Shown here: positions 1 through 64,000 of the stretch, in pieces
How positions within the stretch are numbered: the first letter of the stretch is position 1
Layout: each line of letters opens with the position of its first letter
From: Flavobacteriales bacterium
Lineage (GTDB): Bacteria > Bacteroidota > Bacteroidia > Flavobacteriales_D > Parvicellaceae
DNA: 64,000 nt
Assembly: GCA_025210295.1 (NCBI GenBank)
Contig: JAOASC010000026.1
Coordinates: 1-64,000, forward strand
Direction: 5' to 3'
Made by a program: the position numbers and the translations under genes
Notes under the pieces: model-generated
Database searches by the model: none
Told to the model about the DNA's origin: nothing
Seen by the model: the letters and a program-made list of their open reading frames with translations, nothing else

Positions 1-92
<92 letters not shown>

Positions 93-97
93 TTTTG

Positions 98-135
98 AAA
101 AGCCTTTACAAAACTATTTGTAAAGGCTTTTTTTT
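98..135 (+). terminator. Intrinsic terminator of the rRNA operon
   Basis: A perfect 15-bp stem (98-112 with 117-131) around a 4-nt loop is followed by a run of T. It sits just 3' of the 5S rRNA and before the next gene at 192. Confidence 0.9.
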
Positions 136-191
136 GATGAAAACTTTGCTCTAGTAAAATAGTTTTAGTTACTTTCCATTTTTAGCTTAAA

Positions 192-926
192 ATGACAAAA
201 GTAATCACCTCCATAGATCTGGGACTAAATATCATTACCCCCTTAATAGCAGCTGCTTATCTGGTCTCATTAAACAATTATTTCTCCCCTCATATTTATT
301 TTGTCTGTTGGTTAGGCTATATTATTCACATCACCTTTTCAATGGCTAGATTTAAAGATTTAGCATCTCTTAGATGGAGTTTACTATCTATTGCGAACTT
401 AATTTTTTTTGGAGCTAAAGTAGCATTGGGAGACATAACATTACAAGAATTTTCAATATCTATTTTATTGAGTGAAGTTGGTGCTCAACTTTTTGGAATT
501 ATCTACCTCTTTCTTTTTACTGAAGGAATAAATGGAAAATCAGCCTGGGATACTTTTGGTACGGGAGGTACGCTTTTCTTTGTTTTGTTGTTTGTCGCTA
601 TAAACTATCCTATTCTAGGAGAAACAGTGCTGTTCATTAAATCCTCAAATATGAATGTATCAGTTCTCATCTTCTTTATAATTACTTTTATATTTGATGT
701 GAAAAAGAGTATAGAGAGTATAACAGCAATTACAGAGAAAAGAAAAGCCAAGGTTGAAACAATAAATAAAGATATAGATAATGCCTTAGAGGGTGGAAAA
801 AGCTTTAAAGAGTTAGGCTATGAAGCCCAGACTATTATCTTGACTTTGGGAGTCTGGTTTTTGGGGATAGGAAGTGTATATGTCATTTATATCATGCTTG
901 CTCCAAAGGAATTTATTATACAATAA
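192..926 (+). CDS. Multi-pass membrane protein of unknown function
   Basis: 244 residues, not recognised as a named family. Hydrophobic stretches near residues 10-27, 33-51, 60-78, 90-110, 125-142, 154-170 and 213-235 suggest about seven membrane segments. A charged stretch at about 171-212, rich in Lys and Glu, lies between the last two and may form a cytoplasmic or periplasmic helix. There is no signal peptide apart from the first membrane segment. It stands alone between an rRNA operon terminator and a convergent gene, so the context gives no clue to its role. The start ATG at 192 begins immediately before the first hydrophobic segment and no better in-frame start is apparent. Confidence 0.7.
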   Translation: MTKVITSIDLGLNIITPLIAAAYLVSLNNYFSPHIYFVCWLGYIIHITFSMARFKDLASLRWSLLSIANLIFFGAKVALGDITLQEFSISILLSEVGAQLFGIIYLFLFTEGINGKSAWDTFGTGGTLFFVLLFVAINYPILGETVLFIKSSNMNVSVLIFFIITFIFDVKKSIESITAITEKRKAKVETINKDIDNALEGGKSFKELGYEAQTIILTLGVWFLGIGSVYVIYIMLAPKEFIIQ

Positions 927-956
927 AAAAGGCCTCATTAAGAGACCTTTTATATA
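927..956. terminator. Bidirectional terminator between convergent genes
   Basis: A 9-bp stem with one mismatch (928-936 with 942-950) around ATTAA is flanked by A and T runs. It separates the plus gene ending at 926 from the minus gene ending at 976 and could serve both. Confidence 0.6.
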
Positions 957-975
957 GTATTATATGTAGACTTAG

Positions 976-2526
976 TTATTGTTTTGAATTCGCTTTAGAA
1001 GCAGCAGCTTTCTCTTCACGTTCTTTTTTCTTACGCTCTTCTTCAGCTCTTGCTTTTGTTTCTTTCTTAGAAAAGTCTAATTCATCCAATTTCTCTTTAA
1101 TTTCCATCATTTTTGCCAAATTTAAAGCATCTAATTTTTTAGCTAGAATTACTTTATCTTGATTCAATAAATAGATTTGAGGAGTACTAAATATATCATA
1201 TGTTTTTCTAAAATTTAAACTTTGTAAATCAGTTACTTGTTGTTCAAAAATATACTTTTCAGGAGTTTTATTCGCACCAGGGAAATCAGAGATATTAATC
1301 CAATTTAATTTTTTATCTTTTATTACTTTTCTCCAGCCATCGTTTTCTAAACTTGTTCCTACAGCAACAATTTCAATGTCTACTCCTTTAGCTTTTAATT
1401 CGTCATACAATTCTTTAATTTTTGGCATTTCTTTTTTACAATGTCCACAGTCATCAGCCCAAAAAACTAATCCTATATACTTATTGTTTACATCCTTGTG
1501 TAAGTTTATCCATTTCTTCTCAGAAGTATCAGCAAGTCTAATATTAGGAGCAACTTTGTTCACTAATAATGGCTTTAAAGCTTCCTTACGCTCACACAAT
1601 TCAACTAACTTCTCATCCTCTATCCAAAATGCTTTTGTTGCTTCAGGAGGACAGTAGTAAGTATCAGCCATACAAACGAAAACAGCATCCATTCCCATGA
1701 TTTTAGAGGTTTCGTAATTATAAGTAACATAGTGTACAACATATTTAAACATATCTGTACCTTCTTTTATTCTGTTGATGATTTGATGTGCATTTTCACA
1801 AATGGTATCAGGCTGTTGCAATAACATTTTTTGGAAAAAGAATTCTAACTTATTGTGAAAAACTGGAGAATGAACCAACCTTTCATCTTCTAACATGATA
1901 TTGTCCCAAAAATGTTGTTTATAATACTTATACCTTAAGGTATCATTTTCTTTGATCTCGACTGGGATTTCAGGATCAATAGACATATTTAATATACGTC
2001 CAATCAATAAGTCTTTATGTTCTGTAGCTAATTGCTTTTGGTAATTCTTTACTTCAGCATCTAAAGCTTTTCCTTGTTGATCTAATTCAGCAATTTTCTT
2101 TTTATCTTTTTTAGGATCTAGTTTTGCTTTAGCTTGTGAAAGTAACTTAGCTTCTGGCTTTTTTAAATTAATAAAGCGAATATAATCGTAAAAGATTTTA
2201 TTTTCTTTAGACTTTATAATTTTCATGTTTTTTACAAAGTCATCCATCGAAGTTTCAATTTCGACATCTTTATCGGCCATGATAAATTCAAAATATTTTG
2301 GCCCAGGACAGATCACTGCATAAACACCTCCATCATAATGCTCCTTTTTAAATTGAGCTACACCATTTTTTGCTTCCGTAGTATCAGCGTAGTATAAACG
2401 ATTTCCTAAATACTTAGCTAAATAAACAGTTGTGTCCTTTAAACCATCTATTTTAAACTTAAGGTTATATTGGGCGTTGATACTAAAACCTAAACCAATT
2501 AAAAGTAATACAATTAAATTTTTCAT
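976..2526 (-). CDS. TlpA-like thioredoxin-fold envelope protein (DUF4369/DUF5106 type)
   Basis: 516 residues with a Sec signal peptide (residues 1-18, cut near NAQ). The N-terminal part (about 20-110) resembles the beta-rich DUF4369 domain and the middle helical part resembles DUF5106. The C-terminal part (about 320-480) is a thioredoxin fold with the redox motif C360-G-H-C363 in the setting WADDCGHCKKEMP. Families of this build act outside the cytoplasm in Bacteroidota as thiol-disulfide oxidoreductases. The tail from about 485 is a highly charged Glu/Lys/Ala-rich helix, which is unusual for the family. The enzymatic role is inferred from the CxxC motif; the substrate is unknown. It is followed upstream by an ABC permease gene on the same strand, 84 bases away. 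Confidence 0.85.
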   Translation of the reverse strand: MKNLIVLLLIGLGFSINAQYNLKFKIDGLKDTTVYLAKYLGNRLYYADTTEAKNGVAQFKKEHYDGGVYAVICPGPKYFEFIMADKDVEIETSMDDFVKNMKIIKSKENKIFYDYIRFINLKKPEAKLLSQAKAKLDPKKDKKKIAELDQQGKALDAEVKNYQKQLATEHKDLLIGRILNMSIDPEIPVEIKENDTLRYKYYKQHFWDNIMLEDERLVHSPVFHNKLEFFFQKMLLQQPDTICENAHQIINRIKEGTDMFKYVVHYVTYNYETSKIMGMDAVFVCMADTYYCPPEATKAFWIEDEKLVELCERKEALKPLLVNKVAPNIRLADTSEKKWINLHKDVNNKYIGLVFWADDCGHCKKEMPKIKELYDELKAKGVDIEIVAVGTSLENDGWRKVIKDKKLNWINISDFPGANKTPEKYIFEQQVTDLQSLNFRKTYDIFSTPQIYLLNQDKVILAKKLDALNLAKMMEIKEKLDELDFSKKETKARAEEERKKKEREEKAAASKANSKQ

Positions 2527-2610
2527 GAATAGTTAAATTTTATGTCTTTTTCTGACGTTAAATATTTTATTTAGATGCTTAGCTTAAGTTTTTTTAACAT
2601 AATTTTACAA

Positions 2611-3801
2611 TTACTTTTTTGCTAAACTCTTAATTGAACGGCTAATGCTGATGTAATTTATTAGTAAGAATAGCAAGATAAATGCCAAACCAGTTACAAA
2701 GGTAATTGTTGCAATTGAATTAGGAACTTGTAAGTCAATTTTATTTAATAACCAATAGGCAAATAAGTATTTAAATAAAAAGACAATAGATAAGGAAATT
2801 ATAATAATGATCCCATATACCTTGATAAATAATTTTAAGAGTGTTTGACTAATCTGTTGCCATGTATACCCCAAGAGTAACAGCACTTTAATTTCCTCTT
2901 GAGATTTGTTAATGATAACCTGCGTATAAAGAATAAAAATAACAACGGCAAGAAATACGATAATTAGACCTATCGCCATTAAAAAATAGAAAAGAGAACT
3001 TGTGACTTGTTGGATTAAGCTTTCTTTTAATTGTTCGGTATTGGTCTCATAATTCTGTTGTTTAAGAAAAGCTTTTATACTAGGATCAGCTTTGTTAGGT
3101 GTAGCAATAATCAATCTAGATGGATCCTTTTCTATTTGATTACCAACTTCTTGATTTAAGTAGTTTAGAAAACTATCAGGAACCAGAATAGAATTCACTC
3201 GATCAGAAAAGTTAACAACTCTTCCATAATACGTTACATCTTTTTGATGACCTCTGATTTTTAGTTTAAAGCGTACACTGCCTATTAATGATTTACTAGC
3301 TTGAGGTGCTCCCATAGAAGGCGCTATACCATAATTATAAGCATCTAAAAATGTATTGGGTAAAATTATAGGAACCTCTTCGGTTCCTTTTTCCCATCCC
3401 CAGTCTTTGGTATCAACATCAATAAAGCGATTGGGAATAGATTCAAAAAATGCTAAAGTTGAAAAAGGGGGGAAGTTTCCACCTTCAAAGCTCATTACAA
3501 CCATAACTTCAAAACCTGAACCACTCTTAAAAGGAGCAAGGTCTGTAACAAAGCTTTGCTTACGAAGTTCTTCTATATTTTTAGTGGTAAAATTGGAAGC
3601 CCCCATTCCTAAGGTATTAAAAGTCGAAATCTTCTTTTTTAGGACAAGATATTGATCATCATTATTTTGCTGAATAGCAGTATTGATATCAGTATATACT
3701 TGAATGGCTATTAATAAAAGGCATAAACCAATTACAGTGCCAATACTAGAAAGTATGAGCGTACTTCTATTTTTAGATGGTTGAAAGGCCTTATTAATCA
3801 T
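2611..3801 (-). CDS. ABC transporter permease, FtsX/MacB-like
   Basis: 396 residues with the FtsX-like layout: one membrane segment near residues 15-36, a large extracytoplasmic region (about 40-270) and three membrane segments near 273-298, 318-342 and 362-386. The start ATG overlaps the stop of the ATPase gene upstream (shared ATGA at 3798-3801), so the two are translationally coupled and almost certainly form one complex. FtsX/MacB-type systems do mechanotransmission or lipoprotein/peptide handling rather than classical import. The cargo cannot be read from the sequence. Two more permease-like genes would be expected for a Lol-type system and are absent here. Confidence 0.78.
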   Translation of the reverse strand: MINKAFQPSKNRSTLILSSIGTVIGLCLLLIAIQVYTDINTAIQQNNDDQYLVLKKKISTFNTLGMGASNFTTKNIEELRKQSFVTDLAPFKSGSGFEVMVVMSFEGGNFPPFSTLAFFESIPNRFIDVDTKDWGWEKGTEEVPIILPNTFLDAYNYGIAPSMGAPQASKSLIGSVRFKLKIRGHQKDVTYYGRVVNFSDRVNSILVPDSFLNYLNQEVGNQIEKDPSRLIIATPNKADPSIKAFLKQQNYETNTEQLKESLIQQVTSSLFYFLMAIGLIIVFLAVVIFILYTQVIINKSQEEIKVLLLLGYTWQQISQTLLKLFIKVYGIIIIISLSIVFLFKYLFAYWLLNKIDLQVPNSIATITFVTGLAFILLFLLINYISISRSIKSLAKK

Positions 3802-4439
3802 AATTGAAGAGTTTTATTTCCTGTTATACCATAAGCATATCCTAATGTTGCTAAAAGATAAGATGCTCCTTCTCTTTTACAGGCATTGTCAATAATGTTT
3901 AAAGCTATTTTGATGTTTTCATCATCGATATGACTAAAAGGTTCATCCAATAATAAAAGCTCAAATGGTTGTAAAATAGTACGTATTAAAGCTATACGTT
4001 GTTGTTGACCAATAGATAGTTGGTGAATAGGTTTATTGATATGATCAGTAAGATGGAATTGAGCTATTAGGGATTTAATTTCATCGGTTGTATAATGCTG
4101 CGTTAGTCTATTTTTGATTAATAAGTTATCCCAAACACTTAGGTGTTGAATTAGTTTTAAATCTTGTGGCAAATAAGCTAATCGACAACGTCTTATTGTT
4201 GCCCAATCATTTATTGTTAAATCAGCAATATTTATTCCATCCATGGTAATTAGCCCTGTATAGTCGTTTCGTAAACCAAATAAATAGTTTAGAAGCGTAC
4301 TTTTCCCTTTCCCAGAGTTAGATGAAACAAAATAAGATTGGTTATTCGTTAGTTCTAAATCAGAGTTCCAAACCTCAGATTGGGTTAGGTCTTCCACTTT
4401 AAAAGCAGCTGGAGTAACATTGTTAAGAATTATTTTCAT
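3798..4439 (-). CDS. ABC transporter ATP-binding protein with atypical motifs
   Basis: 213 residues from the ATG at 4439; a longer frame reaches 4493, but its extra 18 residues cover the promoter and do not look like protein. The Walker A region reads SNSGKGKST (residues 40-48), so the first glycine of the usual GxxGxGKST is serine. The Q-loop glutamine is near 92, the signature is LSIGQQQR (141-148), and Walker B is LLLLDEP (161-167). The switch histidine expected about 30 residues after Walker B is not visible: the segment reads LLATLGY. The partner is the FtsX-like permease that overlaps its 3' end. It probably binds ATP, but hydrolysis may be altered. Confidence 0.8.
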   Translation of the reverse strand: MKIILNNVTPAAFKVEDLTQSEVWNSDLELTNNQSYFVSSNSGKGKSTLLNYLFGLRNDYTGLITMDGINIADLTINDWATIRRCRLAYLPQDLKLIQHLSVWDNLLIKNRLTQHYTTDEIKSLIAQFHLTDHINKPIHQLSIGQQQRIALIRTILQPFELLLLDEPFSHIDDENIKIALNIIDNACKREGASYLLATLGYAYGITGNKTLQL

Positions 4440-4460
4440 AGAAATAAAGCGAATGTAACA

Positions 4461-4468
4461 CAAATGTA
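4461..4468 (-). promoter_or_regulatory. -7 promoter element for the ABC operon
   Basis: Read on the minus strand, this is TACATTTG, an exact match to the Bacteroidota TAnnTTTG element, 22 bases before the ATG at 4439. A TTG at the best -33 spacing is not clear. Confidence 0.45.
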
Positions 4469-4489
4469 GTATTTTTACAGTATGAATTA

Positions 4490-4700
4490 ACACCCAAAGA
4501 GGTTCGTTTTAATTCTAGGCGAAAGCTGCCCATACAGTACAGTTTTTTAAACTTAACAATCCTTTTTATTGGGAATTAATTGTTTTAGCTATGGCGTGCC
4601 GACCTTTCTTTATAGATTGTCAGTCGGATTACAGACCTAAGACTGCGTTCTCAACCATGTTAAACAGAAGTTTAACAAACCTCAAATCTGTATGGGTTTT
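4490..4700 (+). ncRNA. Structured small RNA candidate, possibly 6S-like
   Basis: A 430-base gap between the ABC operon and the next minus gene contains no plausible protein but much structure. ACCCA (4492-4496) can pair with TGGGT (4693-4697), and GAGGTTCGTT (4499-4508) pairs with AACAAACCTC (4674-4683) with one mismatch, closing a domain of about 200 nt. Inside are a hairpin CCGAC/GTCGG (about 4599-4627) and an 8-bp hairpin TGTTAAAC-AGAA-GTTTAACA. A competing 9-bp pairing joins CCCATACAG (4529-4537) with CTGTATGGG (4688-4696). A perfect terminator follows on the plus side. The size and closed ends fit a 6S RNA, but the identity is inferred; the strand is chosen because of the terminator and because it diverges from the ABC promoter. 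Confidence 0.45.
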
Positions 4701-4713
4701 TATAGAAAAAATA

Positions 4714-4750
4714 AAAAGACCTTTTAAGTAGCACTTAAAAGGTCTTTTCT
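4714..4750. terminator. Strong bidirectional terminator
   Basis: A perfect 16-bp stem (4714-4729 with 4733-4748) around AGC, with T on the plus side and A on the other. It would end both the plus-strand RNA candidate and the minus-strand lipoprotein gene. Confidence 0.85.
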
Positions 4751-4870
4751 GTAATTAACTGAGGTCAATTAATTTTAAAGTCTTTAGTTTTTTTGTATTT
4801 GTTGAACTGTTTAAATTGTAAAAAGATACATAACTAAAGTTCTAATAAATTTGAACTTTAGTCTAAATAG

Positions 4871-5134
4871 TTATTTCAAATCACATTTTTGGATAATTTC
4901 TTGTTTATAGTTTGCAGCATCTGTTCTAGACTCTGTATAACTTAAATCTCCACAAGCATCATCAGCTGATTTTTCTTTCGCTTTGATTGTAATTTCTTTT
5001 TCAAATTTATAGCTATCATTGAAGCCTTGCCCTGACTGTTTGTGTTCTACTTCACATTTACAATCATACTCCTTTGCGCATGAAGTCATTGAAATTGCAG
5101 CAATCGCTACTGAATAAAAAATAATTTTTTTCAT
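4871..5134 (-). CDS. Small lipoprotein of unknown function
   Basis: 87 residues from the ATG at 5134. A frame open back to 5236 lacks signal-peptide character, whereas MKKIIFYSVAIAAISMTSC is a clear lipoprotein signal with the lipobox cysteine at residue 19. The mature part is hydrophilic and has several more cysteines (YDCKCEVEH, DDACGD, IQKCDLK), perhaps forming disulfides. No family recognised; small lipoproteins of this look are common in Flavobacteriales. Transcribed alone and ended by the 4714-4750 terminator. Confidence 0.7.
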   Translation of the reverse strand: MKKIIFYSVAIAAISMTSCAKEYDCKCEVEHKQSGQGFNDSYKFEKEITIKAKEKSADDACGDLSYTESRTDAANYKQEIIQKCDLK

Positions 5135-5328
5135 GATTTTGTTATTTAATAATTTCCAGCAAAGATGAATGGTATTTTGTGATTTGCTAATGACGTTAGG
5201 TAGACTGTGATACCCATTCTGCAAAGAAAGTATCAAATGTCACCTTTTTGTCCCCCTTCTTTTATTGTGCTTACTTCTGAGTGGCATAATTGATGTTATC
5301 TTTGACCAAAACTTAAGAATAGAGAAGT

Positions 5329-6837
5329 ATGAGGTTTGTGATTTTAAGTACTATAATTTTACTCCCATTTATAGGGATGAGTAGCAATAATGAAGTACAA
5401 GAAGATAGTATTTTAATAAATCAAAGAGAAAAACTTAAAAACTTTCAAAGTGGAAAAATAACAGAAGAAGATCAAAAAGAATTGGCGAGAATCTATGTGA
5501 AAATGGCTCAAGTTTATGCTGATAAGTATAGTATGTATGATACATCTTTATACTATTTTCAAAAAGCAAATCAAACAGATTTAAAGAATATAGCGCCAAG
5601 TATGTATTCTAAAATAATGTTTCAGATAGCAAATGTGTATTCCCTAACAGATAAAATTGATTTAGCTATTGTTACGAACAGAGAAGCTATGAAAATTGGT
5701 GAAGCACATAAAGATACTTCGATGCTAATTAGGACAAATTGGTTAATGGGAAAAGCCTATTATAATTTAGATTTAGACTCTTCTTTATATTTTTTTACGG
5801 AAGCTAATCATTTTGCTAATGCCTACCAAGATGTGTTTATGTTACAGCAGACATTTAGAGCTCTAGGGCAAGTATATATTGAGAAAAAGAATTATGATAG
5901 TGCTTTAGTAATATTGAAAAAAATCCCATTAGAATCAATAGGTGTTTTTAGTGTCTGTAATTTAAAATTACAGTTTGCTATGCTATACCTCAATATTGAT
6001 AATACAGCTGAAGCATTGCGTTATGCTTTGGATGCAAAAAGCATTGCTGATAGTCTAAATAATATTTCTTTGATTAAGAATTCAGCAGAATTATTGCAAT
6101 CAATTTATATTAAAGACAATAACTATTTAAAAGCTTATGAAGCACAAGCCTTATGCTATAAAATGAAAGACTCGATTAAGAGCTTGGAGGTCCAAAAGAA
6201 TATTGAGGAGCTTACTATAAAGTATGATGTAGAGTTAAAAGAAGAAAAGAATAAACAATTAAAATCAGCCTTAATTGCTATAAATTTAAAATCAAAAAAT
6301 GAGCGTTTTATTATGGTTATAATATTATTAATCGTGTTGATTGTTTTTGGTGTACTATACTATAGGTATACAACAAAGAAAAGACGTTTAATTGTTTCTG
6401 ATATGAAAGTAAAACTTTCTGAAGCAACTAGGAGAGAATTAATGGGACGTTTAAAGCATTCTCAGCATATGATTTTGGAGAAAAATAATTTAATTAATAG
6501 GCTGAAAGAAGATATCAATGAAAATGTTGAAAGTGGGGAAAAAACTAAACGTTTATTAGACAAACTCCATACTAAAAACGAATGGAGTGAGTTTTTGGTT
6601 GAATTTGAATTATTACACACAGGTTTTTTCTCAAAGTTAAATCAAATAGCAAAAGAACCTTTGACTAAAAATGATACACGATTATCAGCATTAGTCAAAC
6701 TAAATTTATCTAATAAAGAAATTTCAGATTTATTATTTGTATCTGAGGCTGCAGTTAAAAAAGGTAAAAACAGATTGACCAAAAAAATAGAGTTAGAAAA
6801 AGGAGAGCGATTATCTTCTTATATGAATAAGTTGTGA
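5329..6837 (+). CDS. Membrane-anchored TPR protein with cytoplasmic LuxR-type HTH
   Basis: 502 residues. A signal-like segment (1-17) is followed by tetratricopeptide-like helices (about 40-290), a membrane helix (327-346), a coiled coil (about 350-412) and a C-terminal helix-turn-helix (about 455-490) with LSNKEISDLLFVSEAAVKKG, which resembles LuxR/GerE recognition helices. This design occurs in Bacteroidota as one-component transmembrane regulators: a periplasmic TPR sensor controls a cytoplasmic DNA-binding domain without a kinase. Target genes are unknown. A -7 element TATCTTTG lies at 5297-5304. The stop is three bases from the end of a convergent gene. Confidence 0.8.
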   Translation: MRFVILSTIILLPFIGMSSNNEVQEDSILINQREKLKNFQSGKITEEDQKELARIYVKMAQVYADKYSMYDTSLYYFQKANQTDLKNIAPSMYSKIMFQIANVYSLTDKIDLAIVTNREAMKIGEAHKDTSMLIRTNWLMGKAYYNLDLDSSLYFFTEANHFANAYQDVFMLQQTFRALGQVYIEKKNYDSALVILKKIPLESIGVFSVCNLKLQFAMLYLNIDNTAEALRYALDAKSIADSLNNISLIKNSAELLQSIYIKDNNYLKAYEAQALCYKMKDSIKSLEVQKNIEELTIKYDVELKEEKNKQLKSALIAINLKSKNERFIMVIILLIVLIVFGVLYYRYTTKKRRLIVSDMKVKLSEATRRELMGRLKHSQHMILEKNNLINRLKEDINENVESGEKTKRLLDKLHTKNEWSEFLVEFELLHTGFFSKLNQIAKEPLTKNDTRLSALVKLNLSNKEISDLLFVSEAAVKKGKNRLTKKIELEKGERLSSYMNKL

Positions 6838-6840
6838 TAA

Positions 6841-9246
6841 TTATTGTTTTATAAATTCTTTTTTTCCAACAGCTTCATTATCGTTATAAAAGATGATTAG
6901 ATAAACGCCCTTAGGCCAATTTTCTACATGAAGAGTTGCAACTTCAAAAAGATCTTTTTTTACAATTACCTTTCCTAATAAATCCACTACTGCATAAGAA
7001 TTTATTGTTGGAGAAGCCTTAAGAGAAACAATATTTGTAGCAAGAGATGGAAAGACATCAAAATGATTACCAGCATTAGTTTGTTCCTTAATATCTACTG
7101 CTCCACGTTTCCATCCAAAAGTATATTGTCCCAACTTAAATTCATGAATATCGACCCGACCATAACCATCTGTTTTAGAACCTTGACTATTGAATGTACA
7201 ATTAGTCATCACTTGCCAATCTTCTTTGGTATTGGGTCTGTAGAATAAAACTAAACTATCTTCATTGAAGCCAGCACTTGAAGTCAGTAGATTGTCTAAG
7301 TTTCCCGAGTTATTATTTCTTCCATTGTATTGTAATCGGATAGTGGCATCAAAAGTTGAAGGTAAAATACCTGTAATGTTCCAATAACGTTCAGTAGAAA
7401 TATCATAAATAAATCCTTGGCTACCATCTTTGAAGTGGTCTGGTGCTACCCAATTGTGCTCTACTTTTATGTAAGCAGAGTCACTAATGTTTTGAATTGT
7501 AGTTCTAAAAAAGGCGTGACTAAAATCTTTAACACCAGTAGAGCTTAAAGTTTGTGTTTCCGAAGTTACAGCTTGACTAATTTGATCTTTGCCATTTAAA
7601 AAAGAAAGAGTAGGGACAAAGGATGTTGTGAATTGAAAAGTGTTTTGAGCTCCATTCATTAGAAAAGAAAAGCTTTCTTCAGCCCAATTATGATTCTTAA
7701 AAGTAATTTCAAGCGGAACGTTTTGATATAAGTGTGGAGCTGCTCTTAGCTTTTGTTTAACATAAACAGTATTGTCATAATTTGTACCATTATATGTTGT
7801 CTCAATAGAATCTATGCTAAAATGAGGAAATCCAGGATTAAAGACCCAATCATTAAAAAAGTCAGTAACGTTAATTGTACTATGAGTATTAATAAAGTCT
7901 CTTAAATCATAGGCGTCTACATCTTTAAATTTGTTAGCATCTAAAAAAGCTGTTAACGTAGCAAAGAAAATAGAGTCCCCCATATAACTACGCAATGTAT
8001 GTGCAACATCAGCGCCTTTATTGTAAGAATGATCCCCATAAGTATATTCATGAGGAACACCATGAATGGCTCTAAACCCATCATCATTGATATGTGCATG
8101 ATGCAATACTTCTTTGTGATTTTCTCGAATACTGCTAATATAAGAGTCATAGCCATAAACATGTTCTAAAAATAAACGCTCAGAGTATGCGGCCATTCCT
8201 TCATTTATCCACATGTCTTCGGCTGTTCTACAGGTGACTAAATTTCCCCACCAATGATGAGAAAGTTCGTGCGCCATCAAAGTTTCATTTGCTAAATTAC
8301 CATTAGCGGCATAAATAGGATAAGCAATATTCGTAGCATGTTCCATAGCACCAGCATTAAAAGGAACTAAAGAGTAACCAACTTTATCCCAAAAATAAGG
8401 ACCATAACCATTTTCAAAAGCGGCCATTGCTTGATTCAAATTCACAAAAGAGTTTTTAAGGTTGGTGGTATCATTGGCTTGCGCTGATAGCATGATGGGA
8501 ATAGTGGTGTTTGATAGTTGACTGGAGTAATTTTGATAGATATGAGTATAATTTCCAACAGCAATGCCTGCCAAGTAAGTCGGTATGGCTTGGTTCATTT
8601 CGAACGTCGTTGTTTTAATCGAAGAGTTAATCGCTTCATTGGTTAATAAACCACTACAATGAACAGATTTAGAGGTGTCAGTTTTTATCGTAAAGGTATA
8701 AGTTGCGCGTTCAACAAAGTTATCAAAACATGGATGCCAAACCCTACCGTAATTATGTGGATTGTCTTGAAATCCAACCCCTAGATTATAAGCGTAGTTT
8801 CCAGAGAAATACCAACCTCCCCAACCACTAGGATCTCCCTGAGGAGAGCCATGATAAAAAACAGTGAGTTGACTCGTGTCATTTTGATTTAAAACGTTAT
8901 TTAACTGAACGAGAATTAAGCTGTCGTTATAATTAAAAGAAAGGTTTTGATTGTGCTGTTGAATAGAATCTACAGTTAGCCTCAACAGGTCTAAACTTAA
9001 TGAGTTAATGTTGTTTTGCAAAGCAACAAAATCAATGGTGCAAGCACCAGAAATAGCTTGGTTACTAAAATTTGTAATGGCTAAGTCAACTGAATAATGA
9101 AGGATGTCTATTGTGTCACTTCTCAAATTGTCTGTAGTAGATGATTTGACTAAATGATGTTTATGATTCTTATGACTACATTGGAGCTGTGCAATTGAAC
9201 TGAATTGAATAAGCAATATAGCAAGTAATAGTAAACCGTTTTTCAT
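6841..9246 (-). CDS. Secreted M1-family zinc aminopeptidase with T9SS sorting domain
   Basis: 801 residues. A signal peptide (1-19) and a short His-rich stretch precede an M1 catalytic core: GAMEH at 299-303 (the substrate-binding GAMEN variant), the zinc motif HELSH at 326-330 and the third ligand in NEG at E349, exactly the HExxH-x18-E spacing. The final 80 residues (about 720-801, with FDVFPSLATN and YLIIFYND) form a type A T9SS sorting domain, so the enzyme is probably exported across the outer membrane and cleaved or anchored. It would trim peptides outside the cell for nutrition. It lies 5 bases after an O-methyltransferase gene and is likely in the same transcript. Confidence 0.9.
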   Translation of the reverse strand: MKNGLLLLAILLIQFSSIAQLQCSHKNHKHHLVKSSTTDNLRSDTIDILHYSVDLAITNFSNQAISGACTIDFVALQNNINSLSLDLLRLTVDSIQQHNQNLSFNYNDSLILVQLNNVLNQNDTSQLTVFYHGSPQGDPSGWGGWYFSGNYAYNLGVGFQDNPHNYGRVWHPCFDNFVERATYTFTIKTDTSKSVHCSGLLTNEAINSSIKTTTFEMNQAIPTYLAGIAVGNYTHIYQNYSSQLSNTTIPIMLSAQANDTTNLKNSFVNLNQAMAAFENGYGPYFWDKVGYSLVPFNAGAMEHATNIAYPIYAANGNLANETLMAHELSHHWWGNLVTCRTAEDMWINEGMAAYSERLFLEHVYGYDSYISSIRENHKEVLHHAHINDDGFRAIHGVPHEYTYGDHSYNKGADVAHTLRSYMGDSIFFATLTAFLDANKFKDVDAYDLRDFINTHSTINVTDFFNDWVFNPGFPHFSIDSIETTYNGTNYDNTVYVKQKLRAAPHLYQNVPLEITFKNHNWAEESFSFLMNGAQNTFQFTTSFVPTLSFLNGKDQISQAVTSETQTLSSTGVKDFSHAFFRTTIQNISDSAYIKVEHNWVAPDHFKDGSQGFIYDISTERYWNITGILPSTFDATIRLQYNGRNNNSGNLDNLLTSSAGFNEDSLVLFYRPNTKEDWQVMTNCTFNSQGSKTDGYGRVDIHEFKLGQYTFGWKRGAVDIKEQTNAGNHFDVFPSLATNIVSLKASPTINSYAVVDLLGKVIVKKDLFEVATLHVENWPKGVYLIIFYNDNEAVGKKEFIKQ

Positions 9247-9251
9247 CCCCT

Positions 9252-9893
9252 TTATAATTTTCTAGCAATCATTAAACCATCCCTAACTGGCATAAGTATG
9301 TTTTCAACACGTTCATCATCTTGTATTTTTTTACAATAGTCAACCATTGCTTGTGTGTCTTTATCATTAGGAGCGATAGGTTCAGCGACTTTACCACTCC
9401 ATAAAACGTTATCAGCGATAATGTATCCTCCTTTCGTCGTTTTATCAATGACTAAATCAAAGTAATTGGAGTAATTTATTTTATCAGCATCAATAAAAAT
9501 GAGATCAAATTCTAAATCTAAATCGGGGATTATTTCCATTGCATTTCCAATTCTGAAATCAATTTGTTCTTTGTATTCACTTTTATCAAAGTAAGATTGC
9601 GTAAAATCTTCTAACTCTTCGTTTTTATCAATCGTTATGAGCTTTCCTCCTTTCTGCATACCCTCAGCTAAGCATAAAGCACTATAACCGGTATAAGTTC
9701 CTATTTCTAAAATATTTTTAGGGGTTGCCATATGACTAAAGAGACTCAAAATTCGACCTTGCATATGCCCAGAAAGCATTCTGGGGATCATAACTTGTAG
9801 ATGAGTTTGGCGATTCAAATCATATAATAACTCATTTTCAGGAGTTGTATGCGCTTCTGAAAATTCATCTATTTGAGCTGGTATAAAGTCCAT
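9252..9893 (-). CDS. Class I SAM-dependent O-methyltransferase (CCoAOMT-like)
   Basis: 213 residues. The SAM site ILEIGTYTGYSALCLAEG (about residues 61-78) and the metal-associated motifs FIDADKINY and ADNVLW are those of the cation-dependent catechol/caffeoyl-CoA O-methyltransferase family. It is the typical length of small bacterial members and cytoplasmic. Substrates of these bacterial enzymes are usually unknown aromatic hydroxyls, so no physiological reaction is claimed. It is the first gene of a pair with the secreted aminopeptidase, with no obvious functional link. Confidence 0.88.
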   Translation of the reverse strand: MDFIPAQIDEFSEAHTTPENELLYDLNRQTHLQVMIPRMLSGHMQGRILSLFSHMATPKNILEIGTYTGYSALCLAEGMQKGGKLITIDKNEELEDFTQSYFDKSEYKEQIDFRIGNAMEIIPDLDLEFDLIFIDADKINYSNYFDLVIDKTTKGGYIIADNVLWSGKVAEPIAPNDKDTQAMVDYCKKIQDDERVENILMPVRDGLMIARKL

Positions 9894-9924
9894 AGGTTTA
9901 ATTTTAAAATATAAAGATAGTAGT

Positions 9925-12807
9925 TTATCTCAACAATATCACATGTCCCTTGTAGTGATGTGTTGCTCCAAAACCATCAATTACAGTAAGCTTCCATATA
10001 TAGGTATCTGTTTTGGCAGGAACAGTTTTATGTTCTCCATCCCAGCCTCTAGTGAGATCATCTGTAAAATAAATTAAGGTTCCCCATTTATCAAAAATAG
10101 AAAGTTCTGCTTGTTGTAGATTATAACCTACAACATTAAAGATATCATTGTCACCATCTCCATTGGGGGTAAAAGCGTTAGGAACGTATATACTTGTAAC
10201 GGCATCAATGGCAATAACTAGTTCGCTAGTGTCAATACAATTGTTGATTGTACTAGCAATTAAAGTCACTGTATATTTACCAGTGTCTTGATAGGTGTGT
10301 GATAGCTCAAATAAATTACTTGTTTCATGATCACCAAAATCCCATTCATAATTATCGGCCCCAATAGAGTTATTGTTAAACTCAATATTCGATAAATACA
10401 TATTAGTACTTGGTGGGCTAGCTTCAAAACTAGCGATAGGGTTATGAAAAACAGTAATGAAATTTTCTTTTAATAAGGTTTCTGAACAACCTAAATCATT
10501 TGTTACTGTTAGTTCAATATTAAAAGTTGTATCATTTTCATTGCTGTTATTTTCAAAGCAAACTTGGGGGGTAGAGGTATTACTGGTGGTATTATTTCCA
10601 AAATTCCAATCCCAAGCAATCATACTAGAATTGTTTGTCGTACTTAAATCATTCAAATTAATACATAAAGGAGAACAGCCTTCTAAAAGGTCACTTGAAA
10701 ATTCTACCGTTGGTTTTTCTAACACTGTTATTGGGTTTTCGATGGTATCTTCACATCCAAAATTAGAGATTACGATAAGCTGGGTGGTGTATATTCCAGC
10801 TTGTGAATAGTAATTTACAGGATTGGGTAAACTTGATAAGTTTCCATCACCAAAATCCCAAGTAGTTGTTAGAATACTCCCTGAAGTAATTGTAGATTCA
10901 TTGGTGAATTGAGTAGGAGGTTCATTTTCACAAACCTCAGTAGCACTAAAAGATGCAACAGGAACCGGATGAACAGTGATGGTATCATCGAAAGTCGCTA
11001 CACAGCCATTGTTTGAACTGGCAATTAAGGTAACATGATAATCTCCTTCAGACGGGTAAACATGTGTTGGGGCCTGTTCTGAACTCAATACACTTCCATC
11101 CCCAAAATTCCATATCCATCCAGAAATATTATCAGGAGCATTAATTGTTGAGGTATTAACAAAAGTAATAGGAGTATATAAACACTCAGGATTTGCAGTA
11201 AAACTTGGTGCAGGAACAGGGAATCTGGTAATCGTTTGACTCAAGGTATCGTCACAACCATGAGCACTGGTAATAATTTGAGTTACGGTATAAGTTCCGT
11301 CAGTTGTATAAGTGTAGTTAGGAGAAGTGTCGGTACTCGTATTTCCATCGCCAAAATCCCAATCCCAGTTAATAATTTGCCCTGTATTGATGGATGAGTT
11401 ATCAATAAAGTTAACCGCTTCATACAAGCAGTCATCAGTAAACGAATAAGCAGCAAGTGGTTCTGCAAAAACTTCGATTTGTTGTGTTGTCGATATAATA
11501 CAGTTATTATCACTCGTTGCAGTTAGGCTAACTTGATAAACGCCGTCAGCGCTGTATGTATGCACGTCATCTTGGTTTGTAGAGGTGTTGCCATCACCGA
11601 AATCCCATGCCCAAGCAGCAATAGTACCAATTGAAATGGTTGTTTGATTAGTGAAACTTGTAAGGTCTCCTAAACAAGTATCATTAGCGCTGAAACTAGT
11701 AACAGGTAATGCATAAATATCAATGGTTTGTGTTAATGTAGCTACACAACCATCACTTGAGACAATACTTAGCGAGACATTTTTTGTTCCTGGGGTAGTA
11801 TAGGTATGAGTAGGAGAAGGTGTAGTAGAAGTATTGCCGTCTCCAAAATCCCAATTCCAAGAAGTCAGTGTTGTCGTTCCATAGGGAGTTGAAGCATCTG
11901 TAAATGCTACAGTCTCATCTTGACAGGTGTTGTTGAATGAAAAACTAGCTGTAGGAGAGTTTACGATTAGGTCTACTGCAGCATATACACAAGAAGAGGA
12001 TTGAGTTACAGGGTCAATGTAAAAAGCAGTAGCTGTTACCGTTTGGTTTCCGCCACCATTAAAAGTTAATGTCCCATCCCAATTAAGGTTGTTAAGGTTA
12101 GCAGTTAATGGTGACTCAGCAAAATTTCCTGTTAAGACAACCGAATCGGTAATAGCGTGGGTAACAGTACCTGCAATATTAAAGGCACAGTTTTCATTAT
12201 CACCATCTAAATGAGAGGTGATAAAGATATTGGGCTCCTGTGCAAATATCGGTGTGATGTTGTCTAACATGATATAAGATAAATTGGGGGAACCCTGATT
12301 GATTCTAAAATAGATATGTGTAAAGTTTTGAGTAGGAGTAAAATTTACAGTAAATGTTTGCCAATTGGTATTTGTAACGACAGGTGAAGACCATAATAAT
12401 TCTGTAGTTGCACAAATTCCTGTAGCACCATATATATTAAGACTAGATGGCCCTGGGTTAATTCCTCCTCCATTGGATGTTGTAATGGCCATATCTATTG
12501 TGAATTGATATGGTACTCCAGCTTGCATATTTCCACTTAACTGTTGAGAGGCTCCTTCTAGCCAATTGGCTCCACCATTCACAAAACCCACATACGAGTT
12601 CCCATCAGATGGTGGTAAGTTAACCCCCCAACTTCCTGGTTGGGTATCTGGAGTAATTCCACATGTGCTCCATGGAGCAGGAGTAATATGAGCGCCAGTA
12701 GGTCCCTCAAATGATGGATTAATAACTTCTAAAGGTGTTAATTCCTGACATTGAGAAAAATAAGCAAAAGGTAAAATTACGAGTATGGTGAATAAGGCAA
12801 TTTTCAT
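9925..12807 (-). CDS. Large PKD-repeat surface protein with type B T9SS sorting domain
   Basis: 960 residues. After a signal peptide (1-18) comes a jelly-roll, carbohydrate-binding-like domain (about 25-190), an Ig-like segment and seven PKD-type repeats, each marked by a WDFGDG or variant motif followed by HTY-type ends. The sixth is degenerate (WNFGNN). The last 90 residues, from VPNAFTPNGDGDNDIF to HVILLR, are the gliding-motility-associated C-terminal (CHU_C, TIGR04131) domain that targets proteins to the T9SS. It is probably an adhesin or a surface carbohydrate-binding protein. No catalytic domain is seen. A single-gene unit, 32 bases before the O-methyltransferase gene. Confidence 0.9.
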   Translation of the reverse strand: MKIALFTILVILPFAYFSQCQELTPLEVINPSFEGPTGAHITPAPWSTCGITPDTQPGSWGVNLPPSDGNSYVGFVNGGANWLEGASQQLSGNMQAGVPYQFTIDMAITTSNGGGINPGPSSLNIYGATGICATTELLWSSPVVTNTNWQTFTVNFTPTQNFTHIYFRINQGSPNLSYIMLDNITPIFAQEPNIFITSHLDGDNENCAFNIAGTVTHAITDSVVLTGNFAESPLTANLNNLNWDGTLTFNGGGNQTVTATAFYIDPVTQSSSCVYAAVDLIVNSPTASFSFNNTCQDETVAFTDASTPYGTTTLTSWNWDFGDGNTSTTPSPTHTYTTPGTKNVSLSIVSSDGCVATLTQTIDIYALPVTSFSANDTCLGDLTSFTNQTTISIGTIAAWAWDFGDGNTSTNQDDVHTYSADGVYQVSLTATSDNNCIISTTQQIEVFAEPLAAYSFTDDCLYEAVNFIDNSSINTGQIINWDWDFGDGNTSTDTSPNYTYTTDGTYTVTQIITSAHGCDDTLSQTITRFPVPAPSFTANPECLYTPITFVNTSTINAPDNISGWIWNFGDGSVLSSEQAPTHVYPSEGDYHVTLIASSNNGCVATFDDTITVHPVPVASFSATEVCENEPPTQFTNESTITSGSILTTTWDFGDGNLSSLPNPVNYYSQAGIYTTQLIVISNFGCEDTIENPITVLEKPTVEFSSDLLEGCSPLCINLNDLSTTNNSSMIAWDWNFGNNTTSNTSTPQVCFENNSNENDTTFNIELTVTNDLGCSETLLKENFITVFHNPIASFEASPPSTNMYLSNIEFNNNSIGADNYEWDFGDHETSNLFELSHTYQDTGKYTVTLIASTINNCIDTSELVIAIDAVTSIYVPNAFTPNGDGDNDIFNVVGYNLQQAELSIFDKWGTLIYFTDDLTRGWDGEHKTVPAKTDTYIWKLTVIDGFGATHHYKGHVILLR

Positions 12808-12868
12808 TATGTTCTTTTATATCTTAACGAGTCTACAAAGGGCAACGTTGCTTTTTGTATAAAATACC

Positions 12869-13240
12869 AAACCTATAAGCCGGGTTCTGTCTCAATTGAA
12901 TTGAGCTCTATCATTTATCTCCACTTATTATCACTAATAAGCTCCATCAACCTACCCTCCAGATTAAGCGAGCAACTTTTTATATAACTAAGGTTATAAA
13001 CTCTGGTATATTTGGTCTTTCAGCGTATGAGGTTTACCTAGCTAATAATGTTACCATTACTACTGGTGAGCTCTTACCTCACCTTTTCACCTTTACCTTA
13101 CCCCAAAAGCAAGGAAGTTTGTTTTCTGTGGCACTTTCTGTATCTCAAATAAAATCAAGACCCTTCCCGTTAGGAAGCATACTGCTCTTCGCTGCCCGGA
13201 CTTTCCTCTCTGAGTATTCAGAGCGATAGAACGGTTTGGC
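12869..13240 (-). ncRNA. rnpB: RNase P RNA
   Basis: Read on the minus strand, the 5' region contains GAGGAAAGTCCGGGC (about 13208-13194) and the 3' region contains AGACAGAACCCGGCTTATA (about 12893-12875), the two most conserved blocks of bacterial RNase P RNA, in the right order and about 320 nt apart. This RNA is the catalytic subunit that matures the 5' ends of tRNAs. The ends are approximate; the 5' end is set six bases after a TATCTTTG -7 box. Nothing in this 520-base gap looks like protein. Confidence 0.93.
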
Positions 13241-13244
13241 GACA

Positions 13245-13252
13245 CAAAGATA
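13245..13252 (-). promoter_or_regulatory. -7 promoter element for rnpB
   Basis: The minus strand reads TATCTTTG, matching TAnnTTTG, and is placed a few bases before the inferred RNA 5' end. No clear TTG upstream. Confidence 0.5.
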
Positions 13253-13269
13253 AAGCTTAACATTTAAAA

Positions 13270-13301
13270 TTGTTTGTTATTCATAAAATTTATTAGTTTT
13301 G
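13270..13301 (+). promoter_or_regulatory. Promoter for the KAS III-like gene
   Basis: TTG at 13270-13272 (or 13274-13276) and TAGTTTTG at 13294-13301 give spacers of 21 or 17 bases, within the range for Bacteroidota sigma-A promoters. It diverges from the rnpB promoter. Confidence 0.55.
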
Positions 13302-13328
13302 GCTAACTAAACTAACGCATACACAAAT

Positions 13329-14330
13329 ATGTTTAATTCAAAGATTATAGGAACAGGGCATTACGTTCCTCAAACTAAGGTGTCTAATGATGATTTATCT
13401 CAAATGATGGACACCAATGATGAATGGATTCAAGAAAGAACAGGAATACAGGAGAGAAGATGGGCAGATAAAGCATTAGATGAGTCTGCAACAACAATGG
13501 CAGTAAAGGCCAGTGAAATGGCAATTCAAAAGGCAGGATTAAAAAACGAGGAAATCGACTTTATCGTTTTTGCTACTTTAAGTCCAGATTATTATTTTCC
13601 AGGAGGAGGAGTACAATTACAACATCTATTAGGTATGCCTACTGTTGGAGCTTTGGATGTAAGAGCGCAATGCTCTGGGTTTATTTATGCTATATCAGTG
13701 GCTGACCAATTCATCAAAACCGGGATGTATAAGAATGTACTAGTGGTAGGAGCCGAGTCTCAATCGGGGTTGTTGGATAAAACAACTAGAGGTAGAAATA
13801 TGGCAGTAATATTTGGTGATGGAGCTGGAGCTGCTGTGTTAACAAGAACGGAAGACAATTCAAAAGGGGTATTGTCTACGCATCTCCACTCTGAAGGGCA
13901 ATATGCTGAAGAGCTCGCTTTACTTAGTCCTAATCCATCTAAGTGGGTTAAACATTTTGAAAATAATGAAGAAGATTTAAGCTATTACCCATATATGAAT
14001 GGTCCTTTTGTTTTTAAACATGCAGTAACTCGTTTTTCTGAAGCAATTGTAGAGGGACTTGAGCAAAATAAAATTGAAGCTCAAGATATTGACCTATTAA
14101 TACCGCATCAAGCCAACTTAAGAATCTCTCAGTTTGTACAAAAAAAGTTTAAACTTTCAGATGATCAAGTGTTTAATAACATTCAAAAATATGGAAATAC
14201 AACAGCTGCATCCATAGCAATTGCGTTATCCGAAGCTGTTGAAGAAGGGAAAATCAAAGAAGATGATTTGGTTGTTTTGGCTGCTTTTGGAAGTGGGTTC
14301 ACTTGGGGAAGTGTTATTTTACGTTGGTAA
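13329..14330 (+). CDS. 3-oxoacyl-ACP synthase III family protein (FabH-like)
   Basis: 333 residues with the KAS III fold and an intact catalytic triad: C115 (AQCSGF), H260 (PHQAN) and N290 (YGNTTAAS). FabH enzymes condense acetyl-CoA or another acyl-CoA with malonyl-ACP to start fatty acid synthesis. The active-site regions are good but the protein is more divergent than housekeeping FabH usually is, and it is not beside plsX, rpmF or fabD. It may therefore be one of the extra KAS III paralogs common in Bacteroidota that serve branched or polyunsaturated lipid or pigment synthesis. Cytoplasmic, monocistronic, with its own promoter. Confidence 0.87.
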   Translation: MFNSKIIGTGHYVPQTKVSNDDLSQMMDTNDEWIQERTGIQERRWADKALDESATTMAVKASEMAIQKAGLKNEEIDFIVFATLSPDYYFPGGGVQLQHLLGMPTVGALDVRAQCSGFIYAISVADQFIKTGMYKNVLVVGAESQSGLLDKTTRGRNMAVIFGDGAGAAVLTRTEDNSKGVLSTHLHSEGQYAEELALLSPNPSKWVKHFENNEEDLSYYPYMNGPFVFKHAVTRFSEAIVEGLEQNKIEAQDIDLLIPHQANLRISQFVQKKFKLSDDQVFNNIQKYGNTTAASIAIALSEAVEEGKIKEDDLVVLAAFGSGFTWGSVILRW

Positions 14331-14333
14331 AGC

Positions 14334-14407
14334 TAAAGAATAAAGAATAAAGAATAAAGAATAAAGAATAAAGAATAAAGAATAAAGAATAAAGAATAAA
14401 GAATAAA
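14334..14407. repeat. Heptanucleotide tandem repeat (TAAAGAA)10
   Basis: Ten perfect copies of TAAAGAA (14334-14403) and a partial copy that merges into an A run. It lies immediately after the KAS III-like stop codon and before a terminator shared with the convergent gene. No copy is inside a gene. Confidence 0.95.
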
Positions 14408-14438
14408 AAAAGAGGATAATTGCTTATCCTCTTTTTTT
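14405..14438. terminator. Bidirectional terminator
   Basis: AAGAGGATAA (14410-14419) pairs with TTATCCTCTT (14424-14433) around TTGC, and the flanking A and T runs extend the stem. It serves both convergent genes. Confidence 0.85.
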
Positions 14439-16504
14439 TATTGAACTTTCATTATTGGATAAGCTTTGTTTTGATATTTAATGAAGTAGACTCCGGGGTT
14501 AAGACTTGATAAATCTAATTGATGGTAGGCATTAATGTTCACAATTAACCTTTGTCCGTTAGCATCAAAAAGCTGTAATAAACTATAATCAATTGTTGTT
14601 TCACTTTTTAACGTGATTACATCTCGAAATGGATTAGGGTAAAGTGTTAAAGGAGAAGAAGTATTTTTAGGAAGATTAGCGTGCGGTTGAGTGGGAACAT
14701 CAAAAAAGAATGTTGTAATGTGCCCCATAATTGAATCTCTAGCATTAACGGGGTAAATGGTTTCAAAAGGAAATGCAAAATAAACAAGCTTTCCTTGTAT
14801 AGAAGATGAACCGAAGTTTCCTTGATAAGATATTGCAGCGCACTTTAATGAATCTGAAGTATAATAGAGTGCTTTACTGGCACCGTTAACAGGAGAAATA
14901 ACATCAGGCCAATCTACATTGTAAGTTCCATTAGTGCCGTCATCAAATTGTAAAGTAGGTATGCTGTTAAATATTCCATAAGGAGTACTTGAACAAGAAT
15001 AAACGCTGTTAGCTGCATTGTTAGGCGCATCTTCAATATAGGCAGCTTTAAGGTATTGATGGTAGAAAGTAGTGTCAGAGTTGGAACCAAGATGTTGTAA
15101 GTCCCATCCAATCTCAGAGCCTGAAATAAATAAATAACCTCCTTGGTCAAGATAATTTTGTATTTTGATTTGTTCCGTTTGATCTAAACAATGGGTTTGA
15201 GAGCTCTCTTCTCCAAGGATATAATCAATAGCCGAATAGTTGTTGAGGTTGATTAGGTTTTCAGAAATAGCGTCATTAGTAGCAGATGAAAAGATATAAT
15301 TATTAGAATGAAGAGCACTACCATGTTGTCGAATGAAATTATAGGTGTTACCAACAGAATTCCGATCAAATCCATTTACAATTAAGAATGTCGAATTACT
15401 ATCGCTTGGAATTGCAGCTAATACTTCAGATGGAAGAGAGAAACTTCCGTTAAATTCACGTACAAGTCTTATGTATTGTATTTGATCGGTTGTAAGCCCA
15501 GTGATGAGAGGATTAGAGTGATCAAGTATCACCTCATTCCAAAAGTTGATACCATCAGAACTTAATTGAACTTTAATGATTTCAACAGGGTTACTTTGGA
15601 GCAGCACACGGATAGTTGTGGCATTTTCGTTAGTAACCGCAAATGAAGTGATTTTATTTAATGTATTATCAAAAGGATAAAATGGGGTAGTAATTTGCCC
15701 CTCACTGCTAAATAATTGATGTAAATTAGGATCTTGTAATGCATCAGATATTAACAAAGAATCACCATTAATGTACACTTTGTTTTGGACGAGGCGTATT
15801 CCATGACTATAATCTACATAGTCAATGCTATGGCCATTATATACAGGTTGGATAGGGTTGTTAACTGAGGTGTGCCATCCATAAATGACTACATATTCAT
15901 TGCCGTTTTCGTAAATTTCATTAGAGAGTATCACATCCTTTTTGTCTCCTCCAACAAGCGTGCCTAAAGGGTGGTTAACGATATTATTTTGTCTCACATT
16001 TCTTACAGCATCATTGTGTTGCTCAAAATAAGGTACTGTTGTCATTTGTGGACCAGGAGTTAAAGTAATAGGAGATAACTTCAATGAAGCTGTATTATAG
16101 ATTTCATTAACCATTTGACTGGTAGGTAGGGTGGTGTTGGTGTAATGAGCAATCTTTTGAGCTAATCCAGGTGTAGTAGGACATAAAAAATAATTAGCAT
16201 CACTTCCAATAGCTAAATAATCAGGAAGAACGTAGTAGGTAACAGTATAGTTTGTCCCATTTAATGTTTGGTTTTTAGTGATGGGGACTAAATTTCTTTG
16301 AAAGGAAGGAATGTTTCCTTTGATAACATGCTCATAAATGCTGTCTTCTCTAGCTTGTAAGCTAAGGTTAGTAATGCTATTTGCAAAACTATCCCCATCG
16401 GGGTAATTAGGGCTTCTTGGTGGGAGGTTTAAGGTTTGTGCGGATAAGCTTGAACTGATTGCAGAGATGCAGATCAAAAAAAAACTAATTTTTATAAAGA
16501 ACAT
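14438..16504 (-). CDS. Large T9SS-exported protein of unknown function
   Basis: 688 residues. Signal peptide at 1-22. The N-terminal half (about 60-270) contains YGWHTSVN and IDYVDYSHGIRLV, a segment I recognise from uncharacterised secreted proteins of several phyla but cannot name. A second domain (about 365-590) looks like a flavodoxin/GATase-like alpha-beta fold with FLIVNGFDR and the segment LDQGGYLFISGSEIGWDL, as in domains attached to xanthan lyase-like and golvesin-type proteins. The last 75 residues (LTLYPNPFRD to IMKVQ) are a type A T9SS sorting domain. No catalytic residues can be assigned. A single gene ended by the 14405-14438 terminator. Confidence 0.8.
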   Translation of the reverse strand: MFFIKISFFLICISAISSSLSAQTLNLPPRSPNYPDGDSFANSITNLSLQAREDSIYEHVIKGNIPSFQRNLVPITKNQTLNGTNYTVTYYVLPDYLAIGSDANYFLCPTTPGLAQKIAHYTNTTLPTSQMVNEIYNTASLKLSPITLTPGPQMTTVPYFEQHNDAVRNVRQNNIVNHPLGTLVGGDKKDVILSNEIYENGNEYVVIYGWHTSVNNPIQPVYNGHSIDYVDYSHGIRLVQNKVYINGDSLLISDALQDPNLHQLFSSEGQITTPFYPFDNTLNKITSFAVTNENATTIRVLLQSNPVEIIKVQLSSDGINFWNEVILDHSNPLITGLTTDQIQYIRLVREFNGSFSLPSEVLAAIPSDSNSTFLIVNGFDRNSVGNTYNFIRQHGSALHSNNYIFSSATNDAISENLINLNNYSAIDYILGEESSQTHCLDQTEQIKIQNYLDQGGYLFISGSEIGWDLQHLGSNSDTTFYHQYLKAAYIEDAPNNAANSVYSCSSTPYGIFNSIPTLQFDDGTNGTYNVDWPDVISPVNGASKALYYTSDSLKCAAISYQGNFGSSSIQGKLVYFAFPFETIYPVNARDSIMGHITTFFFDVPTQPHANLPKNTSSPLTLYPNPFRDVITLKSETTIDYSLLQLFDANGQRLIVNINAYHQLDLSSLNPGVYFIKYQNKAYPIMKVQ

Positions 16505-16624
16505 AGTGACTAAGTTTGTAATAGACTATGCAGTTTATAAAAATTAGTTTGAAGTACAAATAATTAGCAATTCTAATCTGCTATTCGTTTCGTTATAGTA
16601 ATCAATAATTGATTTAATGTCTAC

Positions 16625-17698
16625 TTATTTTTTCTCTTTGACTAAAACCATATATACTGGGAAGTGGTCACTATATCCATTCATAAAGTTAGGGCCAACA
16701 TAAGTTCTATGTGGATACCCTTTAAAACTTCCGGTATCATTTTTTAAGAATTCTTTATTATAAACAACCGCTTTGAAGAATTTATAAGTATCAAAGTTAT
16801 TATCTTTAGTAACAAAGCCAGGAGTTAAAATTAATTGATCAAATAAGTTCCAATTATCTCTCCATGCCAATGTCCCAATACCGTTTTTATAGAACTTTTC
16901 CATAGGGTTGTACAGTTTCTTTGGTGTTACAAACTCAATTTTGTCAACTGTTTTCATGGCTTTTTTGACACTTTTGTTTACAGGGTCATCGTTGAGGTCG
17001 CCCATGTAAACGACTTTAGCATTAGGTTCAGCAGCTTGAATTGAATCAATAATCGCTCTACCAACTTCACCTGCAGCAATTCTTCTAGGAGCACTTCTTT
17101 TTTCACCTCCTCTTCTTGATGGCCAGTGTGCAACAATGATGTGTATTCTTTCGCCATTTAATTTCCCAGTCACCAACAACTGATCCCTTGTTCTAAAGTG
17201 TTGATCTCCAGAATAGGTGTCAAGTTTAAATGGTTTAGAACTGATTAATTCAAAATATTTTGGGTTATAAAGCAATCCAACGTCAATTCCTCTAGCATCT
17301 GGAGAGTCGTATTGAACAATTTGATAATTTCTTGATTTGATTTGTTTTTGTGCAACTAAATCTTCTAATACCGTTCTGTTTTCGATTTCAGAAACACCTA
17401 AAATAGCCAGTCCATCAGGAAACGTTTTCGAACCAATTTTACTGATCACTTCAGCCATATTATTCAGTTTCTTATAATAGCGTTCAGTATTGAAATTCTT
17501 TTTACCATGTGGGGTAAAGTCTTCTTGGAGAATTTTATTGGTATCCGGGTCAACAATTGTGTCAAACAAGTTTTCTAGGTTATAAAAACCAATGCCTGCA
17601 ACTTCATATTGTTTGTTTTTATCTAAGGTTGGTTTCTGCGCTATAGCTGAGGTTATCAACGAAGCTAAGATAATTGTTAACAAAGATTTAATATACAT
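16625..17698 (-). CDS. Secreted endonuclease/exonuclease/phosphatase family protein
   Basis: 357 residues with a signal peptide (1-20). The EEP fold is marked by FYNLENLFD (near residue 38), a metal-binding Glu in GVSEIENR, AHWPSRRGG, GDLNDDP and the C-terminal SDHFPVY with the catalytic Asp-His pair. Such enzymes hydrolyse phosphodiester bonds in nucleic acids or phospholipids in a Mg-dependent way. The gene is divergent from a TonB receptor/DUF5689 operon, and this pairing is commonly seen in Flavobacteriales. The enzyme could release nucleotides or phosphate outside the cell for that receptor. The substrate is an inference. Confidence 0.87.
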   Translation of the reverse strand: MYIKSLLTIILASLITSAIAQKPTLDKNKQYEVAGIGFYNLENLFDTIVDPDTNKILQEDFTPHGKKNFNTERYYKKLNNMAEVISKIGSKTFPDGLAILGVSEIENRTVLEDLVAQKQIKSRNYQIVQYDSPDARGIDVGLLYNPKYFELISSKPFKLDTYSGDQHFRTRDQLLVTGKLNGERIHIIVAHWPSRRGGEKRSAPRRIAAGEVGRAIIDSIQAAEPNAKVVYMGDLNDDPVNKSVKKAMKTVDKIEFVTPKKLYNPMEKFYKNGIGTLAWRDNWNLFDQLILTPGFVTKDNNFDTYKFFKAVVYNKEFLKNDTGSFKGYPHRTYVGPNFMNGYSDHFPVYMVLVKEKK

Positions 17699-17699
17699 A

Positions 17700-17731
17700 T
17701 TGTTATTTTTTAAAGTAAAAGACTAATTTTG
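17700..17731 (+). promoter_or_regulatory. Promoter of the TonB receptor operon
   Basis: TTG at 17700-17702 and TAATTTTG at 17724-17731 with a 21-base spacer fit the -33/-7 consensus. The leader would be about 60 nt. A possible minus-strand -7 element TATATTTG (17776-17769) could serve the divergent EEP gene. Confidence 0.55.
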
Positions 17732-17797
17732 CACTCGAAATAAACACTTTTTGTCACATTAACCGGTACAAATATAGTTGCTTATTAAACATAAATA

Positions 17798-20341
17798 ATG
17801 AAATTTAATAAATTATTTTTCTTCGGTTTAGCCACAGGTTTAACCGTATCAACTAGCGCTCAAATAGATACTTTGACTGCTACAGACTCTATTGCAGATT
17901 TTATGCCAAACCTTTCTAGTGGTTCGGATTTAATGGAGTCAGAAAGCCAATCACAAAATGTTAGTGGGTTATTACAATCATCGAGAGATGTCTATTCAAG
18001 AACAGCAGGGTTTAACTTTAGTGCTGCTCGTTTTAGACTAAGAGGATATAGCTCTGAAAATACCTTGATTAGCTTAGGTGGAATGCCTGGTAATGATCCA
18101 GAGTCTGGTTGGGCAATTTGGAGTTATTGGGGAGGCCTTAATGACATTACGCGTTATCCAGAAAACGTTATGGGAATTGCTTCTTCAACTCACCAGTTTG
18201 GAGGAATTGGAGGCTCTTCTTTTATCGACTTAAAAGCTTCAACGAAAAGAGCTGGTAGTCGTTTTTCTTATGCTTTAACAAATCGATCTTATGATCATCG
18301 AATTATGTTTACTCATAATACAGGAGTTCTTAAAAACGGTTGGTCTTTATCAGCGTCATTATCTTCAAGGTTTGCTGATGGAGGAGAAGGATATGTTGAG
18401 GGGACAAACTATAGTGCCATGTCATACTTCCTTTCTGTGGGTAAGAAGTTGAATGAAAAGCACGAATTAAATTTAGCAGCTTTTGGAGCTCCAACTGTAC
18501 AAGGGAGAAGAGGAATTGCTACACAAGAAATTTATGATTTAACAGAGAATAACTTTTACAATTCTTACTGGGGATATCAGACAGATCCAGAAACAGGAGA
18601 AACAGTAAAGAGAAATGCTCGAGTTAGAAATAATCATAAAACCTATATTACGCTCTCTGATGATTGGGAGATTAACAAAAAGTCTAAACTTTCATCTTCA
18701 GTATATGCTGTTGTAGGAAGAACGGGTAGCTCTAATGTGAATTGGAATAATGCAGCCGATCCAAGACCTGATTATTATAAAAATCTACCAAGTTATTTTC
18801 GTCTAATAGGAGATGAAGAGGGGGCGCTTGAAGCGGAAAATGCTTGGGCAAATGACCCATCTACAAGACAATTAGATTGGGATGCAATGTATTTAGCAAA
18901 CTCGAAGAATTTACACACAGTAGATAATGCTAATGGAAGTGGTACTGCGGAAACAGGGATGCGTTCGAAATATATCTTAGAAGATGCTAGAGTAGATCCT
19001 AGACAGTATGGAGCTAATTTAAACTATCAAAACAAATTGAATGAGAAATTGTATTTAACTGCTGGATTAAGAGGAGAGTTATATACCAGTAGAAACTACA
19101 AAAAAATGAAAGATTTGTTAGGAGGAGAATATTGGGTAGATGTTGATCAATTTGCCGAAAGAGATTTTGCAGATCCTGCAATTGCTCAAAACGATATTTC
19201 TACACCCAATAAGATTATTAGAGTAGGAGACGTGTTTGGCTATGATTATAAAATACACGTAAATTCTATGAATGCTTTTGCTCAATTAGATTATAAAACA
19301 AACAAAGTTGATTCTTACATTGGGGTACAAGAAACTGAAACTGTTTTTTGGAGAGAGGGAATTTTAGCTAATGGAAAGTTTCCTGAAGAGTCGGCAGGAG
19401 TTTCTGATAAACATAAATTCACCAATTTTATGGTGAAAGCAGGAGCTACTTACAAAATTACAGGACGTCATTATTTACAAGCAAACGTTCAAAATGGAAC
19501 TAGAGCACCTTTTTCAAGAGCTTCATTTATTTCTCCTAGAACAAGAGATCAAGTAGTGGATAACTTAGAGAGTACAAAAATTTTATCAGGAGACGTGAAT
19601 TATGTTGTACGTTATCCAAATTTAAAGGCAAGAGCTACGGCTTTTTATACTCAAATGGATGACCAAATTTGGGCAAGAAGTTTTTATCATGATGAATATT
19701 TGTCTTTTGTAAATTATGCGATGACTAATGTGGATCAATTGTTTACTGGTGTTGAGGTAGGTTTTGAAGCAAAAGTGGCGACTGTTTGGGAAGTGTCTGG
19801 AGCTTTTACTAAAGCACAATATTTATATACGTCAAGACCTGAAGCAACGATTACAACAGATAACTCTCAAGAGTTAATCGCTGAGGATAAATTGATTTAT
19901 TTAAAGAATTATCATGTTGGAGGAATGCCTGAAACAGCAGCTTCTATAGGGTTGAAATATAATTCGCCAAAATATTGGTATGCAGGAGCTAATTTTAATT
20001 ATTTTGCTGATATCTATTTATCACCTAATCCAGATCGAAGAACTGCTGAAGCAATAGATGGTTATTTTGAGGGGGATCCTCAAATTGAAGGAATTATCGC
20101 TCAAGAGAAATTAGAGAATGGGTATAATATCAATATATTTGGAGGGAAATCATTTAAATTTAGTAATAATACATACTTAAGATTAAATTTAATGGTTAAT
20201 AATATATTAGATAACACAGATTTTAAAACAGGTGGTTTTGAACAATTGAGATACGACAGCCAAAACATTGATAAGTTTCCATCAAAGTATGGTTACATGT
20301 ATGGAAGAAGCTATTTCTTAATGGTATCATACTTATTTTAA
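17798..20341 (+). CDS. TonB-dependent outer membrane receptor
   Basis: 847 residues with a signal peptide (1-21). The plug domain (about 35-155) includes FRLRGYSSENTLISLGGMP and ends with GGIGGSSFIDLKAS. The remainder alternates aromatic-flanked beta strands and closes with YFLMVSYLF, ending in the terminal Phe typical of outer membrane barrels. There is no N-terminal CarboxypepD-like domain and no SusD gene beside it, so it is not a classical SusCD glycan importer. It is followed 44 bases later by a DUF5689 lipoprotein and is divergent from a secreted phosphodiesterase. Import of nucleic acid breakdown products or phosphate compounds is a reasonable inference, not shown by the sequence. Confidence 0.88.
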   Translation: MKFNKLFFFGLATGLTVSTSAQIDTLTATDSIADFMPNLSSGSDLMESESQSQNVSGLLQSSRDVYSRTAGFNFSAARFRLRGYSSENTLISLGGMPGNDPESGWAIWSYWGGLNDITRYPENVMGIASSTHQFGGIGGSSFIDLKASTKRAGSRFSYALTNRSYDHRIMFTHNTGVLKNGWSLSASLSSRFADGGEGYVEGTNYSAMSYFLSVGKKLNEKHELNLAAFGAPTVQGRRGIATQEIYDLTENNFYNSYWGYQTDPETGETVKRNARVRNNHKTYITLSDDWEINKKSKLSSSVYAVVGRTGSSNVNWNNAADPRPDYYKNLPSYFRLIGDEEGALEAENAWANDPSTRQLDWDAMYLANSKNLHTVDNANGSGTAETGMRSKYILEDARVDPRQYGANLNYQNKLNEKLYLTAGLRGELYTSRNYKKMKDLLGGEYWVDVDQFAERDFADPAIAQNDISTPNKIIRVGDVFGYDYKIHVNSMNAFAQLDYKTNKVDSYIGVQETETVFWREGILANGKFPEESAGVSDKHKFTNFMVKAGATYKITGRHYLQANVQNGTRAPFSRASFISPRTRDQVVDNLESTKILSGDVNYVVRYPNLKARATAFYTQMDDQIWARSFYHDEYLSFVNYAMTNVDQLFTGVEVGFEAKVATVWEVSGAFTKAQYLYTSRPEATITTDNSQELIAEDKLIYLKNYHVGGMPETAASIGLKYNSPKYWYAGANFNYFADIYLSPNPDRRTAEAIDGYFEGDPQIEGIIAQEKLENGYNINIFGGKSFKFSNNTYLRLNLMVNNILDNTDFKTGGFEQLRYDSQNIDKFPSKYGYMYGRSYFLMVSYLF

Positions 20342-20385
20342 TCGATAATTAGTAAAAAGAATATATACAATACACAATAAATAAA

Positions 20386-21645
20386 ATGAAAAGATTAAGT
20401 ATATTATTAGCAGCAGCAGGTTTAATGTTTGGATTTGCATCATGTGAAAAAGAATACGATACACCACCAATTCCAGAAATTCCAGTTGGTACAATTAAAA
20501 CAATTGCCGAGGTTAGAGCAATGTATTCTGGTGTAGATAGTGTGTTTACAGACGATTTAACAATTAGAGCTGTTGTTACAACAGATGAAACAACAGGGAA
20601 TTTTTACAAAGAAACTTATATTCAAGATGCTACAGGAGGAATTAAATTGAGATTTACAAGCTCTTCTAGTTTGTCAATTGGCGATTCTATTCGTGTACAA
20701 TTAAACGGAGGGACATTAACGGAGTATAACGGAATGTTGTCAGTTGATAACTTAGATCCTGATGAAAGCAATGTTATTCTTCAGAATAATGTAACTGTTA
20801 CTCCTGTTGTAACGACTTTGGCTCAAGTTACAGGAGCATTACAAGGACAATTTATTCAATTGGATAATGTAGAGTTTAGTGATTCTGATTTAGGAACATC
20901 TTGGGCAGATCCTGTGAACCAATTTAGCGTTAATCATAACTTAACGGATTGTGATGGAAATGTTGTCTTAGTAAGAACAAGTGGTTATGCAAATTTTGCT
21001 GGAGACATTATCCCTAATGGAAATGGAACTATTTATGGAGTAGTAGGCGTATTTGGAAATGATGTTCAAATTTTTATCAGAAATCCTCAAGAATTAACAC
21101 TTTCTGGTGTGAGATGTGCTGGAGGTGGAGGTGGATCATGTGATCCTTTAGCTGGTGTAAACGAAGGGTTTACAGGATATACTATTGGAACAGAAGTAAA
21201 TAGCAACTGTTGGAGAAGTGGAGTTTTACAAGGTTCAAATAAATGGTTGTGCGGAGATAATTCAGGTGACTTATGTGCAGTAGCTACAGGTAATGTATCT
21301 GGAACTCAAGAAATGTGGATGGCTACGCCATTAATCCAATCAGCAGGAAACGATATGTTATCGTTTAGTAGTGCACAACAAAATATCTTAACAAGTGCTT
21401 TACAGGTATATGTTTCAACAGATTATGACGGAAATAATTACAGCTCGGCTACATGGACACCAGTAACTGCTACAGTAGCAACAGGAGCTGATGCAAACAA
21501 TACTTATGTCTCTTCAGGAAGTATAGCTTTGAATACCTACTTAGGGGCTGGTTATACAGGAACTTATGCGGTGGCTTTTAAGGCTACAATGGCTAATAAT
21601 TCATTTAGTTTATTCAAAGTAGATAACGTAATGATTACCCAATAA
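20386..21645 (+). CDS. DUF5689 lipoprotein with choice-of-anchor-type C-terminus
   Basis: 419 residues. The lipoprotein signal has its lipobox cysteine at residue 20 (FGFASCEKEY). Residues about 35-235 form a DUF5689 OB-fold-like domain (TIRAVVTTDETTGNFYKETY, VQIFIRNPQEL). A Gly-rich linker (AGGGGGSCD) then leads to a jelly-roll domain (about 250-419) with LQVYVSTDYDGN and FKVDNVMITQ, similar to choice-of-anchor J domains. Proteins of this design sit on the cell surface next to TonB receptors and may act as binding partners in the way SusD does, with an OB-fold that could fit oligonucleotides or oligosaccharides. Second gene of the operon. Confidence 0.83.
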   Translation: MKRLSILLAAAGLMFGFASCEKEYDTPPIPEIPVGTIKTIAEVRAMYSGVDSVFTDDLTIRAVVTTDETTGNFYKETYIQDATGGIKLRFTSSSSLSIGDSIRVQLNGGTLTEYNGMLSVDNLDPDESNVILQNNVTVTPVVTTLAQVTGALQGQFIQLDNVEFSDSDLGTSWADPVNQFSVNHNLTDCDGNVVLVRTSGYANFAGDIIPNGNGTIYGVVGVFGNDVQIFIRNPQELTLSGVRCAGGGGGSCDPLAGVNEGFTGYTIGTEVNSNCWRSGVLQGSNKWLCGDNSGDLCAVATGNVSGTQEMWMATPLIQSAGNDMLSFSSAQQNILTSALQVYVSTDYDGNNYSSATWTPVTATVATGADANNTYVSSGSIALNTYLGAGYTGTYAVAFKATMANNSFSLFKVDNVMITQ

Positions 21646-21687
21646 TTAGAGTTAAACATTAAAATTTAAGTACAAAGAACAACAATT

Positions 21688-23085
21688 ATGAAAAAACTTT
21701 ACATTTTAGGAGTTAGTTTAATGTCTGTAGGGGCAATGACTGCTCAAACGTATGAGACCAAAGATTTTGAAGATTTAAGCCTTACATCTGGAGGGTGGAC
21801 AACGCAAGTTCCTGTTGATACAACGAACTGGTATGCTAGTGAGCAATCAGGAGATAAATTTGCGAAAATTTCTAATTACAATGGGAGTAACAACGTGGCT
21901 TCTGAAGCTTGGTTAATCTCTCCATCAATAGATCTATCTTCAGCTACAGCACCGATGGTTTCTTTTGAAACAGTAATGAAATGGGCTGGACCAGTAATAG
22001 AAGTTTTAGTTTCTACAGATTATGATGGAACAAGTGCTCCTTCTACTGCAACTTGGACAGATATTACAGCTGGTGCAACATTAGATCTTAATGATCAAAC
22101 TTGGGGAAGCTGGACTCCTTCTGGAGAAGTTGATTTAACAAACTACATTAGCTCATCTGTTTATGTTGCTTTCAAATATACAGGAAGTAACTCTGATGGA
22201 TCTACTTGGGAAGTAGATAATATTTTAGTTGCTGAAACAGGAACTCAAGGTGGTGGAAATGGCCCATCAGCTCCTGTAGCAAAAACAATTGTAGAAATAC
22301 AGTCAGATGTTGATGGTAATGGTGAATCTAACTTAAAAAATGATAGTGTAGTTACAGGAGGAATTGTTACTGCTGTATATGCTGATGCTAATAATGGTGG
22401 GTATCACATCCAATCTGGTATTGGAGCTTGGACAGGGATCTTTGTTTATGATCAAACTAACGTTCCTGCTATTGGTGATTCTGTGACTTTTAAAGCAGTT
22501 GTTGATGAGTACTATGGATATACTCAGCTAAAAGGAATTGTTGATTTTACTATTGTTAATCAATTTAATTCAGTTCCTGCTACGATTGTTTCAACTGCAA
22601 ATGCTGGTACAGAAATGTATGAAAGTGTTTTATGTCAAGTGGTAAACGCTACTTGTGAAACAGCTCCAAATCAATTTAAAGAATGGGATGTAAATGATGG
22701 TTCAGGAACAATCATTGCACACGATAGATTTTTTGAGTATCCATCTGTTGTAATAGGAACAGCTTATAACATTACAGGTGTAATTAACTATTCGTACCAA
22801 AAGTGGAGCATCAACCCTAGAGATGCTAACGATGTGTCTGTTTACTCTTCAGTAGAAGAAAATACAGGGGTTTTAACAAGTGTATATCCTAACCCAACAG
22901 CTAATGGATACGTTACTGTAGAAGTTTCTGAAGCAACGGAGTTAGTAGTTATGGACTTATTAGGTAATGTAGTATTGTCTCAACCATTGTTAAATACAGT
23001 TAATACTGTAGATGTAGCGAACTTAGCTGCTGGAAACTATATCTTAAAAGTTGGAACAAGTGTTCAACAGTTAATGGTAAAATAA
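21688..23085 (+). CDS. T9SS cargo with choice-of-anchor J and OB-fold domains
   Basis: 465 residues with a signal peptide (1-19). The N-terminal jelly-roll (about 22-185) has SGGWTTQVP and WEVDNILVAE. A DUF5689/OB-fold-like domain (about 200-370) has VVTGGIVTAVYADANNGGYH, and the C-terminus (about 385-465, VYPNPTANGYV to QQLMVK) is a type A T9SS sorting domain. It has the same two domains as the preceding lipoprotein but in reverse order, so the pair looks like a duplication with domain shuffling. It is the last gene of the receptor operon, followed by a terminator, and is probably secreted to bind the same ligand as the receptor. Confidence 0.83.
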   Translation: MKKLYILGVSLMSVGAMTAQTYETKDFEDLSLTSGGWTTQVPVDTTNWYASEQSGDKFAKISNYNGSNNVASEAWLISPSIDLSSATAPMVSFETVMKWAGPVIEVLVSTDYDGTSAPSTATWTDITAGATLDLNDQTWGSWTPSGEVDLTNYISSSVYVAFKYTGSNSDGSTWEVDNILVAETGTQGGGNGPSAPVAKTIVEIQSDVDGNGESNLKNDSVVTGGIVTAVYADANNGGYHIQSGIGAWTGIFVYDQTNVPAIGDSVTFKAVVDEYYGYTQLKGIVDFTIVNQFNSVPATIVSTANAGTEMYESVLCQVVNATCETAPNQFKEWDVNDGSGTIIAHDRFFEYPSVVIGTAYNITGVINYSYQKWSINPRDANDVSVYSSVEENTGVLTSVYPNPTANGYVTVEVSEATELVVMDLLGNVVLSQPLLNTVNTVDVANLAAGNYILKVGTSVQQLMVK

Positions 23086-23114
23086 TAAAAAAAGAAAATC
23101 TTTTTTATATTAAG

Positions 23115-23147
23115 AAAGCGCATTCTTTGTCGAATGCGCTTTTTTTT
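23115..23147 (+). terminator. Terminator of the TonB receptor operon
   Basis: An 11-bp perfect stem AAAGCGCATTC/GAATGCGCTTT (23115-23125 with 23132-23142) is followed by T. Confidence 0.9.
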
Positions 23148-23217
23148 GTGATAAAAATTATTGCATTGAGCGGTGGAATGATGTATATTTGATAATTACT
23201 CTTACAGAATTAAGGTT

Positions 23218-25182
23218 ATGAAGAAAATATTATTTTTAATAAGCACAGCTTTTATTGTTAATGGGATATTAGCTCAAGCTCCAACAATATTGGGAACTTA
23301 TTTACCAGTAGTAAATACAGAAATAAAGCAAGTTTGGATCCATTCAGGAGTTACAGGTGGACCGGCTCCAGCTACATTAAGTATACCATCGTATGGAGCT
23401 AATCAGCCTTGGGATTATTCAACATTACCAGCAGCAATTGAATCAGGAATAAATAGGAATACACATACGTTAAAAACTGTCCCTACAAATACTTACCCTG
23501 GTAATGATAATGGAGCTAACTTTCCTGAAGCTACTCATGCTTCACATTGGACTTCTCCAATTTCTGGATTCGATACAGTATGGACTTACTCTGTTGTTGA
23601 TGCAGAAGGAATGCATACTGTTGGAATTGTTTCAATGATTAATGTGCCGCCGCTAGGTTATCAAGGTTTAGAAATTGATGTTCAAGAACAGTATGGTGGA
23701 GACACAGGAAAAGATTTGGTTATTCCTTACATTTTAGAGGAGGGAACTTATAAAAAAGATAGTTCTTTAATGATTACCAATGTCCCGATTGCTAATAGCA
23801 CAGGAGTGATTCCTAATTACCCAATTACCCAAGGGCCTTCTGTAGTACATAGATATGTTCATAAAACATTAGAGGAGAAAGGATGGGGAACATTAGCAAC
23901 TCCTGTTGGAACTTTTAATGATGTTTTATTAGGACGTTCGCATGAGCAGACAATAACTTATTATATTCAAGATGCAGATAATAATGGTTCGTATGAAGAT
24001 ACATTACATACTATGACAGATACCTCAGAGGTATTTAAACACTTTTTCTTGAGAAATAATACATTTGCTTCTTCTCTTTTAATGGAGTTGGATACTGATG
24101 ATACAACAGCCACAGCTAATGTGATTTACGCATGGTATACATTGCCATCACAAATAGGATCAATTGAGGGGAATGTTTATTTAGATACAATTAGTAGTGC
24201 TAATCCTAATCCAGCAAAAGTACCAAATGCTGAAGTCTATTTATTTAGAGAGCATAGTAACTTTACAAGAAATGATATTTTAGATACTGTGAGAACGAAT
24301 AGCTTTGGAACATTTCTTTTTGATAGTATTCCTTTCGGATATTATCGTATTGCTGCAAGATTAATGAATAATCAAGGTAGCCATTCTCAAGAACATTCGT
24401 ACTTAACGTATTTTGAGGGGACCGTTTCCAACCAAGGAAACCCTGCATTAGGAGTGGATTGGACACAATGTGAATTGGTAAATACCATTTCTCCTCCCGA
24501 TGAAACAAAAACGGGAGTTGATATTTATTTAAGACATGATACTTTAGAAGTTCATCAGAATAATGCTACTCCTAACTTATTAACTGGAGTTTTAACAGGA
24601 ATTGATTTGACGAACTCTAATAAACAAGGGGGAGACGATCCAATGCCTGGAATTGATATTATTATTAAGTTGGATCCATCTGGGGATCCTATTATCTCGA
24701 CTCAAACAGATGAAAATGGGGAGTTTTCATTTTCCAATTTACCTGATGGCAATTATAAAATTTGGGTAGATATGCCTGGAGTAGAGGTAACTTCTTCTTA
24801 TAATTTTAATGTGAATAAAGGGGTTTATAACCGTTGTGAATTCGATTTTACTTCTAACCTTGATAGTGTGGATCGAACAGGGCAAAATTCGGCTGCTTGT
24901 TTAACTTTTATTCAAGAAAATCCAAAAGTATTAGACAATGTTTCGATTTATCCCAACCCTTTTGAAAGTTCTGCTGTAGTTACTTTGGATTTAATAGAGG
25001 GGGAGTCGTTAACAATAGAGTTATACGATATGACTGGTAAACTAATTCAAACAGTAGTCAATCAAGAGTTTGTAACTGGTGCACAACAATATGAGATTAA
25101 GGAGGTTGTACAATCTGGTGTTTATTTTGTAAAAGTTCAAATAGGAGAAGAAACCATGACTAAAAAAGTGGTTAAATTATAA
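23218..25182 (+). CDS. T9SS-secreted protein with SdrD/CNA-B-like repeats
   Basis: 654 residues with a signal peptide (1-19). Residues about 20-310 form a beta-rich region without a name that I can give. Two collagen-binding B-type or SdrD-like beta-sandwich repeats follow: residues about 320-400 (IEGNVYLD, VPNAEVYLFRE, FLFDSIPFGYYRIAA) and about 455-545 (MPGIDIIIKLD, FSFSNLPDGNYKIWVDMPG). The last 75 residues (VSIYPNPFESSAVV to TKKVVKL) are a type A T9SS sorting domain. Likely a surface or secreted structural protein. It lies 14 bases before a sensor phosphatase gene and may be cotranscribed with it. Confidence 0.82.
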   Translation: MKKILFLISTAFIVNGILAQAPTILGTYLPVVNTEIKQVWIHSGVTGGPAPATLSIPSYGANQPWDYSTLPAAIESGINRNTHTLKTVPTNTYPGNDNGANFPEATHASHWTSPISGFDTVWTYSVVDAEGMHTVGIVSMINVPPLGYQGLEIDVQEQYGGDTGKDLVIPYILEEGTYKKDSSLMITNVPIANSTGVIPNYPITQGPSVVHRYVHKTLEEKGWGTLATPVGTFNDVLLGRSHEQTITYYIQDADNNGSYEDTLHTMTDTSEVFKHFFLRNNTFASSLLMELDTDDTTATANVIYAWYTLPSQIGSIEGNVYLDTISSANPNPAKVPNAEVYLFREHSNFTRNDILDTVRTNSFGTFLFDSIPFGYYRIAARLMNNQGSHSQEHSYLTYFEGTVSNQGNPALGVDWTQCELVNTISPPDETKTGVDIYLRHDTLEVHQNNATPNLLTGVLTGIDLTNSNKQGGDDPMPGIDIIIKLDPSGDPIISTQTDENGEFSFSNLPDGNYKIWVDMPGVEVTSSYNFNVNKGVYNRCEFDFTSNLDSVDRTGQNSAACLTFIQENPKVLDNVSIYPNPFESSAVVTLDLIEGESLTIELYDMTGKLIQTVVNQEFVTGAQQYEIKEVVQSGVYFVKVQIGEETMTKKVVKL

Positions 25183-25196
25183 AAGCTGAAGAAGAA

Positions 25197-28100
25197 ATGA
25201 AGTTTCTTTTTAGAACCTTTTTAACCCTAATAGTACTAGGGGCTATGATCAAAAGCTATACTGCACAGCAGTATGGCTTTTATAATTTTAATGAAAATAA
25301 AGGTTTGTCCAAGAATTCTGTTTTTGCAATAGCACAAGATTCCAAAGGAGCAGTATTATTGGGAACTAATGATGGGGGAATTAACATCTTAGATGGAATT
25401 TCTACAGAAAAATTAACAAAGCAAGATGGTTTAGTTGATAATGTCATATACGATATTATCCCTTATGGAAAAGATGCTTTGCTAATCCTGACAAATAATG
25501 GGGTTTCTAAATATTCATATGATCGTTTTTTTAATTATCCACTAAAGGACTCTACAATTAATACTAGGGTTTATACAGCATTAATTGATACCCAAGAAAA
25601 TGTTTGGTTAGCAACAGGAAGTGGCCTAGCTAAAATCGATAACGATACCATCATAAGTTATTCTACAGGAAATAAAGAGTTAGATAATGTACCTATTATT
25701 CATCTAAGGCAAGGAAATGATGGAAGTATATGGTGTTCAACATTAGGAAAAGGAGTCTTTCAAATTACTCCTGAATGGAAAGTTAATCATATTCAATATC
25801 AGGATAATTTAGAGTATACATTTAGTTCTTTTCAATATTCTGATAGTGTAGTTTGGTTGTTGACGTATAAAGGCTTGTATCAATACCAGAATAATCAGGT
25901 TTCGAGTGTAGGTTTAAAATATAATGATCATTCTTCTAAGTATTATTTTCATTCTTGTATTCGCGATACTAAAGGAGATATATGGATTGCGACATTGAAG
26001 GGGGTTATTAAGATTGATAATCATGGGAAAGAAGTTTTTTTAGATAAAAAAAATGGGTTATCTGGAAATGATGCTTGGAAAATAATGGAAGATCATGAAG
26101 GTAATATTTGGGTAACTTTTAAAACAGGGGGTGTTTCTAAGTTAACGAATCAATCAATTACGATAAAGAATAACTTTAATAATGTCAGTAATGATGTAAA
26201 AAGTGTTTTTATTGATTTGAAAAACAGATTGTGGTTAGGAACTAATGATGGAGCTGTACTTATAGATAGCAGCGAGAATTCTAAACTAATCAAAGTAGGC
26301 TCTGAAAAAAGAGATGTTATAAAAGGTATCGGACAACATAGAGAATCGGTACTACTATTATCCAAACAAGGGATTAATATTTATAAAGATGAAAAGGTGC
26401 AAAATATTAATACAACTTCATTGAACCATCGTTTTGTAGGTGAATGTATTTTTATTGATAATAACAGGGCTTTTTTGGGGAGTTCTGTTACTGGAGTAGC
26501 CGAATTTAAAAACAATAAAATAGAGTATATCAACGATTCCCTTGGGATGGATAGAATTGGTGTCTTTTCTATGAATAAAACAGCAGATCACTTATGGTGG
26601 TATGCAACAGAGCATGGAGTTTTTAATCATGATGGGAAGCAATTAACTGAGGTCACAGAAGAACAAGGGTTAAGTGCAAGTAAAACACGAAGTTTGGTGC
26701 TCGATCAATCAGGAAAATTATGGGTTGGAAATAGTGAAGGTATTTTTTATAGAGAGGGAAATCACTTTTACCCTGTATATAAAGGTGATACGGTTAATAA
26801 CAATACGATATATTCAATGTGTTTCGATAAAGAGGGAAATCTTTGGGCAGGAAAAATCGATGGTATAGATAAAATCAGCATTACAGCTGGGAAGATTACT
26901 GATATTCGTCATTATGATGCTAAGAAAGGGTTTGATATCGGTTCTTTGCATAACAATGCGATGGCGTTGGATAGTAATGGACACATCCTTGTTGGGACTG
27001 ATAGAGGGTTGTTAGAGATTAACCCTTATTTAGATTTTCCAAATACTGTAGAGAGCAAAACTCATATAGAGGATATTCAATTGTTCTCTCAACCAACAGA
27101 TTGGTCTATGTATGCAGATTCCATTGATGAGAATGGTTTTCCTGTAGGATTAGAATTGGACTACAATCAAAACTATTTTACATTCAATTATATCGGGATC
27201 TGTCATAAGTACCCAGAGGGAGTACGTTATCGAACAAAACTAGTCGGTTTGGACAAAGGTTGGGTGGAACGTGAAGATAAACGTTTTGTTATTTATGGAA
27301 ACCTAAAACCAGGAGAATATACCTTTTTATTGAAATCTTGTAATAATGAGGGGATCTGGAATAAAGAACCAGTAAAATTCTCCTTTGTAATTCGACCTCC
27401 ATTCTGGCAAACATGGTGGTTTTATAGTATTTGCATTGGAATCGTTATCGCTGGAATCTATTCTTATATAAAAATTAGAAATGCTAACATAGAAATTACA
27501 CATAAGAATAAAGAGATCACACAAAAAAACCATGAAATTGAAGAGAAGAATAATGAAATAATGGATAGTATTAACTATGCCAAACGAATTCAGGATTCAA
27601 TTCTTCCAGATAGTAAAATGCAATATTTAATGCCCAATAGTTTTGTCTTATTCCAACCAAAGGATGTTGTTAGTGGAGATTTTTATTGGTTAAAAAGAGT
27701 AGAAGAAGAATTATTATTTGCCGCAGTAGATTGTACTGGTCATGGTGTGCCGGGAGCCTTTGTAAGTATGGTTGGTTTTAGTGGTTTAAATAGAGCTGTT
27801 ACTGAGTATAGTTTAACACAGCCTCATCAAATTTTAGAAAAACTCTCAGAATTTGTTGTAGAATCTTTTGCAAAGCATCAAAGTAAGAGTATCAATGATG
27901 GTATGGACGCTTCCTTATGTTCATTAAACCGAAGTACTAAAGTATTGCAATATTCAGGAGCGAATAACTCCATCTATATTGTCAGAAAAAGTGCTAAAGT
28001 TATTGTAGATACTAATGGAGATCCCGTAGCAGTAAAACAACTCGATAGTCTAAACGAACTTAAAGCTACAAGAAGACCAATAGGAAAGACAGATCATCCG

Positions 28101-28352
28101 ATTCCGTTTGTGAATTATACAGTGCAACTGGAAGAAGGCGATGCTGTTTATCTTTTTACCGATGGATTTCCAGATCAGTTTGGAGGTGAGAAAGGGAAGA
28201 AATATATGTATAAAGCATTCAAACGCTTTTTACTTACTTTACAGGATACACCAATCACAGAGCAAGGTGATGCGCTTCGAAAAGAATATCAGAAATGGGC
28301 TGGTAACTATGAACAAGTAGATGATATCTGTATAATAGGAGTAAAGATTTAA
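25197..28352 (+). CDS. Reg_prop/Y_Y_Y sensor with SpoIIE-type serine phosphatase output
   Basis: 1051 residues. Signal segment at 1-24, then a long series of two-component regulator propeller repeats (about 30-620; for example IAQDSKGAVLLGTNDGG and VLDQSGKLWVGNSEGI), a Y_Y_Y domain (about 650-725), a membrane helix (about 735-755), a coiled coil (about 758-795) and a PP2C/SpoIIE catalytic domain to the end. The phosphatase retains SGDFYW, DCTGHGVPGAF and FTDGFPDQFGG. It probably senses a periplasmic ligand and dephosphorylates a Ser/Thr-phosphorylated cytoplasmic regulator such as an anti-anti-sigma factor. No such partner is adjacent. A terminator follows. Confidence 0.87.
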   Translation: MKFLFRTFLTLIVLGAMIKSYTAQQYGFYNFNENKGLSKNSVFAIAQDSKGAVLLGTNDGGINILDGISTEKLTKQDGLVDNVIYDIIPYGKDALLILTNNGVSKYSYDRFFNYPLKDSTINTRVYTALIDTQENVWLATGSGLAKIDNDTIISYSTGNKELDNVPIIHLRQGNDGSIWCSTLGKGVFQITPEWKVNHIQYQDNLEYTFSSFQYSDSVVWLLTYKGLYQYQNNQVSSVGLKYNDHSSKYYFHSCIRDTKGDIWIATLKGVIKIDNHGKEVFLDKKNGLSGNDAWKIMEDHEGNIWVTFKTGGVSKLTNQSITIKNNFNNVSNDVKSVFIDLKNRLWLGTNDGAVLIDSSENSKLIKVGSEKRDVIKGIGQHRESVLLLSKQGINIYKDEKVQNINTTSLNHRFVGECIFIDNNRAFLGSSVTGVAEFKNNKIEYINDSLGMDRIGVFSMNKTADHLWWYATEHGVFNHDGKQLTEVTEEQGLSASKTRSLVLDQSGKLWVGNSEGIFYREGNHFYPVYKGDTVNNNTIYSMCFDKEGNLWAGKIDGIDKISITAGKITDIRHYDAKKGFDIGSLHNNAMALDSNGHILVGTDRGLLEINPYLDFPNTVESKTHIEDIQLFSQPTDWSMYADSIDENGFPVGLELDYNQNYFTFNYIGICHKYPEGVRYRTKLVGLDKGWVEREDKRFVIYGNLKPGEYTFLLKSCNNEGIWNKEPVKFSFVIRPPFWQTWWFYSICIGIVIAGIYSYIKIRNANIEITHKNKEITQKNHEIEEKNNEIMDSINYAKRIQDSILPDSKMQYLMPNSFVLFQPKDVVSGDFYWLKRVEEELLFAAVDCTGHGVPGAFVSMVGFSGLNRAVTEYSLTQPHQILEKLSEFVVESFAKHQSKSINDGMDASLCSLNRSTKVLQYSGANNSIYIVRKSAKVIVDTNGDPVAVKQLDSLNELKATRRPIGKTDHPIPFVNYTVQLEEGDAVYLFTDGFPDQFGGEKGKKYMYKAFKRFLLTLQDTPITEQGDALRKEYQKWAGNYEQVDDICIIGVKI

Positions 28353-28367
28353 ATGAATTGATTAAAT

Positions 28368-28400
28368 AAAAAAAGCGTGTTGGAAAGCACGCTTTTTTTA
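28368..28400 (+). terminator. Intrinsic terminator
   Basis: AAAAAAAGCGTG pairs with CACGCTTTTTTT around an 8-nt loop (28368-28379 with 28388-28399), directly downstream of the SpoIIE-type gene. Confidence 0.88.
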
Positions 28401-28401
28401 T

Positions 28402-28436
28402 AAATATAGTACTTTGTATTGCATAGTACTATATTT
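28402..28436 (+). promoter_or_regulatory. Probable PadR operator
   Basis: A perfect 12-bp inverted repeat, AAATATAGTACT (28402-28413) and AGTACTATATTT (28425-28436), separated by TTGTATTGCAT. Its spacer holds a TTG (28419-28421) located 20 bases before a TATGTTTG -7 box at 28442-28449. Binding by the PadR protein encoded just downstream would cover the -33 region, which implies autorepression. Confidence 0.75.
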
Positions 28437-28441
28437 TTATA

Positions 28442-28449
28442 TATGTTTG
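28442..28449 (+). promoter_or_regulatory. -7 element of the padR-pspC operon
   Basis: TATGTTTG matches TAnnTTTG and lies 22 bases before the ATG at 28472; its -33 TTG is inside the inverted repeat. Confidence 0.55.
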
Positions 28450-28471
28450 TATTGTCAAATTAGATGAATCA

Positions 28472-28807
28472 ATGAAAATAGAGAATACAAAGGCCCAAAT
28501 GCGTAAAGGAATACTGGAGTATTGTATTCTTTCCATTTTAAATAAAAGAGAGGCATACCCTTCAGATATTATAACAGAATTGAGAGAAGCAAAGCTCTTA
28601 GTAGTAGAAGGAACGTTGTATCCTTTATTGACGAGGTTGAAAAATGCAGGATTTTTAACATATCGATGGGAAGAATCTAGTTCAGGGCCACCGAGGAAGT
28701 ATTATTCGCTGACAAAGGAGGGGGAGTTATTTTTTTCAGAGTTAGAAAAAACATGGGAGAACCTCTATGCAGCAGTAAACCGAATAACCAAAGAACCTAA
28801 AAAGTAA
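28472..28807 (+). CDS. PadR-family transcriptional repressor
   Basis: 111 residues, the usual length of the PadR subfamily with a short C-terminus. The winged helix-turn-helix is clear: YCILSILNKREAYPSDIITEL, then VVEGTLYPLLTRLKNAGFL (the recognition helix and wing) and GPPRKYYSLTKEG. PadR proteins repress envelope stress, efflux or phenolic-acid genes and respond to a small ligand or membrane state. It is the first gene of an operon with PspC- and DUF2807-domain genes, and an inverted repeat overlaps the promoter, so it most likely regulates its own operon. Confidence 0.92.
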   Translation: MKIENTKAQMRKGILEYCILSILNKREAYPSDIITELREAKLLVVEGTLYPLLTRLKNAGFLTYRWEESSSGPPRKYYSLTKEGELFFSELEKTWENLYAAVNRITKEPKK

Positions 28808-28855
28808 AACGAGTTGATCAATATGAGAGATTCATATTGAAAAAAATATAGAAAC

Positions 28856-30400
28856 ATGAAAAAAACAATAACAGTTCATATTGCTAATTTTATCTTTAAT
28901 ATAGAGGAAGAAGCATATCAAACTTTACAGGTGTATCTAGAATCGATTAGTGCTCAATTTTCAATTGAGGAGGAGCGTGTTGAAATCATGCATGATATTG
29001 AAAGTAGAATAGCAGAGTTATTTAAGGAAAAGTTAAGTGCTCAAAAGGAGGTTGTCGTAGAGGCTGATGTTGTGGCGATGATCGAAATTATGGGAGCCCC
29101 AGAAGAATATGTAGTTGAGGAAGAGAGCTATACGGAATATCAAACCGAAACAGCTCAAAAGCAAGAGAAATCTTATCAAAAAGAACGTCAAATATATAGA
29201 GATACCGAAAATGCAATTTTAGGAGGGGTATGTAGTGGTTTAGCAGCTTATTTTGGAATCGATCCCATTGCTTTTAGAATCTTATTTATAGTATTTACAT
29301 TAATGGGAGGATCAGGTATTTTGATTTATCTTATTTTATATTTTGCCATTCCTGAAGCAAAGACTATAGCTGAGAAATTGAGAATGAAAGGAGAAAAGAT
29401 AGATGTTTCTTCAATTAAAAATCAATTTGATAAAGTAAAAAATGAGTTAGGAGATGAAACCAATCAAAGAAAAATAAAAAAAGGCTTTCATAAACTTACA
29501 CAAGGTTTAGTAACCTTATTCACAGGATTTATAAAAGTCTTTTCTAAGTTTACAGGTTTTATCTTTTTAATTGGGGGGATCGTAGGTTTAGTTGTTGTTG
29601 TTATAATATTTAATGAAGATTTGTTAAGTCTAATTTCTGAACAGAGTATTTCCCTATCCGATTTATTAGGTTTGTTGTTTGAATCAGAAACACACCATAT
29701 ACTAGCTTACTATAGTCTGATTGTTTTATTGCTGATGCCTATTAGTTATTTTGTGATTCGAGGATTACAATTATTGTTTGGAATAAAAAATAAGTTTGGC
29801 TCGGTAAAAATTGCTGCACTAACGTTATGGATAATATCTATTTGTATGTTATTTTTAGTTGGTGTTTATCTGGCTAAGAATTTTGATGAATCTTCGGGGA
29901 ATATTGTAGAAAGTCATTATCTAACGGTTGATGATGGAACGATATTGGTGGAACTGGAGTCAAATGAGTTATTTCCTAATTTAATTCGAAATGATGGAGA
30001 TGTTATTTTGAATGAAATGGTTCGGCTAACAGATTCGGCTACATTGTTAGCTTTCCCTCGTTTAGTGGTTGAACCTTCTGAGACGGATTCCATTGAATTA
30101 AAAATTATCAAAAGAGCTAGAGGAAGTAAAGAACAATTTGCAGTAGAACATGCGAATGAAATAGGATATAACTACCACACAGAAGGGAACAAAATTGTTT
30201 TATCCAACTATTTTACGATCCCTCACGAGGCTAAATTTAGAGGTCAAAATATTAAAGTTGTATTAAAAGTCCCAGAGGGTATGGAGTTAGATTTTGGAGG
30301 TAATATAGAAGACCTAATGTGCTCTGTAAGAGGAGAGCATGACTTAAACCATACTACTTGGGTAAATAGAAAAGGAAGAATGATAAATATAATCGAATAA
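28856..30400 (+). CDS. PspC-domain membrane protein
   Basis: 514 residues. The N-terminal 95 residues are an acidic helical cytoplasmic domain (MKKTITVHIANFIFNIEEEA...) typical of Bacteroidota PspC proteins. A PspC domain spans about 118-175 with ENAILGGVCSGLAAYFGIDP and a membrane helix. Further membrane segments lie near 220-255, 283-310 and 325-345, followed by a periplasmic C-terminal domain (about 350-514) with beta-rich, head-domain-like sequence. PspC in enterobacteria senses membrane stress and activates phage-shock genes; here the pairing with PadR and DUF2807 proteins suggests a membrane-integrity response. Ligand and output are unknown. Confidence 0.86.
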   Translation: MKKTITVHIANFIFNIEEEAYQTLQVYLESISAQFSIEEERVEIMHDIESRIAELFKEKLSAQKEVVVEADVVAMIEIMGAPEEYVVEEESYTEYQTETAQKQEKSYQKERQIYRDTENAILGGVCSGLAAYFGIDPIAFRILFIVFTLMGGSGILIYLILYFAIPEAKTIAEKLRMKGEKIDVSSIKNQFDKVKNELGDETNQRKIKKGFHKLTQGLVTLFTGFIKVFSKFTGFIFLIGGIVGLVVVVIIFNEDLLSLISEQSISLSDLLGLLFESETHHILAYYSLIVLLLMPISYFVIRGLQLLFGIKNKFGSVKIAALTLWIISICMLFLVGVYLAKNFDESSGNIVESHYLTVDDGTILVELESNELFPNLIRNDGDVILNEMVRLTDSATLLAFPRLVVEPSETDSIELKIIKRARGSKEQFAVEHANEIGYNYHTEGNKIVLSNYFTIPHEAKFRGQNIKVVLKVPEGMELDFGGNIEDLMCSVRGEHDLNHTTWVNRKGRMINIIE

Positions 30401-30402
30401 TT

Positions 30403-31107
30403 ATGAGAGGTACTATTATTTTATTTGTAGCATTACTATTATTAAATAGTTGTAAAGTTGAATCCTTAAGAGGATCTAAAAAGTTAATTGAAAAAGAGTT
30501 AGCGTATACTGGTTTTAACGCAATCGCTGTACACAATTTGTTTAAAATCAATATTGTTCAGTCGGATGAATATAAGGTTGTGCTAAAGTGTAATGAGAAT
30601 GTTGAAGCGTTTGTAGAAGTCAAACAAACAGGAGAGGAACTTTCTTTCTCACTAAAAGGAAATAGAGTTTATAAGAATTTGACCTGTATAGCAACAGTAT
30701 ATATGCCAGATATTGTAAATATAGAAAGTTCAGGGGCTGCAAAGATTAATATTGCTGACTTCAAAACCAATGAACTAACGATAGAGTCTTCTGGTGCAAC
30801 ACATTTATTAGGAAATCTAGAAGTAGAACGTTTAACAATTGCGTCATCGGGAGCAACAGAGTTAGATTTAACAGGTTATGTAGCTGAGGGAGAAATTGTA
30901 GTGAGTGGAGCTTCAAAAATGAATTGTGAAGATTTAACCTTTGATGTTCTAAGTCTAGAAAGTTCGGGTGCTTCTAAAGCTGTCATGCATGTAGAGAAAG
31001 AGTTTTCAGTAGATTTAAGTGGGGCTAGTAAGGTTAGTTATTATGGGCGTCCACAAATCGTAAAAGAAGAAATTTCAGGAGCTGGAAAGTTAAACCACTT
31101 GAAATAG
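30403..31107 (+). CDS. DUF2807 (head GIN domain) lipoprotein
   Basis: 234 residues. A lipoprotein signal ends at C17 (LLLLNSCKVES). The remainder is a right-handed beta-helix-like DUF2807 domain with recurring ESSGA/ASSGAT/ESSGAS/SGASK turns about every 20 residues. The function of this family is unknown; it is very frequently downstream of PspC in Bacteroidota, as here, two bases after the pspC stop. It is probably anchored at the outer face of a membrane and contributes to the envelope stress response. The stop is seven bases from a convergent gene. Confidence 0.85.
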   Translation: MRGTIILFVALLLLNSCKVESLRGSKKLIEKELAYTGFNAIAVHNLFKINIVQSDEYKVVLKCNENVEAFVEVKQTGEELSFSLKGNRVYKNLTCIATVYMPDIVNIESSGAAKINIADFKTNELTIESSGATHLLGNLEVERLTIASSGATELDLTGYVAEGEIVVSGASKMNCEDLTFDVLSLESSGASKAVMHVEKEFSVDLSGASKVSYYGRPQIVKEEISGAGKLNHLK

Positions 31108-31114
31108 TAGCGAT

Positions 31115-32047
31115 TTAAAACTCCCAACCGTAGTTGAATAGGTTCTGAGAACCATTAGGACCAGATTTAGGCTTGTGTTTATAATAGCTTTTGCCAGCGG
31201 CAATTTTACAGTCTTTAGCTGAGCCAAGTAGTGCCCATTGGTTAATAATTCCCTCAGCAATAAAAGCGCCAGGGTATAATAAATGATTGGTATTAACTAA
31301 AGGATAGCTATTGGTGTATTCATAGTATTCTTTAAAATACTTTCCGGAGACACAAGCGATGGCTGCTGCATCTTTTGGAGTATGATTTTTTGGTGGTAAA
31401 ATAGTTGGGGTATCGTCCATTAATCCATTGTGTCCATTAAAAATAGAAAGGTCTGCGTCTTTTCCTATTGCGATAGTATGATTGTCAATGATAACTGAAT
31501 CGGAGCGATTCCCAGATAAAGCATTGAAAAAATCTTCAAGGCAGTGCTTCATTTCATCCCCTCTATAGGCGTCGGCAATCAAATACACAACTGCATGATT
31601 TTTAAATGTTTTCTTGTAGACAACACGCTCAAGTACTACATCATTAATGTTGAGTTTACTATTGACTAATTTCCAGTCCGAGAGCTCTTTAAAATAGCGT
31701 TTAACTCCTTTACTAGTTGCCCAATAGAGGTTGCGTTTTAAATCCAAACCATTTCCTAAACTTGCGGAGGTTGGAACAATGCCTTGGTTTTCATTGTCGC
31801 AAAGTGGTACATAGAGTTGAACAGTTAAAGGTTGCTGATTAATAATTTTTTTGGCTAGGCGTTGTACAATTATAGAACGATCATCTGTTGATTCTTGAGG
31901 AAGAGGCCTGTTGTTGGCTGAGTTAGTAGAGTCGTTCATTTGAGTAGCGGATTCTAGAACCTCAGTAGTGTTGTGATTGGCGTTGTTTTGTGATTGAGCA
32001 CATTGAACAAAAAAGAGGGGAATAAAGAATAGAATAGAAACTCTCAT
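31115..32047 (-). CDS. Lipoprotein of unknown function
   Basis: 310 residues. A lipoprotein signal ends at C16 (FFVQCAQSQ). A low-complexity Asn/Ser/Thr-rich linker (about 20-55) precedes a compact domain (60-310) with EMKHCLEDFFNALSG and a C-terminal QNLFNYGWEF. I do not recognise the family, although similar lipoproteins are found in Bacteroidota. It is the last gene of a minus-strand run with the EI24-like, SpoIIE-like and hydroxylase genes and lies 34 bases from the former, so it could be cotranscribed. No catalytic motif is evident. Confidence 0.65.
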   Translation of the reverse strand: MRVSILFFIPLFFVQCAQSQNNANHNTTEVLESATQMNDSTNSANNRPLPQESTDDRSIIVQRLAKKIINQQPLTVQLYVPLCDNENQGIVPTSASLGNGLDLKRNLYWATSKGVKRYFKELSDWKLVNSKLNINDVVLERVVYKKTFKNHAVVYLIADAYRGDEMKHCLEDFFNALSGNRSDSVIIDNHTIAIGKDADLSIFNGHNGLMDDTPTILPPKNHTPKDAAAIACVSGKYFKEYYEYTNSYPLVNTNHLLYPGAFIAEGIINQWALLGSAKDCKIAAGKSYYKHKPKSGPNGSQNLFNYGWEF

Positions 32048-32081
32048 ATTATTTATAATGCAAATAGAGATGTATGGTACA

Positions 32082-32846
32082 CTACTTTTTAGGAAGGAGT
32101 TTTATTCTGTTTTCACTTTCTAATTTTTTTAATGTTTCGGTAGTTGAAGCTACAGTAGAAATAGGCAGAGTGAGCATTATTCCTATTAGTGGAATAAAAA
32201 GCATAATAGAAAATAAAAAGCCATTCCCAACTGCTGTTCCACGGTGTCTTCTTACAAATTGAATACTATCTCCATAACCAAAGTAACGTTCCATGGTATA
32301 GTCCATATTACCAAAACCAGCATAATACGATTGAATATAAAAAATCAATACAGTAGAAAAAAGGTTTAGTACAGGAATAAGGCTTAATAACATCAATGGT
32401 AAAGTATAGAGTAGTTCAAAAAACAAATTTCGAATATTAATTCTAAGACCTCTTACCAACAATTCCATAAACTCAGGCCAAGTATCAGAAAGATCAATTT
32501 CTTTTCCAGTGAGGTGAACTTCCACTTTTTCCGATACTGGGCTCATAAAAGGAGCAGAAAGCGCCATTACAATGTGTTTGTAAATAGTAATGCCAACGAT
32601 TAAAACCAATAAACCTCCAATCCAATGACTGATTTCAGTTACAACAGATTTTCCCCATTCCCAAGTCCAGTAACTTGCTATTCTATCTCCAATATTATCT
32701 GCTACAGAATAAGAGATAAATAGAATAATTCCTCCAGTGAGTAGGCCAATTAAAGCAGGGATCAAGAAGTATTTCCAAAGATTCAATTTATTAATTAATC
32801 CAATAGCAGAACCGTAAGCTTTTATTCCGTCAATGATATCTTTCAT
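32082..32846 (-). CDS. EI24/CysZ-like membrane protein
   Basis: 254 residues with the EI24 layout: a first membrane pair near residues 28-50 and 70-95, then PFMSPVSEKVEVHLTG and two further membrane regions near 145-170 and 205-230. The central loop has MERYFGYGDSIQFVRRHRG. EI24 members include CysZ, a sulfate transporter subunit, but many Bacteroidota members are not linked to sulfur genes and there are none here, so no sulfate role is claimed. The gene is 2 bases after a SpoIIE-type phosphatase gene and is likely cotranscribed with it. Confidence 0.75.
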   Translation of the reverse strand: MKDIIDGIKAYGSAIGLINKLNLWKYFLIPALIGLLTGGIILFISYSVADNIGDRIASYWTWEWGKSVVTEISHWIGGLLVLIVGITIYKHIVMALSAPFMSPVSEKVEVHLTGKEIDLSDTWPEFMELLVRGLRINIRNLFFELLYTLPLMLLSLIPVLNLFSTVLIFYIQSYYAGFGNMDYTMERYFGYGDSIQFVRRHRGTAVGNGFLFSIMLFIPLIGIMLTLPISTVASTTETLKKLESENRIKLLPKK

Positions 32847-32848
32847 GG

Positions 32849-34324
32849 TTAAATTTTAATTCCTAAAACAGTAATGTCATCCAATTGTTCATTATCTCCT
32901 TTCCATTTGTTAAGGTAGTTTTCAAATAATTCTTTTTGTTTTTCCATCGGTTGGGAATGATGTTTGGCTAATAATGTTTTGAAAGTTTTAATTTTCATTT
33001 TCTTATTGCTTTCTCCACCAAATTGGTCATAATATCCATCGGTGAAAAGATAGATTAGATCTCCCGTTTTTAATTGTGCTTCAGCACAAGAAAAAGGTTG
33101 CTCTTTTCGATACCTTCCGATAGGTTGTCTACAAGCTTTTAAGGTTTTTAATTCACCATCAGAAAAAATCAACAGAGGGTTGTGGGCCCCAGAGTATTGT
33201 AATTGTTTGGTTGATTTATCTAGTCTACAAAAACAAATATCCATACCATCATTCATTCCGTCTTGGAAAGATTTGATTACGAATTTTTTTACATGATCCA
33301 AAATTTCAGCAGTATTGGTTAGTTTTAATTGAATTACTGCTCTACTTAAGGCATTCGAACATACAATACTAACCATAGAGCCTGGAACACCATGCCCTGT
33401 GGAATCTGCAACAGCAATATAGAGGTGTTGCTCATCTTCATAAGACCAATAAAAATCGCCACTTACAATGTCTTTTGGTTTGAAAATGATAAAATAATCT
33501 TGAACATACTTTTTTAAATAAGATAATGACGGTAGAATGGAACGTTGGATTTTTAATGCATAATTAATAGAATCAATAATATCTTTGTTTTTCTCCGAAA
33601 TAATTTTGTTTTGTTCTATAAACAATAATTTCTGTTCATGATCTTTATCTAAGATTTGTTTGGTAAAAGGAATAAATATAAGTGCTATTAGCACAATTAC
33701 AACAATAGAGATGATTGCCTGATTATAAAATTGTTTTTTAACGATATTAGAAAACTCATCAAAAGAAATATCAGCTTCTAATAAGGCAACAACTTCTCCT
33801 TTTGAGTTTTTTATAGGATGAAAAGCAGATAGCCATGTCCCGTTTTCTGACATGTATTTTGGAATCGTACCACCAGTTTCCATATTATCCAGGAGGATGT
33901 CTGGAGAGTTAATGTATGCATGACGATAATACACTTGCGTATCAGATCTAACAATATATTTAAATTGATGATCAATACTATCATACAAAAGGGTGTAAAC
34001 AGTACTGTTTAAATTATTATCAACTTTAGCTTGGTTTAAAATCTGATGAATTTCATCGTAAAGAACATTTTGCTTCACATGCTTTAATTCATCTTTTGCT
34101 GTATTATTATCAGTTAATTGTTGATGGCTGTCTCCGTTAATGTTATTTCCTATAGAAACCACTACAGCCTTTAATTTATCAAACTGCCTTTGTTCTTGTA
34201 GGCTTAAATTATTATAATAGCCGTAGGTTAAGAAGAAAGCAGTTGTCAGTATAATAAGCAAGTATATAATAAAGATAATCCTAGTGGATATATTCTGTAA
34301 TATTCTACTTAAAATAGTGCTCAT
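32849..34324 (-). CDS. Membrane sensor with SpoIIE-type phosphatase domain
   Basis: 491 residues. Two membrane helices (about 16-38 and 198-218) flank an extracytoplasmic sensor (about 40-197), where TYLL-type strands resemble a double Cache or related PAS-like domain. A short coiled coil (about 220-255) leads to a PP2C/SpoIIE domain (about 265-491) with SGDFYWSYEDE, DSTGHGVPGSM and FTDGYYDQFGG. It is a paralog of the output domain of the large propeller protein at 25197, and both end in a conserved DD(I)xxxG(I/V)KI. It probably reverses serine phosphorylation on a regulator. It lies 9 bases after the hydroxylase gene. Confidence 0.85.
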   Translation of the reverse strand: MSTILSRILQNISTRIIFIIYLLIILTTAFFLTYGYYNNLSLQEQRQFDKLKAVVVSIGNNINGDSHQQLTDNNTAKDELKHVKQNVLYDEIHQILNQAKVDNNLNSTVYTLLYDSIDHQFKYIVRSDTQVYYRHAYINSPDILLDNMETGGTIPKYMSENGTWLSAFHPIKNSKGEVVALLEADISFDEFSNIVKKQFYNQAIISIVVIVLIALIFIPFTKQILDKDHEQKLLFIEQNKIISEKNKDIIDSINYALKIQRSILPSLSYLKKYVQDYFIIFKPKDIVSGDFYWSYEDEQHLYIAVADSTGHGVPGSMVSIVCSNALSRAVIQLKLTNTAEILDHVKKFVIKSFQDGMNDGMDICFCRLDKSTKQLQYSGAHNPLLIFSDGELKTLKACRQPIGRYRKEQPFSCAEAQLKTGDLIYLFTDGYYDQFGGESNKKMKIKTFKTLLAKHHSQPMEKQKELFENYLNKWKGDNEQLDDITVLGIKI

Positions 34325-34333
34325 AGTCTAAAC

Positions 34334-35215
34334 TTAATCATTTTTATTGATAGGGTAGATAATTTGCTTTAAAAATGTTTTAGGAAATTTTTTAATGTTG
34401 TTAAAGCCTAGTTTAAGATCTCTTCCACTGGATGGAATATAAGCCGTTTTAAAAAGATAGTCCCAAATACTAAGGCTAATACCAAAATTAACGCCATGAC
34501 GATGTTTTAAAGGTAATGCCTTAGCATGATGCCAAATATGCATAGCAGGATTGTTAATAATATACTTTAAAGGACCATAGGAGATGTTGATATTAGCGTG
34601 ATTTAAATGGCCAATTGCAATAGAAATATAATAGACAATAAAGGCGTCTTCAGGATTAAAGTTACCAATTAAGACCATAACAATATATTTCATTGGAGTG
34701 TAGAATACATTTTCCATCCAATGATACCTTAAATGAGCGGCAAATCCCATTTCTTCAACAGAATGATGAACTTTGTGAAAGTTCCATAAAAATTCATAAC
34801 GATGCAATAAGACATGGGTAAACCACTGAATAAAGTCCAGAGCAACAAAGAATACAACGAGCTGTATTGCATAAGGGAGTTGTTTGGTATCATAAAGAAT
34901 CAAACTGTTTGCTCCATTAGGAAATAAACTTTCAAAAAGAGCAGCCGTAACATTGGAAAAAGCAACAAAAATAACCAGCTTAAATAAGTAAAAATTAAAG
35001 TACATATAAAAAACATCTAGCCAAAAGTCTTTCCTAAATATCGCTTGGTCTTTTCGCCAAGGGAATAGTATTTCTAGCCCCCAAACAGCTAAAGAAAGAA
35101 AGGTCAGTAACCAAAAGTAGTTAACATACCAAGGGGAAACTTGAAAAGTGATTTCTTGCCAGATATAATTTCCATAGTTTCCAAAAGATGTAATAAATAT
35201 TTCCCAATAATTCAT
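34334..35215 (-). CDS. Fatty acid hydroxylase/sterol desaturase family membrane protein
   Basis: 293 residues with four to five membrane helices and the di-iron histidine signature: HVLLHR (near residue 133), HKVHHS (near 146) and HIWHHA (near 226). Such enzymes hydroxylate or desaturate lipid acyl chains or sterol-like carbons, using oxygen. In Bacteroidota the likely substrates are hydroxy fatty acids or sphingolipid-like membrane lipids, not sterols. It is the first gene of a four-gene minus-strand run. Its promoter lies in the 113-base gap shared with the divergent gene at 35329. Confidence 0.88.
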   Translation of the reverse strand: MNYWEIFITSFGNYGNYIWQEITFQVSPWYVNYFWLLTFLSLAVWGLEILFPWRKDQAIFRKDFWLDVFYMYFNFYLFKLVIFVAFSNVTAALFESLFPNGANSLILYDTKQLPYAIQLVVFFVALDFIQWFTHVLLHRYEFLWNFHKVHHSVEEMGFAAHLRYHWMENVFYTPMKYIVMVLIGNFNPEDAFIVYYISIAIGHLNHANINISYGPLKYIINNPAMHIWHHAKALPLKHRHGVNFGISLSIWDYLFKTAYIPSSGRDLKLGFNNIKKFPKTFLKQIIYPINKND

Positions 35216-35328
35216 AATAAACTTACTTTAGCAGAATATAATATAACAAAATTATACTAAGGAATAGTTATCCTTTGTGATATTGGTCACTTTGAGATTA
35301 AATAACTGACACTATTTGCTGAAAATAA

Positions 35329-36885
35329 ATGAGCGTGAAAAAAGGATGGATTAAAAATATAGTATACCTGATCTATGCTGTGTTTGTCGTTTTTTTTGTT
35401 TTAGGAAATGCAGACATCGTGCAAATTGAAAAACACTTCTTTAATTCAGATACCTTATATTTACCTTCGATTTATGTCGATTTATTTGAGCACCATAATC
35501 ACTTTAAAGACTTTAACCTTAATCCTGCTCCAAACTTTTTTCCAGATATGGGGTTTCATTTTGTGTTGATGAAACTGTTGCAATCTGATTTTAAATTGGT
35601 CGCTTTAGTTTTTGCCATATTTCAAGTTTTTGGTATTGTTGTATTGCTAGATAGAATAGGACAATTACTAGCTATGCCTAGGTCAATTAAAGTCTTAGGA
35701 ATAGGATTACTGTTTTTGTTTTTTCTTCCAGCAGTTTTCTCAAATGACTTTCTTTTCTCTTTTTATTTTATCATTAATTCTTACCATTTGGGAAGTTTTA
35801 TATTGGCGCTTTGGTTGGTGGTATTGCTTTATCAAATAGAGCATTGGTTTTCTACTTTATTGTATACCGCTCTTGTATTTGTAGGCGTTATTTCTGACAA
35901 GTCTTTAATCGTAAATTTTGTAGTGCCCTTAATTCTAGTTGGGATCGTTTTTTTGATTTTGAACGGTAAAGAGAAGCAGATCAATTTAAAAAAAGGGATG
36001 CTTTATGCAGTTATAGGTAGTTTATTAGGTTTTGCATTTCTAAAATTAAATAAAGAACTGGAATGGTTATCCATTCCCCATACTGATATTGATCCTACTT
36101 GGGAAAAAATTGTAGCTTCTGTTCAGTTGTTTTTTAAGCAAACATTGAAATACCTGATGGATTTCTCATGGGTATCTTTAGTTTTCTTTTTGGCTATAGT
36201 CTCTTATTGTTTGCAAGCTTTTCATCTTGTCAGCGGACTAAAACATAAACCTGAATTTGGCGATTTATTATTGTTTTTAATGATTAATGTCGTGTTGTTT
36301 TCTCCAGTTTTTATTGGAAAAATAACGGGATTAGATTCCTTGCGCTATAATTATCATGGAGTAATTCTTCTCGTATTTCTTTTGCCTTATACCATCCATA
36401 AAATTTGGAAAGTTAATGAGCGTATTTTAAGAGGGATTGGGGGTGCTTGGACAGGAATGATCGTATGGGGAGCCCTTTTTGGTGTGAATATAAAAGGAGT
36501 CCATAATTATTTAAATTTATATCCTTACGAAACCTCTTTAATGGATCGTGCTATCGATAAATATCAATTGAAAAAAGGGTTAGCTACCTATTGGAAAGCA
36601 AAGAAAAACACAATGTTTTCTAAAGAAAACGGCATTGTTTATAATGTTCATGAGGATTTAAAGGTTTATCAGCATGTCTCTAATAAAACCTGGTACTTAG
36701 ATGATGTTAACAATAAAAATCATCAACCTGTATTTAATTTTTTTATTTCAGATAATGATGAAATGACAGCAAATATTCTAGAGCTGTTTCCTCAGGCAGA
36801 ACAAATTTATTTAAGTGAAACGCTCTTTATCATTAAAACGTCTGATTTTGTGTTTGATTCAGCTCATGAAATTGTTAAGCTTTAA
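35329..36885 (+). CDS. Polytopic membrane protein, GtrII/glycosyltransferase-like
   Basis: 518 residues. Roughly ten to eleven hydrophobic segments fill residues 10-440, followed by a soluble C-terminal domain (about 440-518). The pattern of a large periplasmic loop after the first helix and the arrangement of helices recall GtrII or GT-C type glycosyltransferases, but I cannot see a conserved catalytic motif. It might transfer a sugar to a lipid-linked or cell-surface acceptor; this is inference only. Stands alone between a divergent hydroxylase operon and the convergent rlmG-like gene, whose end lies three bases away. Confidence 0.55.
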   Translation: MSVKKGWIKNIVYLIYAVFVVFFVLGNADIVQIEKHFFNSDTLYLPSIYVDLFEHHNHFKDFNLNPAPNFFPDMGFHFVLMKLLQSDFKLVALVFAIFQVFGIVVLLDRIGQLLAMPRSIKVLGIGLLFLFFLPAVFSNDFLFSFYFIINSYHLGSFILALWLVVLLYQIEHWFSTLLYTALVFVGVISDKSLIVNFVVPLILVGIVFLILNGKEKQINLKKGMLYAVIGSLLGFAFLKLNKELEWLSIPHTDIDPTWEKIVASVQLFFKQTLKYLMDFSWVSLVFFLAIVSYCLQAFHLVSGLKHKPEFGDLLLFLMINVVLFSPVFIGKITGLDSLRYNYHGVILLVFLLPYTIHKIWKVNERILRGIGGAWTGMIVWGALFGVNIKGVHNYLNLYPYETSLMDRAIDKYQLKKGLATYWKAKKNTMFSKENGIVYNVHEDLKVYQHVSNKTWYLDDVNNKNHQPVFNFFISDNDEMTANILELFPQAEQIYLSETLFIIKTSDFVFDSAHEIVKL

Positions 36886-36888
36886 AAA

Positions 36889-37980
36889 TTACTTTAGACA
36901 TTCATAGATTTTAAACCGTTTGTTTTCTTGGAGCACCTTAACAGTCGAAAATTTATGTTTTAGGTGCGGGAGGTATTTAAGATGGTTGTTGGCAACCATT
37001 ATAAAGCGCCCATTAGGCTTTAGAACTTGAGCTACTTGAGAAAACATTCCAAGTGGGACACTGATGTTGATTTCATAGCCAAAGTGAAAAGGTGGATTAG
37101 AAATCACTAGATCAAAAGAAGAGTCAGCAATTGTTGCTAAAGTATTGTCGTGAATATAGGAGCAATTATAGGCTTGTAAATTCAATTGAGAAGAAGCAAT
37201 CGCCAAAAATGAATCATCTAATAAGGTTACAGCTGCATGAGGTTGCTGCTGTAAGGCCATTAACCCTAAAATACCATTTCCAGAGGCCAAGTCTAGAATT
37301 TTTTCTTCATTTTTTTGAATAATAAGGTGATCAATTAAAAATTGAGAGGCATAGTCAATATTGGATGCTGAAAAAACACCATAATACTGTTGAAGCTCAT
37401 TCCCTTTATAATTGAGATGATGTAACGGGATTAGTTGCTTCGTTTTCTTTTTCTGAAGAACAATTAATCGTGCTTTCTTATGGGCTTTTGTTTGTTGAAT
37501 ATCTTCGAAATACTTACTGGCAACTTTTAAGAGTTGAGGTGTGAAATATTTCGTCATAAAACTACAAATGATGCGTCCGTCATCTGTTAAGTTTTGATGG
37601 ATTTGAGCCAAATAAAGTTCAAATAAATCTATTGATTTAGGTACTTTAAGTAGACCAAGATTGTGCTTCGTGTTTAGGTGCTCCAATGGCGAGACCAATT
37701 GCGAAGAAAGTAATTCGAAATTATTGATCTTACTATTTGCTTTTAAAGCATATTCTTGCGTCTTGTTGTTAACAATACTTATTGGGGTATAGGTGTTGAG
37801 CGTAGTAGCTAAAAAGCCAAAATCATCATTAGCAATAATGATTTTGGAGTTTTGATCAAGTAAATCTTCTAAATAAATTAACGTCAATTCATCTCCAGCA
37901 TTCCATGGTTTTAGGGAATTATTGCTGTTAGAGGGATAGCGTTTGATCGAATAGTGTTTATCTAGAAAACGATACTCCAT
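36889..37980 (-). CDS. rlmG: RlmG/RsmC-type rRNA guanine-N2 methyltransferase
   Basis: 363 residues, the length of the two-domain N2-guanine methyltransferases. The N-terminal domain starts with LKPWNAGDELTL, like the LxAWDAADE of RlmG. The C-terminal SAM domain has LDLASGNGILGL (about 229-240) and the catalytic NPPFHF motif at 295-300. RlmG methylates G1835 of 23S rRNA and RsmC G1207 of 16S rRNA. The N-terminal match favours RlmG, but the choice is tentative. Lies next to the S9 peptidase gene, with a one-base gap and no functional link evident. Confidence 0.75.
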   Translation of the reverse strand: MEYRFLDKHYSIKRYPSNSNNSLKPWNAGDELTLIYLEDLLDQNSKIIIANDDFGFLATTLNTYTPISIVNNKTQEYALKANSKINNFELLSSQLVSPLEHLNTKHNLGLLKVPKSIDLFELYLAQIHQNLTDDGRIICSFMTKYFTPQLLKVASKYFEDIQQTKAHKKARLIVLQKKKTKQLIPLHHLNYKGNELQQYYGVFSASNIDYASQFLIDHLIIQKNEEKILDLASGNGILGLMALQQQPHAAVTLLDDSFLAIASSQLNLQAYNCSYIHDNTLATIADSSFDLVISNPPFHFGYEINISVPLGMFSQVAQVLKPNGRFIMVANNHLKYLPHLKHKFSTVKVLQENKRFKIYECLK

Positions 37981-37981
37981 A

Positions 37982-40117
37982 TTAATTTTTTTGATTGGCT
38001 AAATGAATTAAAAAAGCATAATCTAAAGCGGTTTCTTTTAAATATTCAAAACGGCCACTAGCGCCACTATGGCCAGTTTCCATATTGGTTTTTAGTAGAA
38101 GTAAATTGTCATTAGTTTTTAATTCTCGAAGTTTAGCAACCCACTTTGCTGGTTCCCAATATTGAACTTGTGAATCATGAAGTCCCGTTGTTACTAATAG
38201 GTTAGGGTAATTTTGAGCTTTTACATTGTCATAAGGAGAATAAGATTTCATATATTCATAATAAACCTTATCATTTGGGTTACCCCATTCTTCATATTCC
38301 CCTGTAGTTAAAGGAATAGAAGCATCTAACATAGTCGTCACCACATCAACAAATGGAACAGCAGCAATAACACCTTTATAGAGTTCAGGATTGTAATTAA
38401 TAACAGCTCCCATCAGTAAACCTCCAGCACTTCCACCTTCTGCAAATAAGTTATCAGGAGAAGTATAGCCTTCTTCAATTAAATAGTTTGAACAGTCAAT
38501 AAAATCAAAAAATGTATTTTTCTTTTTTAAGAATTTTCCATCCTCATACCATGACCTACCAAGTGTTTGACTTCCTCTGATGTGTGCGATAGCAAAAACA
38601 AATCCTCTATCAAGTAAACTTAATCTACTAATACTAAAGTTAGGCTCCACATTAATACCGTAAGAACCATAAGCATATTGTAATAAGGGTGTGTTTGGAG
38701 TAATTTCAGTCGTTTTTTTATAGACCAGTGAGATCGGTATTTGAGCACCATCTCTAGCAGTAGCTATTAAGCGTTTAGAAATATAATCACTAGGATTGTG
38801 TCCTCCTATAATTGTCGTTTGCTTCAACAACTTTTGTGTTTTGGTTTGCATATCAAACTCATAAATTGAGCTAGGAGTGGTTAATGAATTATAATTGTAC
38901 CTTAATTTATTCGTATTAAATTCAATGTTTGTAGTCGTTTCAGCAAAGTAGGTAGGGTCATTAAAAGGAATATAAAAAGAGTCCTCTGTCTTTAAATTGA
39001 TCACTTTTAATTGTGCTAAGCCATCTTTGCGTTCAGAGATGACCATAAAGTCATTGAATACATCAATGTTTTCAATTAAGATTTGTTCATCATGGGGAAT
39101 ATATTCTTTCCAGTTTTTAATGCTTGTTTCGTTCTCAGCACAGACCATTACCTTAAAATTTTGAGCATCTAGGTTGGTCAAAATATAGAATTGGTCATCT
39201 TTATGAAAAATAGCGTATTCAACACCTTTAGTTCTAGGATTAAAAGGGATAAATTCACCATGGGGAGTATCTGCATTTAATAAAAGGTACTCATCGGTTA
39301 ATGTGCTCGAAGAACCAATAACGATATACTTTTCGGATTTTGTTTTGTAGACATAAGTATCAAATTGCTCATCTTTTTCTTCATAAACGATCACATCTTC
39401 AGATGGAGAAGTCCCTATTGTGTGTCTCATGATTCTGTACGAGCGAAGAGTTTCTTCATCTTGTAATGTATAAAAAATAGTTTGGTTATCATTGGCCCAA
39501 GTAATCGCTCCTGTTGTGTTGGGAATGACTTCTTTTAAGAGCTCACCAGACTTAAGGTTTTTAAAGTGAATATCGTATTTTCTTCTAGACACAGTGTCAG
39601 TAGAATAGGCTAAAAGTTCATTGTTGGGGCTTACTTCATTGTCGTATAATTGAAAAAAGCTTTTTCCTTTAGCTAATTCATTGCAGTCAAGTAAAATTTC
39701 TTCAGGGGCATCAAGAGTCCCCTTTTTTCTACTTTTGATCATGTACTCGCTACCTTTCTCGAATCTAGAGATATAGTAATAACCATTATAGAAATATGGA
39801 ACAGATTGGTCTTCTTCTTTTATTTTACTTTTGATTTCTAAGAATAGTTCTTCTTGAAGTTGTTCGGTTGGAGCCAATTGGTTTTCGGTATAATTATTTT
39901 CTTGATTCAAATAGTCAAGAACCTTTGGATTCTCCCTTTCATTTAACCAAAAATAGTTATCTATTCTTGTGTCGTTGTGTGTGTGGAGTTCTTTAGGGTG
40001 TTTTTCACAAACAGGAGCTTTTATTATTTCAGCTTTTTCTATATTCTTCATGGAATCGTTATTAGAACAATTAGTTAGTATCAAGCAAGATGCTATAGGG
40101 AAGAGTAGTTTTTTCAT
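37982..40117 (-). CDS. S9A oligopeptidase (protease II-like) lipoprotein
   Basis: 711 residues. The lipoprotein signal ends at C17 (LILTNCSNN). A seven-bladed propeller (about 75-440) is followed by the alpha/beta hydrolase domain with nucleophile S563 in GGSAGG, D648 in GLHDSQV and H683 in TGHSGASG, the order of prolyl oligopeptidases and oligopeptidase B. The propeller restricts access so that only short peptides are cut. The lipid anchor suggests a periplasmic or surface location rather than the cytoplasmic location of E. coli PtrB. Within the same strand run as the TPR lipoprotein genes and def. Confidence 0.9.
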   Translation of the reverse strand: MKKLLFPIASCLILTNCSNNDSMKNIEKAEIIKAPVCEKHPKELHTHNDTRIDNYFWLNERENPKVLDYLNQENNYTENQLAPTEQLQEELFLEIKSKIKEEDQSVPYFYNGYYYISRFEKGSEYMIKSRKKGTLDAPEEILLDCNELAKGKSFFQLYDNEVSPNNELLAYSTDTVSRRKYDIHFKNLKSGELLKEVIPNTTGAITWANDNQTIFYTLQDEETLRSYRIMRHTIGTSPSEDVIVYEEKDEQFDTYVYKTKSEKYIVIGSSSTLTDEYLLLNADTPHGEFIPFNPRTKGVEYAIFHKDDQFYILTNLDAQNFKVMVCAENETSIKNWKEYIPHDEQILIENIDVFNDFMVISERKDGLAQLKVINLKTEDSFYIPFNDPTYFAETTTNIEFNTNKLRYNYNSLTTPSSIYEFDMQTKTQKLLKQTTIIGGHNPSDYISKRLIATARDGAQIPISLVYKKTTEITPNTPLLQYAYGSYGINVEPNFSISRLSLLDRGFVFAIAHIRGSQTLGRSWYEDGKFLKKKNTFFDFIDCSNYLIEEGYTSPDNLFAEGGSAGGLLMGAVINYNPELYKGVIAAVPFVDVVTTMLDASIPLTTGEYEEWGNPNDKVYYEYMKSYSPYDNVKAQNYPNLLVTTGLHDSQVQYWEPAKWVAKLRELKTNDNLLLLKTNMETGHSGASGRFEYLKETALDYAFLIHLANQKN

Positions 40118-40123
40118 TCATCA

Positions 40124-40633
40124 TTATTTAAAAGAGTCAAGTTGCTCTTGAGGAGATTTTTGTAAAAAAGGGATATAATGAGCTAGGCTTTTAGCAAGTT
40201 CATGGTCGGGATATATTTCAATAATTTGCTGATAAATAGAAATTGCTTTATTGATATTACCGATTTTCTCTTCATAAATTTTTCCTTTGTTATATAAATA
40301 AATAGGAGCATTTTTCGATTGAGGAAAGTGGCGCAGTAAAAGCTCTATGATTTTAATGTTTTCCTGGTTTTTATTTAAGCCATCTGCACTTTTGGCTGCT
40401 AAAGTAAGCACTTCTTCTTTGTGCGTACTTTTCGGAAAAATAGAGTCAAAAAAAAGTGACTCTCGATACAACGAATCAGCCACTTCTTTGTTTAATGTTA
40501 AATCTGTATTTACTAGCTGCTTTTCTAATGTTTTTAATGAGGCATATTGTGTTTTTTCATATTTCCTAGTAGAACAACTAGATAAGATAAAAACAGCAGC
40601 TAAAAGGTATAAATACTTCACGCCTATGTCCAA
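40124..40633 (-). CDS. TPR-like small lipoprotein (paralog A)
   Basis: 169 residues. Signal peptide with lipobox cysteine at C20 (AAVFILSSCSTRK). The mature part has two or three TPR-like helical pairs (AAKSADGLNKNQENIKIIEL, NKGKIYEEKIGNINKAISIY). It shares the segments xNKGKxxEEKxGxIxxAxxxY and LAK/LSKSxxxYxxxxQ with the neighbouring gene at 40641, so the two are tandem duplicates. Function unknown: outer membrane lipoproteins with TPRs often act as scaffolds. Seven bases separate it from the upstream copy. Confidence 0.75.
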   Translation of the reverse strand: MDIGVKYLYLLAAVFILSSCSTRKYEKTQYASLKTLEKQLVNTDLTLNKEVADSLYRESLFFDSIFPKSTHKEEVLTLAAKSADGLNKNQENIKIIELLLRHFPQSKNAPIYLYNKGKIYEEKIGNINKAISIYQQIIEIYPDHELAKSLAHYIPFLQKSPQEQLDSFK

Positions 40634-40640
40634 AAGAAAA

Positions 40641-41231
40641 TTACTCTTGATTTAGTTCCTTATAGTAAAGAATCTTTTCCTCAGCAGTCATATCTATAAT
40701 TCCTTTGCTTAAGTAGGTTTTCATACTTTTAGAAAGTGGATTTCTTGGGTATCTTTTTATTAATTCTTTATAAGCAGCTTTAGCAGCATCAATTTTACCC
40801 ATTTTTTCTTCTAAAACCTTTCCTTTGTTGTAAAGGTGAACTACGGTTTTATTCGATTCAGGTAAGTCATTTGCTAGTTGATGATAAATTTCTACAGCTT
40901 CTTTATAATTACCAATATCTTCAGCTCCTTTAGCAGCATATACCAAAGCCGTTTCTAAGTTTTTACTTTCAGGGTAATCCTTGCTAAAAGCAATAGCATT
41001 TGAGTAAAGTTCTTTGGCTATATTTAAGTCAATGGTTAAGTCGTTCTTCACACGTTGTTCGTCTAACTCTTGAAGTTCTTTAAAATCTTTCGATTCTTCA
41101 GCAGGGTCTTTACTTTCTGTCTCTACAACTTCTTTAGCTTCAGTTTCTTGCCCCTTTACAGCTTCCTTTTGTTCGCCCCCACAGCTAAACATTAGGTATC
41201 CTAAAGAAAATAAAATAAGTATTCGTTTCAT
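40641..41231 (-). CDS. TPR-like small lipoprotein (paralog B)
   Basis: 196 residues. Lipobox cysteine at C17 (GYLMFSCGGEQ), then an acidic linker (about 20-55, rich in Glu/Lys) and TPR-like helices (about 60-180; YAAKGAEDIGNYKEAVEIYH, NKGKVLEEKMGKIDAAKAAY). The homologous middle and C-terminal segments identify it as the duplicate partner of the gene at 40124, from which it differs by the acidic linker. It lies next to def, a common neighbourhood for small TPR proteins in Bacteroidota. No specific role can be assigned. Confidence 0.75.
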   Translation of the reverse strand: MKRILILFSLGYLMFSCGGEQKEAVKGQETEAKEVVETESKDPAEESKDFKELQELDEQRVKNDLTIDLNIAKELYSNAIAFSKDYPESKNLETALVYAAKGAEDIGNYKEAVEIYHQLANDLPESNKTVVHLYNKGKVLEEKMGKIDAAKAAYKELIKRYPRNPLSKSMKTYLSKGIIDMTAEEKILYYKELNQE

Positions 41232-41304
41232 AGTGTGTTTTTTTTAAAATAATTTGGGGCAATGTCTAACAAGTTATAAAAGGTTCTAAAGATAGAAAAA
41301 AAAC

Positions 41305-41889
41305 TTATTTATTTGGAAATTTCATTCTGTAATTTACAGAAATATTTCCCTTAGAAATATCGTTTAGTTTTCTTTTGAGTAAACGCTTCTTTAAAGGGGA
41401 TAAGTAATCTGTAAATAGTATGCCCTCTATATGATCATACTCATGTTGAATAATACGTGCAGCGATGCCAGTATAGGTTTCTTCTTTAAACTCCCAATTT
41501 TCGTCAAAATAGGAAATGGTTATCGTGTTATGACGGTTGACGTCTTCTCGAATTCCAGGAATGCTTAAACACCCCTCAGAAAAATTCCATTTCTTACCTG
41601 TTTCTTCTTCAATAATAGGATTAATAAAGATTTTTTTAAAGTTTTTAAGAATTTCAAAGTTTTTTGCTTCGATTTCATTTTCAGGTTCCTCTTCTCCAAA
41701 TGGCGAAGCATCTACAATAAAAATTCGTTTATCCAACCCAATCTGTGGCGCTGCTAAACCAACTCCAGATGCTTTGTACATGGTTTCAAACATGTTGGAA
41801 ATTAATTCTGATAAATCTGTTCCTTCTTCAAACTCCTCACAATCCGCTCTCAATACAGGAGTTCCATATGCTACAATCGGTAAAACCAT
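41305..41889 (-). CDS. def: Peptide deformylase
   Basis: 194 residues from the ATG at 41889; a frame open to 41907 adds only MQKNSF and is less likely. All three family motifs are intact: GVGLAAPQIG (42-51), EGCLSIPG with metal-ligand C107, and QHEYDH with metal ligands H149 and H153 and the catalytic Glu. The enzyme removes the formyl group from the N-terminal methionine of new proteins. It uses Fe2+ in most bacteria. Cytoplasmic and essential in most bacteria. It is the first gene of the minus-strand run. Confidence 0.96.
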   Translation of the reverse strand: MVLPIVAYGTPVLRADCEEFEEGTDLSELISNMFETMYKASGVGLAAPQIGLDKRIFIVDASPFGEEEPENEIEAKNFEILKNFKKIFINPIIEEETGKKWNFSEGCLSIPGIREDVNRHNTITISYFDENWEFKEETYTGIAARIIQHEYDHIEGILFTDYLSPLKKRLLKRKLNDISKGNISVNYRMKFPNK

Positions 41890-42036
41890 AAAACTATTTT
41901 TTTGCAAATTTGTTATTTTTCCGCCTAATTTCCTAAAATTAGGAGCTGCGATTTAATTTTGAAAGCTCAAATAAATGTGTAATTTAAATTTTAGACTTAC
42001 TTTTGGAAAAATATATAAGCAGATAAATACAATATT

Positions 42037-42678
42037 ATGAGAAAGATATTTTATTCTTTATTTGTTTTTGCTGGATTAGCATTAACAAGTTGTTCGGAGA
42101 ACAATGATAAAGGACATGACGAACATGGACATGAACATCACGAGGGGCATGAAGGCCACGAAGGACATGACCACGAGGGGCATGACCACGAAGGGCATGA
42201 GCATGGGGAACACGCTCATCACGAAACGACAGAAGAGGCGGAAAAACCAAGTTTTCCAGTGGAAGGATATGAGTTTTATGGGATGGCTGAAGTAAAGCCA
42301 GGAGAAGCTGTTACTGTAGAAGAAATGGTTGCAAAAATTCATGCAGATGGATCATTTGATGGCAATGTAAGTGCTGTATTAGATGGTGTTTGTAAGAAAA
42401 TGGGATGTTGGGTAACGATGGTCAATAAATCAGGAGAATCTGTTAGAGTTCGTTTTAAAGATCATGAGTTTGGTGTGCCAACAGATACACCAGAGGGGAC
42501 AGAAGTGGTGTTGAGAGGTATTGGAACAATGGATACAACCTCAGTTGAATTACAAAAACATTACTTAGATGATGCCAAAGAAGCTGGACAAGAGGTTGCT
42601 CAAGAACAGTATGATGCGATCACAGAAGATTTGATCGAGATTTCATTTATTTCTGACGGAATATTGGTGAAGAAGTAA
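42037..42678 (+). CDS. His-rich DUF4920 lipoprotein
   Basis: 213 residues. Signal peptide with lipobox cysteine at C19 (LALTSCSENN). Residues about 25-68 are almost entirely His, Glu, Gly and Asp in repeating HEGH and HDHEGH units, about twenty histidines in all, a strong candidate metal-binding tail for Zn, Ni, Cu or Co. The C-terminal domain (about 78-213) is DUF4920, with a conserved GVCKKMGCWVTM that places two cysteines five residues apart. The role of DUF4920 is unknown; the Cys pair plus His stretch suggests metal handling in the envelope. A -7 box TACTTTTG lies at 41998-42005. It ends three bases before wecB. Confidence 0.85.
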   Translation: MRKIFYSLFVFAGLALTSCSENNDKGHDEHGHEHHEGHEGHEGHDHEGHDHEGHEHGEHAHHETTEEAEKPSFPVEGYEFYGMAEVKPGEAVTVEEMVAKIHADGSFDGNVSAVLDGVCKKMGCWVTMVNKSGESVRVRFKDHEFGVPTDTPEGTEVVLRGIGTMDTTSVELQKHYLDDAKEAGQEVAQEQYDAITEDLIEISFISDGILVKK

Positions 42679-42681
42679 GGT

Positions 42682-43764
42682 ATGAATAATCAACTGATAT
42701 ACATATTAGTAGGAACACGACCAAATTTTATCAAAGTAACTCGTTTTAAGGAGTTAGCTGAAAAGTATGGGAAAACAGTAAAGATTATACATACTGGCCA
42801 ACACTTTGATGAGAATATGGCGAATGTTTTTTTTAAACAATTTGAATTAGAGCCCGACTACTTTTTAGAAGTTGGTGGGCTCTCTCCAAATTCTCAAATA
42901 GGAGAAATCATCTTAAGGCTGGAAAAACTATTTGAAACAATTGGTCGTCCAGATTATTTTATGGTTCCAGGAGATGTCAATTCAACATTAGCTGGAGCAA
43001 TTGCCGCCAATAAAATGGGAATTAAATTGGTGCATCTAGAAAGTGGGTTAAGATCTAAGGATCAGTTAATGCCTGAAGAACATAATCGAATTTTGACAGA
43101 TTATTTAGCAGATGTTTGTTTTGTCACTGAACAATCAGGGTTAGATAATTTAGAAGCAGAAGAAAGCCTTTCTAAGGTGCACTATGTCGGGAATACCATG
43201 ATTGATACTCTAGTACATTTCGAACCAAAAATTGAGGCTTCAACAATCTTAGAGGAGCTTCAAATGGTGAATCAAAATTATGTGTTAGCGACCTTTCATA
43301 GACCATCTAATGTGGATACAAAGGAAAAACTAGAAAAACTATTAGAGATTCTAAAAACAATTACTAGTTATCAAAAGTTAATCTTACCATTACACCCAAG
43401 AACACTAAAAATGTTTAAAACTTTTGATTTGTATGAGCAGCTTGGTAAACTTGAAAATTTAGTGTTAACAACCCCATTAGGGTATTTCGAGTTTCAAAAA
43501 CTGATTAAGTATAGTAAATTGGTGATTACAGATAGTGGGGGGATACAAGAAGAAACCACATATAGACAGGTTCCATGTTTGACGTTAAGGGAGAATACGG
43601 AGCGCCCAATCACGATTACAGAGGGAACAAATACCTTAGTTAAATTCACATCAAAAGATATAGCCCACTATCTTCAAGAGGTTTTATCTGGAAGCTATAA
43701 AAGAGGTAGCGTTCCAAAATATTGGGACGGAAAAGCTTCTGAGCGAATTCTATCTATTTTATGA
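42682..43764 (+). CDS. wecB: UDP-N-acetylglucosamine 2-epimerase
   Basis: 360 residues, the usual length. Diagnostic motifs are VGTRPNFIKV at the N-terminus, HTGQHFDENM, VPGDVNSTLAGAIAANKMGI and HLESGLRS with EEHNRILTDYLAD. It interconverts UDP-GlcNAc and UDP-ManNAc in the cytoplasm, supplying ManNAc (or an acidic derivative) to surface polysaccharides. No UDP-ManNAc dehydrogenase gene (WecC) is seen in the window. It is the first gene of the plus arm of the glycan locus, three bases after the DUF4920 gene, and overlaps the next glycosyltransferase by four bases (ATGA). Confidence 0.93.
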   Translation: MNNQLIYILVGTRPNFIKVTRFKELAEKYGKTVKIIHTGQHFDENMANVFFKQFELEPDYFLEVGGLSPNSQIGEIILRLEKLFETIGRPDYFMVPGDVNSTLAGAIAANKMGIKLVHLESGLRSKDQLMPEEHNRILTDYLADVCFVTEQSGLDNLEAEESLSKVHYVGNTMIDTLVHFEPKIEASTILEELQMVNQNYVLATFHRPSNVDTKEKLEKLLEILKTITSYQKLILPLHPRTLKMFKTFDLYEQLGKLENLVLTTPLGYFEFQKLIKYSKLVITDSGGIQEETTYRQVPCLTLRENTERPITITEGTNTLVKFTSKDIAHYLQEVLSGSYKRGSVPKYWDGKASERILSIL

Positions 43765-44852
43765 GGAATACCATCCATTATATCACCTATAATGATACTT
43801 ATAGTGGGATCTATCAAAGCCAGGTAATAGATGTTGTAAAGCATTTGAATTTGAAATTTGATGTTGAAGTTCGTTTAATAGCATTTGTCCCAATTAGGTT
43901 GTGGAATCAACAGCGTAAAATTATAACATCTAAGTTGCCTGAAGCAAGCGTTTATCCTGTTTTAGGAGCTTTAGATAAAGTGAAAAGAACGAGTAGATTT
44001 TTAAAGATTATTTCCAATAAGCAGTTTGCAATTTGTAGAGGCCCGTTGGCTTTTTTATTGACAAAAGGTTATTACAGAAAAGTAGTGTATGACGGGAGGG
44101 CTGCTGTTGAAGCAGAGGTGACAGAGTACAACGTTACAGGTCATCAACACTTAGATGAACTCTTTATTCGTGCAGAAAATTTTGCGATTAATAATGCTGA
44201 TTATTTTATCAGTGTATCAAAGAAGTTGGTAGAATATTGGGAAGAGAAGTTAGGACATAAAATTTCTCATCAAAAATACTCAATTATACCATGTACATTA
44301 ACAAGTCTAAGTCATTCTTCAACGAGGAGAGTTGATTCTGAAAATGTAAGGGTTGTTTATGCAGGAGGGACAGGAGCTTGGCAATCTTTTGAGAAAGTAG
44401 TTGGCTTATTGGATGAATTGATGGCAAAACAAGCAAATCTTGAAGTTTTGTTTTTAACAAAAGAAAATCCACATTTGTTAAAGCTATTAAAGAAGTATCC
44501 TGATAGAAGTGAACGTAAATGGGTGGCTCATGATGAGGTGTTTAATGAATTGTCTAGTTGTGATTATGGGATTTTATTGAGAGAAGATAGAGTGACCAAT
44601 AGCGTAGCATCTCCTGTTAAATTTGCTGAGTACCTCAATGCTGGATTAAAAGTGTTGATATCGCCAAATATTGGAGATTTTTCGGAGTTTGTAAAAAAGA
44701 ATGATTGTGGTATTGTAATTGAAGATAAGATACCATTTCTAGAAAAAAATATACATCATAAAGAGTTAGCTGAACTGTGTGAAGTTTATTTTTATAAATG
44801 CTCTAAAAATATTGCTAAAGAATACGCTAAAATGCTGTCTCGAGTTAACTAA
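43761..44852 (+). CDS. GT-B glycosyltransferase (GT4-like)
   Basis: 363 residues. The layout is of a GT-B enzyme: an N-terminal domain (about 1-170) and a C-terminal nucleotide-sugar domain with VRVVYAGGTGAWQSF, SCDYGILLREDRVTNSVASP and EYLNAGLKVL, the E-x7-E region of GT4-like enzymes. Sugar and acceptor are unknown. Coupled with wecB through an ATGA overlap, it may use the ManNAc-derived nucleotide sugar, although this is inference. The region after its stop contains only degraded genes. Confidence 0.8.
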   Translation: MRNTIHYITYNDTYSGIYQSQVIDVVKHLNLKFDVEVRLIAFVPIRLWNQQRKIITSKLPEASVYPVLGALDKVKRTSRFLKIISNKQFAICRGPLAFLLTKGYYRKVVYDGRAAVEAEVTEYNVTGHQHLDELFIRAENFAINNADYFISVSKKLVEYWEEKLGHKISHQKYSIIPCTLTSLSHSSTRRVDSENVRVVYAGGTGAWQSFEKVVGLLDELMAKQANLEVLFLTKENPHLLKLLKKYPDRSERKWVAHDEVFNELSSCDYGILLREDRVTNSVASPVKFAEYLNAGLKVLISPNIGDFSEFVKKNDCGIVIEDKIPFLEKNIHHKELAELCEVYFYKCSKNIAKEYAKMLSRVN

Positions 44853-44932
44853 TTATTGTTTTTAGTTGTTCAGTTTTTTTACCTCAATAACCTATAGGTT
44901 AAAATATAATTTTTAGTAGTAGCTATACTTGG

Positions 44933-45291
44933 TCATGGGATAAAGCCTTTAGGAATGTATGTGTTAAAATATTCTAGTGCTAATTTTTCATCAAACGGGT
45001 ATGAACTTCTGATAGAGTCGAAAAGGACTTGATAGCCTTTGTTAAGGTTTACGTTGATATTGTTTCCCAAATAATGTTTGGAATCAGTTTTTTTAACTTG
45101 CTTTTTAAAGATGATGTTTTTTGGGGATGTTGATTGGTTGGTTTTGAAGAAGAGGTGCCTCCAATAATTAGTGTTTTTACTTCATGACCATGATATTTAA
45201 ACCCAGCAATAACTTCTCTCATGTGGGTCCCGTAACCTGTGTTGTCAGAAAGATTTAAATGTGGATGCGCTGAATAGTATAAAATTTTCAT
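44933..45291 (-). pseudogene. Truncated GT4-like glycosyltransferase remnant
   Basis: The first 80 codons (45291 down to 45052) start like a glycosyltransferase: MKILYYSAHPHLNLSDNTGY followed by GTHMREVIAGFKYHGHEV. A stop ends that frame at 45049. In another frame a C-terminus-like tail continues to a TGA at 44933-44935 with the segment LNKGYQVLFDSIRSSYPFDE. The N-terminal and C-terminal ends are thus joined with most of the gene missing. Not functional as it stands. Confidence 0.7.
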
Positions 45292-45396
45292 TTCTATTAA
45301 CCTAAAAAGATTGTCAAATATAACTTGTCTTTGTGCTAAAAGTGGTTTTATGAATTAAAGTTATGTTAAAATAAAACCATTGGTTCACTGTAGTGT

Positions 45397-45426
45397 AGGG
45401 CAATAAGGAAGAGATCTTATTGCCCT
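45397..45426. other. Hairpin between two pseudogenes
   Basis: AGGGCAATAAG and CTTATTGCCCT form a perfect 11-bp stem around an 8-nt loop. No T run follows on either side, so it is not a classical terminator, though it may have served as one for the decayed formyltransferase gene ending at 45445. Confidence 0.6.
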
Positions 45427-45444
45427 CAATATAACTATATCTAT

Positions 45445-46180
45445 TTAACTATCGGTATTTTTGTAATGCTTACTTACGTCACCATAAGTAATAAATTGAC
45501 CATTAACCTTATCCAAGGCTTCTTTTAGTAATCTTGGTGTTATCAGACCAATGTGGATTAATTTGGCCTCCATAAGGCTCACCTCTCGGGTGATAAGTCG
45601 CTTCAGATTCGTTTTGAGGAGTAAGTGTGAATGTGTTGTCTGCAAAGGAGGGGAGTGTTTCTTTAAAAAGTTCGCCTCCAGCAGAGGTAACTTTATTGTA
45701 TAAAGTTTCAGCAGTATCATTTTCTGTAATATCAACCTTTGAACGAGCAACGATAGGTCCATTGTCTACTCCTGTCATCATCCTGTGTATGGTTATCTCC
45801 ATTTATTAGAGACCAAGGAATTGGGCGTGAACCTCTATTTTTAGGAAGGTATGCAGTATGTATATTATATACTCCAAGTTTAGGTATGTTCAGAAGCGTT
45901 TCTTTAAAGATCTCACTCCAAAAGCATGAAATAATAATATCGAGGTTCAAATTAGTAAGAAAATCAAGTGATTCGGGGCTGTTTACTTTCATGTTTTTAT
46001 AAACAGGAATACCTTTCTTTTTCGCTTTCTCTTTAGGTTTCTATGACCTAAATTGAGCCATGTTTTCATTGAAGGGTCATTGTCTCGTGTATAAACGCCC
46101 AGAACTTGATGGCCTTGTGTAGAAAGATGGTCTAAAACTAAGCAAGATAACTCTTTACTACCTATTAAAAATACTCTCAT
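45445..46180 (-). pseudogene. Formyltransferase pseudogene with three frame changes
   Basis: Reading from 46180 downwards, four pieces in changing frames reconstruct a formyl transferase related to methionyl-tRNA formyltransferase and sugar N-formyltransferases: MRVFLIGSKELSCLVLDHLS; IIISCFWSEIF and GVYNIHTAYLPKNRGSRPIP; TIHRMMTGVDNGPIVARS; and KEALDKVNGQFITYGD. The frame changes lie near 46035, 45795 and 45540. The His-Asp-like catalytic segment is spread over the second and third pieces. In a glycan locus it would have formylated an amino sugar. Lesions are small indels and could be confirmed or refuted by resequencing. Confidence 0.8.
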
Positions 46181-46261
46181 TTTTTATTTGAATTAAGATG
46201 TTGTTTATTCGCTCAAATAAACGATAATGATTCTTGCTTTAAATGCAATTGATAGCTTACT

Positions 46262-46311
46262 ATTATTTCAAACCAACCCCCATTGATTAATGGGGGTTGG
46301 TTTGAAATAAT
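46262..46311. repeat. Long perfect inverted repeat
   Basis: A 22-bp arm at 46262-46283 is exactly complementary to 46290-46311, around the loop TGATTA. No T run follows on either strand. It lies between the divergent formyltransferase pseudogene and the PIG-L gene, where a terminator is not expected. The rest of this 320-base gap holds only a TACCTTTG -7 box (46478-46485) for the plus-strand genes. Confidence 0.85.
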
Positions 46312-46477
46312 GGATTTTAAGTAAAAAAAGATAACTTAATTATGCATTGGAAAATACCAATTGTTATAGTGAAAATGCTAATGGAATATTAGATGTAACT
46401 TAATTTTGTTTTGTATACAAAGTTGTTAATTAAAGGGGAAAATAAAGTTTTTAAAGAGTTTTTTGAGATAAATACAT

Positions 46478-46485
46478 TACCTTTG
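46478..46485 (+). promoter_or_regulatory. -7 element of the PIG-L operon
   Basis: TACCTTTG matches TAnnTTTG 16 bases before the ATG at 46502. No TTG at standard spacing was found. Confidence 0.45.
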
Positions 46486-46501
46486 TTTTAAGTTAAAAAA
46501 A

Positions 46502-47140
46502 ATGAAGTTAGGATTTAAAAAAGCACTTGTGTTGGCTCCACATACAGACGATGGAGAATTTGGTTGTGGGGGAACAATAGCTAGGATGATAGATGAAGGT
46601 GCTGAGGTGTATTTGGCAGCTTTCTCAGCTTGCGAAAAGTCTGTGTTAAAAAAATATCCTTCTGATATTCTTGTTGCTGAATTGAAAAGAGCAACAGAAA
46701 AATTGGGGATTCCTGAAGAAAATTTATTCCTGTTTGATTTTGAAGTTAGAATTTTTAACGAGAGAAGGCAGGATATTCTTCAAACAATAATTGATTTAAG
46801 AGAAAGAATAAATCCTGATGTGGTTTTTATGCCTTCTTTGGATGATATACACCAAGATCATGCTACGATTGCACAAGAGGGATTAAGAGCATTTAAATTT
46901 TGTACATTGTTAGCTTATGAGATGCCATGGAATAACTTGGTTTTTGAAACAAGTGCTTTTGTGTTTTTAGAAGAAAAATATATTAGAAGAAAAATAGAGG
47001 CATTAAAAGAATATGAGTCTCAATCACATCGACCATATTCTAATGAGGAGTTTATTCGTTCATTAGCAAGAACAAGAGGGGTGCAAATTAATACAACTTA
47101 TGCTGAGACCTTTAATGTTATGAGGTGGATTATAAATTAA
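46502..47140 (+). CDS. PIG-L family deacetylase
   Basis: 212 residues. The zinc-binding motif reads APHTDDGEFGCGGT (about residues 11-24), a variant of the usual PHPDDxxxGCGG, and the second His pair lies in SLDDIHQDHATI. PIG-L enzymes remove acetyl groups from N-acetylglucosamine-type sugars. Within this glycan locus the likely target is a GlcNAc residue on a lipid-linked intermediate or nucleotide sugar. It is cytoplasmic, starts a four-gene plus-strand operon and is followed 12 bases later by an acyltransferase, which would re-acylate a freed amine. Confidence 0.87.
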   Translation: MKLGFKKALVLAPHTDDGEFGCGGTIARMIDEGAEVYLAAFSACEKSVLKKYPSDILVAELKRATEKLGIPEENLFLFDFEVRIFNERRQDILQTIIDLRERINPDVVFMPSLDDIHQDHATIAQEGLRAFKFCTLLAYEMPWNNLVFETSAFVFLEEKYIRRKIEALKEYESQSHRPYSNEEFIRSLARTRGVQINTTYAETFNVMRWIIN

Positions 47141-47152
47141 ATAGAGATAAAA

Positions 47153-47683
47153 ATGAATGTGATTTCGGAAAAAGCTATAATAGGCGAAAATGTAGAGATT
47201 GGACATTTTAATATAATTGAAGAGGGAGTTACAATAGGCGATAATGTTATTATAGGCAATTATTGCCATCTTAAAAGTGGTGTAACTATAGGCTCTGGGA
47301 CCAAAATGATGAATTCTGTTGAGTTAAGGTCTAATACCATAATAGGAGAAGATTGCTATGTAGATAGTGGTGTAAAATCTTCTGGAAATGTAAAGGTTGG
47401 TAAAAATGTATCCTTAAGATATGATACAATTCTAGCTAGAGGAGTTGAAATAGGGGATAATACTTATGTTTGTCCTCGTGTTATGACTAATAACTTAAGT
47501 GCTGATCAAAGTCAAATTGGTGGAGCGAAAATAGGGAAAAATTGTTTTATTGGAACTAATGCAGTGTTACATTATGGAATTACACTAGGAAATAATGTGG
47601 TTGTTGGTGCAATGAGTTTCGTTAATAAAGATGCTGATTCAGATTGTGTGTTAATAGGAGTCCCATCAAAAGTAAAAAAGTAA
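47153..47683 (+). CDS. Hexapeptide-repeat acyltransferase (LbH family)
   Basis: 176 residues made almost wholly of left-handed beta-helix hexapeptides ([20 protein letters not shown] and further repeats) and ending with [18 protein letters not shown], the family's C-terminal turn. It would transfer an acetyl or acyl group from CoA or ACP to an amino or hydroxyl sugar. It is the partner of the PIG-L deacetylase (12-base gap) and precedes a second, longer acyltransferase. The exact acceptor cannot be told from the sequence. Confidence 0.86.
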
Positions 47684-47687
47684 ACCA

Positions 47688-48551
47688 TTGAATTCTGAGT
47701 TAATTTCAAATACATACTCTCTAAATCATGTAGGAAGTATACAAGAGGTTGATCGTTTCGGGAGCCTTGAAAATGAAGAGCAAAGAGTTTTGCTTTGGAC
47801 CAAATCTAAACAGCTGTTTTTAAAGGTTAAGAAAGGGGTTCTTTTAGCGCCTCAAAGTTTCTCAAATCTTAAGTTAGAAGATGAGGTAACCTATTTGTTT
47901 TGTGAAAAATCTCCACGGCTAATTTTTGCTAAAGTGCTGAATGATTTTTTTAAGGAAAATCATTTAGATGACTTTAAGAATTGTATTGATATACATAGAA
48001 GTAATACTAAAATTACAATTGGAGAGAATGTATTTATAGGGGAGAATGTAACTATAGGAGATGGAACCCAAATTTTACATAACACTTCTATTTTTAGTAA
48101 TTCTGTTATTGGTAAGGATTGTTTGATTAATACGAATTGTTCTATTAGTACACCAGGTTTGGGGTGTGAGTTTGATGGGGATAGGATTGTTAAGTTCCCT
48201 CAGTTTGGGGGAGTGGTAATTGGTGATCGCGTTGAATTGGGTCCCAATACAACAATAAGAAGGGGAGCATTGGATAATACAATAGTAGGAAGTGGAACTT
48301 TAGTTGGTTCGCTGTCAAATATCGGTCATAATTGTAGGCTTGGAGAAAATTGCGTTCTAACTAGTCAAATAGCGTTAGGAGGATCTACAATTATAGGGGA
48401 TAAGGTTTTTATGGGAATAAACTCTTCCACAAAAAATAAGGTCGTTATTGGTAATGATGTAACGGTAGGTATGGGGGCTGTAGTAGTTAAAGATGTGCCA
48501 GATAATTCGTTAGCAATAGGGGTGCCTGCTAAAATTACTCCTAAAAAGTGA
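47688..48551 (+). CDS. LpxD-like hexapeptide acyltransferase
   Basis: 287 residues. The start is TTG at 47688, four bases after the previous stop; no in-frame ATG or GTG exists near it. An N-terminal domain (about 1-100) precedes a left-handed beta-helix (about 105-270) with [14 protein letters not shown] and [20 protein letters not shown], followed by [18 protein letters not shown]. The arrangement resembles LpxD (UDP-3-O-acyl-glucosamine N-acyltransferase), whose N-terminal uridine-binding domain is about the same size, but this paralog lies in a glycan locus and not with lpxA/lpxB. It is probably a nucleotide-sugar N-acyltransferase. It overlaps the next gene by four bases. Confidence 0.82.
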
Positions 48552-49753
48552 AAAAGTCTGTAGTAATATTGGTTTATTCCTTAGCTCCTAGAAATGGCGT
48601 AGGAGCTAGAAGATGGCAAAAGTTTGCTCTAGAGTTAGCTAATTTAAATTATAACGTTTATATAGTTGGAGCTAATGATGTTAATAATGAATATTTAAGT
48701 CATAAAAATATTGAGTATAAAATATTTGACTCAAAGTATCCTAAGGTTTTGGATCGTATACCTACTAATTTTGTTCAAAAAATCAGTTACCATTTAGCTG
48801 TTAAGAAACAGGAGAAACAAGCGCTAGGGGCTACATATGATAGGGCAACTTTGGATAAAAAAGAGATCGTCAATTTGTTATCAAAACTTGTGGAGGAAAA
48901 TGAGATAAAGAATTTAATCGTTTCTGGAGCTCCTTTTAGTCTGTTATATTATGGTACTATCATAAAAGAAAGGTTTCCTTCCCTCAATTTAATCAGTGAT
49001 ATCAGAGATGCTTGGACTTGGGGAGTGGGGTATGGTATGCAGCAGCTATCTGTTTCAAAAAAGAAGCATGAAAAATTTCTTGAGCAAAGCGTAGTAAAAA
49101 AGTCAGATTATATTACAGTAGCTTCCGAGGATTTAAAAATAGAATTGCTTAAAAAATATAGCGCAGCACAAGAGAAAACAACAACTTTATTAAATGGGAT
49201 AGAATTTGACGAATCTTATGTCGCAGTACCGTTTAATTCGGATAAAATTGTGATAACGCATATAGGTTCGGTAAATTCTGGGGTTGAAAAGTATTGGATC
49301 CCGTTTTTGAATTTAATCAAGCAAATGGGAAAGGAGGTAGTTGTGAAATTTATTGGAAGAACTAATCTTAATATTGTTAATTATGTTTCTTCCAATAAAA
49401 TAGAAAATGTTGAGTTTATCAAATTTGTTCAAGAGCAAGATTTGAAATGTTTTTTTGAAGAAACTCATTTTGTTTTAATGTTTAAAAAAGATGGTTTTGA
49501 AAATACATTTCCAAGTAAGTATTTTGATTATATAAAATATGAAAAGCCTATCATAGCTTTTACGAAGGAAGGGGCGGTAGCCACTGAAATTGTGCAAAAT
49601 GATTTGGGGAGTGTTTTTGATGAGTATATCAATCAATCGGAGTTTATTGACTTTTTAGAGTTGTATAAAAATAAACCTTTTAATCAGCAATATGATAAGC
49701 ATAAATTTTCTATCGAAAATTTGATATTAGAGTTAGAGCGAAAAATAAAATAG
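48548..49753 (+). CDS. Glycosyltransferase (GT4-like)
   Basis: 401 residues. GTG start at 48548 overlapping the previous stop. N-terminal half holds [20 protein letters not shown], typical of GT4 enzymes that start with a glycine-rich loop, and DIRDAWTWG. The C-terminal half has [10 protein letters not shown] and [19 protein letters not shown], in the position of the nucleotide-binding E/P loop. Acceptor and donor unknown. It is the last intact gene of the plus arm and is followed by a nonfunctional asparagine synthetase remnant. Confidence 0.8.
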
Positions 49754-49868
49754 AGAGCAAAAGGTTTGTCCTGTTTGTTTTTAAGCTGTTTTTATCAAGG
49801 TTTAAACGTAGAATTCATTTCTGTAAATAAAAAAAGTACATTCAAAAAACGTTGGAAAACGGATCAGT

Positions 49869-50188
49869 ATGTGTGGAATTCTTACCTATTATAATAATAG
49901 AGGTATTACAAAAACAAAAATATTACAATGTTTGGAGCCTTTACAAACAATTAAGCACAGAGGTTCAGATAGAGAGGGGGGCTAAATACAAAAACAGGAA
50001 CTTTTGTAGAGTTGGGGACAAAAGATAATCCTAAGGTGTTGAGTGAGGAAATGATAAACCTTGTTGATGCTGTAGATTGTGAATATGATTTGTTACAGGG
50101 GCATAGGCGTTTGAGTATTTTTGATACATCTTTAGCTGGGGATTAGCCTATGGTTGATGAACAAAAAAAATGGATTGTTTTTAATGGC
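49869..50188 (+). pseudogene. Asparagine synthetase (asnB-like) truncated pseudogene
   Basis: ATG at 49869 opens MCGILTYYNNRGITKTKILQ and KHRGSDREGG, with the catalytic N-terminal Cys2 of class II glutamine amidotransferases. A one-base change in the G run at 49976-49981 shifts the frame to a stop. In the next frame the protein continues with LLQGHRRLSIFDTSLAGD, then TAG at 50144-50146 where glutamine (CAG) is expected, then PMVDEQKKWIVFNG, and homology stops near 50188. Only about a fifth of a normal AsnB gene remains, with no synthetase domain. In glycan loci such genes amidate uronic acids. Confidence 0.8.
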
Positions 50189-50492
50189 TTTTTTTATTTG
50201 GTTTTCAATTTTTTGTGGAAGCAACTGATCATCTGTGTCTAAGAATTGAAAATAGGCTTCTTTTGTATGTCTTGTATCTTTGTTTCTAGCTGCTGGAGCC
50301 CCTTTGTTTTCTCGGCGTAATAACTGGATGTTACTTTTGGGAGAGCTTTCTGTAAACTGTTGAATTTCTTGAGCAGTCTTGTCAGTACTACCGTCATCAA
50401 TACAAATCATTTCTATGTTTTTGTATGTTTGATTTGTAACTGAGGTTAAACAAGGGCTAATATACTGTTCAACATATCACAGAAACTATCAT
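50189..50492 (-). pseudogene. GT2 glycosyltransferase truncated pseudogene
   Basis: On the minus strand, an ATG at 50492 gives MIVSVI, then a short deletion where PVYN is expected and a frame change, then VEQYISPCLTSVTNQTYKN, MICIDDGSTDKTAQEI, and NKGAPAARNKDTRHTKEAYF with the DxD-like FLDTDD. The homology ends at about 50189, where the sequence abuts the asnB remnant. The nucleotide-sugar binding half is partly present and the acceptor half is gone. It starts with an ATGA overlap with the acetyltransferase remnant, so it was once the next gene in the minus operon. Confidence 0.75.
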
Positions 50493-51151
50493 AAGTTTTT
50501 TAGTAGTGTTAAAAATTGATTTGCATCAGAATAATATAGAGTCAATTGAATTAAGTGTTTAGGTGAAGCTTCACTCCATTGGCTATTTAATAATCTATTA
50601 ATAGTTTTTTTATTAAATCTATATTTGATAATTTTAGCTGGTACGCCCCCCACTATAGCATGAGGAGGAACATCTTTATTTACAACTGTACTTGCTGCAA
50701 CTACAGCGTCAGTACCAATTGTGATATTTTCTAAAATTATTGCGTTTGACGATATCAATACATCATGACTAATCTTTATAGGAACTGAAAGAGGAAAATT
50801 GTCAATATTTACCCATCCTTTATTTTTTTTTGTGAAAATATGGACTTGAACTAATTGTTTTTAAGTTATGATTTTTTATACCTATTTTAACATCAAAAGA
50901 TATACTAAAAAAAGAACCGATTGATGAACAGTTCTCAATATATGTGTTTTTCCCAATGAAATTATAACTTCCAAAACTCTTGAGAGTATTTCAGCTTTGA
51001 AAAGAAACATTTTTTTCAATAATTCTACCTTTAGATTTGATAATTGTATTAGGTACTATTGATTTGAATGTACTTATTTTTTGTATAAAAGCTTATAAGT
51101 AAAGTTTAGCCTGATAAAGTCTACAAGATTGTTTTTGAAATTTTTAATCAT
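50489..51151 (-). pseudogene. Hexapeptide acetyltransferase pseudogene with three lesions
   Basis: An ATG at 51151 starts MIKNFKNNLVDFIRLNFTYK. The reading frame changes in a T/A run near 51075, an in-frame TGA stands at 50991-50993 (after EKNVSFQS), and a second frame change occurs in the T run near 50820-50831. Downstream, the well-preserved segments SHDVLISSNAIILENITIG, VVNKDVPPHAIVGGVPAKI and KKTINRLLNSQW are those of CatB/xenobiotic-type hexapeptide acetyltransferases. Its start overlaps the stop of the GT gene at 51144 by eight bases. It looks like a recently lost gene that would have acetylated a sugar. Confidence 0.8.
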
Positions 51152-52154
51152 ATATTGTTTTTTTTTTTTGCTTAACACAAAAATCAATAATCTCATCTTT
51201 GTTGAAAGCTATATTAACATCATTAAATTTAAAGTTTTTTCTAAACCTTATACTGTCATCTAGCCCTTTTATAGGAGGATTTCCTTTAAAAATAAGTAGA
51301 ACAGGTGTATGTATGTAGCTTCCAACATGCATAGCTCCAGAGTGCTGAGTGATGATTAATTGGGCTGAAGCGCATTCTTCTAATACATCTTTATTATCTC
51401 CAGTTATAGCATATCTAATTTTATTGTTTTTAACTTTATTATTATCAGATAGTTCTGGGTGGCCAACAAAGACAACTTCATCAAAGTAGTTTGTCAGTTT
51501 TTCACCTAATTGGTTGTAATCCCAATTACCTCCATTGTTTGCGGTGAATTTTTTTGTCATTTTCCGAGGGAACAGAACAACTTTATTTTCTTTTTTTGTT
51601 GAATAACTATTAGAAAGATTATAGATGTATTGTCTTTTATTTAGTTGCCAGTTTCTGTAGCTATACCAATATAAATCTCTATTGTTGAAAATATCTAATA
51701 AAGGAAATGGACTAGTGTTGGCATTGTTTAAAAATTGGGTTACTATTTTTTGTACGTCATCTGGCAAACGTTCTATGTTATTACCAGATGGTTTTACCTC
51801 TTTGAAAAAGTCCCTTAATGCAATAAAATTATTAATGAATGGAGTGCCTTTATCATCAATTAAGAATGGACGGTGTAACTCAAGACCACAGTAGTTAATT
51901 TTTATTCCTTGACGATTTAAGTAGCTTAAATAAGGTAGTATATGTAGCAAGAAGTTTCCAAACTCACCTATAAAGGGACCAATGTAGCACTCTTTGTGTT
52001 TGAAAACAGCTTTCTCGAATTTTTTGAGTGTAGAATTGTTCTTTTGTAGAATGGTAAAAAACTTTATTTTGCCCAATAGATTAAGTCCTCTATACCCTTT
52101 CGAGGCCAAAGTTGCTTGATTTTTTTCTTGGTATTTATTTAAGTCTTTAATCAT
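51144..52154 (-). CDS. GT-B-like glycosyltransferase of unclear family
   Basis: 336 residues. The C-terminal half includes CASAQLIITQHSGAMHVGSY and HTPVLLIFKGNPPIKGL, which resemble the nucleotide-binding region of GT9/GT41-type and other GT-B enzymes. The N-terminal half (IGPFIGEFGNFLLHILPYLS) would bind the acceptor. No assignment to a particular CAZy family can be made. It is one base after the large membrane protein gene, and its 3' end overlaps the start of the acetyltransferase remnant. The last intact gene of the minus arm, so it lies at the edge of the decayed zone. Confidence 0.7.
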   Translation of the reverse strand: MIKDLNKYQEKNQATLASKGYRGLNLLGKIKFFTILQKNNSTLKKFEKAVFKHKECYIGPFIGEFGNFLLHILPYLSYLNRQGIKINYCGLELHRPFLIDDKGTPFINNFIALRDFFKEVKPSGNNIERLPDDVQKIVTQFLNNANTSPFPLLDIFNNRDLYWYSYRNWQLNKRQYIYNLSNSYSTKKENKVVLFPRKMTKKFTANNGGNWDYNQLGEKLTNYFDEVVFVGHPELSDNNKVKNNKIRYAITGDNKDVLEECASAQLIITQHSGAMHVGSYIHTPVLLIFKGNPPIKGLDDSIRFRKNFKFNDVNIAFNKDEIIDFCVKQKKKTIYD

Positions 52155-54062
52155 CTATCTTTTATTAAGGATTAAAATATATCTTGCATTATTTAGTTTA
52201 AGTATTTCAGCATTTGGAAAAATTTTAGAGCAAGTTTTTAATTTGTTATCACCCTCTATGAAAAGGAATTTAACATTATATTTTATTACTTTAGTTTTTA
52301 AATTTGTTAAGCTGTTTTCAAATAACTCTTTTGGTAATAAGCTGTTAAATTGTAAGGCTTTAGCGAATTGTTTGGATTCGTGTTTGGATGAATATAATTC
52401 TTTTGAGTATAATAGAGGAATAAGTTCTATTGAAGGGTTTAGGTAATATAGAAAGTTAGCATATTGGTTATAAGAAAACGTGCGCTCTGAAAAAGTTAAT
52501 CGTTCTATTGCTTCTTCATTCAAAATAAAGAAGCCTCGATTTTTAATTTTTTCTTTATTCTTGTATATTAAATCAACACTTTTTTTATCTAGCCTTGCTT
52601 TTGTATGTGAGTTTTTAGATAGCAGCATATTATTTTTTATAAGATTAACACTTTTAGGTAGTGTAATATTTATAGTAGAAAAGGATAGACCAATTATTAG
52701 TATTATATAACTAAAAAATTTAAAAAAACGCTTTTCTGATAAAAACGAGAGGAATAGAAGTATTATTGAAATTAAATAGACAAAAGAATAACCAACAAAT
52801 GGGAACTGGTAAAAGTCTCCAATAAAGAAGCCTAGTTGAAATATAATTACTCCATAGCTTGTGATTAAAAAACTTGAAAGAATAATTAAGATTATCTGTT
52901 TTCTGTCTTGAATTAATTTTCTGGTGTAATAGTAAAGAGGTATCATTAATGTTAAAGTTCCCAATGGAAGAGCAATAATATACAGAATCATTGTTTTCCA
53001 ATTATTCGAATAGGTGTTGATTAAATCCTCAATTGTATAGTTCAAACCTTCTAATTTTAGACCGAATTTATTATAAAATATTATAATAGAAAAAGCTAAA
53101 CTAAATTCAGTTATAAGCAAGTATAACATCTCTTTTGTTTTTATATATTTTATTAGTTTTAGTAGTATAGTGTAAGTAACAACAAAGCAAAGAATTGATG
53201 GTGTAGCTACTATAGAAATTAATGGTAGTAGCATTATTGTATAAATGCTCAAAAAATATTTTTGTTTTAAAGTATAAATAGAAAAAGGGATTAATACAAA
53301 TAAATAAGTTAAGAAGTTTTGTCTCTGCCACATATTTAGCTGATATTTATGACCAATATTAAAAAGATTGAGATAAATATCAAAGGGAATTAAACTTATT
53401 AATATAACTAATATAAAAGTAGTAATGCTGGTTTTTTTAAAGTGACTAATGATTGACTCTATTCCTATGATTATAGAGGTTTTTAAATAATTATAGACCA
53501 AATATTTTAGAAGTATAGAAGACGGTATACCTTTTACAAAGATTTCAATAAGTGATTGAAACCACATTTCAAAATAATGATAAGGAAATACTCCTTCAGT
53601 GTTAGCTCTTATAAGAGGCTTAAAAAAATGATATGTGTTTTCATTGCCATTAGATAAGTGATGTCCAATGTTTGAATAAAAAATAATATCATTATTAAAA
53701 TTGTGGTGATAATTCCAAAAAAATGATAGTAGAAATATTATAAAAAAAATTGAACCAAATCTAAATGATTTTAATGCTATATCTTTTATTTCAAAATTTA
53801 TTACCTGATTTGTTTTTTTGTAGATTAGTAATCCAACTATAGGGATTACGGATAAAGAAAAGATTGTAAGCCCTTTAGTTGAAAAAATGCTATATAAAAA
53901 AATAATGATTGAGATTCCCCAAAAAGACTCTAAGAAATAGTTCTCATAAATATTTTTAGAAGTACTTATTTTTGTTAATTTAATAAATAATATACCCGTT
54001 AAAACTGAAGTAAAGTAGATGCAAATAGCTATGATAATGAAAATAAAGTAAGTTAGTAGCAT
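52155..54062 (-). CDS. Large polytopic membrane protein, GT-C or polymerase-like
   Basis: 635 residues with around twelve to fourteen hydrophobic segments in the first 470, then a soluble C-terminal region (about 490-635). The size, layout and position in a glycan locus fit either an O-antigen polymerase (Wzy) or a GT-C glycosyltransferase. The acidic/aromatic motif NYHHNFNND (about 125-133) after the second or third helix may be the GT-C catalytic loop but this is tentative. The DNA is markedly richer in A and T than the housekeeping genes. It follows the gmhB-like gene by five bases. Confidence 0.65.
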   Translation of the reverse strand: MLLTYFIFIIIAICIYFTSVLTGILFIKLTKISTSKNIYENYFLESFWGISIIIFLYSIFSTKGLTIFSLSVIPIVGLLIYKKTNQVINFEIKDIALKSFRFGSIFFIIFLLSFFWNYHHNFNNDIIFYSNIGHHLSNGNENTYHFFKPLIRANTEGVFPYHYFEMWFQSLIEIFVKGIPSSILLKYLVYNYLKTSIIIGIESIISHFKKTSITTFILVILISLIPFDIYLNLFNIGHKYQLNMWQRQNFLTYLFVLIPFSIYTLKQKYFLSIYTIMLLPLISIVATPSILCFVVTYTILLKLIKYIKTKEMLYLLITEFSLAFSIIIFYNKFGLKLEGLNYTIEDLINTYSNNWKTMILYIIALPLGTLTLMIPLYYYTRKLIQDRKQIILIILSSFLITSYGVIIFQLGFFIGDFYQFPFVGYSFVYLISIILLFLSFLSEKRFFKFFSYIILIIGLSFSTINITLPKSVNLIKNNMLLSKNSHTKARLDKKSVDLIYKNKEKIKNRGFFILNEEAIERLTFSERTFSYNQYANFLYYLNPSIELIPLLYSKELYSSKHESKQFAKALQFNSLLPKELFENSLTNLKTKVIKYNVKFLFIEGDNKLKTCSKIFPNAEILKLNNARYILILNKR

Positions 54063-54067
54063 GTGAA

Positions 54068-54613
54068 TTATTTAACAAGTTTTTTTAAGTTTTCGATACA
54101 AAAGTCGGGTCTTATATTCGAATTTTCATCACCAATATAAATGGTTCTCATCTTTAATTTGTTTCCAAAAATGATATCCCTTTCCGAGTTTCCAATCATT
54201 ACCGATTTAGAAAAATTAATTTCAGGAAAATCTTCTTGTGCTTTTAACCCCATTCCAACTCTAGGTTTTTGCATAATATTATTCTCAGAAGAAAGATAAG
54301 GGGAATGATAAATGCCATCAATTCTTCCATTATTTTTCTTTATTTCATTAATCATGTACTGATGAATGCGATTTAAGTCAGATTCAGTCATTAGTTTTTT
54401 GCCTATTCCTTGCTGGTTAGTCACAATGATTATTCGATTAAAGATATTAGATAGTTTTGCAATCGTTTCTTTTACTCCATCAATAAATATAAAATCATCA
54501 ACTTTAGTTATATAGTTACCTATAGTCTCATAATTAATTACTCCATCTCGGTCTAAAAATAAAGTCCAAGATTTGTTAATCTTCCAGTCCGATATTAATT
54601 GTTCGATAATCAT
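54068..54613 (-). CDS. gmhB: D,D-heptose 1,7-bisphosphate phosphatase (GmhB-like HAD phosphatase)
   Basis: 181 residues. HAD motif I is FLDRDGVIN, motif II IIVTNQQGIG, and motif III/IV KPRVGMGL and MIGNSERDIIFGNKL. This is the pattern of histidinol/heptose-bisphosphate phosphatases. GmhB removes the C7 phosphate of D-glycero-D-manno-heptose 1,7-bisphosphate. It partners with the genes for GmhA, the HldA-like kinase and a nucleotidyltransferase in the same operon, which makes the heptose role likely. The start overlaps the preceding gene by four bases. Confidence 0.88.
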   Translation of the reverse strand: MIIEQLISDWKINKSWTLFLDRDGVINYETIGNYITKVDDFIFIDGVKETIAKLSNIFNRIIIVTNQQGIGKKLMTESDLNRIHQYMINEIKKNNGRIDGIYHSPYLSSENNIMQKPRVGMGLKAQEDFPEINFSKSVMIGNSERDIIFGNKLKMRTIYIGDENSNIRPDFCIENLKKLVK

Positions 54614-55026
54614 AAATCAGACATTAACTTAAAAAGTTGTTTTTTATATTTAGATGTACTTAGTCCGTGGGATCTATCACAGTAATAAATAGGGATGTTT
54701 AAATCCGAACCTGTAATGGGTTTGTTTTTGTAGTCATCTCCAAGAAATCGTATAGATATTTCTTTGCCTTTCATGATGGCATATAATTCATCTTCAGAGT
54801 TATATGTTGTCGTTTCGTCAACGTATTTACAGGATTCAATAATGGCTATACGTTCATCAATGTTGAATAGAGGAGGAAGTTTATTAGGGTTAATTTTTTT
54901 ATCAATATTTTTTGTGCTATTAAGTGCAACTATGAGCCAGTCACATTGTTCTTTGCATTCTTTTAACATAAGAACATGTCCTAAGTGAAACATGTCAAAA
55001 ACTCCACAAACAAATCCTATTTTCAT
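54610..55026 (-). CDS. Nucleotidyltransferase (heptose 1-phosphate or glycerol-3-phosphate type)
   Basis: 138 residues, a single-domain cytidylyltransferase fold with GVFDMFHLGHV (the HxGH motif), RFLGDDYKNKPITG and SHGLSTSKYKKQL. The last is the GISTT-type motif. Homologues include TagD (glycerol-3-phosphate cytidylyltransferase) and the C-terminal domain of HldE. The context of GmhA, GmhB and an HldA-like kinase favours heptose 1-phosphate activation (adenylyl- or guanylyltransferase), but the protein's family also contains the TagD type and the base specificity cannot be read. It overlaps the epimerase and phosphatase genes by four bases on each side. Confidence 0.83.
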   Translation of the reverse strand: MKIGFVCGVFDMFHLGHVLMLKECKEQCDWLIVALNSTKNIDKKINPNKLPPLFNIDERIAIIESCKYVDETTTYNSEDELYAIMKGKEISIRFLGDDYKNKPITGSDLNIPIYYCDRSHGLSTSKYKKQLFKLMSDL

Positions 55027-55958
55027 GCATTCATTTTTTTTATATTTTCTTTTATATATTGTTGTATAGTCATTTGCGGGGCCCAGCCTAATATCTGTTT
55101 AATTTTTGTTGTATCAGCAAATGTAATTTCAGCTTCGCCCTCTCTCTTGTCTATATGTAAGATGTTTTCAGGTGATATCAATTTTGCTAACTCTAGAATG
55201 CTTAAAGTACTTCCAAAACCTACATTAAACATGGTGTTAAGTTTGTTGGGATGAATTGAAGCAAGATAGTTAGCTCTTGCCAAATCCATAACATGAATGA
55301 AGTCCCTCTGCTGTTTGCCATCTCCAGTGACTAGAAGAGGTTGTTGATTATTATATTTATTTAAGAATATTCCTACGACACTGCTGTATGCATTAAATTT
55401 ATTGTCAGGGTTAAAACTTCTGTCCCCATATGGATTAAAATACCTCAAAGTAACATAATCAATAGGATATCTAGTTGAAATTAATTCTAAGTATTTTTCG
55501 AATTCATATTTCTGAAAGGCATAAGGACTTAGACAATCAATGCGTTCTTCTTCTGAAGTGGGAATTTGATTTGGTGTGCCATAGACAGCGCTAGAACCAC
55601 TGTAAATAATTCTAGGGAAATGTTGTTCTTTAATCATTAATTCAATAAGATGAATCGCTTGTGTTAAGTTGGCATCAATATGTTCTTTTATTAAATCAAA
55701 GCTTGGTTGAATCCTTGGAAGCGCAGCCAAATGAAATATAAGGTCGTAAGGTTTAAGGGAGGTTAATTCATTGCAAGAAGACAGGATGAATTTAAACCGT
55801 TCGTTATTAGTGTGGTGCTCAATGTTTTTTTTATTTCCTGTAGATAAATTGTCTAGTCCAGTTATATCCCAGTCTGTTTCTTGAATTAAAAAGTTAAGTA
55901 AGTTTGAGCCTATAAATCCAGCTACTCCAGTTATAAGTATGTTTTTTTTTTGTTTCAT
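55023..55958 (-). CDS. NAD(P)-dependent sugar epimerase (extended SDR)
   Basis: 311 residues. The Rossmann motif is ITGVAGFIGSNLL (about residues 9-21); the catalytic residues are the Ser of SGSSAVYG and the Tyr-Lys pair of YAFQK (about 147-151). This is the UDP-galactose 4-epimerase-like subclass; the ADP-heptose 6-epimerase HldD belongs to a close branch with a similar length. In a heptose operon it may act on the nucleotide-activated heptose, but the overall sequence resembles GalE-type or CDP-sugar enzymes at least as well, so its substrate is left open. Confidence 0.83.
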   Translation of the reverse strand: MKQKKNILITGVAGFIGSNLLNFLIQETDWDITGLDNLSTGNKKNIEHHTNNERFKFILSSCNELTSLKPYDLIFHLAALPRIQPSFDLIKEHIDANLTQAIHLIELMIKEQHFPRIIYSGSSAVYGTPNQIPTSEEERIDCLSPYAFQKYEFEKYLELISTRYPIDYVTLRYFNPYGDRSFNPDNKFNAYSSVVGIFLNKYNNQQPLLVTGDGKQQRDFIHVMDLARANYLASIHPNKLNTMFNVGFGSTLSILELAKLISPENILHIDKREGEAEITFADTTKIKQILGWAPQMTIQQYIKENIKKMNA

Positions 55959-55968
55959 TTATAACTAA

Positions 55969-56487
55969 TTATTTAGAATATTCGTCAAGCATAGCGTGAA
56001 GTATTACTTGGTGAAAGCATTCAACTATCCCGTAGCTATTAGAGTTAATGTAGAAATTAAGATCTCCTTTCGTTTTTAGTTTATTTGTTCTTTCAAATCC
56101 ACTAAGTGTGATTGTGTTAGCGCCAAGTTTATTTGCATAATCAACAGCATTGATTATGTTTTTGGAATTCCCAGAAGAGGATATGGCAATAAGTAAATCC
56201 TCTTTGTCCATGTATATTGATAGCCATTCTTTCATGGCGTTTTCATATCCGTAGTCATTTGCAAAACAGGTGATTAGTGAAGCGTCTGAAAAAGAGAATG
56301 TTTGAAAACGTCCAATCTTAGCATAATCTTCCATCATATGAGAGCATATCGAATTTGAACCTCCATTTCCAATAAAAAAAATTTTCCGCTTATTTTCTAT
56401 TAAGGATAATGATTTCTGAAAGGGGATAATAAAGTCATCACTATTAAAGTAATCGTTATATACTTTATTGTATAATTCTATTAGCAT
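55969..56487 (-). CDS. gmhA: Sedoheptulose 7-phosphate isomerase (GmhA-like SIS domain)
   Basis: 172 residues, a SIS domain with FIGNGGSNSICSHMMEDYAK, ISSSGNSKNIINAVDYAN and VECFHQVILHAML. The Glu and His residues at these positions and the shared length match GmhA. It converts sedoheptulose 7-phosphate to D-glycero-D-manno-heptose 7-phosphate, the first step of heptose synthesis. It starts within the end of the kinase gene (23-base overlap), so the two are coupled. Confidence 0.88.
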   Translation of the reverse strand: MLIELYNKVYNDYFNSDDFIIPFQKSLSLIENKRKIFFIGNGGSNSICSHMMEDYAKIGRFQTFSFSDASLITCFANDYGYENAMKEWLSIYMDKEDLLIAISSSGNSKNIINAVDYANKLGANTITLSGFERTNKLKTKGDLNFYINSNSYGIVECFHQVILHAMLDEYSK

Positions 56488-57355
56488 AATTAATTAGTTT
56501 TTCTCTTGTTACGGATTCTTCATTACAAAGCCATGTAGTGCTTAAGCTAGCAGCAAGAGAAGGTATTTTTAATATGTTTTGTTGTTTGATGTCTAAATGA
56601 GAGGCAATACAAGCAAAAGCAAAAAAAGTATCTCCAGCTCCTATTGTATCTATAATTTTAGACTTAATTGCGTCGTGTCTTATGATTTGTTGACCATTAG
56701 TGTATAAAGAGCCTTTAGAGCCTAAGGTTGTAAATAAATCTTTACAGTTAAGTTCATAATTGAAAATTTCAAAAGCTTGCTGGTCTGAACAAGAAGTCAT
56801 TTGTTTGTTTATTTGTAAACTAGCTTCTCTTAAGTCAAGGCTAACACTCTTTTTTTTGTGGTTTTTCCATTTGCTTAATCTGTTAAAACCAAAGTTGTAT
56901 GAATTTGTTTGGCACATTAAATGAAATCCATCTTCAATATTAATATTGTCACAGAAGCCATGACCAAAATCAGAAACAATTACAACATCATAATCGTTAA
57001 TATTTATGTCAATTTCTCCAAAGTTTTTATTGTCTATTTTGTTTAGTTCTAAATGCTTTTTTTTACCGTCTCTATCAATAAATCGAGTTTTAACAATCTC
57101 GTTGTTTGTGTTGGTTATTAAATCTACACTTTTTACAAAATCTTTAAGATGTCCTGCTATTGCTCCTGCGCCTCCATTTTGTTCAATTTTTTCTTTTCCT
57201 GTATATTTAAAAACAGGGCAAAAGGATTTCATTGATTGACCTTGGTATATCACTTCGATAAACTCATCAATAATTGTCTCGCCTACTACTAAGACCTCTA
57301 ATTGTTTTGCTTGTATTATGAAGTTGTTAACTAATTTTGTTATATCAGTTCTCAT
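56465..57355 (-). CDS. PfkB-type heptose kinase (HldA-like)
   Basis: 296 residues. PfkB signatures are the N-terminal GGAGAIAGHLKDF, and DTIGAGDTFFAFACI (about residues 241-255) with the catalytic Asp. The region between them has SDFGHGFCD. The kinase domain of HldE (HldA) phosphorylates heptose 7-phosphate at C1; here it is a separate protein, unlike the fused HldE of E. coli. It is the first gene of the heptose run. The operon order, kinase-isomerase-epimerase-nucleotidyltransferase-phosphatase, makes the heptose role likely. Confidence 0.85.
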   Translation of the reverse strand: MRTDITKLVNNFIIQAKQLEVLVVGETIIDEFIEVIYQGQSMKSFCPVFKYTGKEKIEQNGGAGAIAGHLKDFVKSVDLITNTNNEIVKTRFIDRDGKKKHLELNKIDNKNFGEIDININDYDVVIVSDFGHGFCDNINIEDGFHLMCQTNSYNFGFNRLSKWKNHKKKSVSLDLREASLQINKQMTSCSDQQAFEIFNYELNCKDLFTTLGSKGSLYTNGQQIIRHDAIKSKIIDTIGAGDTFFAFACIASHLDIKQQNILKIPSLAASLSTTWLCNEESVTREKLINYANRIIQ

Positions 57356-57422
57356 TGATTTGTTATAAAAAGTCTTTTGTTAGATGTTTCTTAAACATAA
57401 GTTTAATTTTCTAAAGATAAAA

Positions 57423-58229
57423 CTATTTTTTTAGGTATCGAATGAATTGAGCCTTTCTGATGATGTTTATTATTGATTTTCTTAAAGAAAATTTTGTATG
57501 ACTTGTTCTTTTTGAAAGAGAATTCGTGAATATTAATGAAAATCCATCTGGGGTTTTATTGGTCCAGTCTCCCATTTTTTTTAAGTATGTTGAGTACTCT
57601 TTGTCAGCCAAGCTAGTGATTGACTCTGGATGCAAAACCCTTAAATAAATGGGGGAGTTTTTTTTTGTGAATTCTATAGTTTTACCCCTGTAGTAATGGT
57701 GCGCTTCAGCATGGTTATTTTCAATTAGTAAAACATTATTGTTGATTTGTTGAATGTAGTCTTGAGCTAACCTACCATATTGAGCCAGAGCATTTTCACT
57801 TTTATGAATGCAACTATTAGGAAACCAAGGTTTAAATTCATTGGCAGTCAGTTTAGAAGTCCAATCAATATACCAATGATTAAGGTCTGTAATTATATCA
57901 CTTTTGCAATCTTTATAATGCTCTAATATAATGTCACTTATAATATCGTCATCATCAAGCCTAATAATGTACTCACTTTTGATATTGTTTTCAATTATAA
58001 AAGTTGTTGCTTTTTGGAGTTTAACTTCTTTAATGTCTTCAAACTTAATATGTATAAATCTAGGGTCATTTGCGTTTTCTGGCATTGATTCCCCTATAAT
58101 AATGGCTTTCCAGTTTTTATATTTTTGATTTAATAATGATTTAAAACATAGCTGTTGAAGCTCTTGACGTGTTTTAGTTAGATGTGATGAAGGGGTTAAA
58201 GGTATTATGAATAGAAAAGAATTCGCCAT
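57423..58229 (-). CDS. GT-A glycosyltransferase, rhamnosyltransferase-like
   Basis: 268 residues. The DxD region is IIRLDDDDIISD (about residues 89-100), the N-terminal half has QLCFKSLLNQKYKNWKAIII and the C-terminal half YLRVLHPESITSLADKEY. This matches the so-called putative rhamnosyltransferase/GT-A family of Bacteroidota polysaccharide loci. The sugar donor is unknown. It begins two bases after the ABC exporter gene and is 67 bases before the heptose kinase gene, so it might form part of the same transcript. Confidence 0.83.
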   Translation of the reverse strand: MANSFLFIIPLTPSSHLTKTRQELQQLCFKSLLNQKYKNWKAIIIGESMPENANDPRFIHIKFEDIKEVKLQKATTFIIENNIKSEYIIRLDDDDIISDIILEHYKDCKSDIITDLNHWYIDWTSKLTANEFKPWFPNSCIHKSENALAQYGRLAQDYIQQINNNVLLIENNHAEAHHYYRGKTIEFTKKNSPIYLRVLHPESITSLADKEYSTYLKKMGDWTNKTPDGFSLIFTNSLSKRTSHTKFSLRKSIINIIRKAQFIRYLKK

Positions 58230-58231
58230 TG

Positions 58232-60007
58232 TTATTGAACTGTAGATAGATGCTGAGATAAAGATAGGTCGCCTTTGTCTATTTTAAAGATTTTATTACA
58301 ATGCTTTAAAGTCGAAAGACGGTGGGCAATTATAATCATAGTAAGTTTTTTGTCTGATTTTGAAAGAAGTTGCAGGGTGTTAGTGATCTGTTTTTCAGTA
58401 TCCTGATCCAAAGCAGATGTGGCTTCGTCAAAAAATAAAATTTCAGCATCAGAATATAGTACTCTAGCAATTCCTATACGTTGTTTTTGTCCCCCAGAAA
58501 TCTGAGAACCAAGTTCCCCAACTTTTGTTTCTATTCCATTTGGAAGAGAATTAATAAGTTCTTCGAGGTTAGCATCCTTAATACAACGGTATATTTTATC
58601 AATGTCAATTAAATTTTCAGGAATTCCAAAGGCTATGTTTTCTTTTATTGAGCCATCAGTTAGAAATATTGATTGTTGAACATATCCAACTTTTTGTTGT
58701 AAGTCACTTTTTTGAAGTGTTTTTTTATTATCTATAAGAATTTTCCCGCTGGTTTGTTGTATTAGACCTAAAAGTATGTTCATTAAAGTGGTTTTTCCAG
58801 AGCCTGATTTCCCAATGATACCGATAGTATCTCCTTTCTGTATAGTAAATGAAATGTTGTTTAGAACTGGAGAACCTTTGGTGTATTCGAAAAAAAGGTT
58901 CTTAATTTCTATAGAGCTTTTAAATGACATTTCCTCAGAGGGTGTAGTCTTTTTTTCTTTTTGTATGTTGGATAAGGAGTGAGTAAGGAAGTTTAGTGTA
59001 TATTGATAGCTTTTGAAACTAAGAATTGATACAGTCATTTTGTTAAATGATGGGATTAATCTATAGGCAGATAAAGCAAATATACCTAAGAATTTAACAG
59101 TGTTGTTTTTGTCAATATCATAGATTATACCAATAAAAATTAATAGAGTAATAGATGAAATAATTGAGATCTCTATAACTTTTGCAGGAATAGACATGAA
59201 AGTAATGATTTTTGCACTTAAGTTTTTGTTTTCTTCTAAGACATTATCAAAATGGCTTGAGAAGAAATCTTTAGTGTTAGTTAGTATTACGTCAATGTAT
59301 CCAAAAATAGATTGTTGCGCTAAAGCATTTAGCTTGGGAATTAATAAGCTTTGTTTTTTTTGTGTTACCTGAATTTTTCTTTTTATATGTCGATAAAAAA
59401 GGAAAGTTATAGGTGCTATTGTAATAGATAAAAGTAGAATGATATTAGGGTTGTATAAAAAAAGTCCAAGTCCAATTATTGTAGCAACTATTAATTCATT
59501 GACAAAGGTAGATAAAGGAAGTATTACTGATTTAACGAAAAAGGAAGGTAGCGAATTTATTCTCCATACAACTTGGTTAGAATTGTGCTGCTTTAGCTTT
59601 AAAAAATCATGGTTTAAGTAACTCTTTAGAAGTGTCGAAGAAATGCCTGTTTGAAGGTTCATAGCAATAAAAGACTGTTTCCTTGTTAAAAATATCGAAG
59701 CAATATTCTTTGAGATAACTAGAAAGAATACTAAAAATAATATAAGTATGGTAAAGTTAGTTTCACTAGTGAAACCAAGAAAATTATATAAGTTTCTAAT
59801 TTTGTCATACTTCTGTATGTAGTTGTCTTCTAGTAGTAATAACAGTAAAGGTATGAATAAAGCAATACCAATTAAGTCAAATATTGAAGTTAGAAATGTG
59901 GTAAAGCCCAAAGAAATAACTGAACGTCTAAGTTTTTTTGGTAATAAATCAAAAATTTTTTTTAGCCTAATCCAAAAGAGAAAGCGCGCTATGTTTTTTC
60001 TGTTCAT
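58232..60007 (-). CDS. ABC-type lipid-linked glycan flippase (MsbA/PglK-like)
   Basis: 591 residues, a half-transporter with permease and ATPase in one chain. The membrane domain (about 1-330) has six helices. The ATPase has Walker A GKSGSGKTTLM, signature ISGGQKQRIGIAR, Walker B ILFFDEATSALD and H-loop IIIAHRLSTL. It belongs to the MsbA/PglK group, which moves lipid-linked oligosaccharides or lipid A from the inner to the outer leaflet. In this locus a PglK-like glycan flippase is the natural guess. It is the first gene of the minus arm; its promoter must lie in the 80-base gap at 60008-60087, which also contains a terminator for gdhA. Confidence 0.88.
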   Translation of the reverse strand: MNRKNIARFLFWIRLKKIFDLLPKKLRRSVISLGFTTFLTSIFDLIGIALFIPLLLLLLEDNYIQKYDKIRNLYNFLGFTSETNFTILILFLVFFLVISKNIASIFLTRKQSFIAMNLQTGISSTLLKSYLNHDFLKLKQHNSNQVVWRINSLPSFFVKSVILPLSTFVNELIVATIIGLGLFLYNPNIILLLSITIAPITFLFYRHIKRKIQVTQKKQSLLIPKLNALAQQSIFGYIDVILTNTKDFFSSHFDNVLEENKNLSAKIITFMSIPAKVIEISIISSITLLIFIGIIYDIDKNNTVKFLGIFALSAYRLIPSFNKMTVSILSFKSYQYTLNFLTHSLSNIQKEKKTTPSEEMSFKSSIEIKNLFFEYTKGSPVLNNISFTIQKGDTIGIIGKSGSGKTTLMNILLGLIQQTSGKILIDNKKTLQKSDLQQKVGYVQQSIFLTDGSIKENIAFGIPENLIDIDKIYRCIKDANLEELINSLPNGIETKVGELGSQISGGQKQRIGIARVLYSDAEILFFDEATSALDQDTEKQITNTLQLLSKSDKKLTMIIIAHRLSTLKHCNKIFKIDKGDLSLSQHLSTVQ

Positions 60008-60032
60008 CTGTATTCTATTGTCGTTTTATAAC

Positions 60033-60065
60033 AAAACCCCAATAATACTAAATTATTGGGGTTTT
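60033..60065. terminator. Terminator downstream of gdhA
   Basis: AAAACCCCAATAAT pairs perfectly with ATTATTGGGGTTTT around ACTAA. It lies just after the gdhA stop (60088) and before the ABC flippase gene on the same strand. Confidence 0.85.
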
Positions 60066-60087
60066 GGATTGAATTATTTGTTATTGT

Positions 60088-61494
<1,407 letters not shown>

Positions 61495-61533
61495 TTATCT
61501 AGGGTTATAAAACTGTAAAAAGTAATAGGGGTT

Positions 61534-62136
61534 TTAAATTTCAAACTTTTTATTAATTGTTTCAATAAAATCTAATAATTCCTCTTGTCCATCTTTACTT
61601 GTGGCCGAACTCACAAAAATTTGAGGAATTTCTTCCCATTGCTCAAACATTTTTGCTTTATAGTTTTCGATTGAGGTTTTCAGTGCGCTAGGTTTTAATT
61701 TATCAATTTTTGTGAAACACATCACAAAAGGAATGCCTCTTACCCCACAGTATTCCATGAACTCTAAGTCGATTTTTTGAGGAGGGATTCGAGAATCTAA
61801 TAAAACAAAAACGCAAAGGAGGTTTTTTCTGTTTTGTAAATATTCTACCGTGAAGTTGTGAAATGTAGCTCTGCTCTTTTTTGAGACTTTCGCATACCCA
61901 TAACCAGGGAGGTCTGCTAAATACCATTCTTTGTTAATTAAAAAATGATTGATTAGTTGAGTTTTTCCAGGTTTTCCAGATGTTTTAGCAAGTGAGTTTC
62001 TGTTGGTGAGCATGTTGATTAATGAAGACTTTCCAACGTTTGAACGTCCAATAAAAGCATATTCAGGTTTGTTTGGTTTTGGACATTTTTTGTAGTCGGA
62101 ATTGCTCATCGCAAATTCAGCAGATGTAATTTCCAT
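61534..62136 (-). CDS. engB: EngB/YsxC ribosome-assembly GTPase
   Basis: 200 residues, the family's usual length. The G motifs are intact: GRSNVGKSSLIN (G1), GKTQLIN with the switch Thr (G2), DLPGYGYA (G3), FTKIDKL (G4) and SSATSKDG (G5). EngB is an essential GTPase needed for 50S subunit maturation. It is transcribed away from mraZ, with 277 bases between them. Confidence 0.95.
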   Translation of the reverse strand: MEITSAEFAMSNSDYKKCPKPNKPEYAFIGRSNVGKSSLINMLTNRNSLAKTSGKPGKTQLINHFLINKEWYLADLPGYGYAKVSKKSRATFHNFTVEYLQNRKNLLCVFVLLDSRIPPQKIDLEFMEYCGVRGIPFVMCFTKIDKLKPSALKTSIENYKAKMFEQWEEIPQIFVSSATSKDGQEELLDFIETINKKFEI

Positions 62137-62350
62137 GGTGTTGTGTTTTAGTGTGCAAATGTAAGTAAAACTTAGGATTTAGCTGGAGGGAATTTTAAGC
62201 TTTCTATTGAGGTGCTAAAAAAAGAAGTTTATCAACATCTCCCCACTTTTTACCACTTTATAAAAATGTTTATTTTTCTTGTTTTTAAAGGGGTTTGTTT
62301 TGTTTTTGTTTGTTAAAGTTTGTAAAAGTTATTCACAAATTGTATTATTG

Positions 62351-62366
62351 TGGGGAAATGTGGGTA
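62351..62366 (+). promoter_or_regulatory. Probable MraZ operator
   Basis: TGGGG at 62351 and TGGGT at 62361 form a 10-bp-spaced direct repeat like the TGGGN-N5 repeats bound by MraZ in other bacteria. Only two repeats are clear. It lies about 50 bases before the mraZ start. Confidence 0.65.
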
Positions 62367-62374
62367 TAAACGTA

Positions 62375-62382
62375 TATTTTTG
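62375..62382 (+). promoter_or_regulatory. -7 promoter element of the mraZ operon
   Basis: TATTTTTG matches TAnnTTTG, 31 bases before the ATG at 62414. A TTG at 62348-62350 gives a 24-base spacer, slightly long. The MraZ repeats fall between the two elements, so the regulator could block the promoter. Confidence 0.5.
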
Positions 62383-62413
62383 TATCTGATTAAAACTGAG
62401 TGAAGTAAAAATA

Positions 62414-62872
62414 ATGACTGGTTTCATAGGAGAATATCATTGTAAAATCGACGCTAAGGGTAGGTTGCTCTTACCTGCGGAGATGCGCAAGCAATTGTCT
62501 GCTGAAGACCAGGGAACTTTTGTTATTTCTAGAGGTGTTGATGATTGTTTGTCTCTGTATCCTATGAGTGAATGGGAAGTAGTGATGGCTAAGCTTCGTA
62601 CATTAAATCGTTTTAAAGCAAAGGATAGAAAGTTTGCCCGAATGTTTCAAAAAGGTGCTACGAAAGTAGTCGCTGATTCTAACGAAAGAATACTCTTGCC
62701 AAAAGGGTTGTTAGGATGGGCAGGTGTTCAAAAGGAAATTGTCCTTGTTGCTAATGTGGATCTCTGGGAGATTTGGGATAAAACGAAGTATGAAGATCTT
62801 ATGGGAGAAGATTGGGAAGACTTTGATCAATTAGCAGCTGAAGTAATGGGCAATTCTGATTTGGATGACTGA
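62414..62872 (+). CDS. mraZ: MraZ transcriptional regulator
   Basis: 152 residues with two SpoVT-AbrB-like repeats: GEYHCKIDAKGRLLLPAEMR (about residues 6-25) and the second half with VVADSNERILLPKGLLG. MraZ binds the promoter of the division and cell wall (dcw) cluster and is encoded as its first gene. It overlaps rsmH by eight bases. The TGGG repeats upstream support autoregulation, as known in E. coli and others. Confidence 0.95.
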   Translation: MTGFIGEYHCKIDAKGRLLLPAEMRKQLSAEDQGTFVISRGVDDCLSLYPMSEWEVVMAKLRTLNRFKAKDRKFARMFQKGATKVVADSNERILLPKGLLGWAGVQKEIVLVANVDLWEIWDKTKYEDLMGEDWEDFDQLAAEVMGNSDLDD

Positions 62873-63773
62873 AAATAAATATCATATACCAGTATTATTA
62901 AAGGAGTCTGTGGATAACATGATTGTTGATCCAGATGGTGTGTACGTTGATGTGACGTTTGGAGGAGGAGGGCATTCTCGTTATGTGCTTTCTTGTCTGG
63001 GGAGCGGGCGTCTGATAGGTTTTGATCAAGATGAGGATGCAGAACAGAATTTGATAGAGGATGAGCGGTTTACGTTTGTACGTCAGAATTTTGGGTATTT
63101 AAAAAATTATTTAAGAATGCTTCCAGGGGTGTTGCCAGTGGATGGAGTGTTGGCTGATTTGGGGGTGTCTTCTCATCAGTTTGATACTGCTGAAAGAGGG
63201 TTTTCTTTTCGGTTTGATGTAGAGTTAGATATGCGAATGAATCGTGATGTGATGAAAACTGCTAAAGATGTGTTGATGGGGTATGAAGAGAGTGAGTTGA
63301 GGTATGTTTTTAAGGTTTATGGTGAGTTGTCTAATGCTTATAAAATAGCAAAGAGAGTTGTTGGGGCTAGAGAGGAGCGTGAGATAGGAACGATTGGAGA
63401 GTTGAAAGAGTTGATGGCTGGGCTTTATTTACCGCATAAGGAACATACTTTTTTTGCAAAGTTGTTTCAAGCGTTGAGAATAGAGGTTAATGATGAAATG
63501 AAGGTTTTGGAGCGTCTGTTGGAGCAGAGTGTAGAGGTGATAAAGAAAGGGGGGAGGTTCTCAGTAATTACTTATCATTCTCTAGAAGATAGGATGGTGA
63601 AGCGTTTTTTTAAGTCGGGTAATGTTGAGGGGAAACAAGAGAAAGATTTTTACGGGAATTTGATTCGGCCATTTAAAGAAGTGAATCGTAAGCCAATTGT
63701 GCCTTCTGATGAAGAGGTAATTGTAAATAATAGAGCTAGGAGTGCGAAGTTGAGGGTTGCAGAAAGAATATGA
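62865..63773 (+). CDS. rsmH: 16S rRNA m4C1402 methyltransferase RsmH
   Basis: 302 residues. The SAM site is VYVDVTFGGGGHSRYVLSCL (near residues 26-45) and the family motifs ADLGVSSHQFDTAERGFSF, HTFFAKLFQALRIEVNDEM and SVITYHSLEDRMVKRFF are all present. RsmH methylates N4 of C1402 in 16S rRNA. In the conserved dcw order it follows mraZ and precedes ftsL, as here. It overlaps its neighbours by eight and four bases. Confidence 0.96.
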   Translation: MTENKYHIPVLLKESVDNMIVDPDGVYVDVTFGGGGHSRYVLSCLGSGRLIGFDQDEDAEQNLIEDERFTFVRQNFGYLKNYLRMLPGVLPVDGVLADLGVSSHQFDTAERGFSFRFDVELDMRMNRDVMKTAKDVLMGYEESELRYVFKVYGELSNAYKIAKRVVGAREEREIGTIGELKELMAGLYLPHKEHTFFAKLFQALRIEVNDEMKVLERLLEQSVEVIKKGGRFSVITYHSLEDRMVKRFFKSGNVEGKQEKDFYGNLIRPFKEVNRKPIVPSDEEVIVNNRARSAKLRVAERI

Positions 63774-64000
63774 GTGATAAGAAAGTGAAAATATCAAATC
63801 CTATTAAAGGAGTGGTGTCTGGGGAGTTGCTGTTTAAGACAGGGGTTTTTCAGAATCTACCTTTTTTGCTTTATGTCACTTTGTTGATGATTTTGTATAT
63901 CGCTTATGGGTATTATGTAGATGCTACTGTTCATCAATATAGTAAAGAAGAGAAGCGAGCAGAAGAGTTGTATTCGGAGTTGCAGTCTTTAATGGAGGTG
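63770..64000 (+). CDS. ftsL: FtsL-like cell division protein, 5' part
   Basis: ATG at 63770 overlaps the rsmH stop (ATGA). The 77 visible residues have a cytoplasmic segment (1-30), a single membrane helix (about 33-53, FLLYVTLLMILYIAYGYYV) and the start of a periplasmic coiled coil (EEKRAEELYSELQSL), the layout of FtsL, which joins FtsB and FtsQ at the division site. Sequence conservation in FtsL is low, so the assignment rests on the position after rsmH and on topology. The 3' end is outside the window. Confidence 0.75.
   Translation, partial: MSDKKVKISNPIKGVVSGELLFKTGVFQNLPFLLYVTLLMILYIAYGYYVDATVHQYSKEEKRAEELYSELQSLMEV

Follow-up and report, generated by a model that had tools for sequence, protein, structure and literature searches.

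6S RNA is a small RNA that restrains the main RNA polymerase in a general way, by imitating an opened promoter. The primary sigma factor of Bacteroidota recognises promoters of an unusual kind, with TAnnTTTG as the consensus of the -7 box. In the 6S RNA of E. coli, the apical arm carries a -35-like region and the 3' central bubble a -10-like one; once pRNA synthesis has opened the bubble-flanking helix, the 3' bubble pairs with the 3' strand of this helix in a 9-bp hairpin, which aids release (PMC8876501). A different collapse helix was described for B. subtilis (PMC8876501). 6S RNA and pRNAs have been detected experimentally in Bacteroides (PMC7366714), and 6S RNA has been detected in Flavobacterium psychrophilum (PMC9723704). 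The Rfam families used for comparison were 6S-Flavo (RF01685), Bacteroidales-1 (RF01693), which Rfam labels as a 'suggested' 6S-Bacteroidales RNA, and canonical 6S (RF00013), with gathering cut-offs of 85, 60 and 46.4 bits, respectively.

The window, i.e. the whole stretch of 64,000 nucleotides that was analysed, was compared with Rfam. At the gathering thresholds only RNase P RNA (class A, 12860-13242, minus strand) and a 5S rRNA gene (1-93, plus strand, truncated by the window start) were reported. When matches were reported by E-value, RF01685 gave the best Rfam match across the studied region, at 4551-4673 on the plus strand (41.4 bits, E 5.4e-5). The alignment covers model positions 1-108 of 108 and contains two non-standard pairs. 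RF01693 was also matched at full length on the plus strand (27.3 bits, E 0.014). Because both scores lie below the gathering cut-offs, standard annotation misses the 6S RNA. No match to RF00013 was found anywhere in the whole genome at E values up to 1. A trpB motif and other sub-threshold cmscan matches over the terminator were judged to be chance fits to a U-flanked hairpin. A reading on the minus strand was rejected as well: the opposite strand folds about equally, but all matches to the 6S models are on the plus strand, which is also where a U run succeeds the closing stem.

The region 4490-4750 is intergenic, as expected from the first-pass annotation, which had described this stretch as a gap without coding potential. 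On one side is an ABC-transporter gene on the minus strand with its ATG near 4439; the GTG open reading frame that reaches to 4493 is only an upstream extension of it. On the other side, the gene 4871-5155 is encoded on the minus strand and converges on the RNA. For the neighbouring proteins the analysis covered a Pfam scan, and a check for a phage origin of the region gave no match.

For comparative analysis, 19 relatives were aligned, and a covariance model, R1, was built from 16 of them. The features of the RNA and of its terminator region are as follows.

4528-4699, plus strand: conserved core of the 6S RNA (RF01685 and RF01693 matches, 171.5 bits with R1, covariation).
4528-4537, plus strand: closing stem, 5' strand; two-sided changes in 10/10 pairs, 98% of cells paired.
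4688-4697, plus strand: closing stem, 3' strand, followed by the U run; two-sided changes in 10/10 pairs, 98% of cells paired.
4547-4554, plus strand: bubble-adjoining helix, 5' strand; pairs with 4668-4675 and lies within the predicted pRNA template 4546-4557.
4668-4675, plus strand: bubble-adjoining helix, 3' strand; conserved pairing.
4591-4600, plus strand: conserved apical motif AUGGCGUGCC, invariant in 19/19 sequences.
4626-4635, plus strand: conserved apical motif GGAUUACAGA, of which GGAUUACA is invariant in 19/19 sequences.
4714-4748, no strand assigned: inverted repeat of 16 bp with a 3-nt loop (from the fold), probably a terminator shared with the convergent minus-strand gene.

The region 4490-4750 folds at -68.7 kcal/mol with a z-score of -4.7, terminator included. 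For 4482-4705 alone, which begins at the probable transcript start and ends at the U run, the z-score is -2.85, and 1 of 200 shuffles folded equally well. The core is rod-shaped: the closing stem is followed by the helix 4547-4554/4668-4675, then by a central bubble, and the apical arm carries AUGGCGUGCC and GGAUUACAGA. In the alignment of the 19 relatives, which was not fitted to the model structure, 19 of 39 consensus pairs show two-sided changes and almost none are broken. The helix next to the bubble is conserved in this alignment, with a compensatory change from U-A to C-G. A larger alignment of 35 sequences was fitted to the model structure, so that its counts lean towards that structure; here 93.6% of the cells are paired, and two-sided changes occur in 25 of 31 pairs. 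The covariation score of these 35 sequences was 0.693 compared with 0.232 after shuffling (0/500 shuffles matched it), and sliding the partners by 1-3 columns left 28-45% of the cells paired. Covariation in the closing stem, the inner helices and the apical arm supports the architecture of the 6S class, a structure of about 170-200 nt in which the closing stem leads to a central bubble and the apical arm is interrupted. The closed domain described in the first-pass annotation is real and corresponds to 4528-4697, where 4528-4537 pairs with 4688-4697. What it also described as a perfect terminator is present in the window as the 16-bp repeat and absent from the relatives, in which the closing stem is followed only by a U run.

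The distribution of the RNA was assessed at several levels. When 60 related genomes were searched at the DNA level, 23 contained a match. Of 150 genomes sampled from the order, R1 detected the RNA in 50, with one copy per genome. In the same 150 genomes, RF01685 reported matches in 2, none above its cut-off, and RF01693 in 38, many of them co-located with R1 matches and one above the cut-off; these 150-genome scans used stricter filters, by which weak matches were lost. Relatives of the window within the order reach up to 61.7 bits with RF01693. 6S RNA is therefore poorly annotated in Bacteroidota, and since none of the 150 sampled genomes reaches the RF01685 cut-off, this cut-off reflects the narrowness of the seed rather more than where homology ends. 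At the level of the phylum, 296 well-assembled genomes were scanned with a broader model, R2, and 40 of them gave a match, again with one copy each. No 6S match was obtained by models or motif pattern in several genera that belong to the family of the window. Genomes of four genera are among those without a match, and some of these genomes are 95-99% complete. The absence reflects either loss or strong divergence.

The apical motifs also connect the locus to accepted 6S families. A search of public genomes with the apical-arm pattern AUGGCGUGCC-N-GGAUUACAGA yielded 59 stretches, including loci from Bacteroidales, Chryseobacterium, Elizabethkingia, Bergeyella and Clostridia; the two motifs are common to Bacteroidales, Weeksellaceae and Clostridia loci. 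Five of the Bacteroidales loci exceed the Rfam cut-off for RF01693. R1, which was built without these five accepted members, finds all five as full-model matches (E 2e-5 to 6e-3) at coordinates that agree with Rfam. A Chryseobacterium locus matched both RF01685 and RF01693 below the cut-offs, and a Clostridia locus sharing the apical motif matched RF00013 6S with E 1.8e-4. As a separate observation, seven loci from Christensenellaceae and other Clostridia appear to be 6S RNAs with the same apical motif (GGAUGGCGUGCC/GGAUUACAGAA). Of these, the one tested against RF00013 scored 30.1 bits against the cut-off of 46.4 bits, and would be missed by Rfam annotation.

Taken together, the Rfam matches, the homology to accepted 6S loci, the covariation and the single copy per genome support the proposal of the first-pass annotation, made from size and layout, of a 6S RNA. 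These sequence comparisons give good support to its identification as the 6S RNA of a Bacteroidota member. Very probably, 4528-4699 on the plus strand is the single-copy 6S RNA gene of this flavobacterium, with a leader of ~45 nt and a predicted release cycle as in E. coli. The locus is a divergent copy of an already known regulator, overlooked by standard annotation, and not a new regulator.

That the RNA has a gene of its own is suggested by the one copy per genome and by a promoter inferred by comparison. Upstream of the core the following features were assigned.

4470-4477, plus strand: putative -7 promoter box TATTTTTA, inferred from the alignment, with the probable transcript start at about 4482.
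4482-4527, plus strand: 5' leader with two hairpins (4484-4490/4509-4515; 4518-4520/4525-4527, GAAA cap).

In most relatives of the family, a TTTG-N19/20-TAnnTTTG-like promoter ends 49-54 nt upstream of the core. The automatic promoter scan skipped the box at 4470-4477 because the -33 element is weak in the window. The ABC-transporter gene has a putative -7 box of its own, TACATTTG, at 4461-4468 on the minus strand, which is kept in relatives of the genus; the two putative boxes stand back to back, 1 base apart. The leader is ~45 nt long, and its second hairpin, which is often GNRA-capped, adjoins the closing stem. The two hairpins 5' of the closing stem look covarying and are also seen in another family of the order. 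They recur in families f1 and f8 with arms that are changed yet paired, as judged from single-sequence folds, most of which are individually non-significant; the leader-only alignment is poor for one genus, and the leader hairpins therefore rest on single folds.

Transcription, polymerase binding, pRNA synthesis and release would proceed by analogy with established 6S biology, and two features of the 3' strand bear on this proposal.

4653-4659, plus strand: edge of the central bubble on its 3' side; A4653, U4658 and G4659 are invariant.
4658-4677, plus strand: alternative 3'-strand hairpin UGUUAAAC-AGAA-GUUUAACA (4658-4665/4670-4677), predicted to form when 4546-4557 is blocked.

In the proposed cycle, the bubble would imitate an open promoter and sequester RNA polymerase with the primary sigma factor. 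On return of nutrients, the polymerase would use the 5' strand as template for a short pRNA that begins near C4557; the predicted pRNA is 5'-GUUAAGUUUAAA, from the template 4546-4557. Its synthesis would unwind the helix 4547-4554/4668-4675, and the freed 3' strand would fold into the hairpin 4658-4665/4670-4677, so that the RNA is released as in E. coli.

The invariant A4653, U4658 and G4659 are spaced like A-11, T-6 and G-5 in TAnnTTTG, the box of the Bacteroidota. A4653 lies at the upstream edge of the bubble, and when the count is continued from it, +1 comes out no more than one base away from the position that faces C4557. With its A-N4-UG sequence, the edge of the bubble may imitate the -7 box. 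Some genera of another family lack the G, so that this mimicry stays a lead. Folding with 4546-4557 blocked predicts the hairpin 4658-4677 in the window and in close relatives, and its local fold has a z-score of -4.5, with no shuffle equally good. In four other relatives the 3' strand pairs downstream instead, e.g. AGAGGUUU/AAACUUCU, and in a few (L006, L012 and L112) the free RNA itself already prefers the hairpin. Among the relatives, the mean z-score against shuffles is -1.84 for the 3' strand and -0.28, hardly better than shuffled, for the 5' strand. No clear hairpin was obtained for the Bacteroidales members. The predictions are suggestive, not proof, of a conserved capacity for a 3'-strand hairpin with changed partners. 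Covariation in the hairpin is inseparable from the constraint on the competing helix. The folds suggest a rewiring, in which the group of the window pairs the upstream bubble sequence (UGUUAAAC, E. coli-like) and sister genera pair downstream (AGAGGUUU/AAACUUCU). A combined view, in which flavobacteria kept the 3'-strand hairpin but rewired its partner and the bubble edge may mimic the -7 box, the 6S RNA following the divergent sigma factor, is offered tentatively, as possible rather than probable.

The first-pass annotation had pointed to two crossing long-range pairings, 4529-4537/4688-4696 and 4499-4508/4674-4683, and had read them as a pseudoknot or as alternative states. Both complementarities are present in the window, and the former is the closing stem, paired in 19/19 family sequences with compensatory changes. 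The latter forms 9 of 10 pairs in the window and keeps 8-10 of 10 within the genus, where three G-C pairs become G-U in L006 and L007; all changes there are one-sided. In every other genus it falls to 2-5 of 10 pairs, dinucleotide shuffling of the region produces a long-range complementarity of this kind in 7.5% of cases, and its 5' arm lies on the loop side of the leader hairpin 4484-4490/4509-4515. The covariation check proposed along with the pairings thus upheld the closing stem and left the other pairing unsupported. With only one of the two conserved, a conserved pseudoknot was rejected, and a pseudoknot or a two-state switch between the leader and the 3' strand is very unlikely. An alternative state probably does exist according to the folding predictions, but as the local hairpin of the 3' bubble strand.

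Two readings concern function rather than fold. A structured RNA could be homologous to 6S-Flavo and Bacteroidales-1 and still not act as 6S RNA, for example as an Ms1-like core binder or as a ligand of another protein. Ms1 has a 6S-like shape and is reported to bind core polymerase instead (PMC9130861), RF01693 is labelled as 'suggested' 6S, and the function here is deduced from homology; on the other hand, pRNAs of the 6S RNA have been seen in Bacteroides (PMC7366714), and the bubble, the predicted pRNA-dependent hairpin and the sequence link to RF00013 all fit 6S RNA, which leaves this reading a very slim chance. A riboswitch or attenuator in the leader of a downstream gene would suit the intergenic position and the terminator-like repeat at the end. 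The next downstream gene, 4871-5155, is however on the opposite strand, the relatives keep the RNA structure while the downstream content varies, and the Rfam matches are to sRNA families. Gene orientation and the covariation in 35 sequences largely refute such a cis-regulatory leader, and its probability is close to nil.

Read as a 6S RNA, the locus yields concrete predictions for a system with a non-standard promoter, namely the pRNA start, the release hairpin, the -7 mimic and the structured leader. In addition, the alignment and models join RF01685 and RF01693 into one homologous group that is tied to canonical 6S RNA. With 6S-Flavo (Weinberg et al. 2010, PMC2864571) the window shares the apical arm, the bubble sequences ACUYAAC and GAGUUU/AAGUUU, and the match over the full length of the model. 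The branch of the window differs in that AAACUU/AAGUUU replaces ACUC/GAGU, in scoring 41.4 bits against 85, and in extending further, since the Rfam model includes neither its closing stem nor its leader. Bacteroidales-1 is equal in extent, closing stem included, although the window scores 27.3 bits against its cut-off of 60. The 5' leader seen in the branch of the window is part of neither model. Homology to canonical 6S/SsrS RNA, which gave no match in the genome, is visible only via intermediates such as the Clostridia 6S RNAs, whereas the rod, the closing stem, the central bubble and the apical arm are common to the window and the 6S RNAs of E. coli and B. subtilis. With E. coli 6S RNA (PMC8876501), the window further shares the predicted hairpin of the 3' bubble once the bubble-flanking helix opens.
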